Origin: Mesorhizobium sp. 65-26
Lineage (GTDB): Bacteria > Pseudomonadota > Alphaproteobacteria > Rhizobiales > Rhizobiaceae
Length of the DNA: 64,000 nt
Assembly: GCA_001899205.1 (NCBI GenBank)
Contig: MKVL01000032.1
Coordinates: 178,897-242,896 of the forward strand
Reading direction: 5' to 3'
Part shown: positions 1 through 64,000 of the stretch, one piece after another
How positions within the stretch are numbered: the stretch's first letter is position 1
How the letters are laid out: every line of letters begins with the position of its first letter
Position numbers and translations under genes: made by a program
Notes under the pieces: generated by a model
Told to the model about the DNA's origin: nothing
The model's database searches: none
The model's input: only the letters and a program-made list of their open reading frames with translations

Positions 1-40
1 GAACTCCCCGCATTCGACTGTTTCGACAGGGAGACAATGC

Positions 41-73
41 AAGAGGCCGCCCGATTGTTCCGGGCGGCCTCTT
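41..73 (-). terminator. Hairpin terminator downstream of the RND pump gene
   Basis: Perfect 13-bp inverted repeat (AAGAGGCCGCCCG, 7-base loop, CGGGCGGCCTCTT) located 22 bp beyond the stop codon of the minus-strand RND gene. The U-run is short, so the hairpin may end transcription in either direction. Bases 1-40 hold nothing I can name. Confidence 0.7.
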
Positions 74-95
74 CATGCGGATCGGCGCCGTGCGG

Positions 96-3000
96 TCACT
101 CGGCGGCCTTGGGGAAGGCGACGGCCTGCTCGCCGCCTGGCTTCTCTTTCTCGGCGGCGATCGGAGTGGCCGCGCCCTTGCCTCGGCGGAAAATCCTGCG
201 GAAGAACGCGTAGAAGCGGCTGTTCTTGCTGCGGGTAAAGACCATCAGCATGGACGGCGTCACGACCAGCGTCAGCACTGTCGCGAAGGACAGGCCGAAG
301 ACGATCGCCGAGGACAGCGAAATCCACCATTGCGTCGACGGCGCGTTGATCGTCGTCTCATGGTGGAAGATCTCCAGCCCGAGGCCGAAGGCGATCGGCA
401 GCACGCCGAGGATCGCCGACACCGCCGTCAGCACCACCGGGCGAGCGCGCTCGCGGCAGGTCTGCAGCACGGCCTCCATCTTGTCCCAGCCTTCCTCGCG
501 CAGTCGGTCGTAGGTGTCGATCAGCACGATGTTGTTGTTCACCACGACGCCGGCCAGCGCGATGACGCCGATGCCCGACATGACGATGCCGAAGGCCTCG
601 CCCGTCAGGAGCAGCCCAAGGAAGACGCCGATCGTCGCCATGATCACGCAGGACAGAACCATCAGCACGCTGGTGAACTTGTTGAACTGCATCAGCAGCA
701 CAAGGAAGATCAGTCCGATCGCCGCGCCGAACGCCTTCATCAGGAAGGCGCCGGCCTCGGCGCTGTCCTCGTTGGAGCCGGCAAGCTTCCAGCGTATGCC
801 GTTGCCGAGATCCATGCCGGCGACCGCCTGCGTCACCTCTTGCTGCACCGCCGCCACCTGGGCGCCGGCGGCGACGTTGGCCTGGACCACCACCGTGCGG
901 GCCCCATCGATGCGATTGAGCACGCCGACGCTGGGCTTCGGCTCGCGGATGACGAAATTCGAGATCGGCACCGCGCCCTGGGCGGTCTGCACCCTGAGTT
1001 CGTCCAGCGTCGACAGCGTGCGCCGGTCTTCCGGCAGTCGCAGCCTGATATCGACGGCCTTGTCCGCGCCGGCCGGACGATACTCGCTGAGCTTCAGGCC
1101 GTTGGTGACCAGTTGCACCACGGTTCCGACCGACATCGGGCTGACGCCGTACTGTGCGGCCTTGGCGCGGTCGACCCGCAGCGCCCAATCGACGCCGGGC
1201 GGCGGCAGGCCGTCCGATATGTCGATGACGTTGGGCACCTTGGCGATGCGCGCGGCCACGGCGCGGGCCTTGTCGTCGAGCCCCTTCGGGTCCACGGCCG
1301 AAAGCCGGATCTGGATCGGCTTGCCGGTCGGCGGGCCGGCCTCCGGCACGCGCACCTCGACGTCGACGCCGGGAATGCCGGCCATGGCGACGCGCAGGTC
1401 GCTGAGGATCTGGTTGGCCGACTTGCGCTCACGCCAGTCGACGAATTCGTACTGGATAACGCCGACGACATCCTCGGGCACGTCCTGGCCGCCGCCCTGC
1501 GTCTTGCCGACGCGGGTATAGACCGACTTGACGCCCGGCCAGCCGAGCAGCCTGTTTTCCGCCGTGCGGGTCGCGGCGTCCATCTCGGCCAGCGAAAGGT
1601 TGCCGCGGGCATGCACGTAGAGCAGGCCGTAATCCGGCTCGACGCTGGGGAAGAACTCGACGCCGGCGCCGTATTTCGAATAGGCGTAGCCGACGCCGAA
1701 CAGCAGCGCGACGGTGAGCAGGATGACGGTGATGGGGAAGCGTACCGCCTGCTTGACCACGGCCATGTACAGGCCGTCGCGATGATCGTCCTCATGATGC
1801 AGTGGCGCCTTGGCGAAGATGGCGCCCAGCGTCGGCGTGAACACCAGCGCGTAGAGCATGGAGGCCGACAGCGTCACGATCAGCGTGATCGGCATGTACT
1901 TCATGAAGTCGCCGATGATGCCCGGCCAGAACAGCAGCGGCGAGAAGGCGGCGATGCGCGTCATGGTCGCCGCGATGACGGGACCTGCCATGCGCCTGGC
2001 GGCAAGCGCGAAGGCATCGGCCTTGTGCATGCCCTCGCTCATGCGCCGCTCGGCGAATTCGGTGACGATGATGGCGTCGTCCACCAGCATGCCGACGGCC
2101 AGGATGAGGCTGAACAGCACGATCATGTTGATCGTGTAGCCCATCATGGCGAGCAGCAGGATGCCCATCAGGAAGGATGACGGGATGGCGAGGCCGATGA
2201 GCAGCGAGGCGCGTCCCGACAGCGCGTAGAGGATGACGATGAAAACCAGGATGACGGCGATCATCACATGGTTCTGCAGGTCGCCCAGCAACTGGTTGAC
2301 GAAGACCGACTTGTCCTGTGTGTAGGTGACATGCATGCCCTCGGGCATGGTCTTGATGAACGCGTCGGAGACGGTCCGCACCTTGGCCAGCGTGTCGATC
2401 AGGTTGGCGCCGATGCGCTTCTTGACCTCGATGGCGATCGCCGGCTTGCCGTCGAGGCGGGTCACCGTCTCGGCGTCCTTGAAGGTCGAGCGTATGGTGG
2501 CGATGTCCTTGGCCTGGACGACCGCGTTGGGCGTGGCCACGACCGGCAGGTTGGCGACGTCCTCGGGCGTCTCGATCAGCGACGGCACCTTGACGGCGTA
2601 CTTGCCCTCCGAGCCCTCGATGTTACCGGCGGCGACGAGGCTGTTGGAGGCGCCGACGCCCTGCATCATCTGGTCAAGCTGAAGACCGTAGGACGACAGC
2701 TTCACCGGATCGATGACAACCTCGACGAGGTCCTCGCGAGACCCCTGCAGCGAGCCTTCCAGAACGCCGGGCACCTCTTCAATGCGGTCGCGCAGCTCGC
2801 GCGCGGCGGCCGTCAGCACCCGCTCCGGCACGTCGCCCGACAGCGTCACAACAAGCACCGGGAATTCCGACACGTTGACTTCAGTAACCACAGGTTCTTC
2901 CGCAGCTTGCGGCAGGTCGGCCTTGGCGTCCTGCACCTTGCTACGCGTATCCTGCAGCGCGGTGGCCAGGTTGGTCTGCGGCTGGAATTCGACGAGCACG

Positions 3001-3269
3001 TAGCCGCCGCCCTGGAAGGCGGCCGAGCGCATCTCCTTGAGTCCCTTGAGGCTCTTGAGCTTGGTTTCCATGGGCCGCAGCAGCAGCCTCTCGGAATCCT
3101 CGGGCGAAATGCCCTGATAGATCAGGCTGACATACATCATCGGAATCGGAACGTCCGGCTCCGCTTCCTTCGGCGTCGACTGATAGGCGAAGGCACCCGC
3201 GATCAGCAGGAAGACCAGCACGGCGATCGTGAGGCGGGCGTTGTGGATTGCAAGTCTGACGATGTCCAT
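96..3269 (-). CDS. Efflux RND transporter permease (AcrB/HAE1-like)
   Basis: Inner-membrane proton-driven multidrug or metabolite efflux pump, 1057 residues, the usual length for the family. It starts with a single N-terminal membrane helix (residues about 12-30), followed by a large periplasmic porter loop, helices 2-6 (about 335-495), a second periplasmic loop and the C-terminal helix bundle. The TM4 motif GMLVDDAIIV at about residue 390 carries the paired Asp of the proton relay. The ATG lies 75 bp downstream of the membrane-fusion-protein stop, so the two genes form one transcription unit. No outer-membrane channel gene is in view, so a TolC-like partner must be elsewhere. The substrate cannot be told from sequence. 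Confidence 0.95.
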   Translation of the reverse strand: MDIVRLAIHNARLTIAVLVFLLIAGAFAYQSTPKEAEPDVPIPMMYVSLIYQGISPEDSERLLLRPMETKLKSLKGLKEMRSAAFQGGGYVLVEFQPQTNLATALQDTRSKVQDAKADLPQAAEEPVVTEVNVSEFPVLVVTLSGDVPERVLTAAARELRDRIEEVPGVLEGSLQGSREDLVEVVIDPVKLSSYGLQLDQMMQGVGASNSLVAAGNIEGSEGKYAVKVPSLIETPEDVANLPVVATPNAVVQAKDIATIRSTFKDAETVTRLDGKPAIAIEVKKRIGANLIDTLAKVRTVSDAFIKTMPEGMHVTYTQDKSVFVNQLLGDLQNHVMIAVILVFIVILYALSGRASLLIGLAIPSSFLMGILLLAMMGYTINMIVLFSLILAVGMLVDDAIIVTEFAERRMSEGMHKADAFALAARRMAGPVIAATMTRIAAFSPLLFWPGIIGDFMKYMPITLIVTLSASMLYALVFTPTLGAIFAKAPLHHEDDHRDGLYMAVVKQAVRFPITVILLTVALLFGVGYAYSKYGAGVEFFPSVEPDYGLLYVHARGNLSLAEMDAATRTAENRLLGWPGVKSVYTRVGKTQGGGQDVPEDVVGVIQYEFVDWRERKSANQILSDLRVAMAGIPGVDVEVRVPEAGPPTGKPIQIRLSAVDPKGLDDKARAVAARIAKVPNVIDISDGLPPPGVDWALRVDRAKAAQYGVSPMSVGTVVQLVTNGLKLSEYRPAGADKAVDIRLRLPEDRRTLSTLDELRVQTAQGAVPISNFVIREPKPSVGVLNRIDGARTVVVQANVAAGAQVAAVQQEVTQAVAGMDLGNGIRWKLAGSNEDSAEAGAFLMKAFGAAIGLIFLVLLMQFNKFTSVLMVLSCVIMATIGVFLGLLLTGEAFGIVMSGIGVIALAGVVVNNNIVLIDTYDRLREEGWDKMEAVLQTCRERARPVVLTAVSAILGVLPIAFGLGLEIFHHETTINAPSTQWWISLSSAIVFGLSFATVLTLVVTPSMLMVFTRSKNSRFYAFFRRIFRRGKGAATPIAAEKEKPGGEQAVAFPKAAE

Positions 3270-3344
3270 GACTCTGCCTGCTATGAATCTCGTAGCGAGC
3301 CGCGTGGCGGCCCGTTTTTGGTTCCAGGTCGTGTCGCGCCGGCG

Positions 3345-4517
3345 CTACAGCGCGCCGGCGGTCGCCTCGCCCAGCAGCTTCTGGATCGTCGCCTGGTCTG
3401 CCTCGACCGGCTTGACGGTATCGCCTTCCTTCACCAGTTCCTGGCCGGCGACGATGATGCGGGCATCGGCCGGAATGCCGCCGAGCACCAGGCCGGTCGG
3501 CGTGTCGTCGACCAGGTCGATCGGGAAGAACACGACCTTGTCGCCCTTGTCGACGGCGCGGATGCCAAGGTCACCCTTGTCGCCCAGCGTCACCACCGAG
3601 CGCGGCAGCATGACGGCGTCGGTGGGCTGGGCGCTGAGCGCGATCTCCGCCGTCATGCCAGCCGGGATCGCGCCATCCGGATTGGCGATCGCCACCTCGA
3701 CGCGGAACGTGCGGGTCTGCGATGAGGCGTCGCGGCTGATGTAGCGCACCGTGCCCTTGACCACCTGGTCGTTGACCAGGCGCACATTGGCCTCGTCGCC
3801 GATCTTGATGTAGCGCAGGTCGCGCTCGCTCACCTCGCCGCGCGCGATGACCGGATCGAGCGCCAGGATCGTCGCCACCTCGCCACCCTGCATCACCGAG
3901 CTGCCGAGCTCCACCGGCACGCGATCGATGACGCCGTCGAACGGCGCCTTCACCTCATTGCGGTCGAGTTCGGCCTGGGCGGTCTCCAGCATCGACTGAG
4001 CGGAGGTCAGGTTGGAACGCGCCGTGTCGAGCTGCAGCTTCGGCAGGTTGCCTGTCTTGGCCAGCCGTTCGGCGGCATCGAGTTCGGCCTTGCGCTGCGC
4101 CAGGAGCTGCCTGGCGTTGTCGACGTTGGAGATCTTCTCCTCGGCGGCGAGCATCAGCACGAGGTCGCCCATCTTGACATGCTGGCCCTGCTTGACCGGC
4201 AGCTTGTCGATGACGCCGCCCACGCGGGTCGCCAGCACCGCCCGCTTGTCGGCCTCGGTCAGGCCGGAAATGCGGATGGCGCGCGCATAGGTCTTGCGGG
4301 GCGGCGTAACCACGGCGATCGTGCGCGGCGCGGCCTTGGGTTCGGCCTCGGCCGTAGCCGGCTTCGCCCCTGCGGGAGCCGGTTGGCCTGCGTCCGGCGC
4401 CTTGGCCTTGCTGTCGGCGGCGCTGCCCACGGAGGAGAACGCGCCGGTCCCCACCCAGGCGGCAAAACCGATAAGCACGGCAATGGCGGCAAGCTTGTGA
4501 AACCTGAACTTCGGCAT
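3345..4517 (-). CDS. Efflux RND transporter periplasmic adaptor (membrane fusion protein)
   Basis: Periplasmic adaptor that links the RND pump to an outer-membrane channel. I place the start at the ATG giving MPKFRFHKLAAIAVLIGF (390 residues). The frame is open further upstream, but this ATG has a GGAAA element about 7 bases before it and gives a clean membrane anchor (residues about 8-26). An Ala/Pro-rich linker follows, then a lipoyl/barrel-sandwich half (about 85-120), a coiled-coil hairpin of alternating Ala/Leu/Glu/Lys (about 125-180), the second lipoyl half (VKAPFDGVIDRV) and beta-barrel domains. No lipobox Cys is present. It is first in the operon with the pump. Confidence 0.93.
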   Translation of the reverse strand: MPKFRFHKLAAIAVLIGFAAWVGTGAFSSVGSAADSKAKAPDAGQPAPAGAKPATAEAEPKAAPRTIAVVTPPRKTYARAIRISGLTEADKRAVLATRVGGVIDKLPVKQGQHVKMGDLVLMLAAEEKISNVDNARQLLAQRKAELDAAERLAKTGNLPKLQLDTARSNLTSAQSMLETAQAELDRNEVKAPFDGVIDRVPVELGSSVMQGGEVATILALDPVIARGEVSERDLRYIKIGDEANVRLVNDQVVKGTVRYISRDASSQTRTFRVEVAIANPDGAIPAGMTAEIALSAQPTDAVMLPRSVVTLGDKGDLGIRAVDKGDKVVFFPIDLVDDTPTGLVLGGIPADARIIVAGQELVKEGDTVKPVEADQATIQKLLGEATAGAL

Positions 4518-4853
4518 CGTCGTTTCCAGTGCGTAAAACTGGCCGGGCCGCGACTGGCGCGGACGCGCTGCCATATGGGTGTGCGCGAGGCCGTATTCAA
4601 TTTGCCGTGAACGGCGAGGGCCGCTTCTACATGAAAGTTGCGGCGCAATATAGTGAGAAAAGTTGCGTGAGCATTGCGTCGCCAAGCGCGAAACGACAGT
4701 CATTGCCCCGGTTTTCGCGGCTCCGGCACAGGTTTTTGCCGGTTTGGGCTGCCGACTGGCAGCAGGCGTCAGGATGATGCGGATCACCGCAAAAGCGAGG
4801 CGATCGCGACATCAGAAAGCGGCGTCGGTCCCGGTTTTCTCCGCTGAATCGCG
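4518..4853. other. Intergenic region upstream of the efflux operon
   Basis: 336 bp between the ALDH stop and the adaptor start. It should hold the efflux promoter, but I see no convincing -35/-10 pair and no regulator gene. A perfect dyad (CGCGTCA, 2 bases, TGACGCG; 4850-4865) straddles the ALDH stop codon. Confidence 0.5.
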
Positions 4854-6275
4854 TCAAGTGACGCGCTTCAGCAGCCGGAAGACCCACTCGAATGTCCGCC
4901 CGTACGGGGGCCGCAACAGGCCTCCTCCACTCATGCCTGCCTGCAGGAAGACCGGCTTTTCCTTGCTGAAGGTGCGGAACCCCCATTCGCCGTGATAGGC
5001 GCCCATGCCGCTGGCACCCACCCCGCCGAACGGCTGAGCCTCCTGCACGAGGTGCAGCATGCAGTCGTTGATCGTCACCCCGCCGGCGACTGTCTCCCGC
5101 AGGATCCGCTGCCGCCGTCCGCCGTCACGGCCGAACCAGTAGAGCGCGAGCGGCCGCTCGCCCCGGTTCACATGGTCGATGGCGTCATCGATCGTGGCGT
5201 ATTCGACGATCGGCAGCACCGGCCCGAATATCTCCTCGCGCATCACTTTGAGGTCCGGCCCGGGATTCCGGATCAGCACCGGCGCCATCTTGCGGTCGTC
5301 GACGCCCAGCCGCTCGCCGGCCGGATTGACTTCGACGATCTCGGCGCCGCCATCGCGGGCCTCATCCACCATGTCGCGCAGGCGACGATGGTGGCGCTCG
5401 CTGATGATGGCGGTGTAGTCGGGATTATCGCCGAGCCGCGGATAGAGATCGGACATGGCGGCCGCGAGCTTCGCCGCGACGGCTGCCCCCTGCCCTAGCG
5501 GCACCATCAGGTAGTCCGGCGCGATGCAGGTCTGCCCCGCATTGAGCAGCTTGCCGTAGGCGAGGCGCGGGATCGCCGTGTCGAGGTCGCAGGACGGATC
5601 GAGGATCGCTGGCGATTTGCCGCCGAGTTCAAGCGTGACCGGCGTCAGGTTCGCCGCCGCCGTCAGCGCCACCTGCCTGCCCACGGCGGTCGATCCCGTG
5701 AACAGCAGATGGTCGAAAGGCAGCGACACGAATGCCTTTCCGACGTCGGCGTCTCCGGTGATGACATCAACCTCGTCAGGCGCGAAATGCTCGCCGGCAA
5801 GCCGCTGCAGAAGGGCGGAGAAAGCCGGCGTCAATTCGGAAGGCTTGACCAGAACACGATTTCCCGCCGCCAGCGCCGCGATGACCGGCGCCACTGCGAG
5901 CTGGAACGGATAGTTCCAGGGCGACACGACGCCGACCACGCCGAGCGGCTGCGGCAGAAGCCGGTTGCGTCCGGGCCAGAACGGCATGCTTGTCGGGATA
6001 CGCCGCTCGCGCATCCAGCCGCCGACATGCGCGAGCGCGTGGCGGATCCCCGCCCTGACGACGAAAAGTTCGGTAAGCCGTGTTTCATGGGCCGAGCGGG
6101 CGGAGAAATCACAGTCGATCGCCGCGCAGATCTCGTCCTGATGCTCCTCGGTGAGCGCCAGAAGGCGGCGCAGCCGATCCTTGCGCGTTTCGAGCGCCGG
6201 GAACGGCTCCTTCTCGAAAGCCCTGCGCTGCGCTTCAAACCTGACCTCGAGAGCGTTCTGTCTGATCTGCAGCAC
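4854..6275 (-). CDS. Aldehyde dehydrogenase, coniferyl aldehyde dehydrogenase type
   Basis: NAD(P)-dependent oxidation of an aldehyde to the acid, 473 residues. The Rossmann/catalytic fold is complete: SPWNYPFQLAVAP near residue 115, the catalytic Glu in LELGGKSPA, the nucleophilic Cys in NAGQTCIAPDYLMVP, and EEIFGPVLPI near the C-terminus. The QTCIAPDY context is typical of coniferyl-aldehyde (CalB-like) dehydrogenases, which act in breakdown of lignin-derived phenylpropanoids. The start is GTG at 6273-6275, preceded by a strong GGAGGAGG ribosome-binding site. It is divergent from the AraC-type regulator at 6560, which may control it. The family call is firm; the exact substrate is inferred. 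Confidence 0.9.
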   Translation of the reverse strand: MLQIRQNALEVRFEAQRRAFEKEPFPALETRKDRLRRLLALTEEHQDEICAAIDCDFSARSAHETRLTELFVVRAGIRHALAHVGGWMRERRIPTSMPFWPGRNRLLPQPLGVVGVVSPWNYPFQLAVAPVIAALAAGNRVLVKPSELTPAFSALLQRLAGEHFAPDEVDVITGDADVGKAFVSLPFDHLLFTGSTAVGRQVALTAAANLTPVTLELGGKSPAILDPSCDLDTAIPRLAYGKLLNAGQTCIAPDYLMVPLGQGAAVAAKLAAAMSDLYPRLGDNPDYTAIISERHHRRLRDMVDEARDGGAEIVEVNPAGERLGVDDRKMAPVLIRNPGPDLKVMREEIFGPVLPIVEYATIDDAIDHVNRGERPLALYWFGRDGGRRQRILRETVAGGVTINDCMLHLVQEAQPFGGVGASGMGAYHGEWGFRTFSKEKPVFLQAGMSGGGLLRPPYGRTFEWVFRLLKRVT

Positions 6276-6559
6276 GCCACCTCCTCCGTACGTTCAGGGA
6301 AGCTACATCGCCCAGACAACCGAATCCAGCATTGCCCCGGTTCCGTCGGGGAACGCTCCGGCAATCGCCCGATCCGAGCGCTCCAACACGCCGTTTGGCA
6401 CCCATCCTCTGCATGGCCATCGGCCCTCAAACGGCCCTTTCACCGTTCACGCGTCGATTGGGCTGGCGTAAACTGTCCGTGGCGATGACAAAACCGCAAG
6501 ATCGGTCGAGCGTCTCACGCCCGTGCGGCTTAGCTGGTGCTGCCACGGAGAATGGACCG

Positions 6560-7444
6560 ATGAAGGCGGCAGTTCAAAACCACCATGCCCGGATGCGGCG
6601 GGTGCTGGATCACATAGACCGGCATCTGGACGGCGATCTGGACCTGGATGCGCTGAGCAGCGTCGCGGCCTATTCGAAATATCACTTCCACCGGCAGTTC
6701 ACGGCGACCTTCGGGCTGTCCGTGCATCGCTATATCCAGCTCGTTCGCATGAAGCGCGCCTCATACCGGCTGGGCCATGGGAACGCCGAAAGCGTCACGG
6801 ATATTGCGATGGACGCCGGCTACGACGCACCGGATGCCTTTGCCCGCGCCTTTCGTCAAAGGTGCGGGCAATCGCCTTCATCGTTCCGGAGATCTCCCGA
6901 TTGGGGGTCGTGGCTGATGGCCTTCGGGCCTCTCGACAGCGCGAGGAGAAAGCTCATGCAGATAATTTTCACCCATGACGACGTAACGATCCGCGACGTG
7001 CCCCCTACCCCGGTAGCGGTCATGGAACATCGCGGGGACCGGGCGATGCTCGGCGACACCATCCAGCGGTTCATCGCCTGGCGCAAGGCAGCCGGTCTGT
7101 CGCCCGAAACGAGCCCGACCTTCAACGTCTTCCGTTCCGAGAGATGTCCCGCTGTCGCGGCCGACTACAGCATGGATATTTGCGTCGGCACCGACCAGCC
7201 GATCGACACGGGCGACCAGCAGATGAAGGCTGGCGTGATCCCCGGCGGACGCTGCGCCGTGCTGCGTTATCCCGGCAATACCAACAATCTGGAGCCGGCT
7301 GCGCTTTACCTCTATCGGGAATGGCTTCCGGCCAGCGGCGAGGAAGCACGCGACTTTCCGATTTACTGCCAGCGACGCCTGTCCTTCGTTCCGGAGATGT
7401 CCGTGCCTGAGATCGTCGTGGAGCTGTTTCTGCCGCTGAAATAG
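6560..7444 (+). CDS. AraC-family transcriptional regulator with GyrI-like effector domain
   Basis: DNA-binding regulator of 294 residues. Two helix-turn-helix motifs of the AraC type occupy residues about 8-110 (YSKYHFHRQFTATFGLSVHRY and the GYDAPDAFARAFRQRCGQSP signature). A GyrI-like/SOUL effector-binding domain follows at about 135-294 (VAVMEHRGD; GGRCAVLRYPG). This HTH-first order matches the Rob/SoxS-plus-GyrI group that senses small hydrophobic molecules. I chose the ATG at 6560 because GGAG sits 9 bases upstream; in-frame codons up to 6332 give a non-homologous tail. The 284-bp region shared with the ALDH gene should carry both promoters, and aldehyde-dependent control is a reasonable guess. 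Confidence 0.9.
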   Translation: MKAAVQNHHARMRRVLDHIDRHLDGDLDLDALSSVAAYSKYHFHRQFTATFGLSVHRYIQLVRMKRASYRLGHGNAESVTDIAMDAGYDAPDAFARAFRQRCGQSPSSFRRSPDWGSWLMAFGPLDSARRKLMQIIFTHDDVTIRDVPPTPVAVMEHRGDRAMLGDTIQRFIAWRKAAGLSPETSPTFNVFRSERCPAVAADYSMDICVGTDQPIDTGDQQMKAGVIPGGRCAVLRYPGNTNNLEPAALYLYREWLPASGEEARDFPIYCQRRLSFVPEMSVPEIVVELFLPLK

Positions 7445-7532
7445 CGCCGCTTCTGACAGTGGCCTGCCCTCTCCGTTCGCCGGAAACGGACCGGCCGCTG
7501 TCCCCCCGGCCTCGACGGTTCGGGACTTGCGA

Positions 7533-8681
7533 TCAGGCGCGGCGGCGCGTCGGATCGGGCTTCATGCGCGCGGCGAGGAAGGCCTTGACGCGGCGTCCCG
7601 GCGCGGGACCACGCACCGGCTTGAAGCCGTCGTCGAGCTGACCCGACAGGTCGAGTGTCGCGCGCTCGCCGACGGCATCGTAGTTCTCTTCCAGCCAGTC
7701 GCTGGCGGCGGTGCGTCCGAGGTCGCGCAGATAGGTGAGGAACGCCCATTCCGCATTGACCTTCGAGGACGCCGACAGGTCCTTGAACGCCTCGTCGGCA
7801 TCGATGCGATGCATGCGGATATCACGGTATTCGCCATGCGGCAGGCGCCCGGCCGCGATCAGCTCCTTGACGAAGGCGATCGAGCGGAACTCACGCAACA
7901 GGCCGGCATTGAAGGTGATCTCGTCGATGCGGTTCTGGATCTCGTTGGCGCTTTTCGGCGTGCCCTCGCGCACCACAGGGTTGATCTGAACCAGCAGCAC
8001 GTCCTCCGTCGCGGAGGCCTTGAAGAACGGATAGAGCGCCGGATTGCCGCCATAGCCGCCGTCCCAGTAGGGAACGCCCTTGATCTCGACGGCGCGGAAC
8101 AGTTGCGGCAGGCAGGCGGAGGCCATCACCGTATCGAGGTCGATCTCGCCGTCGGAGAAGACGCGCAGCTGCCCCGTCTCGACATTGGTGGCGGAGATGA
8201 ACAGTTCCATCGACTTGCAGGCGCGCACATTGCCGAAGTCGATCTCGTCGCGCACCACGTCGCGCAGCGGATTGATACCGAGCGGATTGGCGACATAGGG
8301 CGAGAAAACCCGCGACATGGTATCGAAGAAGAAATAGCCCGGCGTGTTCTCGATCGACCAGTTGCCCCAGGCCACGTCCCAAGGCATGCGCTGGACCGGG
8401 CTGAAGCGGCCCTTGCGGGCCACCGCGCGCCAGAAATCGTCGAGCTTGCGCCGCGCGCCCTCGGCGCCGCCGCGCACGAAGCCATCGGCCAGCGCCACCG
8501 CGTTCATGGCGCCCGCGCTGGTGCCGGACACGGCCGCGATCTCGAGCCGGCCGTCCTCCAGAAGGCGGTCGAGCACGCCCCAGGAAAAGGCGCCGTGCGA
8601 GCCGCCGCCCTGCAGCGCGACGTTGATCTTCTTTTTCTCCTCCGCCCGTCTTTTCTCCTCCGCCTTGCCGTTCAAGGTCAT
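7533..8681 (-). CDS. Patatin-like phospholipase/acyl hydrolase
   Basis: Ser-Asp dyad lipid acyl hydrolase, 382 residues. The oxyanion hole LQGGGSHGAFSWG (about 23-35), the nucleophile elbow GTSAG (about 53-57) and the catalytic Asp motif DGGYGG (about 208-213) are all present. A charged Lys/Glu-rich N-terminus replaces a signal peptide, so the protein is probably cytoplasmic. GAAGGA precedes the ATG. It lies 33 bp downstream of bdhA on the same strand, so the two are probably co-transcribed, and a role in mobilising polyhydroxybutyrate or membrane lipid is plausible. The true substrate is unknown. Confidence 0.9.
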   Translation of the reverse strand: MTLNGKAEEKRRAEEKKKINVALQGGGSHGAFSWGVLDRLLEDGRLEIAAVSGTSAGAMNAVALADGFVRGGAEGARRKLDDFWRAVARKGRFSPVQRMPWDVAWGNWSIENTPGYFFFDTMSRVFSPYVANPLGINPLRDVVRDEIDFGNVRACKSMELFISATNVETGQLRVFSDGEIDLDTVMASACLPQLFRAVEIKGVPYWDGGYGGNPALYPFFKASATEDVLLVQINPVVREGTPKSANEIQNRIDEITFNAGLLREFRSIAFVKELIAAGRLPHGEYRDIRMHRIDADEAFKDLSASSKVNAEWAFLTYLRDLGRTAASDWLEENYDAVGERATLDLSGQLDDGFKPVRGPAPGRRVKAFLAARMKPDPTRRRA

Positions 8682-8714
8682 GGCGAATCCTTCAGGGTTG
8701 ATGCGGCCGCATCG

Positions 8715-9497
8715 TCACTGCGCGGTCCAGCCGCCGTCGATCGACAGATGAGTGCCGTTGATCTGCGCCGCCGCCTCCGAACACAGGAACACGGCGGCGG
8801 CCGCGACCTGCTCGACGGTGACGAACTCCTTGGTGGGTTGCTTCTCCAGCATCACCTCGCGCACGACCGTATCCCGGTCCATGCGATGCGCCTTCATCTG
8901 GTCGGGAATCTGCGCCTCGACCAGCGGCGTCAGCACGTAGCCGGGGCAGATGGCGTTGCAGGTGATGTTCTCGCGCGCCAGCTCCAGCGCGACCGTCTTG
9001 GTCAGGCCGATGATGCCGTGCTTGGCCGACACATAGGCCGACTTGAACGGCGAGGCGACCAGGCCATGGGCGGAGGCGATGTTGACGACGCGTCCGCCGC
9101 CGGCCTTGCGCATCAGCGGGATGGCGGCAGCCGTCGTGTGGAAGGCCGAGGACAGGTTGATGGCGATGATGGCATCCCATTTCTCGATCGGGAATTCCTC
9201 GACCGGCGCCACATGCTGGATGCCGGCATTGTTGACCAGGACATCGAGCGAACCGAAGGCCTCGGCGGCGCCGGCGACCAGCGCCCGGCACTCCGCCGGC
9301 CTCGACATGTCGGCCTTGATGTAAAGTGCCTTCACGCCATGGCGCTCGGCGATCGCCGCCGCGACGGCGTGGTCGCCAGCCGTGTCGGTGAAGGAATTGA
9401 CGACGATGTCATGGCCCGCCGCCGCCAGTGCGTCGGCGATGGCCAGGCCGATGCCGGAGGTGGAGCCGGTGACGACGGCTGTCTTTCTCGCGCTCAA
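8715..9497 (-). CDS. bdhA: 3-hydroxybutyrate dehydrogenase
   Basis: NAD-dependent short-chain dehydrogenase that converts D-3-hydroxybutyrate to acetoacetate in polyhydroxybutyrate breakdown. The 260-residue protein has the cofactor motif TGSTSGIG (11-18), NNAGIQHV with the structural Asn near 90, and the catalytic Ser and YVSAK motif near 155-160. The segment NAICPGYVLTPLVEAQIPDQ is typical of bacterial D-3-hydroxybutyrate dehydrogenases and separates it from FabG-type reductases. It leads the patatin-like gene, and phaR-phaAB lies 3 kb away. An inverted repeat at 9532-9569 lies in its promoter region. Confidence 0.93.
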   Translation of the reverse strand: MSARKTAVVTGSTSGIGLAIADALAAAGHDIVVNSFTDTAGDHAVAAAIAERHGVKALYIKADMSRPAECRALVAGAAEAFGSLDVLVNNAGIQHVAPVEEFPIEKWDAIIAINLSSAFHTTAAAIPLMRKAGGGRVVNIASAHGLVASPFKSAYVSAKHGIIGLTKTVALELARENITCNAICPGYVLTPLVEAQIPDQMKAHRMDRDTVVREVMLEKQPTKEFVTVEQVAAAAVFLCSEAAAQINGTHLSIDGGWTAQ

Positions 9498-9531
9498 GGC
9501 AAAACCCCTGCTGTGGTCCGGGGACCAGCTA

Positions 9532-9569
9532 TATTGCGATGCAGCATATAGGCTTTGTGCGACGCAATA
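9532..9569. promoter_or_regulatory. Inverted repeat in the bdhA promoter region (possible operator)
   Basis: TATTGCG (9532-9538) and CGCAATA (9563-9569) form perfect 7-bp arms 24 bp apart, 35-72 bp upstream of the bdhA start, with a further CTATAT/ATATAG dyad inside. No binding protein is known from the sequence. Confidence 0.3.
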
Positions 9570-9673
9570 ACAGCGGTGACGTTAGGGGATGTCCCGAAAT
9601 TTTGACCATCGCCGCCTTCTCCTTTAGTCCGGAGGAGGCGGCAATTCCGGCGCAATTTTGCTGTCGCGCCGCC

Positions 9674-10762
9674 TCAGGCCACCAGTTCCGGCAGCGGGCC
9701 GACATAGCGCGATTGCGGGCGGATGAGCCGGCCGGTGAGCTGCTGCTCGCGCGCATGCGCGACCCAGCCGCAGACGCGGCCGGCGGCAAAGACGTTGGTG
9801 AACGCCTCCTTGGGAAAGCCGGCCGCCTCGAGCAGCAGGGCCGTGTAGAATTCGACATTGGTCTGGATCGAGCGCGACGGCTTGGCCACCCGCAGCACGT
9901 CGAGCGCCGCCTGCTCCACCGTCTCGGCGAAGGCCAGCCGGCCGACCGCGCCACCGGCGGCGACGAGCTTGCGAACCACCGCCTTCAGCACGTCGGCGCG
10001 GGGATCGCGCACCCGGTAGATACGGTGGCCGAAACCCATGATGCGCTCGCCGCAGTCGATCTCGGCACGCAGCCACGTGGCCGCGTCGCCGCTCTCGGCG
10101 ATCGCATCCAGCATCTCGATCACCGGTCCGGGCGCGCCGCCATGCAGCGGCCCCTTGAGAGCGCCGAGGCCGGCCAATATCGCCGACGTCAGCCCCGCCT
10201 GCGTCGAGGCCACGACGCGGGTCGCGAAGGTCGAGGCGTTGAGGCCATGGTCGCAGACCGTCACGAGATAGGTATCGAGTGCCTTCGCCAGCGCCGGCGA
10301 AGCGGTGTCCCCCTTCAGCATCCGCAACATATCGGCTGCGTGGTCGGCCTGGGCATCCGGCGAGACCGGCTGTTCGCCCCGGCCCATCCGCAGCAGGGCC
10401 GGCGTCAGCACGGCGGGCGCGGCGATCAGGCGAAGTGCGTCCGCCAGCGTCTTGCGGTCGGGCAGCAGTGCCATGCCGGCGCGCATGCCACTGTAGACAT
10501 CGAGCGCGGCCAATGCGCCGAGAACCGGCCGCAGCCGCTCGAACACCTCGGCGCGCGCCTGTCCGAGGCTTTCCTTCAGGCCGGCATCCTCGGGCAGGTC
10601 GTCGAAGAAGCCCTCGAGCAACAGGTGCGCCACCTGGGCGTAGGACCGGCGGCCGGCAAGGTCCGCAAGTGAGTGGCCCCGTATCGTCAGGCGGCCGCCA
10701 AGGCCATCGACGTCGGAAAGCACCGTTTCCGCCGCCACGACTTCATCCAGCCCGTTTGCCAT
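9674..10762 (-). CDS. Citrate synthase / 2-methylcitrate synthase family protein
   Basis: Condenses oxaloacetate with acetyl-CoA or propionyl-CoA, 362 residues. The short citrate synthase fold is complete. The substrate His motifs are CDHGLNAST (about 210-218), GPLHGGAPGP (about 240-250) and GFGHRIYRVRDPRAD (about 280). The position normally held by the catalytic Asp in NVDF reads NVEF (TNVEFYTALLL), a conservative but unusual Glu. It is divergent from the HTH-containing paralogue at 10856, with about 93 bp between the starts, so the two are probably co-regulated and may form a mixed complex. Citrate and methylcitrate specificity cannot be separated here. Confidence 0.9.
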   Translation of the reverse strand: MANGLDEVVAAETVLSDVDGLGGRLTIRGHSLADLAGRRSYAQVAHLLLEGFFDDLPEDAGLKESLGQARAEVFERLRPVLGALAALDVYSGMRAGMALLPDRKTLADALRLIAAPAVLTPALLRMGRGEQPVSPDAQADHAADMLRMLKGDTASPALAKALDTYLVTVCDHGLNASTFATRVVASTQAGLTSAILAGLGALKGPLHGGAPGPVIEMLDAIAESGDAATWLRAEIDCGERIMGFGHRIYRVRDPRADVLKAVVRKLVAAGGAVGRLAFAETVEQAALDVLRVAKPSRSIQTNVEFYTALLLEAAGFPKEAFTNVFAAGRVCGWVAHAREQQLTGRLIRPQSRYVGPLPELVA

Positions 10763-10830
10763 TGCTGTCTCCTTCTGCGCTTTCGGTCTTGACCCGTTCG
10801 CGATCGGAGATAAGGGTGGGCAACAATTCC

Positions 10831-10855
10831 ATCAATCTTGATCAATAGAATCAAT
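10831..10855. promoter_or_regulatory. Phased ATCAAT repeats between divergent citrate synthase genes
   Basis: ATCAAT occurs at 10831, 10841 and 10850, spaced 10 and 9 bp, close to one helical turn, and includes the palindrome TTGATCAA (10838-10845). It abuts the ATG of the HTH-bearing citrate synthase. It could be an operator for that gene's own DNA-binding domain; this is inference. Confidence 0.4.
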
Positions 10856-12004
10856 ATGTCCGAGTGGCTGACGCGGGAGGAGGCGCTGGATCGCCTCAGG
10901 GTGAGGCCGCAGACCCTCTATGCCTATGTCAGCCGGGGTCGCATCGGCATGCGGCCGGACCCGACCGACCCACGCCGCAGCCAGTATCGCGCCGACGACA
11001 TTGCCGGACTGGCGAGCCGGCGCGCGCGCGGCAGGCGCGTTTCCGCGATCGCCGAAAGCGCGATCGCCTGGGGCGAGCCGGCGATAGCCACCACCATTTC
11101 CACCGTCCTGCATGGCCGGCTGATCTATCGCGGCCACGACGCGGCGATGCTGGCGGCGCATGCCACGCTGGAGGAGACGGCGGCCATCCTGTGGGCCGCG
11201 CCACAACCGCCGGTCTTCGGCACGCCCGCGCCAACAGGCTCGTTGGGCGAGGGCCGCCCGGCGATATTCGCCTGCCTCGCCACGCTGGCAGGCGATGGCA
11301 GTGCCTCGCTCGGACGCGGCACGGCGGCGCTGCATGCCGACGCCGCCGAGGCGATAGGCGCGCTGGGCGGAGCCGTCGGCGCGGCACCCGGCGACGATCC
11401 CATCCATGCACGCCTGGCGCGGGGCTGGTCGCTGGATGGCGATGGTGCGGAAGCGATCCGCCGCGCGCTGGTGCTGCTTGCCGATCACGAACTGAACGCC
11501 TCGACCTTCGCGGCCCGCGTCGCCGCTTCGACCGGGGCGCCGATGGCCGCCTGCCTGCTGGCCGGTCTTTCCGCGCTCTCGGGTCCTCGCCATGGCGGCG
11601 CCGGCGAGGCCGTCACGCAACTGGCCGAGGATGCCGCGCGGCATGGCGCCAGCCGGGCACTGGAGCGCTGGCTGGACCATGACAGGCCGCCACCCGGCTT
11701 CGGACATCAGCTGTATCCCGAGGGTGACGTGCGGGCAGCCCCCCTGCTGGCGGTAGCCGATCTCGACGACACGATGCGGTCTCTACGGGACGCGGCCTTC
11801 GCCATGACCGGCGCGAGGCCCAACATCGATTTCGCCCTGGCCGCCCTGACGCGAAGCCTCGGCCTGCCGTCCGACGCGCCGTTCCGGCTGTTCGCGCTCG
11901 GACGGGCGGTCGGTTGGACGGCACATGCGGTGGAGCAAGTGACGAGCCGCGGCCTGATACGGCCGCGCGCCCGTTACGAAGGGCCACTTCCCGCTTCGGA
12001 CTGA
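10856..12004 (+). CDS. Citrate synthase family protein with N-terminal helix-turn-helix
   Basis: The 382-residue protein starts with an excisionase/MerR-type winged helix (LTREEALDRLRVRPQTLYAYVSRG, then DPRRSQY; residues about 4-45) and continues as a citrate synthase. Substrate His motifs are DHELNAST, GPRHGGAGEAV and GFGHQLYPEGDV, and the catalytic Asp is kept in RPNIDFALAAL. I prefer the ATG at 10856; a TTG at 10838 in frame would add six residues. The fusion suggests an enzyme that also binds DNA, or a DNA-binding domain that has become a scaffold. It is divergent from the simpler paralogue. Similar divergent pairs occur in Rhizobiales to my knowledge; the DNA target is not known. Confidence 0.88.
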   Translation: MSEWLTREEALDRLRVRPQTLYAYVSRGRIGMRPDPTDPRRSQYRADDIAGLASRRARGRRVSAIAESAIAWGEPAIATTISTVLHGRLIYRGHDAAMLAAHATLEETAAILWAAPQPPVFGTPAPTGSLGEGRPAIFACLATLAGDGSASLGRGTAALHADAAEAIGALGGAVGAAPGDDPIHARLARGWSLDGDGAEAIRRALVLLADHELNASTFAARVAASTGAPMAACLLAGLSALSGPRHGGAGEAVTQLAEDAARHGASRALERWLDHDRPPPGFGHQLYPEGDVRAAPLLAVADLDDTMRSLRDAAFAMTGARPNIDFALAALTRSLGLPSDAPFRLFALGRAVGWTAHAVEQVTSRGLIRPRARYEGPLPASD

Positions 12005-12079
12005 GGACAAGCTCCGAAAGCGCCCTGGATCAGGGACTGGCGGAGCCGAAAGCCGGGGGAAGCGGCGCCGGCAGCGCCT

Positions 12080-12688
12080 TCACGACATCGTGTCGAGCTT
12101 GCGCTGCATGGCGGCGATCTGCTCCTTGAGTTCCTGCAGATCGTCGCCCTTCTCGGGTGCTTCCTTGCGCGCCGGCTCGGCCGGCGCCTGGGCAGGGGCG
12201 GATCCCGTCGGCGGGAACGGCGTGAACAGCCGCATGGCGTTCTGGAACATCTCCATGTTGCGCCGCGTCTGCTCCTCGATCACCTTCATCGGCGTCGAGA
12301 TCTTCATCATGTCCATCGGCGACTTGCCGAAGGCGCCCTTCATCTGTTCGCGGAAACGCTCCTGCTCCTTGGAGAAGGCGATCATCGACTGTTCGAGGAA
12401 GCTCGGCACGATCATCTGCATCTGGTCGCCGTAATAGGCGATCAACTGGCGCAGGAAAGGGATGGGCAGCATGTTCTGCCCGTCCTTGTTTTCCAGTTCG
12501 AAGATGATCTGGGTCAGCACAGAGTGCGTTATGTCGTCGCCTGTCTTGGCGTCCTGGACGGTGAAGTCCTCGCCCTTCTTGACCATTTCGGCAAGGTCCT
12601 CGAGCGTCACGTAAGTGCTTGTGCCGGTATTGTAGAGGCGGCGATTGGCGTATTTCTTGATGATGATGGGTTCGTCTTTCGCGGCCAT
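12080..12688 (-). CDS. phaR: Polyhydroxyalkanoate synthesis regulator PhaR
   Basis: Represses phasin and PHB genes and binds both DNA and PHB granules. The 202-residue protein has the PHB/PHA accumulation regulator DNA-binding domain (IIIKKYANRRLYNTGTSTYV, residues about 7-26), then the PHB accumulation domain (LTQIIFELENK to MIVPSFLEQSM, about 58-105) and an amphipathic, partly coiled C-terminus (LQELKEQIAAMQRKL). The ATG at 12688 has GGGGAGGA about 6 bases before it; longer in-frame starts lie upstream but lack homology. It is divergent from phaA, the usual rhizobial arrangement, where the gene is also called aniA. Confidence 0.95.
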   Translation of the reverse strand: MAAKDEPIIIKKYANRRLYNTGTSTYVTLEDLAEMVKKGEDFTVQDAKTGDDITHSVLTQIIFELENKDGQNMLPIPFLRQLIAYYGDQMQMIVPSFLEQSMIAFSKEQERFREQMKGAFGKSPMDMMKISTPMKVIEEQTRRNMEMFQNAMRLFTPFPPTGSAPAQAPAEPARKEAPEKGDDLQELKEQIAAMQRKLDTMS

Positions 12689-12832
12689 CCGTATCCTCCC
12701 CGGACACCGGCGCTTCAAAGTAAGCCACCGGTAACGATTGCGCCCTTTTTTGAAGGATATGCGCAAAAGCGTCACAATTCCAAGCGGTTTGTGCAGTGCG
12801 GGATCACATAGTGCTGCGCGGCGGGCAAAATA

Positions 12833-12844
12833 TGCTGCGCAGCA
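12833..12844. promoter_or_regulatory. TGC-rich palindrome in the phaR-phaA intergenic region, candidate PhaR operator
   Basis: TGCTGCGCAGCA is a perfect 12-bp palindrome, with a related TGCTGCGCGGCG 21 bp to the left (12812-12823). PhaR of Paracoccus is known to bind TGC-rich dyads, so this is a natural operator candidate for phaR autoregulation and phaA control. The rest of the 305-bp region (12689-12993) shows nothing I can name. Confidence 0.45.
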
Positions 12845-12993
12845 ATGCACAGCTTGCCGCATGGACGATGCGAGACCGGATCGCGACGCGCGACGGGCCA
12901 GTCCATTTCCGGTTTGACTCGGCTTGTGGAAAGGGCAAGAAAAGTCCTAACGACAGCCAAACCCGACATCCCCTTTGCAGTCTGGAGAAGAAC

Positions 12994-14178
12994 ATGTCCG
13001 CTTCAAATGCCATCGTCATCGCCAGCGCGGCGCGCACGCCGGTGGGCTCCTTCAACGGCGCCTTCGCCAGTGTGGCGGCGCATGAGCTTGGCGCAATCGC
13101 CATCAAGGAAGCGCTGGCCCGCGCCGGCGTTGACGGCAAGGAGGTCGACGAGGTGATCCTCGGCCAGATCCTGACCGCCGCCCAGGGCCAGAACCCCGCG
13201 CGCCAGGCGGCAATGGCCGCCGGCATCCCGCAGGAAGCCACCGCCTGGGGCCTCAACCAGCTCTGCGGCTCCGGCCTGCGCGCCATCGCCATCGGCATGC
13301 AGCAGATCGCCCAGGGCGACGCCAGGATCATCGTCGCCGGCGGCCAGGAATCGATGTCCATGGCCCCGCACGCCCAGCATCTGCGCGGCGGCGTCAAGAT
13401 GGGCGACTTCAAGATGGTCGACACCATGATCAAGGACGGCCTCACCGACGCCTTCTACGGCTACCACATGGGCAACACGGCCGAGAACGTCGCCCGCCAG
13501 TGGCAACTGACCCGTGACGACCAGGACACGTTCGCCGTCAGCTCGCAGAACAAGGCCGAGGCCGCGCAGAAGGCCGGCAAGTTCAAGGACGAGATCGTCG
13601 CCGTCACCGTCAAGGGCCGAAAGGGCGACACGATCGTCGACCAGGACGAGTACATCCGCCACGGCGCGACGCTCGACGCCATGACCAAGCTGAAGCCTGC
13701 CTTCGACAAGGAAGGCACGGTCACGGCTGGCAACGCTTCCGGCATCAACGACGGCGCCGCCGCGACCGTGCTGATGACCGAGGCCGAGGCGACAAAGCGC
13801 GGCATCACCCCGCTGGTGCGCATCGTCTCCTGGGCAACCGCCGGCGTCGATCCGCAGATCATGGGGACCGGCCCCATTCCGGCCTCGCGCAAGGCGCTGG
13901 CCAAGGCCGGCTGGTCCGTCGGCGATCTCGATCTCGTCGAGGCCAACGAGGCCTTCGCCGCGCAGGCCTGCGCGGTCAACAAGGACATGGGCTGGGATCC
14001 CGCGATCGTCAACGTCAACGGCGGCGCCATTGCCATCGGCCATCCGGTCGGCGCATCCGGCGCGCGCATCTTCAACACGCTCGTCTACGAGATGCGCCGA
14101 CGCGGGGCGAAGAAAGGCCTCGCCACCCTCTGTATCGGTGGCGGAATGGGCGTCGCGATGTGTGTGGAAGCGCTCTAG
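12994..14178 (+). CDS. phaA: Acetyl-CoA acetyltransferase (beta-ketothiolase)
   Basis: Condenses two acetyl-CoA to acetoacetyl-CoA, the first step of PHB synthesis. 394 residues, the standard length. The acyl-accepting Cys91 lies in [10 protein letters not shown], the catalytic His in [14 protein letters not shown], and the second Cys in [11 protein letters not shown] near the C-terminus. The ATG at 12994 has GGAGAAG 4 bases upstream; the reading frame extends to 12796 but that part overlaps the control region. A terminator follows at 14189 before phaB, so phaB may be partly uncoupled from phaA. Confidence 0.97.
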
Positions 14179-14188
14179 CGAAGGAATG

Positions 14189-14216
14189 AACGGGCGGCGC
14201 GAGCCGCCCGTTTTCG
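14189..14216 (+). terminator. Rho-independent terminator after phaA
   Basis: 10-bp perfect stem (AACGGGCGGC, loop GCGA, GCCGCCCGTT) followed by a short T run, 10 bp after the phaA stop. It may act as an attenuator between phaA and phaB. Confidence 0.8.
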
Positions 14217-14362
14217 TTGGGGCATGGCCTTGGAAACATTCACCTGTTTCACGACAAGGTCACGCTCCGACATCAGGGTGGAGCAGGATGGCGATTTGGA
14301 GAAAGCCATCGGTTCCGGAGCAGGAAAGCCCGAAGACAGGGCTCTGACAGAAGGGGAAGCGC

Positions 14363-15088
14363 ATGACCAAAGTAGCACTCGTCACCGGCGGTTCGCGCGG
14401 CATCGGCGCCGCCATCTCGGTCGGCCTCAGGAACGCCGGTTACAAGGTGGCCGCCAACTACGCCGGCAATGACGAGGCGGCCGCGAAGTTCAAGGCCGAG
14501 ACCGGCATCCCTGTCTACAAATGGTCGGTCGCCGACTACGACGCCTGCGCCGCCGGGATAAAGCAGGTGGAAGCCGATCTCGGGCCGGTCGCCGTGCTGG
14601 TCAACAATGCCGGCATCACCCGCGACACCATGTTCCACAAGATGACGCGCGAGCAGTGGAAGGAAGTGATCGACACCAACCTGTCGGGCGTCTTCAACAT
14701 GACCCACCCGTTGTGGAGCGGCATGCGCGATCGCAAGTTCGGCCGCGTCATCACGATTTCCTCCATCAACGGACAGAAAGGCCAGGCCGGCCAGGTGAAC
14801 TACTCCGCCGCCAAGGCCGGCGACATCGGCTTCTCCAAGGCCCTCGCCCAGGAGGGAGCGCGCGCCGGCATCACCGTCAACGTCATCTGCCCCGGCTACA
14901 TCGCCACCGAGATGGTCAAGGCAATCGACGAGAAGGTGCTGAACGAACGCATCATCCCGCAGATCCCGGTCGGCCGGCTGGGCGAACCGGAGGAAGTCGC
15001 GCGCTGCGTGGTCTTCCTTGCGTCCGAGGATGCCGGCTTCATCACCGGCTCCACCATCACCGCCAATGGCGGCCAGTACTTCGCCTGA
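14363..15088 (+). CDS. phaB: Acetoacetyl-CoA reductase
   Basis: NADPH-dependent reduction of acetoacetyl-CoA to (R)-3-hydroxybutyryl-CoA, the second step of PHB synthesis. A 241-residue short-chain dehydrogenase with cofactor motif TGGSRGIG (8-15), NNAGITRDTMFHKM (about 83-96), and the catalytic Ser and YSAAK motif near 138-152. The TRDTMFHKM segment is typical of PhaB. AGGGGAAGCG precedes the ATG. No PHA synthase (phaC) is in the window. Confidence 0.95.
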   Translation: MTKVALVTGGSRGIGAAISVGLRNAGYKVAANYAGNDEAAAKFKAETGIPVYKWSVADYDACAAGIKQVEADLGPVAVLVNNAGITRDTMFHKMTREQWKEVIDTNLSGVFNMTHPLWSGMRDRKFGRVITISSINGQKGQAGQVNYSAAKAGDIGFSKALAQEGARAGITVNVICPGYIATEMVKAIDEKVLNERIIPQIPVGRLGEPEEVARCVVFLASEDAGFITGSTITANGGQYFA

Positions 15089-15310
15089 GGCAAGCAGCCG
15101 CCTGAAGATCGGCCCGGCGCCTTCCCGCACCAATCCAAGCGGGAACGCCGGGTTCCACCCTCCAGAACCAGCCCCTAGCAATGGTCGGTCGCGACCCGTT
15201 GCGCCAAATCGGCACGCGAAAGTTAACGCCCCTGCCGCATCTGGCTCCTCGGCGGTGCGCAACCCTGTGGATTATCGGTGGAGAACCTGTGCGCAACACA
15301 AGATGTTGCG

Positions 15311-15362
15311 GTGAACAAAACGGGAAAATCTCGCCATCTCTGATTCGTCGCCGATTCGTTCC
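15311..15362. repeat. Duplicated 52-bp module, copy 1
   Basis: Begins GTGAACAAAAC (15311-15321) and ends with a 22-bp block (15341-15362, starting TGATTCGTCGCC, ending GATTCGTTCC). Copy 2 at 15596-15647 has both blocks identical and the same 30-bp offset, while the 19 bp between the blocks differ. Each 22-bp block contains two GANTC sites. Confidence 0.85.
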
Positions 15363-15595
15363 GGCTTTGGCCGGAAAGTTAACGAAAACAGCGCGGCGGC
15401 CCATGCCTCCCGGTCAGGAACCGTTAGGAAACGTCAACAATTTCATAATGTTGAGATAGAGGCCGAAGAGCAGCACGGACGATCGCCGGCAAAGGTTAAC
15501 GCCGTGCCGCGACTCCATCCGGCCAAGCATGAATCGGGCCAATCCCGAGATTCAGCATGTGGTGAGACTCGGCGTCACAAAATCCATATATAGCC

Positions 15596-15647
15596 GTGAA
15601 CAAAACCTGAATCAGAACGAGTCAGTGATTCGTCGCCGATTCGTTCC
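15596..15647. repeat. Duplicated 52-bp module, copy 2
   Basis: Same two blocks and spacing as the copy at 15311-15362: GTGAACAAAAC at 15596-15606 and the 22-bp block at 15626-15647. It runs directly into the SOS-type box at 15643-15657. Confidence 0.85.
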
Positions 15648-15657
15648 AGACTCGTTC
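15643..15657. promoter_or_regulatory. Candidate LexA (SOS) box
   Basis: GTTCCAGACTCGTTC fits the alphaproteobacterial LexA consensus GTTC-N7-GTTC exactly. It lies about 160 bp upstream of the helicase start. A one-mismatch copy in the other orientation (GAAC-N7-GAAT) begins at 15598. Confidence 0.5.
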
Positions 15658-15815
15658 CGAGCGTTAATCCTGAGCCGCTGTCCGACTCCGGAAAAAGGCC
15701 GCGAAAGCACCACCGGGAATATTCCGCTTTCGCTTCGTGCCTGAAATCCCTATGTGTCGCCTGGTGCCTCAGCGCACTCCCGACGAAGCGAGGCCAGACG
15801 CCTTATTCCGTGCCG

Positions 15816-18800
15816 ATGAACATCCAGCCCAAACACACAGAGCCGCTCATCCTTTCGGGCCGCGACGTCACCGCGGTGCTGGGGCCGACGAACACCGGCA
15901 AGACCCATCTCGCCATCGAGCGCATGGTGGCGCATGACACCGGCGTCATCGGCCTGCCGCTCCGGCTGCTGGCGCGAGAGGTCTACACCCGGGTCTGTGA
16001 AAAGGTCGGCGCCAACAAGGTGGCGCTCGTCACCGGCGAGGAGAAGATCCAGCCGCCCGGCGCCCGCTATTCCGTCTGCACCGTGGAGGCCATGCCGCGC
16101 GAGACCGACGCTGCCTTCGTCGCCATAGACGAGGTGCAGCTCGCCGGCGACCTCGAGCGCGGTCACATCTTCACCGACCGCATCCTGCACCTGCGCGGCC
16201 GCCAGGAGACGCTGCTGCTGGGCGCGGCCACTATGCACGGCATCCTGCAGAAGCTGTTGAAGGGCGTTTCCGTGGTGACGCGGCCGCGCCTGTCGCACCT
16301 GGCCTATGCCGGCTCCAAGAAGCTGACCCGCCTGCCGCGCCGCACGGCGATCGTCGCCTTCTCGGCCGACGAGGTCTACGCCATTGCCGAGCTGATCCGT
16401 CGCCAGCAGGGCGGCGCCGCTGTCGTGCTCGGCGCGCTCTCGCCGCGCACCCGCAACGCGCAGGTCGAGATCTTCCAATCCGGTGACGTCGACTATCTCG
16501 TCGCGACCGACGCCATCGGCATGGGTCTCAATCTCGACCTCGACCACGTCGCCTTCGCCCAGAACCGCAAGTTCGACGGCTACCAGTACCGCAACCTGAC
16601 GGCCGCCGAGCTTGGCCAGATCGCCGGCCGCGCCGGACGGCATCTGCGCGACGGCACCTTCGGCGTCACCGGCCAGGTCGACCCGCTGGACGAAGACCTC
16701 GTCAAGAAGATCGAGAGTCACGATTTCGATCCGGTGAAGGTGCTGCAGTGGCGCACCGCGCATTTCGACTTCGCCAGCCTCGACGCGCTGAAGCGCTCGA
16801 TCGAGACCAACGCCCCGGTGGAAGGCCTGACCCGCGCCCTGCCGGCGGTCGACGCCCAGGCGCTGGAACACCTGTCGCGCGACGAGGAAATCCGCGCGCT
16901 GGCCAGCAGCCCGGCCCGCGTCGCGCTGCTGTGGGAAGCCTGCGCCCTGCCCGACTACCGCAGGATCGCGCCTGCCCAGCACGCTGACCTCATCGCTTCG
17001 ATCTACATGGACCTTGCCCGGCATGGCCATGTCGACGAGAACTACATGGCAGAGCAGGTCCGCCGTGCCGACACCGCCGAGGGCGACATCGACACGCTCT
17101 CGCACCGCATCGCCCAGATTCGCACATGGACTTTCGTGTCGAACCGACCCGGCTGGCTTGCCGATCAGGCACACTGGCAGGAAAAGACACGAGAAACCGA
17201 AGACAGATTGTCTGATGCGCTGCATGAGCGGTTGACGAAACGCTTCGTAGACCGCAGGACTTCCGTCCTCATGCGGCGCCTAAGAGAAAATACCATGCCT
17301 GAAGCCGAAATCAGCCCCACCGGAACCGTCCTCGTCGAAGGCCATCACGTCGGCGAGTTGCAAGGGTTCCGCTTCACCGCCGACCAGAGCGCCGGCGGCG
17401 AGGACGCAAAGGCGGTGCGCAACGCCGCGCAGAAGGCGCTGGCCGCCGAATTCGACGCACGCGCCGAACGCTTCGGCGCCTGCGCCAATGGCGATCTGGC
17501 CCTCGGCTCGGACGGCGTCCTGCGCTGGATTGGCGCGCCCATCGGCACGCTGGTTTCCGGCGACGAGCCGCTGCGCCCGCGCCTCGTGCTTTTGGCCGAC
17601 GAGCAGCTCACCGGCCCTGCCCGCGACAAGGTCGCGGCGCGCGCCGAGCGCTTCGTCAATTTCCAGATCGAGTCGCTGCTCAAGCCGCTGGTCGACCTCA
17701 AGAACGCAGAGCAGATTTCGGGCATCGGCCGTGGCATCGCCTTCCGGCTCGTCGAGCAGTTCGGCCTCATCAACCGCCGCGACATCGCCGAGGAGATGAA
17801 GTCGCTCGACCAGGAAGGCCGTGCCGCGCTGCGCCGGCTCGGCGTGCGCTTCGGCGCCTACCATGTCTTCGTCCCGGCGCTCATCAAGCCGGCGCCGGCC
17901 GGCCTGGTGACGCTGCTCTGGGCGCTCGGCAATGACGGCAAGGACAAGCCCGGCTTCGGCGACGTGGTGCACGCGCTCGCCTCGGGCCGCACCTCCGTCG
18001 TCATCGACCAGGCCTTCGACAAGTCCTTCTACCGGCTGGCGGGCTACCGCAACCTCGGACGCCGCGCCGTTCGCGTCGACATCCTCGAGCGCCTGGCCGA
18101 CCTGATCCGTCCGGCGACCAACTGGAAGCCCGGCCTCGGCCAGCGCCCGGACGGCGCCTTCGACGGCCAGGCCTTCATGGTGACGCCGCCGATGATGTCG
18201 ATCCTCGGCGCCACCGCCGACGACATGGAAGAGATTCTCAAGGGCCTCGGCTATCGCGCCGAGCCAAAGCCCGCCGCCGAGGTGAAGGCGAAGCTCGAAG
18301 CTTTGGACAACGCCGCCCGCGAGGCAGCAGCAGCGAAGCTGGCGGCCGACGAAGCCGCGCGCGCGGCGAAGGCCGCCGAGGCGGCTGCGGCCGATGTGGT
18401 TGCCGGGACGCCTGACGGCTCGGAGCCCGCTGCCGCTGAAATGCAAGCGGCCGGGACTGCGACCGAAGGCACGGCGGAGCCTGTCGCCGAAGCACCTGTG
18501 GAAGCCGCGTCGGAGGAACAGCCCCAAACTGAAATCACGGAAGAAGCTGCTTCAGAGGACGTCGCTCCAGAGCAAGCGGCCGAGGCTCCCACCTCCCCCT
18601 CGATGGGAGAGGCCGAGGCGCAAGGCGAAGCTGGCGTGGTTGATAGCACCGACGATGCAGCCGGTGCCGACAACGCTGGCGCTCCCCGCGAGGAAGAGGC
18701 TGCCCCGGGTACGGCCTCGGCCGAAGCCTCGGCCGAAGCCGAAGAACCCAAGCCGATCCTTCTTTGGCGGCAGGCCCGTTTCGACCACCAGCGTCCGCGC

Positions 18801-19196
18801 CATCGCGACAACCGCCGTGACAATCGTCCGCGCGCGGGCCAGCCGGCACGCGAGGCCCAGGCCGATGCAGCGGGCGGGCAGCCCGGTGCCAGGCCGCCCC
18901 AGGAGGGACGCCGCGACCAGCGCGACGGCGCCGGCAAGCCTCGTTTCGACCGCAGCAAGTTCAAGCCGAGGCCGGACCAGGAGAACGGCGAGCGGCGCGG
19001 CGGCAAGCCACAGGGCGAACGTCACGAGCGGCGCGACGGCAGGCCGGACTGGAAGGGCCGACAGGAAGGCAAGGGCGGCGGCTCCGGCGGCAAGCCGGCC
19101 TTCCAGGGCAAGCCGCGCGAGGAGCGCCCGGCGCGCTTCGATCCGGACTCGCCCTTCGCCAAGCTGGCTGCCCTGCGCGACCAGTTGAAGAAGTAG
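15816..19196 (+). CDS. SUV3-like DExH RNA helicase with long low-complexity C-terminus
   Basis: ATP-dependent RNA helicase related to mitochondrial SUV3, which unwinds RNA for degradation. The core has Walker A GPTNTGKT (about 23-30), a DExH-like DEVQ motif (IDEVQLAGD), VVLGALSPRTRNAQ, and motif VI QIAGRAGRH near 270. After residue about 820 a low-complexity tail begins: first Ala/Glu-rich and acidic, then Arg/Gly/Lys-rich and basic (about 985-1110), ending DPDSPFAKLAALRDQLKK. The start is ATG at 15816, or GTG at 15810; neither has a strong ribosome-binding site. Part of the acidic tail (18590-18632) matches an intergenic palindrome. Length is 1126 residues. A role in RNA decay or ribosome assembly is inferred from the fold and the adjacent S4 gene. 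Confidence 0.9.
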   Translation: MNIQPKHTEPLILSGRDVTAVLGPTNTGKTHLAIERMVAHDTGVIGLPLRLLAREVYTRVCEKVGANKVALVTGEEKIQPPGARYSVCTVEAMPRETDAAFVAIDEVQLAGDLERGHIFTDRILHLRGRQETLLLGAATMHGILQKLLKGVSVVTRPRLSHLAYAGSKKLTRLPRRTAIVAFSADEVYAIAELIRRQQGGAAVVLGALSPRTRNAQVEIFQSGDVDYLVATDAIGMGLNLDLDHVAFAQNRKFDGYQYRNLTAAELGQIAGRAGRHLRDGTFGVTGQVDPLDEDLVKKIESHDFDPVKVLQWRTAHFDFASLDALKRSIETNAPVEGLTRALPAVDAQALEHLSRDEEIRALASSPARVALLWEACALPDYRRIAPAQHADLIASIYMDLARHGHVDENYMAEQVRRADTAEGDIDTLSHRIAQIRTWTFVSNRPGWLADQAHWQEKTRETEDRLSDALHERLTKRFVDRRTSVLMRRLRENTMPEAEISPTGTVLVEGHHVGELQGFRFTADQSAGGEDAKAVRNAAQKALAAEFDARAERFGACANGDLALGSDGVLRWIGAPIGTLVSGDEPLRPRLVLLADEQLTGPARDKVAARAERFVNFQIESLLKPLVDLKNAEQISGIGRGIAFRLVEQFGLINRRDIAEEMKSLDQEGRAALRRLGVRFGAYHVFVPALIKPAPAGLVTLLWALGNDGKDKPGFGDVVHALASGRTSVVIDQAFDKSFYRLAGYRNLGRRAVRVDILERLADLIRPATNWKPGLGQRPDGAFDGQAFMVTPPMMSILGATADDMEEILKGLGYRAEPKPAAEVKAKLEALDNAAREAAAAKLAADEAARAAKAAEAAAADVVAGTPDGSEPAAAEMQAAGTATEGTAEPVAEAPVEAASEEQPQTEITEEAASEDVAPEQAAEAPTSPSMGEAEAQGEAGVVDSTDDAAGADNAGAPREEEAAPGTASAEASAEAEEPKPILLWRQARFDHQRPRHRDNRRDNRPRAGQPAREAQADAAGGQPGARPPQEGRRDQRDGAGKPRFDRSKFKPRPDQENGERRGGKPQGERHERRDGRPDWKGRQEGKGGGSGGKPAFQGKPREERPARFDPDSPFAKLAALRDQLKK
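18590..18632. repeat. Intergenic-type palindromic repeat inside the helicase coding region
   Basis: The segment starting CACCTCCCCCTCGATGGGAG resembles the palindromic elements seen between genes at 21251-21279 and 29338-29494. Here it is translated in frame, giving TSPSMGEAEAQGEAG within the acidic tail. Confidence 0.5.
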
Positions 19197-19213
19197 CTCC
19201 CGGTCGAAGGCAT

Positions 19214-19264
19214 AGAGCATGATGTCGTCCGAAAGCCGCTTCGCACTTTCCAACGTCATGCTCT
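19214..19264. repeat. Palindromic repeat, AGAGCAT class, copy 1
   Basis: 51-bp imperfect palindrome with AGAGCATGATG at one end and CATGCTCT at the other, and CCGAAA/ACTTTC inside. It shares ends, length and inner motifs with the element at 22813-22863. It fills the gap between the helicase stop and the S4 gene. Confidence 0.75.
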
Positions 19265-19270
19265 AGTCCG

Positions 19271-19657
19271 ATGGCCGTTGATGCACGCCAGCGCATCGAC
19301 AAGTGGCTGTTCTTTTCGCGCGCAGTCAAATCCCGCTCGCTCGCGGCCAGGCTCGTCGTCGCCGGCCGCGTCCGTATCAATCGCGACAAAGCAGCGCAGG
19401 CCTCCGATCTGGTCAGGCCCGGCGACGTCCTGACCATCACACTGGACGGCCGCATCCTGGTCTGGAAGGTGCTTGGCGCCGGCGTCCGCCGCGGGCCGGC
19501 CGAGGAGGCGCGCCTGCTCTACGAGGACATGTCGCCGCCGCCCGCCAGGAAAGGCGAGGCCGTTCCGGACGCCATTCCGGCCCTGCGCGAGGCCGGCAGC
19601 GGCCGCCCGACGAAGCGGGAACGCCGGCAAACCGACCGGCTGCAGCGCGACGATTGA
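19271..19657 (+). CDS. RNA-binding S4 domain protein (Hsp15/HslR-like)
   Basis: 128 residues. An S4 RNA-binding fold occupies residues about 6-65 (QRIDKWLFFSRAVKSRSLAARLV then RINRDKAAQASDLVRPGDVLTI), followed by a basic Pro/Arg-rich tail. Hsp15 of E. coli is a heat-shock protein that rescues stalled 50S subunits carrying nascent peptide. The gene lies 74 bp after the helicase, the gap being filled by a palindromic repeat, and may share its transcript. No strong ribosome-binding site precedes the ATG. Confidence 0.88.
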   Translation: MAVDARQRIDKWLFFSRAVKSRSLAARLVVAGRVRINRDKAAQASDLVRPGDVLTITLDGRILVWKVLGAGVRRGPAEEARLLYEDMSPPPARKGEAVPDAIPALREAGSGRPTKRERRQTDRLQRDD

Positions 19658-19807
19658 GGATATGATCTCTTCCCATCGCCGGGAGAGGCTGGAAATCCGT
19701 TCCGGAAACGCGCCTTCGGCGGGAATCCCCGCCCTTGCAAGCGGCGGGCAAAGGCGTTACCTCACCCGAAAAGCCCAGCAAAAATTGGGACGTCCCGGAG
19801 CCGACCG

Positions 19808-20146
<339 letters not shown>

Positions 20147-20516
20147 ACAAGCCGGCAATCGGGCCGGCTTTACCTTGCGTAAACGGGATTGCGCATTGGC
20201 CGCCTTGACAGGCGACGATGCCGCATGGCCTTCGCTTATGCAGCAAAACCTTGATTCTTCCGACTTTTTGTGTTACATCAGCGAAACATGCCGGTGACAC
20301 AACGTCGATTTATGGCGCAGACGCCCCAAATCACTGAAAGGTGAAATTCTCAATCCGGACCAGAGCGATCTGGGCTGGCGGTCGCAACATGTGCGGTTTG
20401 CCGGTCCCGGCCTTTCCGGAGGGAGCACCTGTTGTGCGGCTAACGATCGGCTCGGCCGATCCGCGCGAGTTCGGGCCGGCAGGACGCCGGTACCACAACA
20501 AGGAGTTCAGGGCGTA
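20147..20516. other. Intergenic region upstream of carD
   Basis: 370 bp that must hold the carD promoter. An inverted TTGTGT (20267) / ACACAA pair flanks bases around 20270-20300, but I cannot assign a promoter or operator with confidence. Confidence 0.35.
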
Positions 20517-21098
20517 ATGGCAACGATCACCCCGCAGAAGAAGTCAGGCGCCGCGCGCCACGGTTTCAAGACCGGCGAGTTCATCGTGTACCCGGCGCAC
20601 GGCGTCGGTCAGATCGTTTCGATCGACGAGCAGGAAGTCGCGGGCCACAAGCTGGAACTGTTCGTCATCGACTTCCAGAAGGACAAGATGCGGTTGAAGG
20701 TTCCGGTCGCCAAGGCAACCTCCATTGGCATGCGCAAGCTCTCGGAAGAGGATTATGTCGAGCGCGCGCTGAAGGTCGTTCAGGGCCGCGCCCGCGTGAA
20801 GCGCACCATGTGGTCGCGCCGCGCGCAGGAATACGATGCCAAGATCAATTCGGGCGACCTGATCTCGATCTCGGAAGTCGTGCGCGATCTCTACCGCGCC
20901 GACAACCAGCCGGAGCAGTCCTACTCCGAGCGCCAGCTCTATGAAGCCGCGCTCGACCGCATGGCCCGCGAAATCGCGGCCGTGAACCGCATGTCGGAGA
21001 CCGAGGCTGTGCGCTTGATCGAGGTCAACCTCAACAAGGGCCCGAAGCGCGGCGCCAAGGCCGACAACGAGGAAGCCGAGCAGGAAGAAGCTGCCTGA
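20517..21098 (+). CDS. carD: CarD-family transcriptional regulator
   Basis: Global regulator that binds RNA polymerase beta through an RNAP-interacting Tudor-like domain and stabilises open complexes. 193 residues. The Tudor-like part reads FKTGEFIVYPAHGVGQIVSIDEQEVAG (about 17-43), and the helical DNA-interacting domain contains VKRTMWSRRAQEYDAKINSGD (about 100-120). The acidic tail (EEAEQEEAA) is typical of rhizobial copies. The ATG at 20517 is preceded by AAGGAG about 12 bases upstream; the frame extends to 20391 without homology. Confidence 0.94.
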   Translation: MATITPQKKSGAARHGFKTGEFIVYPAHGVGQIVSIDEQEVAGHKLELFVIDFQKDKMRLKVPVAKATSIGMRKLSEEDYVERALKVVQGRARVKRTMWSRRAQEYDAKINSGDLISISEVVRDLYRADNQPEQSYSERQLYEAALDRMAREIAAVNRMSETEAVRLIEVNLNKGPKRGAKADNEEAEQEEAA

Positions 21099-21123
21099 GC
21101 CTTTTTGCCTTCGAATGACGAAG

Positions 21124-21148
21124 AACCCGGCCTCGCGCCGGGTTTTTT
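21124..21148 (+). terminator. Rho-independent terminator after carD
   Basis: 8-bp stem AACCCGGC/GCCGGGTT with a 5-base loop and six T residues, 25 bp after the carD stop. Confidence 0.9.
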
Positions 21149-21234
21149 GTTTCTTTACCTTATGAGGGGCGCTGCAGTGCGGGGCTACGGCGCCACCGTC
21201 TCCGTTCACCGCAAGGCCAATCGCATATGGAGTT

Positions 21235-21304
21235 CCCCACTCCGTCGCGCCACCTCTCCCCCCTCCGGAGGGAGAGGTGCTCGGCCAAGCCGACCGGAGT
21301 GGGG
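21235..21304. repeat. Nested palindromic repeat (cruciform type)
   Basis: Inner stem CACCTCTCCC/GGGAGAGGTG (21251-21279) and outer stem CCCCACTCCG/CGGAGTGGGG (21235-21244 and 21295-21304). It lies between carD and the convergent ABC ATPase gene and belongs to the GC-rich intergenic palindromes of this genome. Confidence 0.8.
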
Positions 21305-21351
21305 GTCGTGCCCCATAAGCGATTGTTCCGCCACCAGAGGGGCCGTAAAGC

Positions 21352-22119
21352 TCAGCCGCCGAGCTCTCTCCCCGCCTCCTGCCTCAGCGAGGCGATGAAG
21401 CGCTTCGTCCGCTCGCGCTCGGGATTGTCGAACACGACCGAGGCAGGACCTTTCTCGACGATGGCGCCCGCATCGAGGAACACCACCTCCTGCGCGATCT
21501 TCGAAGCGAGCCTGAGGTCGTGCGTGGCCATCACCATCGTCGTGCCCTCGCGCGCGAGCTGCCCCAGCACGTCGACCACCTCCTGCGCCAGCTCGGGATC
21601 GAGCGCCGAAGTGGGCTCGTCGCAGAGAAGCACTTTCGGCGACGGCGCAAGCGCCCTGGCGATCGCCACGCGCTGCTGCTGCCCACCCGACAGCGTTGCC
21701 GGCCAGGCATCCGCCTTGTGCGCCATGCCGACCTTTTCCAGCAGCGCCAGCGCCCGTTCGCGGGCGCGCTGCGGCGACCATTTGAGCACGGTCACCAGCC
21801 CCTCCATGACGTTCTCGATCGCCGTGCGGTGCGGAAAGAGCTGGAAATTCTGGAACACCATGCCGGTCTGCAGGCGGATGCGCTGCACATCCTTTGCCGG
21901 CACCTTGCCGCCGGGATGGAATTCCAGCGTTTCCTCGCCGATGCGCAGCGCTCCGGAGGTCGGTATCTCCAGCAGGTTGATGCAGCGCAGCAGCGTGCTC
22001 TTGCCGCCGCCGGAAGGCCCGACTAGGGCCGTCACACTGCCCTCGTCGATGCTGACCGTCACGCCCTTCAGCACAAGGGTGTCGCCGAAGCGCTTCTCGA
22101 TGTTGGTGAGGCCGATCAT
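21352..22119 (-). CDS. Amino acid ABC transporter ATP-binding protein
   Basis: Drives uptake of a polar amino acid, 255 residues. Walker A GPSGGGKST (about 33-41), Q-loop MVFQNFQLFPH, signature LSGGQQQRVAIARAL and Walker B VLLCDEPTSALDPE are all intact, as in GlnQ/HisP-type ATPases. Its ATG overlaps the permease stop by an ATGA, so translation is coupled. It is the last gene of the three-gene set SBP, permease, ATPase. Confidence 0.95.
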   Translation of the reverse strand: MIGLTNIEKRFGDTLVLKGVTVSIDEGSVTALVGPSGGGKSTLLRCINLLEIPTSGALRIGEETLEFHPGGKVPAKDVQRIRLQTGMVFQNFQLFPHRTAIENVMEGLVTVLKWSPQRARERALALLEKVGMAHKADAWPATLSGGQQQRVAIARALAPSPKVLLCDEPTSALDPELAQEVVDVLGQLAREGTTMVMATHDLRLASKIAQEVVFLDAGAIVEKGPASVVFDNPERERTKRFIASLRQEAGRELGG

Positions 22120-22796
22120 GCGTTGGCCTCCAGGAAGCCGCCATAGCGATTGAGTCGCGCCTCCAGACGGACCTGCAATGCCGACAGCACCGAGCTCATC
22201 ACCAGATAGAGTATCGCCGCCTCGACATAGAGGATCAACGGCTCGTAGGTGGTCGCGACGATGCGCTGCGCCGCCTGGAACATTTCCGGCACCGTGATCG
22301 CGGCCGCCAGCGAGGTGTCCTTGACCAGCGAGATGAAGGTGTTGGAGAGCGGCGGCACCGCCACGCGGCCGGCCTGCGGCAGGATGGTGCGGCGCATCGC
22401 CTGCCCCCAGGTCATGCCGATCGAATAGGAGGCCTCCCACTGCCCCTTGGGCACCGAGCCGATCACGGCGCGGATGATCTCCGACGAATAGGCGCCGATG
22501 TTCAGGGTGAAGCCGATCAGCGCCGCCGGGAAGGCGTCGAGCAGGATGCCGACGGAGGGCAAACCGTAGAAGATCAGGAACAGTTGCACCAGAAGCGGCG
22601 TGCCACGGAAGATCCAGACGTAGAACCGCGCCAGCGCCACCAGCGGCCTTGGTCCGAACAGCCTGGCGAGCGCCGTGAGCAACCCCAGGGCAAGGCCGAA
22701 GGCGAAGGACAGCAGCGTCAGCGGCACGGTAAAGATCAGCGCCGCCCACAACAGCGTCGGCAGCGATTCCAGCATCAGTTGAAGCCAATGCGGCAC
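22116..22796 (-). CDS. Amino acid ABC transporter permease
   Basis: Inner-membrane channel of a polar amino-acid importer, 226 residues with about five helices and the EAA-like loop EASYSIGMTWGQAMRRTILPQA. I choose the GTG at 22794-22796 because GAGGAGGG sits 6 bases before it and the protein then begins MPHWLQLMLESLP; the longer frame to 22985 would translate through the palindromic repeat at 22813-22863. The neighbouring SBP resembles cystine/glutamine-type binding proteins. Confidence 0.92.
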   Translation of the reverse strand: MPHWLQLMLESLPTLLWAALIFTVPLTLLSFAFGLALGLLTALARLFGPRPLVALARFYVWIFRGTPLLVQLFLIFYGLPSVGILLDAFPAALIGFTLNIGAYSSEIIRAVIGSVPKGQWEASYSIGMTWGQAMRRTILPQAGRVAVPPLSNTFISLVKDTSLAAAITVPEMFQAAQRIVATTYEPLILYVEAAILYLVMSSVLSALQVRLEARLNRYGGFLEANA

Positions 22797-22812
22797 GAGG
22801 CCCTCCTCGCCT

Positions 22813-22863
22813 AGAGCATGATGCCGAAAAGTGTGAAACGGTTTTCGGACGACATAATGCTCT
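22813..22863. repeat. Palindromic repeat, AGAGCAT class, copy 2
   Basis: AGAGCATGATGCCGAAAAGT at one end and ATAATGCTCT at the other, an imperfect 51-bp palindrome of the same class as 19214-19264. It lies just upstream of the permease GTG and its ribosome-binding site. Confidence 0.8.
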
Positions 22864-22987
22864 ATCTCTTTGATTTGGAGCCGGGTGAAATCCGGCTCAT
22901 GGGAAGCAAGATGGCCGTCCGCGATCCGCCGCAACAGAAGACCCGGGGATGGGCGGCCTTGGTAAGGAACGTCGGTGCATATCACGC

Positions 22988-23021
22988 GAAAAACGGCGAG
23001 CCGTCAAAGATGGCTCGCCGT
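22988..23021 (-). terminator. Terminator between the binding-protein and permease genes
   Basis: On the minus strand, ACGGCGAGCC, a 9-base loop, GGCTCGCCGT and then five T residues, 38 bp after the SBP stop. It should reduce read-through so that the binding protein is made in excess over the membrane parts. Confidence 0.85.
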
Positions 23022-23058
23022 CTAGGCAGTGCGTGGTCGGGTCGCCCCCCGGCGATGG

Positions 23059-23832
23059 CTATTTCGACACGTCCTGGCCGAAATAGGTGTCGGCGATCTT
23101 CTTGTAGGTGCCGTCGGCCTTGATGTCGGCCAGCGCCTTGTTGATGGCGGCGACCAGTTCCGGATCTCCCTTGCGCACGATCACGCCGGAATAGTCGGCG
23201 TTTTCTTCCTGCGCGGCGATCTTCACATTGGCGTCGGGCTTGTGCTTCTTGAAGTCGAGGAAGGACAGGCTGTCGTTGATGGTGGCGTCGGCCCGGCCGG
23301 TCAGAAGCAGTTGGATCGACTGGTCGAAGCCGTCGGTGCCGACCAATTCGGCGCCATTCGATTCCGCAAGCTTGCCGAAGTTCGACGTCAGCGACTGCGC
23401 CGACTTCTTGCCCTTGAGGTCGGCGAAGGTCTTGATGTCGGCGTTGTCGCCGCGAACGATCAGCACCGCCTTGGACGCGATGTAGGGATCGGAGAAATCG
23501 TACTTGGCCTTGCGGGCGTCGGTGATGCCGACCTCGTTGATGACGGCGTCGTAGCGGTTGGCGTCGAGACCGGCGATCAGCCCGTCCCATTTGCCCTCGA
23601 GGAACTCGACCTTCACGCCGAGCTTGTCGGCTATCGCCTTGGCGATCTCGACGTCGAAGCCGACAAGGGTGCCGGAGGCGTCATGATAGGTGAAGGGTGC
23701 GTAGGTTCCTTCCGTGCCAACCTTGATGACACCGGCCTGCTTGATCTGATCGAGATTGGCGCCGGCATGGCCGGCGGTGACAGCCAGCGCCTGCAGCGCG
23801 CCGGCGACGATGAGCGACTTGAGCCATTTCAT
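23059..23832 (-). CDS. Amino acid ABC transporter substrate-binding protein
   Basis: Periplasmic family-3 solute-binding protein of 257 residues. The signal peptide is MKWLKSLIVAGALQALAVTAGHAGA with cleavage near residue 24. The family signature GFDVEIAKAIADKLGVKVEF is at about 58-77, with the ligand-binding features DGLIAGLDANRYDAVINEVGIT and SDPYIASKAVLIVRG. It resembles cystine/polar amino acid binding proteins (FliY/TcyJ-like). The ATG at 23832 was chosen by the signal peptide; the frame continues to 24201 without homology. A terminator follows before the permease. Confidence 0.94.
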   Translation of the reverse strand: MKWLKSLIVAGALQALAVTAGHAGANLDQIKQAGVIKVGTEGTYAPFTYHDASGTLVGFDVEIAKAIADKLGVKVEFLEGKWDGLIAGLDANRYDAVINEVGITDARKAKYDFSDPYIASKAVLIVRGDNADIKTFADLKGKKSAQSLTSNFGKLAESNGAELVGTDGFDQSIQLLLTGRADATINDSLSFLDFKKHKPDANVKIAAQEENADYSGVIVRKGDPELVAAINKALADIKADGTYKKIADTYFGQDVSK

Positions 23833-24172
23833 TTTTCTGTGATCCCGTCCTTGGCCGGATGCCCGGCATATAGTGAGGCCTGGAAACTGCCAGATGCGCA
23901 GAGCCATAATAAGGAATCCGATTTCAAAAACGACGGATTTCTGAAACGTGATCCTAAAGAGGTGGCCGACTGAGGAGAATTGACGCCCGCTCTCGACGCC
24001 GTGAACGGTTCGTGCGCTCGCCGCTTCTTCCCGGCGATCGCAGCGGAACCATTCATCAGCATGGCACGTTCTCACCGCCATAGGGCGCGGCGTCGCCAAG
24101 TCAACCGGAGCAGGCCAACCGGAAGGGACGCCAAGCCAGCACCGCAACAGGTGACGCGGCAAGGAGCGTGAC
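23833..24172. other. Divergent promoter region between SBP and rpoH genes
   Basis: 340 bp containing the promoters of the ABC operon and rpoH. It is AT-richer near 23920-23960. No operator or classic sigma-70 pair stands out. Confidence 0.4.
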
Positions 24173-25030
24173 ATGCTGGAAGACGTAACGGGACGGGTCA
24201 TGGTTCGCGCCGCGATGCGGGCGCCCTATCTGGAGCGCGAGGAGGAACACCACCTGGCCTTGCGCTGGAAGGAAGACAACGACCAGGTCGCATTGCACAG
24301 GATAACCGTCGCGCATATGCGCCTGGTGATCTCGATGGCGGCGAAGTTCCGCTATTACGGCCTGCCGCTCGGCGATCTCATCCAGGAGGGCTATGTCGGC
24401 CTTCTCGAGGCTGCGGCCCGCTTCGAGCCCGAGCGCGAGGTGCGCTTCTCGACCTATGCCACCTGGTGGATCCGCGCCTCGATGCAGGATTACATCCTGC
24501 GCAACTGGTCGATCGTGCGCGGCGGCACCAGTTCGGCGCAGAAGGCGCTGTTCTTCAACCTGCGCCGGCTGCGCGCGCGGCTGGCAAGCGGCGCCGAGCC
24601 ACTGTCCAACGCAGCACTCTATCGCGAGGTGTCCTCGGCGCTCGGCGTCCCCGAGGCCGACGTGGCCATGATGGACTCACGCCTTTCGGCGCCTGATTCC
24701 TCGCTCAACATGCCGCTCGCCGATGACGGCGGCGCCGCCGAGCGCATGGACTTCCTGGTCTCGGAAGAGCCCCTGCCGGACGAGGTAGTAGGAGACGCGA
24801 TCGACGACCAGCGACGCTCAGTGTGGTTACGGACGGCATTGGGCGCGCTCAACGCGCGTGAACTCAGGATCATCGAGGAACGGCGGCTGAGCGACGACGG
24901 CGCGACGCTGGAAGCCCTCGGCGAGACGCTCGGCATCTCCAAGGAACGCGTCCGCCAGATCGAGGCGCGCGCCATGGAAAAGCTGAAGACGGAGCTGATC
25001 AAGCAGAACCCCGAATTCATGGCGGCCTGA
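24173..25030 (+). CDS. rpoH2: RNA polymerase sigma-32 type factor RpoH (RpoH2-like)
   Basis: Heat-shock or oxidative-stress sigma factor of 285 residues. Region 2 reads LPLGDLIQEGYVGLLEAAARF with the -10-binding FSTYATWWIRASMQDYILRNW (about 65-125). The RpoH box AQKALFFNLRRLR follows (about 122-134), and the region 4 helix-turn-helix is LEALGETLGISKERVRQIEARAM near the C-terminus. AAGGAG lies 7 bases before the ATG. Rhizobia carry two RpoH proteins; the neighbourhood (carD side, pha genes) and divergence from E. coli RpoH favour RpoH2, but I cannot prove which one it is. Confidence 0.93.
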   Translation: MLEDVTGRVMVRAAMRAPYLEREEEHHLALRWKEDNDQVALHRITVAHMRLVISMAAKFRYYGLPLGDLIQEGYVGLLEAAARFEPEREVRFSTYATWWIRASMQDYILRNWSIVRGGTSSAQKALFFNLRRLRARLASGAEPLSNAALYREVSSALGVPEADVAMMDSRLSAPDSSLNMPLADDGGAAERMDFLVSEEPLPDEVVGDAIDDQRRSVWLRTALGALNARELRIIEERRLSDDGATLEALGETLGISKERVRQIEARAMEKLKTELIKQNPEFMAA

Positions 25031-25054
25031 AGCATCGCCGCCATGCGGGGCCTC

Positions 25055-25131
25055 GGGGGCAGTTTGCTTTTCCGCTCGTGCCAGCCATTCCATCAGCGCC
25101 GGCTTGCGGCCGGAAAAGTAAACTGTCCCCC
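25055..25131. repeat. Long inverted repeat of REP type
   Basis: Arms 25055-25074 (GGGGGCAGTTTGCTTTTCCG) and 25111-25131 (CGGAAAAGTAAACTGTCCCC plus C) match with one mismatch and one gap. They enclose 36 bp with its own GCCGG dyads. The motif resembles REP sequences mobilised by RAYT transposases. It separates the convergent rpoH and protease genes and may end both transcripts. Confidence 0.75.
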
Positions 25132-25154
25132 AGACGCCAGGCGAGCGCTTAGGC

Positions 25155-26624
25155 TTACTTGTCGGTGACGATCTTGACCTTGTCGCCGGTCGAGACGCTG
25201 GCGCCCGGCGACATCGCGTTGAGCACCCGGAACAGGTCGAGCTTGCGGTCCACGCCCACCATCTGCGCGGCGAGCGACCCCATGGTCTGCCCCGCCTGCA
25301 CCGTGACGATGCGGATGTGCAACGGCTTGAGCGCCGCTTTCTCGGCGGCGCTGAGGATGCGGAACGATCCGCTCACCGAGCGGGCCACGGCGTCCAGCGA
25401 GGTGCTCGCAGCGGGTGCGGCCGTCAACAGCCGGTAGACCTGGCCGCCGGCGCGGATGACCGCGATGTCGAACTGCCAGCCATCGGCGCCCGCATGGGCG
25501 ATGGCTGCTTCGTTGCCGTTGATCGTTTCCTGCTGGACGCTGGCATTGTCGAGGCCGGCCACCCAGCCGCTGCGTATGTAGTCGGTCAATGGGCGGTTCT
25601 TGTCGATCGACACACCGTCGAAACGGATCGCCATGTCGCCCGGCCCGGTCGCCGTCACCGCCGCCGCCGAATTGTCGATGATGAAACCGTTGGGCACCGA
25701 GAACGACACGCCCAGGCCGGGATGCAGGAAGGTTTCCCCGCGCACATAACCTTCCTCAGGCGTATCGCCGTAGAGCAGGCCGTCTATGCCGGCGAGAAAC
25801 GAGTCGCGATCGCGCGTTCCGACGCCTGGCGGGCCGAACTGGCGCGCGTGACGCTGCGCGAGATCGATGCGCTGCGGCGTGTTGGGGTGCGTGGCCAGGA
25901 AGTCGAGGCTGGCGTCGGTCGCGCCGCTGATCGAGCGGAAATCGGTGTAGGCCGACATCGACTGCAGGAAGCGGCCGGCGGCATAGGGGTCGTAACCCGC
26001 CTCGCCGATCGACTTGATGCCGATGGCGTCGGCCTCCAGTTCCTGGTTGCGCGAGAACTGCGCCAGCCTGAGCTTGCCGCGGATCAGCGCCGCCTTGGCC
26101 GTCGGGCTGTCGCCGAGCACGTCGGAGACGACCTTCGTCGCCAGCCCTTCCTCGGCCTCGAGCTGCTGGCGCTGCAGGCCGTGATTGGCGGTGACGTGAC
26201 CCATCTCGTGCGCGATGACGGCCGCAAGCTCGGAGGAATCATTGGCCAGCGCCAGCAGGCCGCGCGTGATGTAGAGATATCCGCCCGGCAGCGCGAAGGC
26301 ATTGACGTTGGGCGAGTTGAGGATGGTGATGCGATAGGTCTGCGTCGGATTGGCCGACACCACCGTCAGGTTGCCGACCACCTTGGCGACCATCCGCTCG
26401 AGCTTGGGGTCCGAATACTCGCCGCCATAAGTGGCCAGGATGCGTGGATGCTGCGCCTTGGCCATTTCCGCCAGCCTGCTGTTGGCGGAGACATTGTCGA
26501 CGGTTATCGGCTTGTTGGACGGCTGGAAGCCGGACTCCTGCACGTCGGGCGGCGTCAGCATCTGGCAGCTTGCCATGGCCACGGCAAGGCTCGCCAGCGT
26601 CATCAGACGCGCCAGCGGCTTCAT
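25155..26624 (-). CDS. M48-family metalloprotease lipoprotein with C-terminal LysM-like domain
   Basis: Predicted envelope zinc protease, 489 residues, of the BepA/YfgC kind. The signal peptide MKPLARLMTLASLAVAMASC ends in a lipobox-like Cys. The zinc site is HEMGH (about residue 148) with the downstream ELEAD ligand motif. The C-terminal portion (RIVTVQAGQTMGSLAAQMVG and GDKVKIVTDK) resembles a LysM-type fold that may hold the protein to peptidoglycan. The ATG at 26624 was chosen for the signal peptide. Family members in E. coli control outer-membrane protein assembly; the function here is inferred. Confidence 0.92.
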   Translation of the reverse strand: MKPLARLMTLASLAVAMASCQMLTPPDVQESGFQPSNKPITVDNVSANSRLAEMAKAQHPRILATYGGEYSDPKLERMVAKVVGNLTVVSANPTQTYRITILNSPNVNAFALPGGYLYITRGLLALANDSSELAAVIAHEMGHVTANHGLQRQQLEAEEGLATKVVSDVLGDSPTAKAALIRGKLRLAQFSRNQELEADAIGIKSIGEAGYDPYAAGRFLQSMSAYTDFRSISGATDASLDFLATHPNTPQRIDLAQRHARQFGPPGVGTRDRDSFLAGIDGLLYGDTPEEGYVRGETFLHPGLGVSFSVPNGFIIDNSAAAVTATGPGDMAIRFDGVSIDKNRPLTDYIRSGWVAGLDNASVQQETINGNEAAIAHAGADGWQFDIAVIRAGGQVYRLLTAAPAASTSLDAVARSVSGSFRILSAAEKAALKPLHIRIVTVQAGQTMGSLAAQMVGVDRKLDLFRVLNAMSPGASVSTGDKVKIVTDK

Positions 26625-26880
26625 CCGTTTTCTTTCAGCGCCGGTCGGCAGGACGGCTTCCTTTCGGTTCCCCGCGCGCGTCCTTGTCCGGATCACGCAC
26701 GAAATCAAAGCTTTACGGTATCCCTCATCACCTTGTCCGAAAGCAAGATTTGCTTTCATCGAAAAGCAAGATACCGAGGCAAATCACGGCCTAAGCCGGA
26801 TTCCGCTAATCGGACCTAGCCACACTGCCTTGTGCATGGCAAGCAAGCGCCGCGTCGCCCCGAACCGGTTTGACCATAAA

Positions 26881-27660
26881 TTATGTCCGCTTCCGGGCAA
26901 TATCTCGTGATGCGCCGTCGGCGGGGTACCTGCCGATATAGCGCAGGAACGCTTCGGGTCCAGTTTCCGTGAAAAACCCCTCGGCGTCTCCGTGCGCCGC
27001 GATCCGCCCATCATCGAGAAAGACGACGTCCTGCGCGATTCTGCGCGCGTCCTCCGGTTGGTGCGTAACGAACAGCACCGTCATGTCCCGCTCCGTCTGG
27101 ACCATCGTCACCAGTCCGAGCATATCCTCGCGCAGTGCGGGGCCGAGCGATGCAAAGGGCTCATCCAGCAGCAGCACCGGCCGGTCACGCACCAGCACGC
27201 GGGCAAGCGCGACGCGCTGGCGTTCGCCACCCGACAGCTCGCGCGGCAACCGCCTTTCCTTGCCGGAGAGACCTGTATGCCTCAGCGCTTCGGCGACCGC
27301 ATCGCGATCGGCTGCATCCAGCCGGAGCGCCGGCGATCGGCCAAGGCCAACATTGTCCTCGACGCTCAGATGGGCAAAGAGGTTGTTTTCCTGGAAGACC
27401 ATCGACACCGGCCGGGCCGAAGGCGGCATGTCCGAAACATCGCGCCCACCGATCAGCACGCGACCGGCGTCCGGCATCTCGAAGCCGGCGACCAGGTTGA
27501 GCAGTGTCGATTTCCCAGAGCCGCTGGGACCCATGACGGCCGTGATCCGCGATGCCTGGAATGCAATATCGAAGGCGAGTTTGGTCTCGCCATAGCTGAA
27601 GGAGACATTCTCCAGCCGCACCTCCGCCCCGCCGGGTTGGCCCCTCTTGTCCGGCGTCAT
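26881..27660 (-). CDS. thiQ: Thiamine ABC transporter ATP-binding protein
   Basis: ATPase of the thiamine/TPP importer, 259 residues. Walker [11 protein letters not shown]-loop [12 protein letters not shown], signature [15 protein letters not shown] and Walker [14 protein letters not shown] are intact. Its ATG overlaps the thiP stop by ATGA. It is the last gene of thiBPQ, behind the TPP riboswitch at 30583-30677. Confidence 0.95.
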
Positions 27661-29276
27661 CGCCTGCCTCCCTGTCCCAGCCTGTCGGCCACCAGCATAA
27701 GCGCCAGGCAGGCCAGTCCAAGCATCAGCGCCAGGCCGGCGGCATCCTGCGTGCGGTAGCTGCCCATGCGGGCGAGCAGCAGGTAGGGCATTGTCTGCAC
27801 GGAGTCGCTGCCGAACAGCGCGATCACGCCGAGGTCGCCAAGCGACAGCGCCATGGCGAAGGCGGAAGCGGTGGCAAGCGGCCGCCGCAGCGAAGGCCAG
27901 TCGATCAGCCACAGCCTGTTCCAGCCGGAAAGACCGAGCAGCAGGCAGAGCCTGTCGTGTCGATCGGCGGCGGCATCGTAGGCCGGCCGAAGGGCGCGAA
28001 TGGCGAAGGGCATCGCCATGACGGCGTTGACCGCGACGACCATGAAGGGCGCGATGGCGAGCACGTCGCCGACATGGCGCAGCGCGAGGAACCATCCGGC
28101 CCCGATGACGATCGGCGGCACCACCAGGACGAAGCCGGCGCCGGTATCCGTGGCGTATTCGAGAAGCGACGCGGGAGCGCCGCGCCGTTGCGACGCCAAC
28201 GCTCGCCGCGCCATGATCAGCGCCAGCGACAAGGCCACCGACAGCAGCGCCGAAAGCACGCCGAGCACGGCGCTGGTGAGCATGGCGCGCCGCACCGCAT
28301 CCTCGCCGGCGAGCCGGGCGAGATCCGCGTCGAGCCCCGCGGCCACGGTGGCCGCCATCGGACCGGCGACGAACAGCAGGGCGAGCCCGATCAGCAGGAC
28401 ATTGACCACGGTCTCGCCCGCGCCCACCGAAAGATAGCGGCGCGGCGCCACCGGCAGGTTGGCATCACCGACCGTGTCGGCGCCAAGCCTGGTCAGCGCC
28501 AGCACCGCCACGGCGGTCAGCGCGATCTGCAAAAGCGTCAGGGCAACCGCGCGCGCCGGATCGAAATCGAAGCGCAGCGCCTGATAGATGGCGACCTCCA
28601 GCGTCGTCGCCCGTGGTCCGCCGCCAAGCGTGAGCACGATGGTGAAGGAGGTGACGCACAGCATGAAGACGAGGCCGGCGACGCCCGGCAGGGCCGCGCG
28701 CAGTGCCGGCCACTCGACCAGCCGGAAGGCCGAGCCGGGACCCATGCCGAGCTGGCTCGCCAGCCGCCACTGATCGGCCGGCACGGTGCCCAGCGCCTCG
28801 AGAAAGAGCCGCGTGGCGAGCGGCATGTTGAAGAAGACATGGGCAACGAGGATGCCGGAGAGCCCGTATATGCCGTCCCAAGTCCCACCGCCGAGCGAGG
28901 CCAGTCCGCCGGCGAAATAGCCTGCGCGGCCATAGAGCGTCAGGATGCCGAGCGCCGCGACGATGGCCGGCAGGGCAAGCGGCACGGCAAAGAGCTGCAG
29001 GATGAGGCGACGGCCGGGAAAGCGCGGATGCCGCGACAGAGCGCGTGCCACCAACAGTGCCGGCGCCACCGAAAGCAACGTCGAAAGCGCCGCCTGCCAA
29101 AGGGTGAAGCGCACGACACGGAACAGATAGCCATCAAAGGCGGAGAGAGCTCCGGATGGGTCGCTCGCGCCTTCGAAGGCGAGCCCGGCAAGCGCGCCGC
29201 CGATGAGCAGGCTGATTGCCGCCAAGGCGACGACACCTGCGGTGACGCGGGGGTCGTTGGAACGGGACGCCGGCAT
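27657..29276 (-). CDS. thiP: Thiamine/thiamine pyrophosphate ABC transporter permease
   Basis: Double-length membrane permease of 539 residues with about twelve helices and two permease domains, each with an EAA-type cytoplasmic loop ([20 protein letters not shown] near 170; [23 protein letters not shown] near 440). This internal duplication is characteristic of ThiP. The gene is overlapped by thiQ. A long inverted repeat and 237 bp separate it from thiB. Confidence 0.93.
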
Positions 29277-29337
29277 TTCCGCTAACCAAACAGGAGTTTG
29301 GTTTCGACGGAAGGATTATCTGCGTCGAGTTTCCGCC

Positions 29338-29494
29338 CACCCCCCTCCGGCCTGCCGGCCATCTCCCCCGCAATGGGGGAGATTAGCAGCTTCGATCGTC
29401 GCGCCACACTTGCCGCGCGGGAGATTCGCGAAACCGACAGAGCGCTTGATCTCCCCCCTTGCGGGGGAGATGGCCGATAGGCCAGAGAGGGGTG
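29338..29494. repeat. Long inverted repeat between thiB and thiP
   Basis: Two arms of about 47 bp, 29338-29385 and 29449-29494, both carrying GGCCATCTCCCCCGCAA in opposite orientation and ending in CACCCC/GGGGTG. Within each arm the ATCTCCCCC/GGGGGAGAT hairpin forms on its own. Same GC-rich family as 21235-21304. Confidence 0.85.
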
Positions 29495-29513
29495 CTCAAG
29501 CGCCATCCTAGAT

Positions 29514-30524
29514 CTACTTGCTCATCACCGAGAGCCATTCGTCCACCCAGGCCTTGCGGTTGGCGGCAACTTCGTCCGGGCTGAACAGCAGCGTCTTCGT
29601 CGGCTTCACCAGCTTGTCGAAGGCCGGGTTGAGCGGCGCATCGGTCTTGCCCGCCGGGAACATCCAGTTGGTTTCCGGGATGACGTCCTGGAACTTCGGC
29701 CCGGTCATGAAGGCCATGAACTTCTCGGCCAGGGGATTCTTCGCCCCGGTCGTGGTGATGCCGGCGACCTCGATCTGCAGGTACTCGCCCTCCTCGAAGG
29801 AAGCCGCCTGGTAGCGCTCCGTCTTCTCGGCGATCATGTGGTAGGCCGGCGAGGTGGTGTAGGAAAGCACCATCGGCGCCTCGCCCTTGGTAAACAGGCC
29901 ATAGGCCTCGCTCCAGCCAGGCGTCACCGTCAGCACCTTCCCCTTGAGCTTGGCCCAGGCCTCCGGCGCCTTGTCGCCATAGACCGACTTGACCCACAGG
30001 AGCAGGCCGAGGCCAGGCGTGGAGGTGCGCGGATCCTGGATGACGATCTTGTCGGCGGCGCTTCCTTCGATGAGCTCCTTCAAGCTCTTCGGCGGCTCTT
30101 TCAGCTTTTCGGTGTCATAGACGACGGCGAAATAGCCGTAGTCAAAGGGAACGAAGGTGTCGTCGCTCCAGCCGCCGGGCACAGCCGCGCCCGACACCGT
30201 GCCATGCGGCGCGAAGAGGCCGGTGGCCTTGGCTTCGGCCGTGAGGTTGGTGTCCAGGCCGAGCACGATGTCGGCCTTGGTGGAAGCGCCTTCCAGCTTG
30301 ACGCGGTTGAGCAGCGCCACGCCGTCTGCGACCGAGACGAAATCCAGCTCGCAGCCGCACTCTGCCTCGAATTCCTTCTTCACCGCAGGACCGGGACCCC
30401 AGTCGGCCGTGAAGCTCTCATAGGTGTAGACGGTGAGCTTGTCCTTGGCGAAGGCGGGGCCTGCGCCCGCCATGAGTGCAACGAGGCCTGTGGCCAGAAC
30501 AAGACGGGACAAGATTGTGCGCAT
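29514..30524 (-). CDS. thiB: Thiamine ABC transporter substrate-binding protein
   Basis: Periplasmic thiamine/TMP/TPP binding protein, 336 residues. The signal peptide is [20 protein letters not shown] with cleavage near PAFA-K (about residue 26). Then [20 protein letters not shown] begins the mature protein, followed by the ThiB-type motifs [26 protein letters not shown] and [17 protein letters not shown] stands 7 bases before the ATG at 30524. The TPP riboswitch lies directly upstream. Confidence 0.95.
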
Positions 30525-30582
30525 CGGCGCCTCCTTCGTTGGTGTTGAAAGGAATTGAGGCGTCGGATGGTCCGAAACGTCT

Positions 30583-30677
30583 AATCCCTCCGCCGGTACA
30601 AACCGGATCAGGTTCAGCGGGTTGGCATGTCTGCCTCTCAGCCGATCCGCCAAAAATGGCGCCCGGCACCCCGTTAG
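30583..30677 (-). promoter_or_regulatory. TPP riboswitch (THI element)
   Basis: On the minus strand the conserved blocks appear in order: GGGGTGCCGGGC (P1/P2 start), CTGAGA (30635-30640 region), ACCTGATC, and CGGAGGGATTA closing the element, about 60 bp before thiB. These are the hallmark THI-box sequences that bind thiamine pyrophosphate and shut off thiBPQ when thiamine is plentiful. Confidence 0.95.
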
Positions 30678-30797
30678 AGCGCCTCGACACATAAGCCCGC
30701 CCGATACGCCACGCAAGCGGTAGTTTGCCGGACAGCGATGGCGCTGCCCGCCGTTTCGCCTTCCGTTTCCGCAGCGGGGCTGGTAAGGGCGACGCGC

Positions 30798-31442
30798 ATG
30801 AGTACCTTCACCATTCTCCTGGGCGGCGAGCTTGTCCGAACGCCGCGCCTCGACCGCCAGGTCGAGGGCGCCCGCGTCATCGCCGCCGACGCCGGCATCG
30901 GCCACGCGCGGATGCTGGGCCTCTTGCCCGAGCTCTGGGTCGGCGATTTCGATTCCGTGCCTGCCGATCTCCCCGACGATCTCGCCTCGGTCGAGCGCCA
31001 GGTGTTTCCGGCCGAAAAGGACAAGACCGACGGCGAACTGGCCATAGCCGTCGCGCTCGAGCGCGGCGCCACCCGCCTGGTGCTGGCCGGCGCCTTCGGC
31101 GGCCGGCGCGCCGACCATGCCTTCCTTCATCTGGCGCTTGCCGTGCGCCTGGCCGAGGCCGGCACGGAAGTCATCCTGACCAGTGGCGCGCAGGAAGGCG
31201 TGCCCCTGCTGCCGGGCAAGGCCGAATTCGACTATGCCGACGGTACGCTGTTTTCGGTGCTCGGCTTTTCCGCGCTCGCCGGCCTCACGGTGATCGGCGC
31301 GAAGTGGCCGTTGGACCGCGTCGAGGTGGCTTTTGGCTCCTCGCTGACCATTTCCAATGAGGTGAGAGGCCGGCTCCGGATCGCTCTGGAGCAAGGCCGT
31401 GCGCTGCTGCTCGCCCACCCCTACCTTCTTCCAGGAAGCTGA
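30798..31442 (+). CDS. thiN: Thiamine pyrophosphokinase
   Basis: Transfers pyrophosphate from ATP to thiamine to make TPP, 214 residues. The catalytic motifs are VGDFDSV (about 49-55), [10 protein letters not shown] (about 72-81) and [15 protein letters not shown] (about 97-111). AAGGG lies about 9 bases before the ATG. It is divergent from thiBPQ, so import and activation of thiamine sit head to head; the riboswitch itself is transcribed only with thiB. Its TGA is one base before the next gene's ATG. Confidence 0.93.
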
Positions 31443-31443
31443 C

Positions 31444-33264
31444 ATGGCGCCGCCGCTCCTCAACCTCGATGGCATCAAGCTGACCTTCGGCGGCACGCCG
31501 CTGCTCGACGGCGCGGCGCTCAGCGCCTCGGCCGGCGACAAGATCGCGCTGGTCGGCCGCAACGGCTCCGGCAAGTCGACCCTGCTCAAGATCGCGGCGG
31601 GGCTGATCGAGCCGCAGGACGGCGAGGTTTTCCGCCAGCCTTCGGCCACGGTGCGCTACCTGCCGCAGATGCCCGACATGGACGGTTTCGCCAGCGTGCG
31701 CGCCTATGTCGAGGCGGGGCTCGGCCCGGCCGACGATCCTTATCGCGCCACCTACCTGCTGGAGCATCTCGGCCTGTCCGGCGACGAGCGGCCTGCCGAC
31801 CTTTCCGGCGGCGAGGCGCGCCGCGCGGCCCTTGCGCGCGCCATGGCGCCGGAACCCGACATCCTTCTTCTTGACGAGCCGACCAACCATCTCGACCTTT
31901 CGGTTATCGAATGGCTGGAAGAGGAGCTCGCCCGCACCTCTTCGGCGGTGATCCTGATCTCGCACGACCGTCGTTTCCTGGAACGCGTCTCGCGCGCCAC
32001 CGTCTGGCTCGATCGTGGCCAGACGCGGCGGCTCGACAAGGGGTTTGCTCATTTCGAGGAATGGCGCGACCAGGTGCTCGAGGAAGAAGAGCGCGAGCAG
32101 CACAAGCTCGGCCGCCAGATCGTGCGCGAGGAGCACTGGCTGCGCTATGGCGTGACGGCCCGGCGCAAACGCAACATGCGGCGCCTCGGCGAGTTGCAGA
32201 CCATGCGCCAGCGCTTCCGCAGCCATCGCGGCGCCGAGGGCACCGCGACCATGGTGGCCAGCGACGCGGCCGAGTCCGGCAAGCTGGTGATAGAGGCGAA
32301 GGGCATCGAGAAGAGCTTCGGCGACCTCACTGTGGTGAAAGGGTTCTCCACCCGCATCCAGCGCGGCGACCGGCTCGGCCTCGTCGGACCGAACGGCGCC
32401 GGCAAGACGACGCTTCTCAAGATGCTGACCGGCGAGCTTACGCCTGACGCCGGCACAGTGCGGCTCGGCGTCAACCTCGAGATCGCCACGCTCGACCAGA
32501 AGCGCGAAGCGGTCGACCCGCAGGAGACGCTGGCCCACTACCTCACCGACGGGCGCGGCGAGAACCTGCTCGTCAATGGCGAGCAGCGCCACGTCGTGTC
32601 CTACATGAAGGACTTCCTGTTCAAGCCGGAGCAGGCGCGCACGCCGGTACGCGAGCTTTCCGGCGGCGAGCGCGCGCGCCTCCTGCTGGCGCGCGTCCTG
32701 GCCCGTCCCGCCAATCTTCTGGTGCTCGACGAACCGACCAATGATCTCGACATGGAGACACTCGAGCTCCTGCAGGAACTGGTCGCCGGCTTTGCAGGCA
32801 CGGTCATCCTCGTCAGTCACGACCGCGATTTCCTCGATCGCACCGTCACCAGCGTGATCGCGCCGGACGGCGGCGGGCGCTGGATCGAATATGCCGGCGG
32901 CTATTCGGACATGCTGGCGCAGCGTGGCGGATCGAGGCTGGAGGAACGCAAGGCGCGACCGAAGGCGGAAACCACGGAAACGACCGCATCGGCCAGGCCG
33001 GAGCAGGCAGCTTCGAAAGGCCCGGCCAGGAAACTCTCGTTCAAGCAGAAATTCGCGCTCGAATCCCTGCCCAAGAAGATCGAGGCGGTGACGGCGTCGA
33101 TCGCGCGGTTGGAAAACAACATCGCCGACCCGTCCTTCTACGAGCGCGACCCCGCCTCGTTCCAGAAGACCATCGCCGCGCTCGACAAGGAGCGCGTGAC
33201 GCTCGCCGCCCTCGAGGAAGAGTGGCTGGAACTGGAAATGCTGCGCGAGGAGATGGAGGGCTAG
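31444..33264 (+). CDS. ABC-F family ATPase (Uup-like)
   Basis: Soluble twin-ATPase protein of 606 residues with no membrane helices, of the kind that acts on the ribosome. First domain: GRNGSGKST and [15 protein letters not shown] with [13 protein letters not shown] linker follows ([20 protein letters not shown]). Second domain: [24 protein letters not shown] and [12 protein letters not shown]. The C-terminus (about 490-606) is an Ala/Arg-rich segment ending in a coiled coil, as in Uup. It starts 1 bp after thiN and is probably co-translated with it. Confidence 0.92.
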
Positions 33265-33353
33265 CTCTCTTGCCTGCATGCTTTCATGCGCCTACTTCAT
33301 GCGCACGAAAGAGAGGCGACCTGCTGCTCCAAGGCTTCTAGGACGCCCTCACC

Positions 33354-35117
33354 TTATCCCGAAGTCTTCGTCGCCCAGGCCTTGAGCGCGTCGTCGAACA
33401 CCTTCTCGCCCGGAATGCCCTTTTCCATGGTCAACAGCGCGCGCCGTCCGCTTTTGTAGACGACCGGCACGTCGATCCAATCCTGGCTACGCAGCAGCGT
33501 CAGATTGGCGTCCTTGTCAGCCTTGGTATCGTTGAGCGCCACCAGGAAGAAGCCGTCGGCGATCTTGGCCGGAATGCCGATAAGCGGGCTGCCAGCATCC
33601 TGCTCGGAGCCTTTCATGGCAATGCGCAGGATATTGTCGACGCCGCCGCCCTCGAAGCCCTCTGGCGTGAGGAAGATCATCTCGATGATATGGCTGGCAG
33701 GGAGTGTCTGGTCCGTGTTGCGCCGGATGGTCATGCGCAGCTGGATGTCCTTGCCAGGAATGGTGGCCTCGGCGCGGATCGCCGGCTCCGGAGGCAGGTC
33801 GCCGCCGGGCGATTCCTGCACCAGCGACCACACGATGCTGCCCGGTTCGGCCGAACCCTGCGATGAATTGGTGCGCTCTTCATAGAAGATCGCCTTCTGG
33901 CCGACAGGCACCGTGGCCTCCGCCGGAGGCGTGGCCGGCGTCGCGCCCGCCGGCGCGGCGGCACCTGCCGTCCCTGCGGCCGGAGGCGTAGCCGGATTGG
34001 TTTCTGGCGTGGCCGGCGTCGCGGGAGCTGGCGCCGCGGGAGCCGGGGTTGCCCCGGCCGGCGCCGGCTGCTGCGCGGCCGGTGCCGCCGGCGTAGGCGG
34101 CGGAGTGGTCAGCGCGGCCACCGATTCGCCTTCACCGACAGTGCTCTGGCCGCCGGCCGGGCCGGGATCGGTTTCCTTGCCTTCAGGCGACAGGCGCTGC
34201 GTGAATTTCGATCCCTCGCCCTCGCTGCCCGGCGTGGCCGTGGCCGGCGCCGTGCCGTTCGCGGCAGGCTTCGTGGGCGTCTGCTTCAGCGGCTCGATCT
34301 TCGCCGTGGACGTCTGCTTGGACGCAAACATGCCGCTGAGGGCGTCCTTGTTCAGCCAAAGTCCGTAGCCACCGCCGGCAAGCACCAGCAATGCCACCAC
34401 GGCGGCGATCAACCCGCCATAGCCACGCTTGCGCTTGGCGGGACGCAGACGTTCGAAAGTGTCCGACGCAGGCTCATCATTACCCGGCAGGTCATCCAAC
34501 TGGTCGTCCGGCTCGGCCTGATCCATGCCGACGAGCGGCGGAGGAGACCGCGTCGGAGCGGATGGCGGCGGCGCCGGCCTTTGCCAGCTCGGTTCGTTGC
34601 GCGCGGCCGGCGATGCCGGCCTGGCCGGTTCCGGCTTGGTGAGCGGCGGCATGGCCGGCTCAGATCGGGCAAGCGGCGGCCTGGCCGGTTCCGATTTGGC
34701 AAGCGGCGGCCTTGCAGGCTCCGGCCTGGCGAGCGGCGATCTGACGGGCTCAGACGCGGCCTTCGGCTTGAGCGGATCCGGCGTGCCGGGCAATGGACCC
34801 AGCGGCTGCCGCACATGGCTGGGCTGGTTCTTGTTGCGGTCGATGGAGGAGAAGATGTGCTCCAGCTCCGCCAGCGGATCAACCTCGGGCGCCGGCTTCG
34901 CCACGGGCTTGGCGTAATCCCGCTCGACGCTCGCGATGGCATCCTCGAGCGATCGCTTCTGCTTGGTGATGACGTCGGCGGGGAGCGGTGGGGAATAGTC
35001 GGCGAGCTTCTTCGCCAGCACCGCACGCGCGCCATCGTATATCTGCTTGCGCACCTCGAACGAAGGATCGCCCTTCTTCTCGAGCTGCTTTTTCAGAACA
35101 CTAACGAAATCTGCCAT
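33354..35117 (-). CDS. Membrane-anchored Pro/Ala-rich protein of unknown function
   Basis: 587 residues, no function that I recognise. N-terminal about 60 residues form a soluble helical domain (MADFVSVLKKQLEKKGDPSF). Then comes a 10-residue tandem repeat of the form RPPLARSEPA, four units at about residues 128-168, and Pro-rich sequence. One membrane helix (GGLIAAVVALLVLAGGGYGLWL, about 235-256) precedes a long Ala/Pro/Thr linker (about 270-410). The C-terminal 175 residues look folded and periplasmic (IFYEERTNSSQG to KVFDDALKAW). Topology suggests a cytoplasmic sensor or adaptor tethered to a periplasmic domain. It follows purA on the same strand by 74 bp. Confidence 0.8.
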   Translation of the reverse strand: MADFVSVLKKQLEKKGDPSFEVRKQIYDGARAVLAKKLADYSPPLPADVITKQKRSLEDAIASVERDYAKPVAKPAPEVDPLAELEHIFSSIDRNKNQPSHVRQPLGPLPGTPDPLKPKAASEPVRSPLARPEPARPPLAKSEPARPPLARSEPAMPPLTKPEPARPASPAARNEPSWQRPAPPPSAPTRSPPPLVGMDQAEPDDQLDDLPGNDEPASDTFERLRPAKRKRGYGGLIAAVVALLVLAGGGYGLWLNKDALSGMFASKQTSTAKIEPLKQTPTKPAANGTAPATATPGSEGEGSKFTQRLSPEGKETDPGPAGGQSTVGEGESVAALTTPPPTPAAPAAQQPAPAGATPAPAAPAPATPATPETNPATPPAAGTAGAAAPAGATPATPPAEATVPVGQKAIFYEERTNSSQGSAEPGSIVWSLVQESPGGDLPPEPAIRAEATIPGKDIQLRMTIRRNTDQTLPASHIIEMIFLTPEGFEGGGVDNILRIAMKGSEQDAGSPLIGIPAKIADGFFLVALNDTKADKDANLTLLRSQDWIDVPVVYKSGRRALLTMEKGIPGEKVFDDALKAWATKTSG

Positions 35118-35191
35118 GCGTCAGTTGACCTGCATTCTGTTCCCGAGCCGGCCCCCGCAAATCAGCCGTAACGCCAGGAAGGGCTGTGAAA

Positions 35192-36490
35192 CTAGTCTTG
35201 AAACGGATCGGTCACAAGTATTGTGTCGTCCCGTTCCGGGCTGGTGGAAAGAAGCGCGACCGGGGCGCCGATCAGCTCCTCGATGTAGCGTACATATTTG
35301 ACCGCCTGGGCGGGCAGATCGTTCCAGCTACGCGCGCCGGCCGTGGTGCCTTTCCAGCCTTCGAGGGTCTCGTAGATGGGCTCGACCCGCGCCTGGGCGC
35401 CCTGGCTGGCGGGCAGGTAATCGATCTCGACGCCGTCGAGCCGATAGCCGGTACACACCTTGATCTCGTCGAGGCCGTCGAGCACGTCCAGCTTGGTGAG
35501 CGCGATGCCGTTGATGCCGTTGACGGCCACGGCCTGGCGCACCAGCACGGCGTCGAACCAGCCGCAGCGCCGCTTGCGGCCAGTGACCGTGCCGAACTCA
35601 TGCCCGCGTGTGCCGAGGAATTCGCCCACCTCATTGTCCTGCTCGGTCGGGAACGGCCCCTCTCCGACGCGCGTCGTATAGGCCTTGGTGATGCCCAGCA
35701 CATAGCCGATGCCGCCAGGCCCGATGCCGGAGCCGGGCGCGGCCTGTCCAGCCACGGTGTTGGACGAGGTCACGAATGGATAGGTGCCGTGATCGATGTC
35801 GAGCAGCGTGCCCTGCGCGCCCTCGAACAGGATGCGCTCGCCGGCGCGCCGCTTGTCGTCGAGGATTTTCCAGACGCGGTCCATATAGGGCAGGATGCGG
35901 TCGGCGACCGAAGTCAGCTCCTGCATGATCGTCTCATGCGCGACCTCGGCATGGCCAAGCCCGCGACGCAACGCGTTGTGGTGCGTCAGCAGCCTGTCCA
36001 CCTTCAGGGGAAGCGTTTCCAAGTCCGCCAAATCCATCACCCGCACGGCACGGCGGCCCACCTTGTCTTCATAGGCGGGTCCAATGCCCCGGCGGGTCGT
36101 GCCGATCTTCGTGCCCGAGTTGGACGCGGCATCCTCGCGGAAGCCGTCCAGTTCCCGGTGCAGCGACAGGATAAGCGCGGTGTTTTCGGCTATTTTCAGG
36201 CGGTCGGGCGTCACGCTGACGCCCAGCGCCTCCAGCTTGGCCACTTCCGCGACGAAGGCGTGCGGGTCGAAGACCACGCCATTGCCGATGACGGAAAGCT
36301 TGCCCTCTCGCACCACGCCGGATGGCAGCAGCGACAATTTGTAGACCTTGCCGTCCACGACCAGCGTGTGGCCGGCATTGTGGCCGCCCTGGAAGCGCAC
36401 CACCACATCGGCGCGCTCGGACAGCCAGTCCACGATCTTGCCCTTGCCTTCGTCGCCCCATTGCGAGCCGACGACCACCACATTGGCCAT
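35192..36490 (-). CDS. purA: Adenylosuccinate synthetase
   Basis: GTP-dependent conversion of IMP and aspartate to adenylosuccinate, the first committed step of AMP synthesis. 432 residues, the standard length. The N-terminal P-loop [11 protein letters not shown] (7-17), catalytic region [22 protein letters not shown] and the C-terminal GTP motif region are intact. The ATG at 36490 gives [13 protein letters not shown]; a longer frame adds seven residues without homology. Confidence 0.97.
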
Positions 36491-36800
36491 ATCTGTTTTC
36501 CCTTGAGGCACCGCCGGAGCGGCTTGAATCTGGTACGGAACGACAGGCCTCTATAGCCTCAAGACCATGCGAGCGCGACCTTTCTTTGGTGCCAAAAGCG
36601 TTCCGAGGCACAACAATTTTGGGCTTTGACATCATTTACTTGAACGCGCCGGCACAATAGGCCGGCATTGGAAACCCGCTTGGCCGGCATTCGCGGCCGG
36701 ATGGGTATGCCGGGCGCCGCGTAAATGCGGCGAAATCAAACACGACAGGGCGGAATGCCCGATTTCCGCCGAACGCATCCCGCCCGGGCTGGAACGTGCC
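36491..36800. other. Divergent promoter region between purA and an EamA transporter gene
   Basis: 310 bp. GGCCGGCAT is repeated around 36660-36690 in short dyads. No promoter or riboswitch pattern could be assigned. Confidence 0.4.
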
Positions 36801-37706
36801 ATGCACAGACGCGCCTACCTCTATCTGATGTTGACCATGCTGCTCTGGGGCGGCAACTCGGTGGCCGGCAAGCTCGCCGTCGGTCACGTGTCGCCGATGA
36901 CGCTGGTCTTCCTGCGCTGGGTACTGGCCGTGCTCTTCCTGCTGCCCCTCGGCTGGCGCGGTCTGCGGCAGGACTGGCCGGTCGTCCGCCAGCACTGGCT
37001 GCTGCTGACCATGCTGGGCGCCAGCGGCTTCACCCTCTTCAACACCATTTTCTACACGGCGCTGAGCTATACGACCGCCATCAACGTATCGATCGAGCAG
37101 GCGGCGATTCCGATCCTGATCATCGTCGCCAACTTCGTCTTCTTCCGGCTGCGGGTAAGCTGGGCCCAGATCGCCGGCGTCGCGCTGACCATCATCGGCG
37201 TGGTGTTGACCGCCTGCCACGGCGATCCCCGCCGGCTGCTGACGCTGGAGCTCAATTTCGGCGACGCCATCATGCTGGTCGCGCTGTTTCTCTACAGCGG
37301 TTATTCGGTGGGGTTGCGGCTGAAGCCCGCCATGCGCTGGCAGAGCCTGATGCTGGCGCTGTCGATCGTCGCGCTCGTCACCTCGCTGCCGTTCTTCATC
37401 TGGGAAGTGACGGCCGGCCGGATGGTCGCCCCCGACGTCCAGGGCTGGTTGGTGATCCTGTACACGGCCACCGGGGCCTCGATTGTCTCGCAGATACTCT
37501 ACATCAAAGGCAACGAACTGATCGGCGCCAACCGGGCAGGCCTGTTCATCAACCTGGTGCCGATCTTCGGCACGCTGCTCTCCGTGCTGATCGTCGGCGA
37601 GACGTTCCAACTCTATCAGGCGCTGGCTCTGGTGCTGGTGCTCAGCGGCATCACGCTGGCCGAATACAGCGGCAGCGAGGCCACCGAGCCGGCCACCGTC
37701 CCCTGA
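36801..37706 (+). CDS. DMT-superfamily EamA exporter
   Basis: Inner-membrane transporter of 301 residues with ten predicted helices arranged as two EamA repeats (about 5-140 and 150-290). The first helix carries LLWGGNSVAGKLAVG, typical of this family, and the second repeat ends with GETFQLYQALALVLVLSGI. Family members export amino acids, metabolites or drugs; the substrate is unknown. It is monocistronic and convergent with serA across the terminator at 37739. Confidence 0.9.
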   Translation: MHRRAYLYLMLTMLLWGGNSVAGKLAVGHVSPMTLVFLRWVLAVLFLLPLGWRGLRQDWPVVRQHWLLLTMLGASGFTLFNTIFYTALSYTTAINVSIEQAAIPILIIVANFVFFRLRVSWAQIAGVALTIIGVVLTACHGDPRRLLTLELNFGDAIMLVALFLYSGYSVGLRLKPAMRWQSLMLALSIVALVTSLPFFIWEVTAGRMVAPDVQGWLVILYTATGASIVSQILYIKGNELIGANRAGLFINLVPIFGTLLSVLIVGETFQLYQALALVLVLSGITLAEYSGSEATEPATVP

Positions 37707-37738
37707 GGGGAGCTTCTAAGCAGGCGCCTGAAAGAAGA

Positions 37739-37762
37739 AAGGCGCGGCCGGAGCCGCGCCTT
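37739..37762. terminator. Bidirectional terminator between EamA and serA genes
   Basis: 10-bp perfect stem AAGGCGCGGC, loop CGGA, GCCGCGCCTT between the two convergent stop codons. Confidence 0.85.
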
Positions 37763-37821
37763 CGCTTCACAAATCATCGCTTGTCGAACCGGGCGCCATC
37801 CGGGTCCAGGCTCGGGTCGAT

Positions 37822-39423
37822 CTACAGGCCGTTCACGTCGAACTGCAGCCGCTTGGCCGAGTCGATCGACTTGTGCGCCCGCACCTGTTCCAGCACCTTT
37901 TCCGGGAAGGGCGCGTCGAGATAGAGCAGCGCGATGGCATCGCCGCCCGGCCTGTTGCGGCCAAGCTGGAAGTTGGCGATGTTGACGCCATTCTCGCCGC
38001 ACACCGTGCCCAGCAGGCCGATGATGCCCGGCGCGTCGGCATTGGTGGTGTAGAGCATGTGCTGCCCGACCTCGGCATCGAGGTTGATGCCCTTGATCTG
38101 GATGAAGCGCGGCTTGCCGTCCGAGAAGCAGGTGCCGGCGATCGAGCGTGTCATGTGCTCGGTCTTGACGGTGAGCTTGATGTAGCCGTCGAAAACACCG
38201 GACTTGTCGCGCTTCACCTCGGCGACGATGATGCCGCGTTCCTTCACCATGATCGGCGCCGAGACCATGTTGACGTCGGCGACCTGCGGCCGGATCAGGC
38301 CGGCGAGTGCCGCACTGATCAGCGCGCGCGTATTCATGGTCGCGGTCGAACCGTCGAACAGGATTTCGACCTCCTTGATCGGATCCTCGGTGACCTGGCC
38401 GACAAAGGCGCCCAGCACTTCCGCGAGCTTGACGAACGGCTTGAGCCTGGGCGCTTCCTCCGCCGTGATCGACGGCATGTTGATAGCGTTGGAGACGGCC
38501 CCCTTGATCAGGTAGTCCGACATCTGCTCGGCGACCTGTAGCGCGACATTCTCCTGCGCTTCCGCCGTCGAGGCGCCGAGATGCGGCGTTGCAACCACGT
38601 TTTCCATGCCGAACAGGGCGTTCTGCTCGGCCGGCTCTACCTCGAACACGTCGACACCGGCGCCGGCGACCTTGCCGCTCTTCAGCGCCGCCACGAGATC
38701 TGCCTCGACGATCAGCCCGCCACGCGCACAGTTGATGATGCGCACGCCGTTCTTCATCTTGGCGATCGCCGCGGCGTCGATGATGTTGCGCGTCTTGTCG
38801 GTCAGCGGCGTGTGCAGCGTGATGAAGTCGGCGCGGGCAAAGAGCTCGTCGAGCTCGACCTTTTCGACGCCCAGTTCCGAGGCGCGGCTGTCGGAAAGGA
38901 ACGGGTCGAAGGCAACGACGTGCATCTTCAGCCCGACGCCGCGCGTTGCGACGATCGAACCGATGTTGCCGCAGCCGATCACGCCGAGCGTCTTGCTGGT
39001 GATCTCGACGCCCATGAAGCGGTTCTTTTCCCATTTGCCGGCGTGCGTCGAGGCATTGGCTTCGGGAATCTGGCGGGCGAGCGCGAAGATCATCGCGACG
39101 GCATGCTCGGCCGTGGTGATCGAATTACCGAAGGGCGTGTTCATCACGATGATACCCTTGCGGCTCGCCGCAGGGATATCGACGTTGTCGACGCCGATGC
39201 CGGCGCGCCCGACCACCTTGAGCCTGGTCGCGGCATTGATCAGCTTCTCGGTGACCTTTGTCGCCGAGCGGATCGCGAGGCCATCATACTGGCCGATGAC
39301 TTCGAGGAGCTTTTCCTTGTCCTTGCCGAGGTCGGGCAGGTAGTCGACCTCGATGCCGCGATCCTTGAAGATCTGAACGGCGGTCGTCGAGAGTTTGTCG
39401 GAAACGAGAACGCGGGGCGCCAT
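37822..39423 (-). CDS. serA: D-3-phosphoglycerate dehydrogenase
   Basis: First step of serine synthesis, oxidising 3-phosphoglycerate to 3-phosphohydroxypyruvate. 533 residues, the long form with catalytic, NAD-binding, ASB and ACT domains. The Rossmann motif is VIGCGNIG (about 146-153), followed by RGGLIVEADL and the catalytic His region TPHLGAST. The ACT domain (about 455-533, NADAPGIIGLLGTVCGENGVN) allows serine feedback. AAGGAGG precedes the ATG at 39423. It lies 65 bp after serC in one operon. Confidence 0.97.
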   Translation of the reverse strand: MAPRVLVSDKLSTTAVQIFKDRGIEVDYLPDLGKDKEKLLEVIGQYDGLAIRSATKVTEKLINAATRLKVVGRAGIGVDNVDIPAASRKGIIVMNTPFGNSITTAEHAVAMIFALARQIPEANASTHAGKWEKNRFMGVEITSKTLGVIGCGNIGSIVATRGVGLKMHVVAFDPFLSDSRASELGVEKVELDELFARADFITLHTPLTDKTRNIIDAAAIAKMKNGVRIINCARGGLIVEADLVAALKSGKVAGAGVDVFEVEPAEQNALFGMENVVATPHLGASTAEAQENVALQVAEQMSDYLIKGAVSNAINMPSITAEEAPRLKPFVKLAEVLGAFVGQVTEDPIKEVEILFDGSTATMNTRALISAALAGLIRPQVADVNMVSAPIMVKERGIIVAEVKRDKSGVFDGYIKLTVKTEHMTRSIAGTCFSDGKPRFIQIKGINLDAEVGQHMLYTTNADAPGIIGLLGTVCGENGVNIANFQLGRNRPGGDAIALLYLDAPFPEKVLEQVRAHKSIDSAKRLQFDVNGL

Positions 39424-39488
39424 AGCGGCCTCCTTGAGGGAAAAATCGGATATCGAGGGAAATGGCGGCGCGGTGGCCGCCATAGGTC

Positions 39489-40664
39489 TCAGGCCGCGGC
39501 CCTGAGCGAGGCCTTCTGCGTTGCGAAGGCCCAGTCGAGCCAAGGCAACAGCGCCTCGAGGTCAGAGGTCTCGACGGTGGCGCCGCACCAGATGCGTAGG
39601 CCGGTCGGGGCGTCGCGATAGGAACCGATGTCGTAGGCCACACCTTCCTTGTCGAGCGCCGAGACGATGCCCTTGGCGAAAGCCGCCTGGGCGTCGGCGT
39701 CGAGCGAAGCGACGTCGGGATCGGTGAAGGTCAGGCACACCGAGGTGTTGGAGCGGGTAGCCGGATCGACCGCCAGGTGGCCGAGCCAGGGCGAAGCGTC
39801 GACGAACCGATCGAGCACGGCGGCGTTGGCGTCCGCGCGGGCAATCAACCCTTCAAGCCCGCCGATCGACTTCGCCCAGTGGAGGGCGTCGAGATAGTCC
39901 TCGACGCACAGCATGGACGGCGTGTTGATAGTCTCGCCCTTGAAAATGCCTTCGATGAGCTTGCCGCCCGAGGTGAGGCGGAAGATCTTCGGCAGTGGCC
40001 AGGCCGGCTTGTAGGTTTCCAGCCTCTCGACGGCGCGCGGGCTGAGGATCAGCATGCCATGCGCGCCCTCGCCGCCCAGCACCTTCTGCCAGGAGAAGGT
40101 GACAACGTCGAGCTTTTCGAAATCGAGCCGTTGCGCGAAGGCCGCCGAGGTGGCGTCGCAGATGGTGAGGCCCTTGCGATCGGCGGGAATGAAATCGCCG
40201 TTCGGCACGCGAACGCCCGAGGTCGTGCCGTTCCAGGTGAAGACGACGTCGCGGTCGAAGTCGACCTTGGCGAGATCGGCCAGCTCGCCATAAGCGGCCT
40301 CGAAGCGGCGCACGTCGGCGAGCTTCAGCTGCTTGACGACGTCGGTGATCCAGCCGGAACCGAAGCTTTCCCAGGCGACCATGTCGACGCCGCGTTCGCC
40401 GAGCAGCGACCACAGCGCCATCTCGACGGCGCCGGTGTCCGATGCCGGCACGATGCCGATGCGGTAGCCCGCCGGCACTTGCAGGATCTCGCGCGTCAGC
40501 TCGATCGCCTGCTCGAGCTTGGCCTTGCCGATCTTGGCGCGGTGGGAACGTCCGAGCGCGGCCTTCGTCAGCGCCTCGACCGACCAGCCGGGACGTTTTG
40601 CGCAGGGACCTGAGGAAAAATTGGGGTTTGCCGGACGGAGTCCGGGCTTCGCAGGTGTCGTCAT
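39489..40664 (-). CDS. serC: Phosphoserine aminotransferase
   Basis: PLP-dependent second step of serine synthesis, transferring an amino group from glutamate to 3-phosphohydroxypyruvate. 391 residues of the alphaproteobacterial (Methanosarcina-like) type. The N-terminus has [15 protein letters not shown], and the PLP-binding Lys lies in [15 protein letters not shown] (about residue 195). First gene of serC-serA, behind a structured leader at 40665-40712. An ATG at 40664 follows the SD element at 10 bases. Confidence 0.96.
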
Positions 40665-40712
40665 CGTGGTCTATCCTTCCAGATAGTGGCCCCTCGTTGG
40701 GGAGGGGTGGCC
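40665..40712 (-). promoter_or_regulatory. Structured leader upstream of serC (serC RNA motif candidate)
   Basis: On the minus strand there is a hairpin with CCCCTC/GAGGGG (40690-40707), followed by CTATC/GATAG (40671-40686) whose loop and 3' arm contain the GGAAGG ribosome-binding site. A serC RNA motif upstream of serC-serA is described for alphaproteobacteria; the position and the SD-containing second hairpin fit that. I judge it by structure alone. Confidence 0.55.
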
Positions 40713-40808
40713 CACGGACGGCGATAGGCGTTCAGGGTTCGGGCGTCAAGAAGAAAGTTTTTGTCGCTTGCGGGATACCCGCGCCGAGACAGATGGTGGC
40801 GCAAAAGC

Positions 40809-40836
40809 AAACGGCGGGCCGCAAGACCCGCCGTTT
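40809..40836 (-). terminator. Terminator after the outer-membrane protein gene
   Basis: 10-bp stem AAACGGCGGG/CCCGCCGTTT with an 8-base loop, 22 bp after the stop of the minus-strand beta-barrel gene. Confidence 0.75.
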
Positions 40837-40858
40837 CCGAGTTTTCCCGGCTTGTGCG

Positions 40859-41737
40859 TCACCAGAGATCGTAGCGCAGTCCGAGCTTGACGGTCTGGAA
40901 GTTGACGCCTTTGTGAACGTCGAAGGCGCCATTGTCATAGGCGACATACTCGGCGCCCGGCACCGCGAAATATTCGTAGCCGAGATCGACCGACAGGTTC
41001 TTGGTCACCTGGTAGGACAGGCCGGCGGCCAGCGCATATGCGAAGTCATAGCTGGCCTTCGAGCTCACCTGCCCATCATAGCCGGCGGAATCGTCGCAGT
41101 TGAACTGGGTCGTGACGGTGCTGCCGTTGCTGACGACGCTGCTGCTGGTCGGGACGCAGTTCTTCGCGCCGACCGCGCTGCTGCGCTTGCTGTAGACGAC
41201 GCCGGCGCCGGCGCCGATATAGGGCGTGATGCCGACATAGGTGCCGAGATCGACATAGCCATTGGCCATCAGGCTGTAGGCGTTGTTCGACGCGTTGCTG
41301 GATCCCTTGCAGGGCTGGCTGGTCGGCCTGGTCGTTATCTGGCTGGTAATCGTATTGGTCACGTTGTCAACGGCGGTCGTCGTCGTTGATCCCGCGCAGG
41401 TGGTGTCGACGCTGTCGCCGAACTTGTTCGACGGCAGGATGCCGAAATTCAGGTCGGCGCGGAAGTAGTCGTTGAAGTGATAGCCCATGCCGATGCTGCC
41501 GTCGAACAGCGTCTGGCTGGACGAGAAGCCCGGATTGTTGCTCGTGTCGTCGAACTTGTGGCTGAAGGCATAGCCGACGTCGCCGCGCAGATACCATCCG
41601 GAACCCACTTCGACCGGCTGGTAGTCCGGCGCCTGGTCGACATAGATCGGCGGGTCATAATCAGCCGCGCCCGCCGGCGTCAGCGGCAAGAGGAACGCGG
41701 CGGCCACGGCCAGCGCGATACGCGATTTGATTGTCAT
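40859..41737 (-). CDS. Outer-membrane beta-barrel protein (Omp25/Omp31-like)
   Basis: Predicted eight-stranded outer-membrane protein, 292 residues. The signal peptide is MTIKSRIALAVAAAFLLPLT with cleavage after PAGAA (about residue 25). Short amphipathic strands such as GWYLRGDVGYAFSHKF and VGITPYIGAGAGVVYSK alternate with loops. The last strand KLGLRYDLW ends in an aromatic residue as required for BAM assembly. Two surface loops are unusually Thr/Ser-rich and each is bounded by a Cys pair (about 113-143 and 187-209). A CtrA-type box at 41817-41831 lies about 80 bp upstream. Confidence 0.88.
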   Translation of the reverse strand: MTIKSRIALAVAAAFLLPLTPAGAADYDPPIYVDQAPDYQPVEVGSGWYLRGDVGYAFSHKFDDTSNNPGFSSSQTLFDGSIGMGYHFNDYFRADLNFGILPSNKFGDSVDTTCAGSTTTTAVDNVTNTITSQITTRPTSQPCKGSSNASNNAYSLMANGYVDLGTYVGITPYIGAGAGVVYSKRSSAVGAKNCVPTSSSVVSNGSTVTTQFNCDDSAGYDGQVSSKASYDFAYALAAGLSYQVTKNLSVDLGYEYFAVPGAEYVAYDNGAFDVHKGVNFQTVKLGLRYDLW

Positions 41738-41816
41738 GCTTCCCGACTCCCGGACTTGGCGCCGTCGATCATGGCGGGCACGGCTCCCGTTTCAGGATCA
41801 TTGTTAACCATAGTGG

Positions 41817-41831
41817 TTAAGTGCCGGTTAA
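41817..41831. promoter_or_regulatory. CtrA-type box upstream of the beta-barrel gene
   Basis: TTAAGTGCCGGTTAA fits the CtrA consensus TTAA-N7-TTAA exactly. A second TTAA (41805) and GGTTAA copies surround it. It lies about 80 bp upstream of the outer-membrane protein start, in the 299-bp region 41738-42036 that otherwise shows no gene. Confidence 0.5.
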
Positions 41832-41985
41832 GGATAACAGGTGGTTAGCGAATTGATTTCGAAGCGTTTTCGGCGGGCCTTCCGCGAGGCAGGGCGCGCG
41901 CCCCGGAATGGAATGACCGATCCGGTCCAAACAGGATATCCGGCTCAGCCGCCTGTGCCGGCCGACCGAGCGCTTTCGGCGCAAC

Positions 41986-42010
41986 GAAAAAGCCCGCCGG
42001 ACGGCGGGCT
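41986..42010 (-). terminator. Terminator after glmM
   Basis: On the minus strand, 8-bp stem AGCCCGCC/GGCGGGCT with a 4-base loop and a TTTT tail, 26 bp after the glmM stop. Confidence 0.85.
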
Positions 42011-42036
42011 CTTCAAACCGAGGATATTATCCGGGA

Positions 42037-43389
<1,353 letters not shown>

Positions 43390-43757
43390 ACTAGCCCGTG
43401 TCCCCGGTGGTTACCCGGTACGTCCTGCCATAACCGGCAGCCGTGCCGTCATCACTTTGTGTAATTGTATGTTACCAATTCTTAGGAAATCATTGTTGCT
43501 GGCCACGCAGTTGGAGCGCGCTTAAGCGCCTCCGCTAGGCTTTGCCCCCACAATAACCAGTACCGGCACTTCTTGGCCCTATTTGGGCGCCGGGGCGCTG
43601 CACCTTGTTCCGGCTTTGCCGGCTTTGATTTCATCATTTTGTCGCGAGCGGCCAGCTTCCCGTCGATGTATACGCCACTTACCATCTGGCGCAACTGACT
43701 GTTGAGCGGTATTGATGCGCAGGGACGTATCATGGGCTGCAGCAACGGAGAAACGCT
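43390..43757. other. Intergenic region between glmM and the Cys-repeat protein gene
   Basis: 368 bp with divergent promoters. I see short dyads (GCCGGC near 43620) but no operator, RNA or gene. Confidence 0.4.
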
Positions 43758-44606
43758 ATGCTCATCCACCGACTTGCCACTTTTACCGGCTTGGCCGTCG
43801 CGACATTCTTCTTCGCGGCGCCAGCCAACGCGCTGACCATGGCCGAATGCAGCACCAAGTACAACGCCTCCAAGGACGCGGGGACGCTGAACGGCCAGAC
43901 CTGGAACCAGTTCCGCAAGGCGCAGTGCGGCACGGACGCGACAAAGACCGACGCCAAGGCGGCAGCGACCGACACCACCACCGCCAAGCCCGCAAAGAAG
44001 GCTGCCGCGACCACGGCAGCGGCCGCCGACACTTCCGGCAAGGCGCTCAGCTCCAAGGAATGCAGCGCCAAGTACCAGGCCGCCAAGACGGCCGGCACCC
44101 TGAACGGCATGAAGTGGAACGACTTCCGCAAGACCGAATGCGCCGCTGGCGCCACCGCCGCGGCTGCGAGTACCTCGACCACCACGACCAAGGCAGCGAC
44201 CACCACCGCCGCGCCGGCCGCGGGCGGCAAGGGCCTCAGCATGGCTGAATGCAGCACCAAGTATCAGGCTGCCAAGACCGCCAACAAGCTGAACGGCATG
44301 AAGTGGAACGACTTCCGCAAAGCCGAGTGCGGCGCCGCCGCCGGCGACGATGACAGCGTGCCGGCTCCGACCGAGGCGACCTACACCAGCGAGCCCGAGA
44401 AGCCGACCGCCGTGGCGCCCAAGGGCGTGACCTTCCCGAAGGCGATCTCGCCGAAGTTCGCGAGCGAGACCCCGGCCAAGGGCCGCATGCATACCTGCCT
44501 CGAGCAGTACTATGCCAACAAGGACGCCAACACGCTGAACGGTCTGAAGTGGATTCAGAAGGGCGGCGGTTTCTACAGCCTCTGCAACGCCAAGCTGAAG
44601 AGCTGA
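43758..44606 (+). CDS. Secreted protein of four two-cysteine repeats
   Basis: 282 residues, function unknown. The signal peptide MLIHRLATFTGLAVATFFFA ends near ANA-L (about residue 26). Three repeats follow with the pattern EC-x2-KY-x2-(S/A)K-x4-LNG-x2-WN-x-FRK-x2-C (starting near residues 29, 95 and 157), separated by Ala/Thr/Lys linkers of low complexity. A fourth, variant repeat is at the end (CLEQYYANKDANTLNGLKW ... LC). Each unit has two Cys that could pair, giving beads on a flexible string, and the spacing recalls PsiF-type repeats, though I cannot confirm that. GGAGAAACGCT precedes the ATG. Confidence 0.8.
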   Translation: MLIHRLATFTGLAVATFFFAAPANALTMAECSTKYNASKDAGTLNGQTWNQFRKAQCGTDATKTDAKAAATDTTTAKPAKKAAATTAAAADTSGKALSSKECSAKYQAAKTAGTLNGMKWNDFRKTECAAGATAAAASTSTTTTKAATTTAAPAAGGKGLSMAECSTKYQAAKTANKLNGMKWNDFRKAECGAAAGDDDSVPAPTEATYTSEPEKPTAVAPKGVTFPKAISPKFASETPAKGRMHTCLEQYYANKDANTLNGLKWIQKGGGFYSLCNAKLKS

Positions 44607-44630
44607 TCGCCTAGCTCTTTATTCCCGGAC

Positions 44631-44666
44631 AAGGCCCGCGCGTCGCAAGATGCGCGGGCCTTTTTG
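44631..44666 (+). terminator. Rho-independent terminator after the Cys-repeat protein gene
   Basis: 11-bp perfect stem AAGGCCCGCGC/GCGCGGGCCTT with a 10-base loop and a T run, 25 bp after the stop. Confidence 0.92.
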
Positions 44667-44759
44667 TTGCCGTCTGCGCAGCGGGGCCGAAACAGGCGAA
44701 ACCAGGAAGGGCAGCGGAAGAACTTGCGCAGGGCGGCAGGCACTGGCGCCGCCTCTTGT

Positions 44760-45110
44760 CTCGCTGGCGGCATCCTCTCCCCGTGAACGGCCTCTTCAGG
44801 ACAATCACCTATGGAGCACGCTCGCCGGTCGGCTTGCCCACCTCTGCCCCGAACGACCGGGAGAGGAACAGTGCGCGCTTGCCAAACCTAGCTCCTTTTT
44901 CTCCCTCCGGAGGAGGCGGAGGTGGCGCCGCGTGGCGGCGACGGCGTGAGGGACACCGTATGCGATTGCCCTGCCGTGAACCGGAAGAAGGACGTCGCCG
45001 CGACGGATTCTGCCATTGCGAAACGTCACGGAACGAGCACCAGGGCAACAGGCAGCCTCCTTCTCCCGTTTACGGGGAAAAATGCCCGGCAGGGCAATGA
45101 GGGGACGCCG
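44760..45110. repeat. Mosaic of GC-rich palindromic repeats
   Basis: Non-coding stretch between the Cys-repeat gene and ftsH. It holds a CTCCCTCCGGAGGAGG palindrome (44902-44917), a GGTGGCGCCGCGTGGCGGCG block, and a TTCTCCCGTTTACGGGG element (45062-45078) followed by GGCAGGGCAATGAGGGG, of the sort repeated between genes in Mesorhizobium. Open frames here look like shadows of the repeats, not genes. Confidence 0.6.
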
Positions 45111-45178
45111 CGATCGTCGAGAAGACAGGGTACGCGAGCATAGCCGGCCGAGTGATCTCGCGGCTTCACCCCGTAAAA

Positions 45179-45209
45179 GCAAAAACGCCGCGGTTGGAGC
45201 CGCGGCGTT
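45179..45209 (-). terminator. Terminator after ftsH
   Basis: On the minus strand, 10-bp stem AACGCCGCGG/CCGCGGCGTT, 6-base loop, then TTT and a second T run, 24 bp after the ftsH stop. Confidence 0.88.
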
Positions 45210-45232
45210 CGTTTGCAGGGTCTGGCCAGTCC

Positions 45233-47161
<1,929 letters not shown>

Positions 47162-47220
47162 CAATTGTCCCGTTGGCGTCCGTGGTGCGGACACGCGTCA
47201 TGAAGAGAAAACGTGGCCCT

Positions 47221-47250
47221 AACATAGGGAGAGCGCCTCCCCTTGCCAAG
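47221..47250 (-). promoter_or_regulatory. Sigma-32 (RpoH) type promoter of ftsH
   Basis: Reading the minus strand, CTTG (47250-47247), 18 bases, then CCTATGTTAG (47228-47219), fitting the alphaproteobacterial heat-shock consensus CTTG with CYTATNTNNG. Transcription would start near 47215, about 54 bp before the ftsH ATG. FtsH is a known heat-shock gene. Confidence 0.6.
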
Positions 47251-47268
47251 CACAAGAGCATGTCTCGG

Positions 47269-48684
47269 TTAAGCTTTCGCCCAAGGGTTGCCGGCATCTT
47301 CGCTGCCGAAAGGCGCGGCCGGCATAGGCAGCGCCCCGACCAGTTCCGCGACAACGCCGGCCGGCGCCAGGTCGAAGGAAGGCAGGAAGCGGGCGAAGGG
47401 CGCGACCACCGGTCGCGCCACCAGGCCAGGCGGAATTCCGCTTTCATGCGTCAAATCGGGCCAGCTAAGCACATTTCCGTCCGCGTCGAACAACGCCGGT
47501 TCGGCCGCCAAGGCGGCTCGGATCAGGCTTTGCGGCGTTTCGCCGCCGATAGTCGCGTTTCGCCGGGCCGCTGCCGCGCCGAGCGGCGCGATCAACAATG
47601 AGACATTGCTGTCGCTCAAAGTGATGCGCCGGCGCCCGTCCCAGATCGCGTTGGCCACCGCGACGGCGGCAGCCGGCAGATCGCGCGCCTCGCGATGGAG
47701 GAAGATGCCAGACCGGCGCGCGTCGACGACGCTCCGCGACAATGTGGCGCGAACCGGGCCGGCCCTGAGACGCTCGAACAGGCCCGCGACCCGATCGCGG
47801 TCGGGCAGGAATACGCTACCTCCGGTCGTGGCCAGCAGGATACGCAGCGCGTAGACGGCCGCCGCCGCATCCTCGTCCGCCACCAGGATGCCCGGATCGA
47901 CGCGGATGAGCCCGGCACAGGGCCGGCTGGCAAAGGTCCCGATCAGCCGCGCTGCCGCCTGCCCGAGCCTTTCGCGCCGGCTGGCCGCCTCGCCGGCCAT
48001 GGCGATTGCCTGGGCGCGTAGCGCGTCGCCTTGCTCGCCGGAAAGCGCCGCGCGGATGCGTGGCCGCTCATAACTGGCGTCGGCATTGGTCGGGTCCTCG
48101 ACCCAGTCGACACCGCGCCGGCGCAGCAACGCGCGCAGCGCGGCGCGTCTCGCACCGAGAAGCGGCCGGACGATCCAGAGCCGCCAATCGTAAAGGGTGG
48201 CGGGCGCCATGCCGGCAAGGCCGCGGCCTTCGTCGTCCGCGCCGTCGTCATGTCGGTCACGCGCGTGCCGCATCAGCACGGTCTCGACCTGGTCGTCGGC
48301 CGTATGGCCGGTAAGGATCAGGCCGATGCCTTCGTCGGTGGCCAGCGCGGCGAGCAGCCGGTAGCGCGCTTCGCGCGCCGCGGCCGGCAGGCCGCTCGAC
48401 GGCTTGGGGCCGGACCAGACGAGGATGCGATGCGCGATGCCCAGCGTGTTGCACAATCGCGCCACCGCTTGCGCCTCGGCGGCGGAACCCAGCCGCAGGT
48501 CATGGTCGACTGTGACGGCCAGCAGCCGCGCCTTCGGCGCGAAGCGGTCGAGATGGCTCTTGAGGAGAAGGAGAAGGGCGGTGGAGTCGCTGCCGCCGGA
48601 CACGGCCGCGATCACGCCGCCGGAAAAATCGATCTGCGAAAAGAGGTCGTTCGAAAGGTCTGGACCGGTCTCCAGCGTCAGCAC
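47269..48684 (-). CDS. tilS: tRNA(Ile)-lysidine synthase
   Basis: Modifies C34 of the CAU-anticodon tRNA(Ile) with lysine so that it reads AUA; an essential cytoplasmic enzyme. 471 residues. The PP-loop is VSGGSDSTALLLLLK (about 28-42), and LTGHTADDQVETVLMR and VRPLLG further support the family. The start GTG at 48682-48684 overlaps the cpoB stop (GTGCTGA), so translation is coupled. It lies between cpoB and ftsH, a common rhizobial order. Confidence 0.94.
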   Translation of the reverse strand: MLTLETGPDLSNDLFSQIDFSGGVIAAVSGGSDSTALLLLLKSHLDRFAPKARLLAVTVDHDLRLGSAAEAQAVARLCNTLGIAHRILVWSGPKPSSGLPAAAREARYRLLAALATDEGIGLILTGHTADDQVETVLMRHARDRHDDGADDEGRGLAGMAPATLYDWRLWIVRPLLGARRAALRALLRRRGVDWVEDPTNADASYERPRIRAALSGEQGDALRAQAIAMAGEAASRRERLGQAAARLIGTFASRPCAGLIRVDPGILVADEDAAAAVYALRILLATTGGSVFLPDRDRVAGLFERLRAGPVRATLSRSVVDARRSGIFLHREARDLPAAAVAVANAIWDGRRRITLSDSNVSLLIAPLGAAAARRNATIGGETPQSLIRAALAAEPALFDADGNVLSWPDLTHESGIPPGLVARPVVAPFARFLPSFDLAPAGVVAELVGALPMPAAPFGSEDAGNPWAKA

Positions 48685-49808
48685 GCCGCGAGCGCCCTCT
48701 CCTGTTTCACGCGCTCCTTGAGGGTCGCGGAAATGTCGGGGTAACGCTTGCCGACCTCGCTGAAGGTGGCGCAGGCGACATCGCGCTGCTTGAGGCCGAC
48801 CAGCGACACGCCGAGCTTCAGCAGCATGTCAGGGGCCTTCTTGGCCTTGGGATAATCCTTGCTGGCGGCGAGGAAGACCTCGGCCGCGTCGCGGTACTTC
48901 TGCTGGCCCAGCAGCGATTCGCCCAGCCAGTAGTGGGCATCCGCCGCCTTGGCGTCCTTCGGGAAGCGGGAGATATGATCGCGGAATCCCTGCTCGGCGG
49001 TCTTGTAGTCGCCGGAGAGGATGAACTGATAGGAGTTGCGGTAGAGTTCTTCCGGGTCGTTGGTGTCGGGCAGCGCGGCGACGACCGTTCCGCCGGACTT
49101 GCCGGATTTGGTCTTGGCCGGCGCCGCCGGCTGCGCCGGAGCCGCGGCCTGCGCAGGCGCGGCATCCTGGCCTCCGTTCCCCCCCGCGTCGACGACGTTG
49201 CCGTTCTTGTCGACGGTGATGGTGCCGAAAGTCTTCGGCGGCGTGCCCGGGATGACCTTGCCCGGGTCGCCGTTGGAAGATTCGACGATGACGTCCTGGA
49301 TGCTCTGGCCGCCGCCGGACTGGTCGGTCGCGGTCTGGTCGCCGGAGGACTGGCTGTCAGCCGGCTGACCACCGCCATTGTCCGCCGGCGCCGCCGGTGC
49401 CTCCGCCACCGAACGGTTGGTGTCGGAGGAGGCGTCGGACTTCTTCTGGCCCGAAGCGGGCTTGCCCTGTGAGCCGCCTTCAAGCTGCTGGAAGCGGAAC
49501 TCGTTGTCTTCCTGCTGCTTGCGCATCTGCTCCTGCATCTGCAGGATCTGGAAGTTGAGTTCCTCGATCTTGCCGTTCATCTGCCGCAACTGGTCTTCCA
49601 GGCCGGTCATGCCGCCGCTGTTGGACTGCGCCATCTGGACCTGATCCGCCGGCTGCTTCTTGGAGCCGAAGAGACTGGGAAGCTCGACCCCGGGCAGGTG
49701 GAAGGAAAAGCCGCTGTCGGTGGATTGCCCCGTACCGTTCGCCAGTGTGGCGCCGGCTGATAGAAGCAGCAACGCGAGTGTGCCGCTCAAGACCGATCTG
49801 AAATGCAT
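48678..49808 (-). CDS. cpoB: Tol-Pal system coordinator CpoB/YbgF
   Basis: Periplasmic TPR protein that links Tol-Pal constriction to peptidoglycan synthesis. 376 residues. The signal peptide is MHFRSVLSGTLALLLLSAGATLANG (cleavage about 24). A coiled coil follows (GLEDQLRQMNGKIEELNFQI, about 65-110) as in the trimerising domain, then a Ser/Gln/Ala linker of low complexity, then three TPR motifs (about 255-370: EELYRNSYQFILSGDYKTAE, AADAHYWLGESLLGQQKYRDA, APDMLLKLGVSLVGLKQRDVA). ATG at 49808 was chosen by the signal peptide. Confidence 0.93.
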   Translation of the reverse strand: MHFRSVLSGTLALLLLSAGATLANGTGQSTDSGFSFHLPGVELPSLFGSKKQPADQVQMAQSNSGGMTGLEDQLRQMNGKIEELNFQILQMQEQMRKQQEDNEFRFQQLEGGSQGKPASGQKKSDASSDTNRSVAEAPAAPADNGGGQPADSQSSGDQTATDQSGGGQSIQDVIVESSNGDPGKVIPGTPPKTFGTITVDKNGNVVDAGGNGGQDAAPAQAAAPAQPAAPAKTKSGKSGGTVVAALPDTNDPEELYRNSYQFILSGDYKTAEQGFRDHISRFPKDAKAADAHYWLGESLLGQQKYRDAAEVFLAASKDYPKAKKAPDMLLKLGVSLVGLKQRDVACATFSEVGKRYPDISATLKERVKQERALAAC

Positions 49809-49935
49809 TTGCCTCTCGCCGTGATTGTTTGCCTGTTGCGCCTTTCGATCAGAGAGCCCAATCCGATTTGCCAAGCGCCCTCGGCTCATAGCAGGACGTG
49901 AGACTTCGGCCAAATTTTGTTTCAGGCGCACGGAT

Positions 49936-49967
49936 GCGAAAAAGGCGGCCAGTTGGCCGCCTTTCGC
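49936..49967 (-). terminator. Terminator between pal and cpoB
   Basis: On the minus strand GAAAGGCGGCC, loop AACT, GGCCGCCTTT and T run, 60 bp after the pal stop. Part of the pal transcripts should end here. Confidence 0.85.
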
Positions 49968-50028
49968 ATTCCAGGTGTTGCATTTTTGCCGACCGGCGCA
50001 TGTCGCGGCCGGGAGGCATCCGGCAGCG

Positions 50029-50535
50029 TCAGGAACCTGCGCCGTTGAGCGTGGTGACGGCGCGGCGGTTCTGCGACCAGCAGGAGATGTCGTCACAGAC
50101 GGCGACCGGACGTTCCTTGCCGTAGGAGATGGTCTTCATGCGCTGCGCGGCGACGCCCTTGGACGTCAGGAAGTCGCGGGTGGCGGCGGCGCGACGGGCG
50201 CCGAGCGCCAGATTGTATTCGCGCGTGCCGCGCTCGTCGGCATGGCCTTCGATGACGATGGCATACTGCCGGTACTTGTTGAGCCATTGGGCCTGGCGGC
50301 CCAGCGTCGCCTGCGCATCAGCGCGGATCGAGGATGAGTCGGTGTCGAAGAAGATGCGGTCGCCGATGTTGACGGTGAAGTCCTGCGCCGAGCCGGGGGT
50401 CGCCGAGCCGGCACCGTTGAGGCCGAGATCCGCAGCACTGTTCGGTGTCTTCTTCGAGGCGCAACCGGCGATGGCGAGCGATGCGACCAACGCGATCATG
50501 ACCGGGCTTCTGGTAAGTGCTGCGATACGGCTCAT
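50029..50535 (-). CDS. pal: Peptidoglycan-associated lipoprotein Pal
   Basis: Outer-membrane lipoprotein that grips peptidoglycan and interacts with TolB. 168 residues. The signal peptide ends in a lipobox LAIAGC (about 24). The OmpA-like peptidoglycan-binding domain has DRIFFDTDSSSIRADAQATL and the conserved EGHADERGTREYNLALGARRA (about 98-119). AAGGAGAGG precedes the ATG at 50535, preferred to longer frames. Terminators on both sides allow separate expression from tolB and cpoB. Confidence 0.97.
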   Translation of the reverse strand: MSRIAALTRSPVMIALVASLAIAGCASKKTPNSAADLGLNGAGSATPGSAQDFTVNIGDRIFFDTDSSSIRADAQATLGRQAQWLNKYRQYAIVIEGHADERGTREYNLALGARRAAATRDFLTSKGVAAQRMKTISYGKERPVAVCDDISCWSQNRRAVTTLNGAGS

Positions 50536-50716
50536 GCCGCCTCTCCTTCGCATTCGAGTGATTTCATTGATCACCCAGTAACCACGTTTGGGTTAACCGG
50601 CATTCAAGAAACACGGTTAAAATTTGGTTCAAGCTGCCCGTCCGCAGCCTTTCTGCTCGATCGCAACATTGCGCGCGGACCCTAGGCGGAAATGCGGCCA
50701 AAACGCGACCAAGACG

Positions 50717-50747
50717 TGAAAAAGGGGCCGAAATGGCCCCTTTCACG
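50717..50747 (-). terminator. Terminator after tolB
   Basis: On the minus strand GTGAAAGGGGCC, loop ATTTC, GGCCCCTTTTTCAC, 26 bp after the tolB stop. Confidence 0.85.
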
Positions 50748-50772
50748 GATGTTTTCCTCGGCCGGTGGCGGC

Positions 50773-52092
50773 CTATTCAAGCAGCGGCGACCAGGCCGGG
50801 TCGGAGGCGAAATTGGCGGTCGGGATCGGCTGTTCATTACGGCCGGTGAGATCGACCGAGACAAGCTTCGGGCCGCCATTGCCGTCGCGGAAGAACATCA
50901 GCACGCGACCGTTCGGAGCCCAGGTCGGTCCTTCCTGCTGGAAGCCGGCGGACAGGATCCGCTCGCCCTTGCCGTCCGGGCGCATGACGCCGATCTGGAA
51001 CTGGCCGCCGGACTGCTTGGTGAAGGCGATGAGATCGCCGCGCGGCGACCAGACCGGCGTCGAATAGACGCCGTCGCCGAAGGATATGCGCTGCGGATTG
51101 GAGCCGTCCGCGCCCATGACGTAGATCTGGGAACGGCCGCTGCCGCCGCCACGGTCGGAGGTGAAGACGATCTGCGATCCGTCGGGCGAATAGGACGGCG
51201 AGGTGTCGATGGCGGTCGAATCCGTCAGCCTGGTCGTGGAGCGGCTGCGCAGATCCATGGCGTAGATGTTGGAATTGCCGTCATCGCGCAGCAGGCTCAT
51301 GACAACCTTCTGGCCGTCCGGCGAGAAACGCGGCGCGAACGTCATGCCGGGGAAGTTGCCGACGAGCTCGCGCTGCCCGGTTTCGATCTGCAGCAGATAC
51401 ACCTTTGGCTGCCCGCTCTCATAGGACATGTAGGTGATTTCCTGCCGGTTCGGCGAGAACCGCGGCGTCAGCACGATCGAACGGCCATCCGAGAGATAGC
51501 GAACGTTGGCGCCGTCCTGGTCCATGATGGCGAGGCGCTTCTTGCGGCTGTTCTTGGGGCCGGACTCGTCGACGAAGACGACACGGGTGTCGAAGTACCC
51601 CTTCTCGCCGGTGATGCGCTCATAAATGGCGTCGGCGATGATGTGGGCGACGCGCCTGGTGTTGGCGTTGTTGGCGAAGAATTGCTCGCCGGACATCTGC
51701 TGGCCGGCGAAGGTGTCCCACAGCCTGTATTGCGCCCGGATACGGCCATCGGCCTCACGGCCGACACTGCCGGTGACCAGCGCCTGGGCGTTGATCACTT
51801 TCCAGTCGTCGAAGCGCGGCGTGGCGTCCGGGTTGGATATCTTCTCGATGAAGGCGCCCTTGTCGATCGGCGCGAACAGGCCGGAGCGCTTCAGGTCGGC
51901 GCTGACGATCTGAGAGATCTGCGCGCCGAGCTGGTCGTTCGACTGAAAATCGGTGATGGCGATCGGCAGCGGCTCGACGTTGCCCTTGTTGACGTTGAGC
52001 TCGACGAGCGCCCATGCGGGCAAGGTCGCGCCGGCCGTCATGCCCAGCGCCATTGCTGCAATCGTCAGGAGCGGCTTGAGGAATGATCTCAT
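50773..52092 (-). CDS. tolB: Tol-Pal system beta-propeller protein TolB
   Basis: Periplasmic partner of Pal, 439 residues. The signal peptide is [28 protein letters not shown] (cleavage about 28). An N-terminal alpha/beta domain (to about 165) precedes a six-bladed propeller with the repeated motifs [42 protein letters not shown] and [13 protein letters not shown]. The ATG at 52092 is preceded by GAGAAG. It lies 40 bp after tolA. Confidence 0.97.
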
Positions 52093-52132
52093 ATCTTCTC
52101 GCTTCTCTTCCTTGATCGTGTGGACACCCGGC

Positions 52133-53290
52133 CTAGAGGCCAAGCATTTCCCTTGGATCGAATGTAACCCGGACGTCGTTCCAGATGTCCTGTTTGCCGG
52201 CCGGAACCTGCAGGCCGGCCACGTCGCATTTCTGAACCGCGCGAACAGCGCTTTCGTCGAACTGACGGTTGCCGCTGGACTTCTCGACGGATGGACGACC
52301 ATCCAGCTTGCCCGATGTGTTCAGGTTGAACCGCACGACGACCACGAAGTTCTCCGAACCTTCCATGCCGACAGGCAGGGTCCAGCAGCCACCCAACTGG
52401 CTTTCCAGCGCCGCCTGTTCCGATTTGGACAGTTTCGCGCCCTGGTTCTTGTCGCCGCCGAGGGACGCCTGCTGCGTGGAACGCTTGGCGCCGCCGCCGG
52501 ACGGCTTCTGCTTGTCGAGAAGCGCCGAAATCTCGTCGGCGTTGAACTGCTTGTCGTCAGACTTCGGCCTGGAGGAGGCTTCCTTGACCGGCTTCTCGGC
52601 ATCCTTGCGGTCGGGCGCCTTGGCGCTTTCGGCCTGCGCCGGCTGCGGCTTCGGCCGCGCCTGCGGCGCCGGCGCGGAATCCGGAAGCGGGGTGCTGTCG
52701 CTCGGCTGCTCCTTGGCGATGGCCTCGGCCACCGCGTCGGGCTTGACCTCCTGCTTCTGCTCGATCGCCGCGGTCTTGTCGGGCTGCGGGGCCGGCGTCG
52801 GCTTGGGCTTTTCCTGCGGCTTCGGCTCCTGCTGCTTGACCGGCTCCGGCTTCACCTCTTCCTTGGGCTGCGTCTTGGGCGTCACCTCGGTTGCCGGAAT
52901 GGGCGTCGGCTTTTCCTGCGGCTTCGGCACGTCCTCGGTCTTCGGCTTTTCGGTCGGCGTCGGCGCCTGCTCGTGCGTCGCGGTCTTCTCGACCGGCTTC
53001 GGCTTCGCGTCCGGCGTTATCGCCTTGTCGGTGTCGACGCTGTTCTCGCCGACCTTCTGCGCGTCCGGCACGACGTCCGGACGCTGCGTCGGCACCGGCG
53101 CCGGCTTGTCGCGCATCACGGCCTTCTTGTCGCCCTGCAGCACCTGCGCGACATCTTCGACTGGCACGATGTCGACGGCCACGGATTCCACAGCCGCTGC
53201 CGGCAACGCCGGCGGCGACGACAGCGTGAACAGCCCGAAGGCGATCACGATCGCATGCAAGATCACCGATGTGGTGAGGCCGGTCCGCAT
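52133..53290 (-). CDS. tolA: Tol-Pal system protein TolA
   Basis: Inner-membrane protein that spans the periplasm to contact Pal/TolB. 385 residues. One N-terminal membrane helix ([19 protein letters not shown], about 6-24) precedes a Pro/Lys/Glu-rich extended domain (about 55-270), and a C-terminal globular domain has [23 protein letters not shown] and [16 protein letters not shown] at 53290 gives [13 protein letters not shown]. It is 7 bp downstream of tolR and part of tolQRAB. Confidence 0.93.
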
Positions 53291-53297
53291 AACGCGT

Positions 53298-53756
53298 CTA
53301 CTGGTCCTGTTCCTGCAGATTGACCAGGCCGATCTTGGTGTATCCAGCGGCCGCAACGCGCGCCATCACCTTCATGACCGTGCCGTAGTCGGCGGTCTTG
53401 TCACCGCGCACATAGATGCGCTCGTCGTAACCGGTCTTGGCGATCGACTGCAGCTTAGGAATCAACTCCTCGATAGGCATCTCGGTTTCCTGCAGAAATA
53501 TCTGCCCGGATTGGTTGATCGAGATCATAATCGGCTGTGTATCGACGTTCATCGCCTTGGCCTGCGTGTCCGGCAGATCCACAGGCACGCCGACAGTCAG
53601 CAATGGCGCCGCGACCATGAAGATGATCAGCAGCACCAGCATCACGTCGACCATCGGCGTGACGTTGATTTCGGCGATCAGGCCATGATGACGGCCGCGC
53701 CGCCGGTGGCCGCGTCCACCGCGCCCCGAGCCACCTGCGCCCACAGACATTCCCAT
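53298..53756 (-). CDS. tolR: Tol-Pal system proton channel subunit TolR
   Basis: Forms the energised motor with TolQ. 152 residues. A Gly/Arg-rich N-terminus (residues about 7-25) precedes the single helix EINVTPMVDVMLVLLIIFMV (about 29-48), which contains the proton-relay Asp in VTPMVDV. A periplasmic domain of about 95 residues follows. ATG at 53756 lies 9 bp after tolQ. Confidence 0.97.
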   Translation of the reverse strand: MGMSVGAGGSGRGGRGHRRRGRHHGLIAEINVTPMVDVMLVLLIIFMVAAPLLTVGVPVDLPDTQAKAMNVDTQPIMISINQSGQIFLQETEMPIEELIPKLQSIAKTGYDERIYVRGDKTADYGTVMKVMARVAAAGYTKIGLVNLQEQDQ

Positions 53757-53765
53757 GATCGATCC

Positions 53766-54476
<711 letters not shown>

Positions 54477-54873
54477 GGTTACGTCCTATAAGATTTTCCG
54501 GGCGTGGCTGGCGGCTGGCCCATGGGCATCCCTTGTTGTCGGTTCGCGCGAAGCGGCCGGAACAACCCCAAACTGTGCCATTGGCGGCCTTTTCGGGGCA
54601 AATATTGGTGAAAGGAAGGCGTTGAATGTCGCCAATCCTCGTCAATATCTTCATGAACCGTTATGGTTAAGGATGGGTTAGGGGCGCTGGCGCGGCGCAT
54701 TGCCGCGCCCCGCGTTTCGAGCCGGCCATGAGAGAACCCGTCGAAAGGCCTACGAACCAGGCGCTGGCTCCTAAAGCGCGTCGCGATCTTTCAGGGTCAC
54801 TCGGTGCGCTTTAGGACTTTGTTTTTGCGCATGTCTTTGTCCCGAAACCGGAGCCACTTTCGGGAGACATGCT
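54477..54873. other. Intergenic region between tolQ and ybgC
   Basis: 397 bp. Two-thirds is promoter-like sequence without a clear pattern; a TTAAGGATGGGTTAG near 54666 is close to a CtrA box but has one mismatch. The remainder is the repeat at 54771-54876. Confidence 0.4.
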
Positions 54874-54876
54874 TTA
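54771..54876. repeat. Rhizobiales-type intergenic repeat
   Basis: CTAAAGCGC (54771-54779) and GCGCTTTAG (54806-54814) form the first dyad. The block GTTTTTGCGCATGTCTTTGT then CCCGAAACCGG and GGAGACATGCTTTAA follows, a composite I recognise as widespread in Rhizobium/Mesorhizobium intergenic DNA. It lies between ybgC and tolQ and could separate their transcripts. Confidence 0.75.
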
Positions 54877-55347
54877 ACCGGCCGCCTGCGGCATGAAGGC
54901 GGCGATCCATTCCTTCGGAAAACGCCGTGGCCTGCCGTTCTCGCCGATGATCGCAGCCTGGACCTTCGCCTCCACCAGCACCTCCTCGCCGCGCTTGAGC
55001 TGCTGCGCCATGAGGATGCGGGCCCCCGAAATGTCGGCGGTGCGGGTCTCGACCGTCAATATGTCGTCGATACGGGCTGGCGAGCGGAAGTCGATTTCCA
55101 TGCGCCGCACCACCCAGACGATGCGTTCGCCGTGCTTGCCCTCGATGAGTTCGGTGTGATGGACGCCCGCAAGCCTGAGATAGTCGGACCGGCCGCGCTC
55201 GAGGAATTCGAGATAGCGCGCGTGATAGACGACGCCGGAAAAATCCGTATCGGCATAATAGACCCTCGCCATCAGCCGATGGCCGGTCTTCGTCAGCGTG
55301 CCCGATATGCCCGCCAGCAGTACCGCGGATTCACCATCGTCGTTCAT
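54874..55347 (-). CDS. ybgC: Tol-Pal associated acyl-CoA thioesterase YbgC
   Basis: Hotdog-fold thioesterase, 157 residues, the usual first gene of tol-pal clusters. The active site motif VYYADTDFSGVVYHARYLEF (about 29-48) carries the catalytic Asp. E. coli YbgC hydrolyses short-chain acyl-CoA and may interact with phospholipid enzymes. The ATG at 55347 is preceded by AAGGGAAG; a later Met (LMARVYYAD) is a possible alternative. Confidence 0.93.
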   Translation of the reverse strand: MNDDGESAVLLAGISGTLTKTGHRLMARVYYADTDFSGVVYHARYLEFLERGRSDYLRLAGVHHTELIEGKHGERIVWVVRRMEIDFRSPARIDDILTVETRTADISGARILMAQQLKRGEEVLVEAKVQAAIIGENGRPRRFPKEWIAAFMPQAAG

Positions 55348-55437
55348 TGCGCTTCCCTTTTCCAACCCGACAGGGCACCTAAGGCGCGTCGCGCTGCATG
55401 CTTCCGGGCAATGTGCACCGGCCGGCGCTCGAACCGG

Positions 55438-56688
55438 ATGGCACTGTTGAACGCGATGATCAAGACCTTGATGGCGGCGTTGCTGATGCTGGCGTCCTCG
55501 ACGTTTTGCGGTCAGGCCGCGACCTTCTCGATGAAACGCGGCCTCAACCTCGACCAGTGGACCACCTGGCCGGGCGAAGAACGATGGGCCGCCCCGAAGG
55601 TCCTCCTGCCCTATCCGGAGTGGCGGCAGCACCTGGGGGAAAACGATCTTCGTGCGCTCAAGGCAGCCGGCTTCGATTTCCTGCGCATGCCGGTCGATCC
55701 GGCGCCATTCCTGTCCGGCAGGACCGGGGCGCTACGCGACGAGCTCTATGCCAGCGTGCTGGATTCGGCGCGCATGATCAACCGCGCCGGCCTGAAGGTC
55801 ATCGTCGACCTGCACCTCATTCCGGCCGGCGGCAGCCGCAAAGTCGGCATGGGTGAGGTGATGGACGATCCGGCGGTCTTCGGCAGCTATGTCGAGGTGC
55901 TGCGGAAGCTGGCACGCACCCTGTCCGGCGAGGATCCCGAGCAGGTGGCCCTGGAATTGATGAACGAGCCGGTCGTCGACTGCGGGTCAGATGGGCCCAG
56001 CCTATGGCCCGGTCGGCAACGCCAACTGTTTGAGGCGGCGCGCGCTTCCGCGCCCGGCCTGACGCTGATCCTGACCGGCGCCTGCTACTCCTCGGCCGAG
56101 GCGCTGGCGAAGATCGATCCCAAGGAGATCGCCGACCACAACATCATCTGGGCCTTCCATTCCTACGACCCTTTCCTGCTGACGCATCAGGGCGCGACAT
56201 GGGCCGGCGACTTCATTCCCTATGTCACCGGGCTGCCCTATCCCCTGACGGCGGTGCCGCGCGCCGAACTCGATGCCGCCATCGAAGCCATCCGCAAGAA
56301 GATCCGCGACAAGTCCCCGTCAGAGCGCCGTGACGGCCTGCTTGCCTATCTGGACGAACAGGTGGCCAGCATGGATACCGACGAGAAGCTGGAGAGCCTC
56401 ATGGATGCGCCCTTCGCCAAGGTCGAGGCCTGGGCGAAGGCGAACGGCATCAGCCCCGCCGACATCACGCTCGGCGAATTCGGCATGATCCGGCAGGAAT
56501 ACGGCAACCCCTTCGTGATGCCCGCGCGCTATCGCGCGGCCTATGTCATGGACATGATCCGGCGCGCCGACGCGCACGGCTTCTCATGGTCCGTCTGGAG
56601 CTATGGCGGCGCTTTCGGGATCGTCGACGCCTTCGACGGCCGCAAGGCCGAGCCCGACGTGATGGACGCGATCAGGTCGCTACGCTGA
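55438..56688 (+). CDS. Secreted glycoside hydrolase family 5 enzyme
   Basis: 416 residues; probable beta-glucanase or related endo-glycosidase. A signal peptide (MIKTLMAALLMLASSTFCGQA, from the second Met) ends near residue 28. The TIM barrel begins with MKRGLNLDQWTTW. The acid/base Glu is in ALELMNEPVVD (about residue 172) and the nucleophile Glu in ITLGEFGMIRQEYG (about 348). A GH5-like carbohydrate-binding His region IIWAFHSYDPF is present. ATG at 55438 or 55456 are both possible. It is divergent from ybgC. The substrate (cellulose, periplasmic glucan or peptidoglycan-linked polymer) is not determined. Confidence 0.88.
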   Translation: MALLNAMIKTLMAALLMLASSTFCGQAATFSMKRGLNLDQWTTWPGEERWAAPKVLLPYPEWRQHLGENDLRALKAAGFDFLRMPVDPAPFLSGRTGALRDELYASVLDSARMINRAGLKVIVDLHLIPAGGSRKVGMGEVMDDPAVFGSYVEVLRKLARTLSGEDPEQVALELMNEPVVDCGSDGPSLWPGRQRQLFEAARASAPGLTLILTGACYSSAEALAKIDPKEIADHNIIWAFHSYDPFLLTHQGATWAGDFIPYVTGLPYPLTAVPRAELDAAIEAIRKKIRDKSPSERRDGLLAYLDEQVASMDTDEKLESLMDAPFAKVEAWAKANGISPADITLGEFGMIRQEYGNPFVMPARYRAAYVMDMIRRADAHGFSWSVWSYGGAFGIVDAFDGRKAEPDVMDAIRSLR

Positions 56689-56705
56689 GCGCCAAAGCGG
56701 CACTA

Positions 56706-57605
56706 TCAGGCGGAGCCGAGGTCGATCTGCAGGATTTCGGGACGCACACCGAAGCGAACCGGCATGCCGCTGAAACCGAGCCCGCCCGAGACGATCAGGT
56801 TGCGATCGTCTTCCACGACATGGCCATAGGCATAGCGGTTGCCGAAATTCGACGGCACCACGGGCGAATAGCCGAATACCCGCACCTGGCCGCCATGGGT
56901 GTGACCGGACAGGGTCAGCGAGACCCGCCACGGCACTTTCGGAAAAATGTCGGGTTCATGTGCCAGTAGCACGACCGGCGCATCGTCGCGGATCTTCGCC
57001 AGCGTGCCGTCGAGGTCGTCCAGCCCCCTCCCTTCGCGCTCGCGGTTCGGCCGAAGGGCAAGCTGGTCGGCGAGCCCGGCGATCCAGAAGCCGCGGCCAT
57101 CCTTTTCCAGGCGCACCACGTCGTTCTCGAGCACGGCAATGCCGGCGCTTTCCAGCGCCCTGCCGACCACGGTCGGGCCCTTTCCCGCCTTCTGCGCGGC
57201 GCGATCGCTCCACCAGTCATGATTGCCGAGGATCGACATGACGCCGAGTGGCGCGCGCAGGCCCGACAGCGCCGAGGCCCACTGCGACGGTTCGACCTTG
57301 CCGGTCACGAACGGCATGCTGACGGTGTAGTCGCCGAGCAGCACGATCAGGTCCGGCTGCAACGCGTTGGCGTCGTCGACCAGCCTTGCGATGTGCTCGG
57401 GCGTCATCCAGGGCCGGCAGGAATGGATGTCGGCCAGCGCCGCGATGCGCAGCTTGAGATCGGTGGGCCAGTGCGGCGGCGTCAGCGCATAGCGTTTCAC
57501 ATGCGTCAGCAGCATCGGCTCGATGCCGACCGCATAGGCGCCCAGCGCAACCATCGACAGGACCGAGCCACCCACCAAGCGCAGGAACCCGCGTCTGCTT
57601 ATCAT
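56706..57605 (-). CDS. Metallophosphoesterase with twin-arginine signal
   Basis: Calcineurin-like phosphoesterase of 299 residues. The N-terminus MISRRGFLRLVGGSVLSMVA is a Tat signal or signal anchor. Metal-binding motifs follow the family order: ADIHSCR (about 57-63), LLGDY (about 90), LGNHDWW (about 126), LLAHEP (about 213) and SGHTHGGQV (about 232). It resembles E. coli YaeI and may act on phosphodiester lipids or nucleotides in the envelope. It is convergent with the GH5 gene. Confidence 0.9.
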   Translation of the reverse strand: MISRRGFLRLVGGSVLSMVALGAYAVGIEPMLLTHVKRYALTPPHWPTDLKLRIAALADIHSCRPWMTPEHIARLVDDANALQPDLIVLLGDYTVSMPFVTGKVEPSQWASALSGLRAPLGVMSILGNHDWWSDRAAQKAGKGPTVVGRALESAGIAVLENDVVRLEKDGRGFWIAGLADQLALRPNREREGRGLDDLDGTLAKIRDDAPVVLLAHEPDIFPKVPWRVSLTLSGHTHGGQVRVFGYSPVVPSNFGNRYAYGHVVEDDRNLIVSGGLGFSGMPVRFGVRPEILQIDLGSA

Positions 57606-57764
57606 TTTCGGCTATGTCTCCGGGCAACCAGCGGGGCTGGCTGCCCCAAAACGCCGGCATAGGACCTGTAAATTACGCCGGCAAGCTGGCGGAAATCAGC
57701 AGATTTCGCACATTCGCGTGAACGCCGGCCGCACCTGGCCCGGGGCTACTCTTCCCGGAAGAAG

Positions 57765-58802
57765 CTACTCTTCCTGGAAAAGGTTGATCTGCTGCTGCGC
57801 CAGGTCCTTCGGCGCCTCGAGTCCGAGATGGCGCCAGGCGTTGGCGGTCAGCATGCGGCCGCGCGGCGTGCGCTGGATGAAACCCTGCTGGATCAGATAG
57901 GGCTCGATGATGTCCTCGATCGCGTCCCGCGGCTCGGAAAGCCCGGCCGCGATTGTCTCGATGCCGACAGGGCCGCCGCCGAAATTGCGCGCGATCATGT
58001 TGAGGTAGCGGCGGTCGAGCGCGTCGAGGCCAAGCCCGTCGACTTCCAGCCGCGTCAGCGCCTCGTCGGCCATGCGGCGATCGACGTGCGAGCCGCCAGC
58101 CACGGACGCGAAATCGCGCACCCGGCGCAGCAACCGTCCGGCAATGCGTGGGGTGCCGCGGGCGCGGCGCGCGATCTCGAGCGCGCCGTCGTCGCCAAGC
58201 GGCATCTGCAGGATACGCGCGCCGCGCCGCACGATCAGTTCGAGCTCCTCGACGGTGTAGAAATTGAGCCGCACCGGAATGCCGAAACGGTCGCGCAACG
58301 GGTTGGTGAGGAGGCCGAGGCGCGTCGTGGCAGCGACCAGCGTGAAGCGTGCGAGATCGATCTTGACCGAGCGCGCCGCCGGCCCCTCGCCGATGATGAG
58401 GTCAAGCTGGAAATCCTCCATCGCCGGATAGAGGATTTCCTCGACCGCCGGATTGAGCCGGTGGATCTCGTCGATGAACAGCACGTCGCCCTGCTCGAGA
58501 TTGGTGAGCAGCGCGGCGAGATCACCCGCCTTGGCGATGACGGGGCCGGAAGTCGAACGGAAATTGACGCCCAGCTCGCGCGCCATGATCTGCGCCAGCG
58601 TCGTCTTGCCGAGACCCGGCGGCCCGACGAACAGCACATGGTCCAGCGCTTCGCCGCGCCCCTTGGCCGCTTCGATGAATACTTTGAGGTTGGCGCGCAC
58701 GGCCGCCTGACCGACGAAGTCGTCGAGCGTCTGCGGCCGCAAGGTCTGGTCGGCATCCTCGCCGCGCTTTTCGGGGGCAATGAGACGGGGCGAAAGGCTC
58801 AT
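57765..58802 (-). CDS. ruvB: Holliday junction branch migration ATPase RuvB
   Basis: Hexameric AAA+ motor that drives branch migration with RuvA. 345 residues. Walker [10 protein letters not shown] (about 62-70), Walker B LFIDEIHR (about 110), the sensor [17 protein letters not shown] and the C-terminal winged helix are intact. The start ATG overlaps the vapC stop by ATGA, so ruvB follows the toxin gene, not ruvA directly. A near-identical 19-bp duplication surrounds the stop codon (57743-57783). Confidence 0.96.
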
Positions 58803-59197
58803 GCGAGCAGTTCCATGCCGGCAACGGATTTGGCCGCGCGTTGATCGAAGGTAACAGTGTGCGAGCAACCCAGGTTTCGATTGTGCTCAGCGATCAGCGC
58901 ATCGGCAAAGTCCGCCTGCGGCAAAGCCGACGTTTCGAGCGCAACCACGATTGCATCGAAATCCTCGAAAACCAACGTCTTGACCTTCAACAACCTCTGG
59001 ACTGCCGCCAGCACCTCATTCTTGGACAGCCCATAGCGCGAAATCAGCGCCCAACTGAACTCAACCAGCACGATCAGACTCACGAAGCCGGGCCTGTCCT
59101 CGCTGAGGCGGCTGCCAAAAACGATGGCCTTCGCCTGTTGCTCAGCATCGTCGTTCAGCACCATCCGAAGCAGAACGTTGGTATCGATGCCTATCAC
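58799..59197 (-). CDS. vapC: PIN-domain toxin of a VapBC module
   Basis: Predicted Mg-dependent ribonuclease toxin, 132 residues. The three conserved acidic positions are Asp5 in GIDTN, Glu in VLVEFSWAL (about 46) and Asp in [12 protein letters not shown] (about 95-100), followed by TFD in HTVTFDQRA. Its ATG overlaps the antitoxin stop by 4 bp and its own TGA overlaps the ruvB ATG by 4 bp. It thus lies inside the ruvC-ruvA-ruvB cluster and is translationally linked to a DNA-repair gene. Confidence 0.9.
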
Positions 59198-59469
59198 GCG
59201 CCGCCCTTCTTCCGTCCGTCACCGACAGCATGCCGTCCCACGGCGTCCCGCACAGCTGCGTCGATCTCCTCCAGAGACGCGGGGCCGCCGCGCGGATCTC
59301 CAAGAAACCCGGCGAGGTCGGCGAATTCGAGATTGCGAGGCGTCCCGACCAGGCAACCGCCGACAACGGTCCAGGCGATCGTATCGCCCGCCTTGAGCGA
59401 CAGCGCGTCTCGTACATCCTTCGGGATCGTGAGCTGACCCTTGGAGGTCAGGCTGGCGTGCGCGCCCAT
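59194..59469 (-). CDS. vapB: AbrB/MazE-type antitoxin of a VapBC module
   Basis: 91 residues. The N-terminal AbrB swapped-hairpin DNA-binding domain reads ASLTSKGQLTIPKDVRDALSL (about 5-25) with GDTIAWTVVGG. The acidic C-terminal half (EEIDAAVRDAVG) should wrap and neutralise the toxin. It overlaps vapC by 4 bp. A sigma-70 promoter and two TTTCTTAC repeats lie immediately upstream, as expected for autoregulation. Confidence 0.88.
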   Translation of the reverse strand: MGAHASLTSKGQLTIPKDVRDALSLKAGDTIAWTVVGGCLVGTPRNLEFADLAGFLGDPRGGPASLEEIDAAVRDAVGRHAVGDGRKKGGA

Positions 59470-59532
59470 TTTCTTACTTTCCGAGAAATTTCTTACACAT
59501 CACATAATAGCCGGAACGGCGCGCCTCAACAA
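59470..59532 (-). promoter_or_regulatory. Promoter and operator of vapBC
   Basis: On the minus strand: -35 TTGTTG (59532-59527), 17-bp spacer, -10 TATTAT (59509-59504). Between it and the vapB ATG the plus-strand direct repeats TTTCTTAC lie at 59470-59477 and 59489-59496, 19 bp apart, with the palindrome GAAATTTC (59485-59492) between. It sits between the ruvA stop and vapB, so it also supplies ruvB with a second promoter. Confidence 0.6.
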
Positions 59533-59536
59533 TCAT

Positions 59537-60157
59537 TCAACGTGCCAGTTCCTTCAAACCGAAGCGGATGAGTTTGGAGGCGTCGGCATCCTCGCCCGCC
59601 GTCTTGAGCGCCGCCGACACCGCGTTGGCGGCCGTGTCGCGCGAATAGCCGAGATTGACCAGCGCCGAGACGGCATCGGTGATCGGGGCGGACGCCACGC
59701 CCTCGCCGAGTTCCTGCTTGAGGCCGATCGTTCCCGACGCCGCGCCGGCGAAGGCCGGCGCCTTGTTCTTCAGTTCGGTGACGATGCGCTCGGCCACTTT
59801 CTTGCCGACGCCCGGAGCCCGGCTGACCATGGCGATGTCGCGCAAAGCGATGGCGTTGGCGAGGTCGGACGGCGCCAGCGTCGACAGCACCGCCAGCGCC
59901 ACCTTTGCGCCCACGCCCTGCACATTGTTCATCAGCAGGCGGAACCATTCGCGCTCCAGCGCCGACTGGAAGCCGTAGAGCCGGATCATGTCCTCGCGCA
60001 CATAGGTCTCGATGAACAGCACCACCGCCTCGCCGGGCGCTGGGAGCGCGGCGAGCGTGCGCGCTGAGCAATAGGCGACGTAGCCGACGCCGTGCACGTC
60101 GACGACGCAGAAGTCCTCCTCCACCTCGTCCAGTGTGCCCTTGAGCTTGCCGATCAT
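59537..60157 (-). CDS. ruvA: Holliday junction DNA helicase subunit RuvA
   Basis: Tetrameric junction-binding protein, 206 residues. The OB-fold domain is [16 protein letters not shown] onward, with tandem helix-hairpin-helix motifs around [18 protein letters not shown] and [18 protein letters not shown] (about 75-130), and the C-terminal RuvB-contacting domain ends [12 protein letters not shown]. It lies 13 bp after ruvC. In this genome ruvA and ruvB are separated by vapBC. Confidence 0.96.
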
Positions 60158-60170
60158 GGCCTGGTGATCC

Positions 60171-60680
60171 TCATGCCGTCATGGCCAGCCTGTAGGCCGG
60201 GCTCTGGCGGTGATGCGCGTGGCAGATGGCGATGGCCAGCGCATCGGCGGCGTCGTCGGTCTCGAAGGTTGCCTTCGGCATCAACACCTTCACCATCATG
60301 TGGATCTGCTTCTTCTCGCCATGGCCGACGCCGATCACCGCCTTCTTGACGGCGTTGGGGGCATATTCGGCGACCACCAGGCCGGCGCGCGCCGGCACCA
60401 GCATGGCAATGCCGCGCGCTTGGCCGAGCTTCAGCGTGGCCGTGGCATCCTTGTTGACGAAGGTCTGCTCCACCGCCGCCTCGTGCGGCATGGCCTGGTG
60501 CAGCACCTCGGCCAGCCCGTCATGCAACTGGCAAAGGCGCACGGCCAACGCCGCCTTGTCGTCGGACCGCACGGTTCCCGAAGCAATGAACCGCAGCGAA
60601 TTGCCGACGCTGTCGATGATGCCCCAGCCCGTGCGCCTCAGGCCTGGATCGATGCCAATGATGCGAATCGTTTCCCCCAT
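60171..60680 (-). CDS. ruvC: Holliday junction resolvase RuvC
   Basis: Dimeric endonuclease that cuts Holliday junctions. 169 residues. The catalytic acidic residues lie in [15 protein letters not shown] (Asp10), [10 protein letters not shown] (Glu about 71) and [13 protein letters not shown] (Asp about 146). It is the first gene of the cluster. A degenerate SOS-type box lies 44 bp upstream at 60724-60738. Confidence 0.96.
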
Positions 60681-60723
60681 CCGCGAAGTTTACCCGCGGC
60701 GGAGAGCGATGCCAGCAAAATGT

Positions 60724-60738
60724 GAACAAACCGGAAAC
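60724..60738. promoter_or_regulatory. Degenerate LexA box upstream of ruvC
   Basis: GAACAAACCGGAAAC differs from the alphaproteobacterial GAAC-N7-GAAC consensus at one position (AAAC). ruvCAB is under LexA control in several alphaproteobacteria, so the site is expected here. Confidence 0.45.
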
Positions 60739-60755
60739 GAAGGCGTGTCCGGAAT

Positions 60756-61286
60756 TCAGCCGCGCCCGAATGCCGTGTTGAGCAGGGTGATCTGGTCCGA
60801 TACCGGGTTCGAGCGGCGGCCAGCGGGAACCGTGTCGATCACCGCGTTGCCGTAGATTTCCTCGTCCATGCGGCGCACCAGCGCCTGAAGACGCAGCGAG
60901 CGATTTACCAGGTCGAGGAAGTCCTTGGGCAGTTCGCCCCAGCCGGCGGCCTCGTCATGAGCCGACGCGGTGTCGAGACGCACCTTGGATTTCTCCGCGG
61001 CGACCTGATCACGGGTCATTTCCCCGGAATTCGCCGCCCGCTGCAGAAGCAGCCATGACGCTACCTGCATCAGCCGGGTGGTCAGGCGCATCGATTCGGC
61101 CGCATAGAGCGTCGCCGCCAGCCTGGAGAGCTTCTTGGCCTCGACCCTGCCCTGGCCGTCGAGATACTCGGCGGCCTGTTCGACCAACCCCATGCCTTCC
61201 TGATAGAGCGGCTTGAAGGAATTGGAGAAAACCCTCCGCTCGGCCAGCTTGATGGTCGTCGCTGTCCCCTTCGAAAGCTCGTTCAT
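60756..61286 (-). CDS. rcdA: RcdA-like CtrA-degradation adaptor (DUF1465 family)
   Basis: In Caulobacter RcdA helps deliver the master regulator CtrA to ClpXP. 176 residues, all-helical: FKPLYQEGMGLVEQAAEYLDG (about 25-45), LYAAESMRLTTRLMQVASWLLLQ (about 60-82) and the signature LVNRSLRLQALVRRMDEEIYG (about 127-147), followed by a flexible tail. ATG at 61286. A CtrA-type box lies 118 bp upstream (61404-61419), which suggests a feedback loop in which CtrA drives its own degradation adaptor. It lies beside ruvC on the same strand but the control region suggests its own promoter. Confidence 0.85.
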   Translation of the reverse strand: MNELSKGTATTIKLAERRVFSNSFKPLYQEGMGLVEQAAEYLDGQGRVEAKKLSRLAATLYAAESMRLTTRLMQVASWLLLQRAANSGEMTRDQVAAEKSKVRLDTASAHDEAAGWGELPKDFLDLVNRSLRLQALVRRMDEEIYGNAVIDTVPAGRRSNPVSDQITLLNTAFGRG

Positions 61287-61403
61287 CGATACGCCCCTGC
61301 ACTTGCCGACGGCCGGCGATTCGTCGCCGTGCCGCCGCGATCGGCAACCTATATGACTGAGATTTGAAAATGCGCTTCGTCGCGCGGGAAGGCAAGCACA
61401 TCC

Positions 61404-61419
61404 TTAATGAAGGGTTAAC
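61404..61419 (-). promoter_or_regulatory. CtrA box upstream of rcdA
   Basis: Minus-strand reading GTTAACCCTTCATTAAG fits TTAA-N7-TTAA exactly, and the C after the plus-strand second half-site makes the full TTAAC. It is 118 bp before the rcdA ATG and differs from the second box at 61567-61582 only in the three-base CCC/GGG segment. Confidence 0.65.
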
Positions 61420-61444
61420 GCGCAGTCCCGGCCGTCATGAGGAC

Positions 61445-61546
61445 AAAAAAAGAGCCGCGGTTGAGGCGGCTCTCAGGAGTTTAACAGGGAGGCGTCAAAC
61501 AAAGTGGCTCCAACCACTCGGTAAGAATCCAGATCACTGGATATGC
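61445..61546 (-). ncRNA. Candidate small RNA between rcdA and a membrane protein gene
   Basis: On the minus strand, three stem-loops in order: ATCCAG-TGAT-CTGGAT (61542-61527), AGTGG-TTGGAG-CCACT (61518-61503) and GAGCCGC-CTCAACC-GCGGCTC (61472-61452) followed by seven T residues (61451-61445), a good Rho-independent terminator. No coding frame fits. A CtrA box lies just upstream (61582-61567). Length about 100 nt with the 5' end estimated from TACTAT at 61552-61547. It could instead be the 3' end of the 62047-61670 gene's transcript. Confidence 0.55.
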
Positions 61547-61566
61547 ATAGTAAACGCTCGTAAAGC

Positions 61567-61582
61567 TTAATGAACCCTTAAC
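61567..61582 (-). promoter_or_regulatory. CtrA box upstream of the candidate small RNA
   Basis: Minus-strand reading GTTAAGGGTTCATTAAG, again TTAA-N7-TTAA(C), in the same orientation as the rcdA box. It lies at the expected place for activation of transcription toward 61546. Confidence 0.6.
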
Positions 61583-61669
61583 AGGCTGGATATTTTTTGA
61601 GCCGACGCTCCCATCTTGTGCCGGAACAGCACAAGTTGTTCCGGCCAACGCGCAATGCCGGACGACGGT

Positions 61670-62047
61670 TCAGGCCTTCCAGACCGCGGGCAGCGCAATG
61701 ACGGCGAAAAGAAGCATGCCGGCGTAGAAAGCCATGGAGGCAATGCCCAGCACCGGCTCGATCGCCGGGTTGCCGGACAACAGCACGAAGAGGCCGATCA
61801 TCAGGCCGATGCCGCTGATCGCGGAGAGCCAGAAGTGAACGACCGCGAGCTTCTTCTGCCCGACGGCCGGGAACAGATGATAGAAAAATGCGAACACCGA
61901 CGACATCAGCCAGCCCGCGACCATGATGTGGGCGTGGGTGGGCATCTGTCCGTGATCCTGTGAAATCGCCATATGCAGTCCGAGCGCCATTCCGAAGAGC
62001 GCATAGATGACCGCGAGCGTGAAGAAGTTCCGTGCTACCCCTTGCAT
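61670..62047 (-). CDS. Small four-helix membrane protein, cytochrome oxidase subunit I-like
   Basis: 125 residues with four predicted membrane helices. The sequence PTHAHIMVAGWLMSSVFAFF-YHLFP has His residues placed as in heme-copper oxidase subunit I/NorB helices, but the protein is far too short to be a complete oxidase. Related small proteins are annotated as cbb3-type oxidase-like in rhizobia as I recall. A heme-binding or scaffold role is only a guess. It is divergent from the DUF2269 gene by 330 bp. Confidence 0.7.
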   Translation of the reverse strand: MQGVARNFFTLAVIYALFGMALGLHMAISQDHGQMPTHAHIMVAGWLMSSVFAFFYHLFPAVGQKKLAVVHFWLSAISGIGLMIGLFVLLSGNPAIEPVLGIASMAFYAGMLLFAVIALPAVWKA

Positions 62048-62377
62048 GTTCGTCCCCCGACTTGCCTTTTCCCTGCTGGGAATGGGTTATGGTGATCAAG
62101 GCGGTCGACCGCCTTCGGGCCACCGCCGTCGGGGCTTTTGCACGGCCGTGTTTCCACACGATGCCGCACAACGCCCCCGGCACTGCCCGCACCGGATACA
62201 TTAGCAGAGTTTGATTTGACGTGCGTGCGCAATTGCGTGACGGCGGCGCCTTTTCGCGGCCGAAACACGCGGGGCCCATGCGCGACATCGTGCGGAAACA
62301 GGTGGCGGGCAGAACGGCCGCCAAGCCGCTTCGGACAACGGCTTCGCAATCTTTGCAACATGCCAAAGGGGGAAGTC
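62048..62377. other. Divergent region between two small membrane protein genes
   Basis: 330 bp that must hold both promoters. I see no FNR-type, heat-shock or CtrA site and no RNA. Confidence 0.4.
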
Positions 62378-62929
62378 GTGGATTGGTTTTCCATCATCAA
62401 GTTCCTGCACATCATCGCGGCCATGCTCTGGGTCGGGGGCGGCTTCGCGCTGATGATGCTGGCGGTGCTTGCCGATCGGGCGGGGAACGTCCAGGGCATG
62501 ATCTGGGCGATGCGCGCCACCGGTGAGCTCGGCAACCGGTTCTTCGCGCCAATGTCGCTGCTGACGCTCGCCTCCGGACTTCTGATGTGCTGGCTCTGGG
62601 TCGGCTTTTCCCAACTGTGGATGCTGATCGGCCTGGCCGGCTACGCCGTCACCTTCTGCATCGGCATTTTCGTCTTCAAGCCCATGGCCGGCCGCATGGT
62701 CGATATGATCACGAGGGATGGCGTGACGCCGGCGGCGCTTGCCCAGGGACAGTTCATGCTGCGAGCGGCGCGCATCGACTATTCGGTCATGCTCGTGATC
62801 CTCGCCGCCATGGTGATGAAGCCGACGCTTGGTGACATCGGCGTGCTCGCCGCCATGGCGCTGGTGCTGGCGACCGGCATCACCCTGGCCATCGGCGTGC
62901 GCCGCCGGCTGGCGCCCACGCCAGCCTGA
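62378..62929 (+). CDS. DUF2269 family membrane protein
   Basis: 183 residues with four predicted membrane helices and a His near the start of the first (IIKFLHIIAAMLWVGGGFALMMLA), which recalls CopD/DUF2269 heme-associated membrane proteins. The start is GTG at 62378, because AAAGGGGGAA lies 5-13 bases upstream; an ATG at 62360 would place that strong site inside the coding region. Function unknown. The nearby small oxidase-like gene is divergent. Confidence 0.8.
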   Translation: MDWFSIIKFLHIIAAMLWVGGGFALMMLAVLADRAGNVQGMIWAMRATGELGNRFFAPMSLLTLASGLLMCWLWVGFSQLWMLIGLAGYAVTFCIGIFVFKPMAGRMVDMITRDGVTPAALAQGQFMLRAARIDYSVMLVILAAMVMKPTLGDIGVLAAMALVLATGITLAIGVRRRLAPTPA

Positions 62930-63015
62930 TCACGGCCCCGCAGGTCGTAGGCGCGATCGCGCCTCGATATCGGAGGCCGTTCGCTGGTGGCGCCTGGAGC
63001 AATCGCTGAGCAGTT

Positions 63016-63786
63016 CTAGAGAAGGCCCGCGATTCCATCCCACAGCAGCTTCACCGCGACGAGGGCAACCGTCGCATAGGTGAAGGGATAGAAAGTCTCG
63101 GGACGCATCCGCCGCACCAGCCACGCGCCGGCGATGGTCGAAAGCGGCGCCAGCGGCATCAGCACCGCCGAAGCCGTCAGGTTGGTCGTGTCGAACTGGC
63201 CGAGCGCGAAATAGGGAACGAGCTTCAGCGCATTGGTCGCCGCGAACAGGATCGCGCTCGTCCCCGAGAGCACTTTCGGGTCGAGCCGCAGCGGCAACGC
63301 GTAGATCTGGAAGGGCGGGCCGCCGACATGGGCGACGAAGCTGGTGAAGCCGGCAATCGTTCCCCAGAAAGCAGCGGCGACACGGTTCGGCGAGGCCGAA
63401 TGGGACGCGCCGTGGCGGATCTGCACATAGATCCAGCGCAGCACGAAGGCGATGGCGACAGCTCCGACGATCAGTCGCACCATCTCCTCGGTGACAAAGG
63501 CTGCCGTCAGCCAGCCGAGCCCGATGCCGACCACCGCGCTGGGCATCATGTCGACCAGCGTCCTGCGGTCGTAGACGCCCCACCATGTCCAGACCGAGAC
63601 GACGTCCATCAGGCAAAGGATCGGCAGCAGGATGGCGGCGGCCTGCACCGGCGGCATGGCCAGCGCCATCATCGGCACGCCGATGAGGCCGACCGCGCCG
63701 CCGAAGCCGCCCTTCGACAAGCCGGTGAGGATCACCGCCGGGACGGCGGCGGCGTAGAACCACGGATCGACGAGCAGACCTGACAT
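63016..63786 (-). CDS. Sulfite exporter TauE/SafE family (TSUP) transporter
   Basis: Membrane protein of 256 residues with about eight helices in two related halves, typical of TSUP transporters for sulfur-containing organic anions. The first half has LTGLSKGGFGGAVGLIGVPMMALAM (about 21-45) and the second AFWGTIAGFTSFVAHVGGPPFQIYALPLRLDP (about 140-170). The ATG at 63786 gives MSGLLVDPWFY; the frame runs further without homology and the ribosome-binding site is weak. Substrate unknown. Confidence 0.9.
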   Translation of the reverse strand: MSGLLVDPWFYAAAVPAVILTGLSKGGFGGAVGLIGVPMMALAMPPVQAAAILLPILCLMDVVSVWTWWGVYDRRTLVDMMPSAVVGIGLGWLTAAFVTEEMVRLIVGAVAIAFVLRWIYVQIRHGASHSASPNRVAAAFWGTIAGFTSFVAHVGGPPFQIYALPLRLDPKVLSGTSAILFAATNALKLVPYFALGQFDTTNLTASAVLMPLAPLSTIAGAWLVRRMRPETFYPFTYATVALVAVKLLWDGIAGLL

Positions 63787-63947
63787 CAAGGCTATGGCTG
63801 GAGGCGGCGGGGGCCCAGCAATAGCGCAGAAAGCCTCGGGCGGGATAGCCAATAATGACCGCTTCCGCTATTGCCGGGCGACATCGGAAGCCGGGCGCCG
63901 CCGACGAACATGCGACCGCCCGCCAATCATCCAGTCGAGGTTGCGGA

Positions 63948-64000
63948 ATGAGCGCGATCAGCATTCGCCGGGCACAGGAGGCCGACCTTCCGGCGATCGT
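63948..64000 (+). CDS. GNAT-family acetyltransferase, 5' end only
   Basis: Only 17 codons are in the window, MSAISIRRAQEADLPAI, the standard first strand and helix of GNAT acetyltransferases. GAGG lies about 9 bases before the ATG. The gene continues beyond the window. Confidence 0.65.
   Translation, partial: MSAISIRRAQEADLPAI

Follow-up and report, generated by a model that had tools for sequence, protein, structure and literature searches.

Upstream of the gene for a Suv3-like helicase, a cluster of GANTC sites marks two tandem copies of an 82-bp module, arranged as direct repeats spaced 285 bp apart. Our best explanation of this arrangement, to which we assign a probability of roughly 0.5, is that it constitutes a cis-regulatory module of the helicase operon that would be read by CcrM and GcrA. 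The broader statement, that the region is a cis-regulatory element of this operon, is very probably correct judging from sequence comparison. That GcrA and CcrM act at the module is about an even bet, and the action of LexA there is proposed tentatively. The features discussed below are collected in Table 1, with positions in the window, by which we mean the whole 64-kb stretch of DNA that was analysed.

Table 1. Features of the region upstream of the helicase gene and of the genes that follow it
Feature	Position	Strand	Basis or remark
GTTAAC motif	15222..15227		further copies at 15378 and 15495; GTTAA at 15663
DnaA-box-like site, TTATCCACA with 1 mismatch	15266..15274	-	only one in the window
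Distal module copy, 285 bp upstream of the proximal one	15301..15382	+	direct repeat, profile matches
Paired YGATTCG of the distal module, at 15341 and 15352	15341..15358	+	sequence
GATTCAGCATGTGGTG block upstream of the proximal module	15549..15564	+	recurs with variation in many same-family proximal units (by eye)
Proximal module, GAACAAA-N4-GAAT ... TGATTCG ... CGATTCGTTC-N7-GTTC ... GTTAA	15586..15667	+	profile matches, alignment; 30/30 same-genus loci
GAACAAAACCTGAAT, GAAC-N7-GAA(T), second LexA-like direct repeat, in inverted orientation	15598..15612	+	sequence
TGATTCG, core of the proximal module, near-invariant; match to the GcrA motif YGAKTCK	15626..15632	+	sequence match
CGATTCG, second YGAKTCK site, 11 bp further on	15637..15643	+	sequence match
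GTTCCAGACTCGTTC, exact GTTC-N7-GTTC, the alphaproteobacterial LexA-box pattern	15643..15657	+	sole such site in the window
Helicase-gene promoter (sigma-70, predicted), CTTTCG-N17-CTATGT	15727..15755	+	by eye
Suv3-like DEXQ-box helicase gene	15816..19196	+	Pfam PF22527, E=1.4e-26; ORF opens at GTG 15810, ATG at 15816
Co-directional followers: S4-domain protein (19271-19657), FdxA (19808-20146), CarD (~20523-21098)	19271..21098	+	possibly one operon

The GANTC cluster and its background

The twelve CcrM (GANTC) sites in 347 bp that the initial annotation had reported were all recovered on recounting, exactly at the positions given there (15342, 15353, 15511, 15531, 15549, 15566, 15609, 15619, 15627, 15638, 15649 and 15684, within 15342-15688); ten of them are indeed crowded at 15511-15688, and the cluster lies, as described, between the end of phaB (15088) and the start of the helicase gene (15816). 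GANTC is depleted here, so the accompanying expectation of one site per 256-280 bp overestimates its frequency: the 64-kb window contains 86 sites versus a shuffle mean of 309. Outside the window, 535 sites in 391,117 bp sampled from the same genome (6.84 Mb in 42 contigs) correspond to one per 731 bp, and 1101 sites in 800,000 bp of two same-genus genomes to one per 727 bp, so that only about 0.5 site is expected per 347 bp.

The suggested sliding-window count, run on the 391-kb sample plus the 64-kb window as the background set, gave 12 sites for the cluster versus 6 for the next best 347-bp stretch, found in the sample; the remainder of the window reached no more than 5. Among 40 stretches from relatives, the richest 347-bp window had at most 5 GANTC in 39, and the fortieth (L067), with 8, contains the orthologous locus. 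For one given 347-bp window, uncorrected for the number of windows, the Poisson probability of 12 or more sites is 1.8e-13; tripling the rate raises it to 3.9e-8. One might appeal to chance or local composition, given that the phaB-helicase intergenic region is less G+C-rich (58%) than the surrounding window and that in Ensifer intergenic DNA is about twofold richer in GANTC, according to the part of PMC8725594 used here. Both the count of 6 at best elsewhere in 391 kb and the one-window figure at the tripled rate stand against this explanation, which is refuted by the conservation of sites and spacing in relatives and whose probability we regard as negligible.

The second-densest GANTC patch in the window has 5 sites in about 250 bp (3039-3289), three of them within the 5' end of a minus-strand ORF (96-3269) that by eye resembles an RND-type transporter and two just upstream of it.

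Anatomy of the 82-bp module

Far from being lost in close relatives, an outcome that the initial annotation had listed as counter-evidence, the sites are retained: all 30 same-genus loci, our own included, have 7-14 GANTC in the ~600 bp before the helicase gene, and the GANTC spacing series 10-8-11-11 is unbroken in 28 of them. An alignment of 25 of these 30 loci, those passing a length filter, presents an ~80-bp block that is near-constant between drifting flanks. We then compared proximal modules more widely, aligning 34 of 36 chosen ones (L148 and L155 were left out on coordinate mapping). The whole alignment contains just two single-base gaps, i.e. the spacing is fixed, and A15, C16, A19, A25, GATTCG (42-47), T55, GTTC (58-61) and GTTC (69-72) are invariant. 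Since position 41 is always C or T (19 and 15 modules respectively), the core of the module is YGATTCG. By inspection, GAACRAA (13-19) and TTYGTTC (55-61) are inverted copies with their centres 42 bp, or four helical turns, apart, and each of these half-sites is paired 11 bp away to form GAAC-N7-GAA and GTTC-N7-GTTC. The distal copy in our window retains GAACAAA, GAA, both YGATTCG, the inner GTTC and GTTAA, and is missing the outer GTTC.

The YGATTCG core is kept in 125 of 134 module copies overall: in the proximal copy of 30/30 loci of the own genus, 29/32 of the family and 13/13 of other families, and in 53/59 distal copies. The second YGAKTCK site is kept in 29/30, 23/32 and 2/13 proximal modules of the same three sets. 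Most of the remaining GANTC sites have disappeared from other families (GANTC53 kept in 2/13, GANTC64 in 3/13, GAATC24 in 4/13 and GANTC34 in 6/13), where GAAC (12/12) and both GTTC (13/13) are retained; gapped cells are excluded from these per-position counts. Because most sites are lost there and GATTCG, GAAC and GTTC-N7-GTTC are kept, the cluster is not explained by mere selection for GANTC density, and the conserved entity looks like a protein-binding array, of which the twelve-site cluster in turn looks like a local elaboration.

By eye, a block GATTCAGCATnTGGTG lies ~22 bp ahead of many same-family proximal modules and echoes the module's own CATnTAG, and motifs like GTTAAC recur before and after the modules of relatives.

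The conserved ~82-nt tandem units between genes could also be read as a small RNA, a leader RNA or a small peptide gene, and tandem small RNAs do occur in rhizobia. In many module copies three frames (plus 0, minus 0 and minus 2) run without a stop; stops interrupt the other three (plus 1, plus 2 and minus 1) in nearly all ungapped ones. However, RNAalifold on the 34 modules gave -1.17 kcal/mol with no pair showing a two-sided change and no conserved RNA structure, and Rfam had no family match for the region, its only two matches being at chance level and inside phaB. An RNA or peptide gene is very improbable, and a small RNA was rejected as unlikely on these two results. A hairpin formed by the GAACRAA and TTYGTTC arms was likewise rejected, as the pairs do not covary (by eye). 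EcfG-type promoters have the form GGAAC-N16/17-GTT. For an EcfG-type or other promoter inside the module, with AxATxTxG as the -10, no consistent -35 was seen by eye.

Distribution of the module and linkage to the helicase gene

A DNA search with 15555-15700 (E<=0.1) matched 204 of 297 family genomes and 80 of 109 genera, with at most two candidates scored per genome and the weakest matches marginal. Using an iterated profile, we located the module upstream of the helicase gene in 30/30 same-genus, 32/48 other-genus same-family and 13/20 other-family loci. The 16 of 48 same-family loci with no profile match before the helicase belong to a set in which 20 loci had been picked because the family DNA search had listed no match for them. 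The other-family set represents 20 of 24 genomes; among its 7 loci lacking the module, L156 and L158 are not anchored on the helicase motif and L157 is short, and L158, with a weak profile match (2.8e-4) under the inclusion line, was counted as being without. The 75 module-bearing loci have one copy in 20 cases, two in 51 and three in 4, and copies are spaced 209-285 bp apart in 58 of 59 cases, the remaining spacing being 162 bp.

The sequence-only model R1 found just the two tandem copies in our own genome at E<=0.01, under strict filters and with the best 15 of 1660 candidates scored. At class level, under strict filters and the same cut-off, it matched 34 of 289 genomes, our own included. 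A scan with an exact 20-base pattern retrieved at least 119 loci, and the matches listed include Rhizobium, Ensifer, Mesorhizobium, Brucella, Hoeflea, Phyllobacterium and Agrobacterium. All these conservation counts lean towards conserved copies, because modules were found by similarity. Judged by this distribution, the module is old and present in many alphaproteobacterial families. At one other-family locus (L149, G055:C1:3717920-3719220) we counted 15 GANTC in the 650 bp upstream of the helicase gene, many of them in GACTCG motifs ~21 or 31 bp apart, as if helically phased.

The helicase gene is downstream in 27 of 29 class-level loci retrieved by the module alone, L353 and L358 being the exceptions without a helicase in the locus. 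Similarly, the helicase motif LGPTNTGKT follows within 1.5 kb on the same strand in 109 of the 119 pattern loci listed. In seven of the other ten the sequence ends within 221 bp of the match; L260, L269 and L299 continue for 388-666 bp past it with the helicase absent, a second module appearing before the sequence end in L260 and other sequence, apparently genes, following the match in L269 (by eye). The adjacency to phaB, which had been part of the initial description, is accidental: PhaB was found in the ~1.2 kb upstream of none of the 13 other-family loci that carry the module, and within ~1.2-1.5 kb upstream in 12 of the 27 module-bearing same-family loci among L085-L112. On this comparative evidence the module travels with the helicase, not with phaB.

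Several loci are worth recording in this context. At L353 (G406) a clear module (nhmmer E ~1e-12) without a helicase in the locus appears to be followed directly by a short ORF that by eye looks like an exported protein, possibly a second client gene of the module. At L104, L269 and L275 a module copy is separated from the helicase, or from the next copy, by ~0.7-1.8 kb of sequence that apparently contains other genes. Elsewhere in our window, 9674-12004 contains two divergent citrate-synthase-like ORFs (by eye), the second starting with a helix-turn-helix-like stretch.

The helicase, S4-domain, FdxA and CarD genes possibly form one operon. A looser form of the predicted helicase promoter is present in 29 of 30 same-genus loci, and in our window its start lies 84 bp past the last YGATTCG. 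At class level, only ~80 bp separate the module from the apparent start codon in L352, L367, L372 and L374 (by eye).

A replication origin as an alternative

The initial annotation had also considered an origin-like locus or a CcrM titration site, and more generally the region could serve chromosome maintenance as a CcrM or DnaA sink, a secondary origin-like site or a segregation site. In Alphaproteobacteria oriC adjoins hemE, and the hemE-type oriC carries GANTC, DnaA and CtrA motifs. The very dense GANTC, together with GTTAAC and perfect or near-perfect DnaA boxes beside modules (L089, L098, L355 and L359; by eye), would fit such a function. These last four come from scattered lineages, in which perfect or DnaA-box-like TTATCCACA sites are near the modules, and by eye DnaA boxes or GTTAAC adjoin modules in several lineages.

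However, the distance from the helicase gene to hemE is 419-498 kb in 11 of 12 relatives and 828 kb in the twelfth, G003 (for G009, which had two hemE-family matches, the nearer and slightly weaker one was used); in our own genome the helicase gene and hemE are on different contigs. No DnaA-box cluster was found within the 64-kb window, only the single one-mismatch box of Table 1, and in G033 the best DnaA-box pair in the 800 kb scanned is 395 bp from the hemE match. The proposed GC-skew check showed no consistent sign change in this genus, where skew is weak. In G033 the sign is constant across the locus, with mean skews of 0.007 to the left of hemE (12 stretches), 0.018 from hemE to the locus (10) and 0.025 beyond it (5), which argues against an origin; in G009 the two 20-kb stretches flanking the locus have opposite signs (-0.007 left, +0.031 right), a local difference that counts in favour, the skew being positive again further left. 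We therefore rejected a replication origin, with hemE distant, no DnaA-box cluster in the window and no skew change in G033, the local difference in G009 being noted. A wider chromosome-maintenance role is improbable as well, since the module is bound to one gene across families and not to a chromosomal position. Titration of CcrM, for its part, would leave unexplained the rigid non-GANTC letters and the constant place before one gene.

GcrA, CcrM and LexA-type repeats

As far as the relevant sections of PMC7987155 go, the hypothesis for Caulobacter is that activation by GcrA requires TGATTCG or, in a wider form, YGAKTCK; in Brevundimonas a preference for an extended GANTC motif was not found; the Caulobacter GcrA regulon was defined by peaks at most 40 bp from a start site; and GcrA/CcrM regulons are extensively rewired, with few common targets even between two close relatives. 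The extended form YGAKTCK does occur at our locus: among the twelve sites it is found at four on the plus strand (15341, 15352, 15626 and 15637) and two on the minus strand (15565 and 15648), and the four plus-strand sites are the paired cores of the two modules. The predicted promoter (by eye only) at 15727-15755 lies beyond the ~40-bp GcrA range from YGATTCG.

Our own genome (G000) encodes GcrA (E=2.9e-58) and a RAMA-domain protein (E=4.5e-17) which we take to be CcrM. At class level, where a module with E below 1e-4 was called confident, GcrA exceeded the cut-off in 29/29 genomes with a confident module versus 8/20 module-negative ones (Fisher 1.4e-6), and the RAMA protein was found in 28/29 versus 11/20; the 20 controls are those listed out of 255 module-negative genomes and were taken irrespective of helicase presence, and the GcrA contrast is confounded by phylogeny. 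Two of the four genomes with weak module matches are without GcrA (G465 and G575). Both proteins are present in 52/52 further genomes (own, family and order), with or without the module, and their universality there therefore gives no explanation of module loss and makes co-occurrence within the order uninformative.

GTTC-N7-GTTC is the LexA box of Alphaproteobacteria in the portions consulted of PMC12700426 and PMC3323433. We found this pattern at 15643-15657 and in 34/34 aligned proximal modules. Our own lexA promoter carries GTTCCAGTTGTGTTCC and, by eye, our own recA promoter carries GAACAAAAAAGGTACA. The outer GTTC is present in just 3 of 58 distal copies, so GTTC-N7-GTTC is mostly missing there; the pattern also decays outside the order, class-level copies often having imperfect right boxes. 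The box at 15643-15657 ends 70 bp ahead of the predicted -35, in a promoter recognised by eye only, and the helicase is not named in the part of the alphaproteobacterial LexA regulon text that we draw on (PMC3323433).

These repeats raise the question of whether methylation matters at all. In a cis-regulatory module without a methylation role, LexA or another repressor or activator would bind GAAC/GATTCG/GTTC, and the GANTC sites would be by-products of the 11-bp repeats. The loss of most GANTC outside the family with GAAC and both GTTC kept, the constant N of the core GANTC in 34 sequences, and the identity of GTTC-N7-GTTC with the LexA box, as in our own lexA promoter, are all in agreement with this. 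Three observations nevertheless make it somewhat unlikely. The GANTC that spans families always has a pyrimidine before it and a G after it, as proposed for GcrA. GANTC sites outside the modules are more frequent at loci with a module, with per-locus means of 2.9 (13 loci), 2.7 (27) and 1.6 (5), versus 1.0 (7) and 1.1 (15) at loci without one. Finally, none of the 29 confident class-level modules is in a GcrA-less genome.

Proposed mechanism and significance

The initial annotation's idea of a methylation-timed switch for the helicase operon is unproven and is still the best reading, considering that the module goes with the helicase, that its core is YGATTCG and that GcrA and RAMA accompany 29/29 and 28/29 confident class-level modules. 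In the CcrM/GcrA-read module that we favour, the working unit would be the 82-bp module, here in two tandem copies. Passage of the replication fork would leave its GANTC sites hemimethylated until CcrM acts late in the cycle, and GcrA would bind the methylated YGATTCG core and alter sigma-70 transcription of the helicase operon. With a second protein, most likely LexA, on the GAAC/GTTC repeats that flank the core at 11-bp periodicity, a single promoter region would sense the state of replication and possibly DNA damage as well. In this genus, spacers and second repeats may have been turned into GANTC sites, giving the twelve-site cluster. A bolder form strikes us as rather unlikely: no CcrM/GcrA target yet described would be as deeply conserved as this module, a nucleoprotein switch at a single locus whose geometry is held almost to the base pair across the Alphaproteobacteria, and a methylated YGATTCG with two LexA-type direct repeats would couple fork passage and DNA damage to a helicase with an unrecognised cell-cycle role.

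If the preferred reading is true, a module that many families have kept with a single fixed GcrA-type site would stand apart from the rewired GcrA/CcrM regulons described in the relevant part of PMC7987155 and would be well suited to finding out what GcrA actually recognises. The module draws attention to this little-noticed Suv3-like helicase, and to the S4, FdxA and CarD genes after it, as a possible cell-cycle or repair gene, and with one locus and one core it offers a simple handle on how methylation state may be combined with a second DNA-binding protein. Among the literature titles and abstracts searched, none described a GANTC-rich element before this helicase.

Comparison with known systems

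With the hemE-type alphaproteobacterial oriC the region shares a mix of GANTC, GTTAAC and occasional DnaA boxes, but it lies away from hemE, with no DnaA-box cluster in the window and no skew change in G033. With the MucR-occluded, hypomethylated GANTC promoters (PMC5172544, in the part consulted) it shares several GANTC in one region, and a bound protein could block methylation here too.

Compared with alphaproteobacterial LexA (SOS) operators, the region has an exact GTTC-N7-GTTC similar to the box in our own lexA promoter. Unlike them, this box has an inverted and imperfect partner box together with a GANTC core, it stands 70 bp before the predicted -35, and the helicase goes unnamed in those sections of the SOS regulon text to which we refer.

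The nearest likeness is to the Caulobacter GcrA/CcrM promoters (mipZ, podJ and ctrA P1), as presented in the parts used of PMC3667746 and PMC7987155: GANTC sites lie upstream of the gene, here of the YGAKTCK type, and the genome encodes GcrA and CcrM-type genes. Unlike those promoters, the region has a greater distance to the predicted promoter and a rigid 82-bp module with flanking GAAC/GTTC repeats, in 1-3 tandem copies with up to 12-15 GANTC. GcrA regulons are reported as rewired in the sections of PMC7987155 cited above, whereas the module is found in many families.
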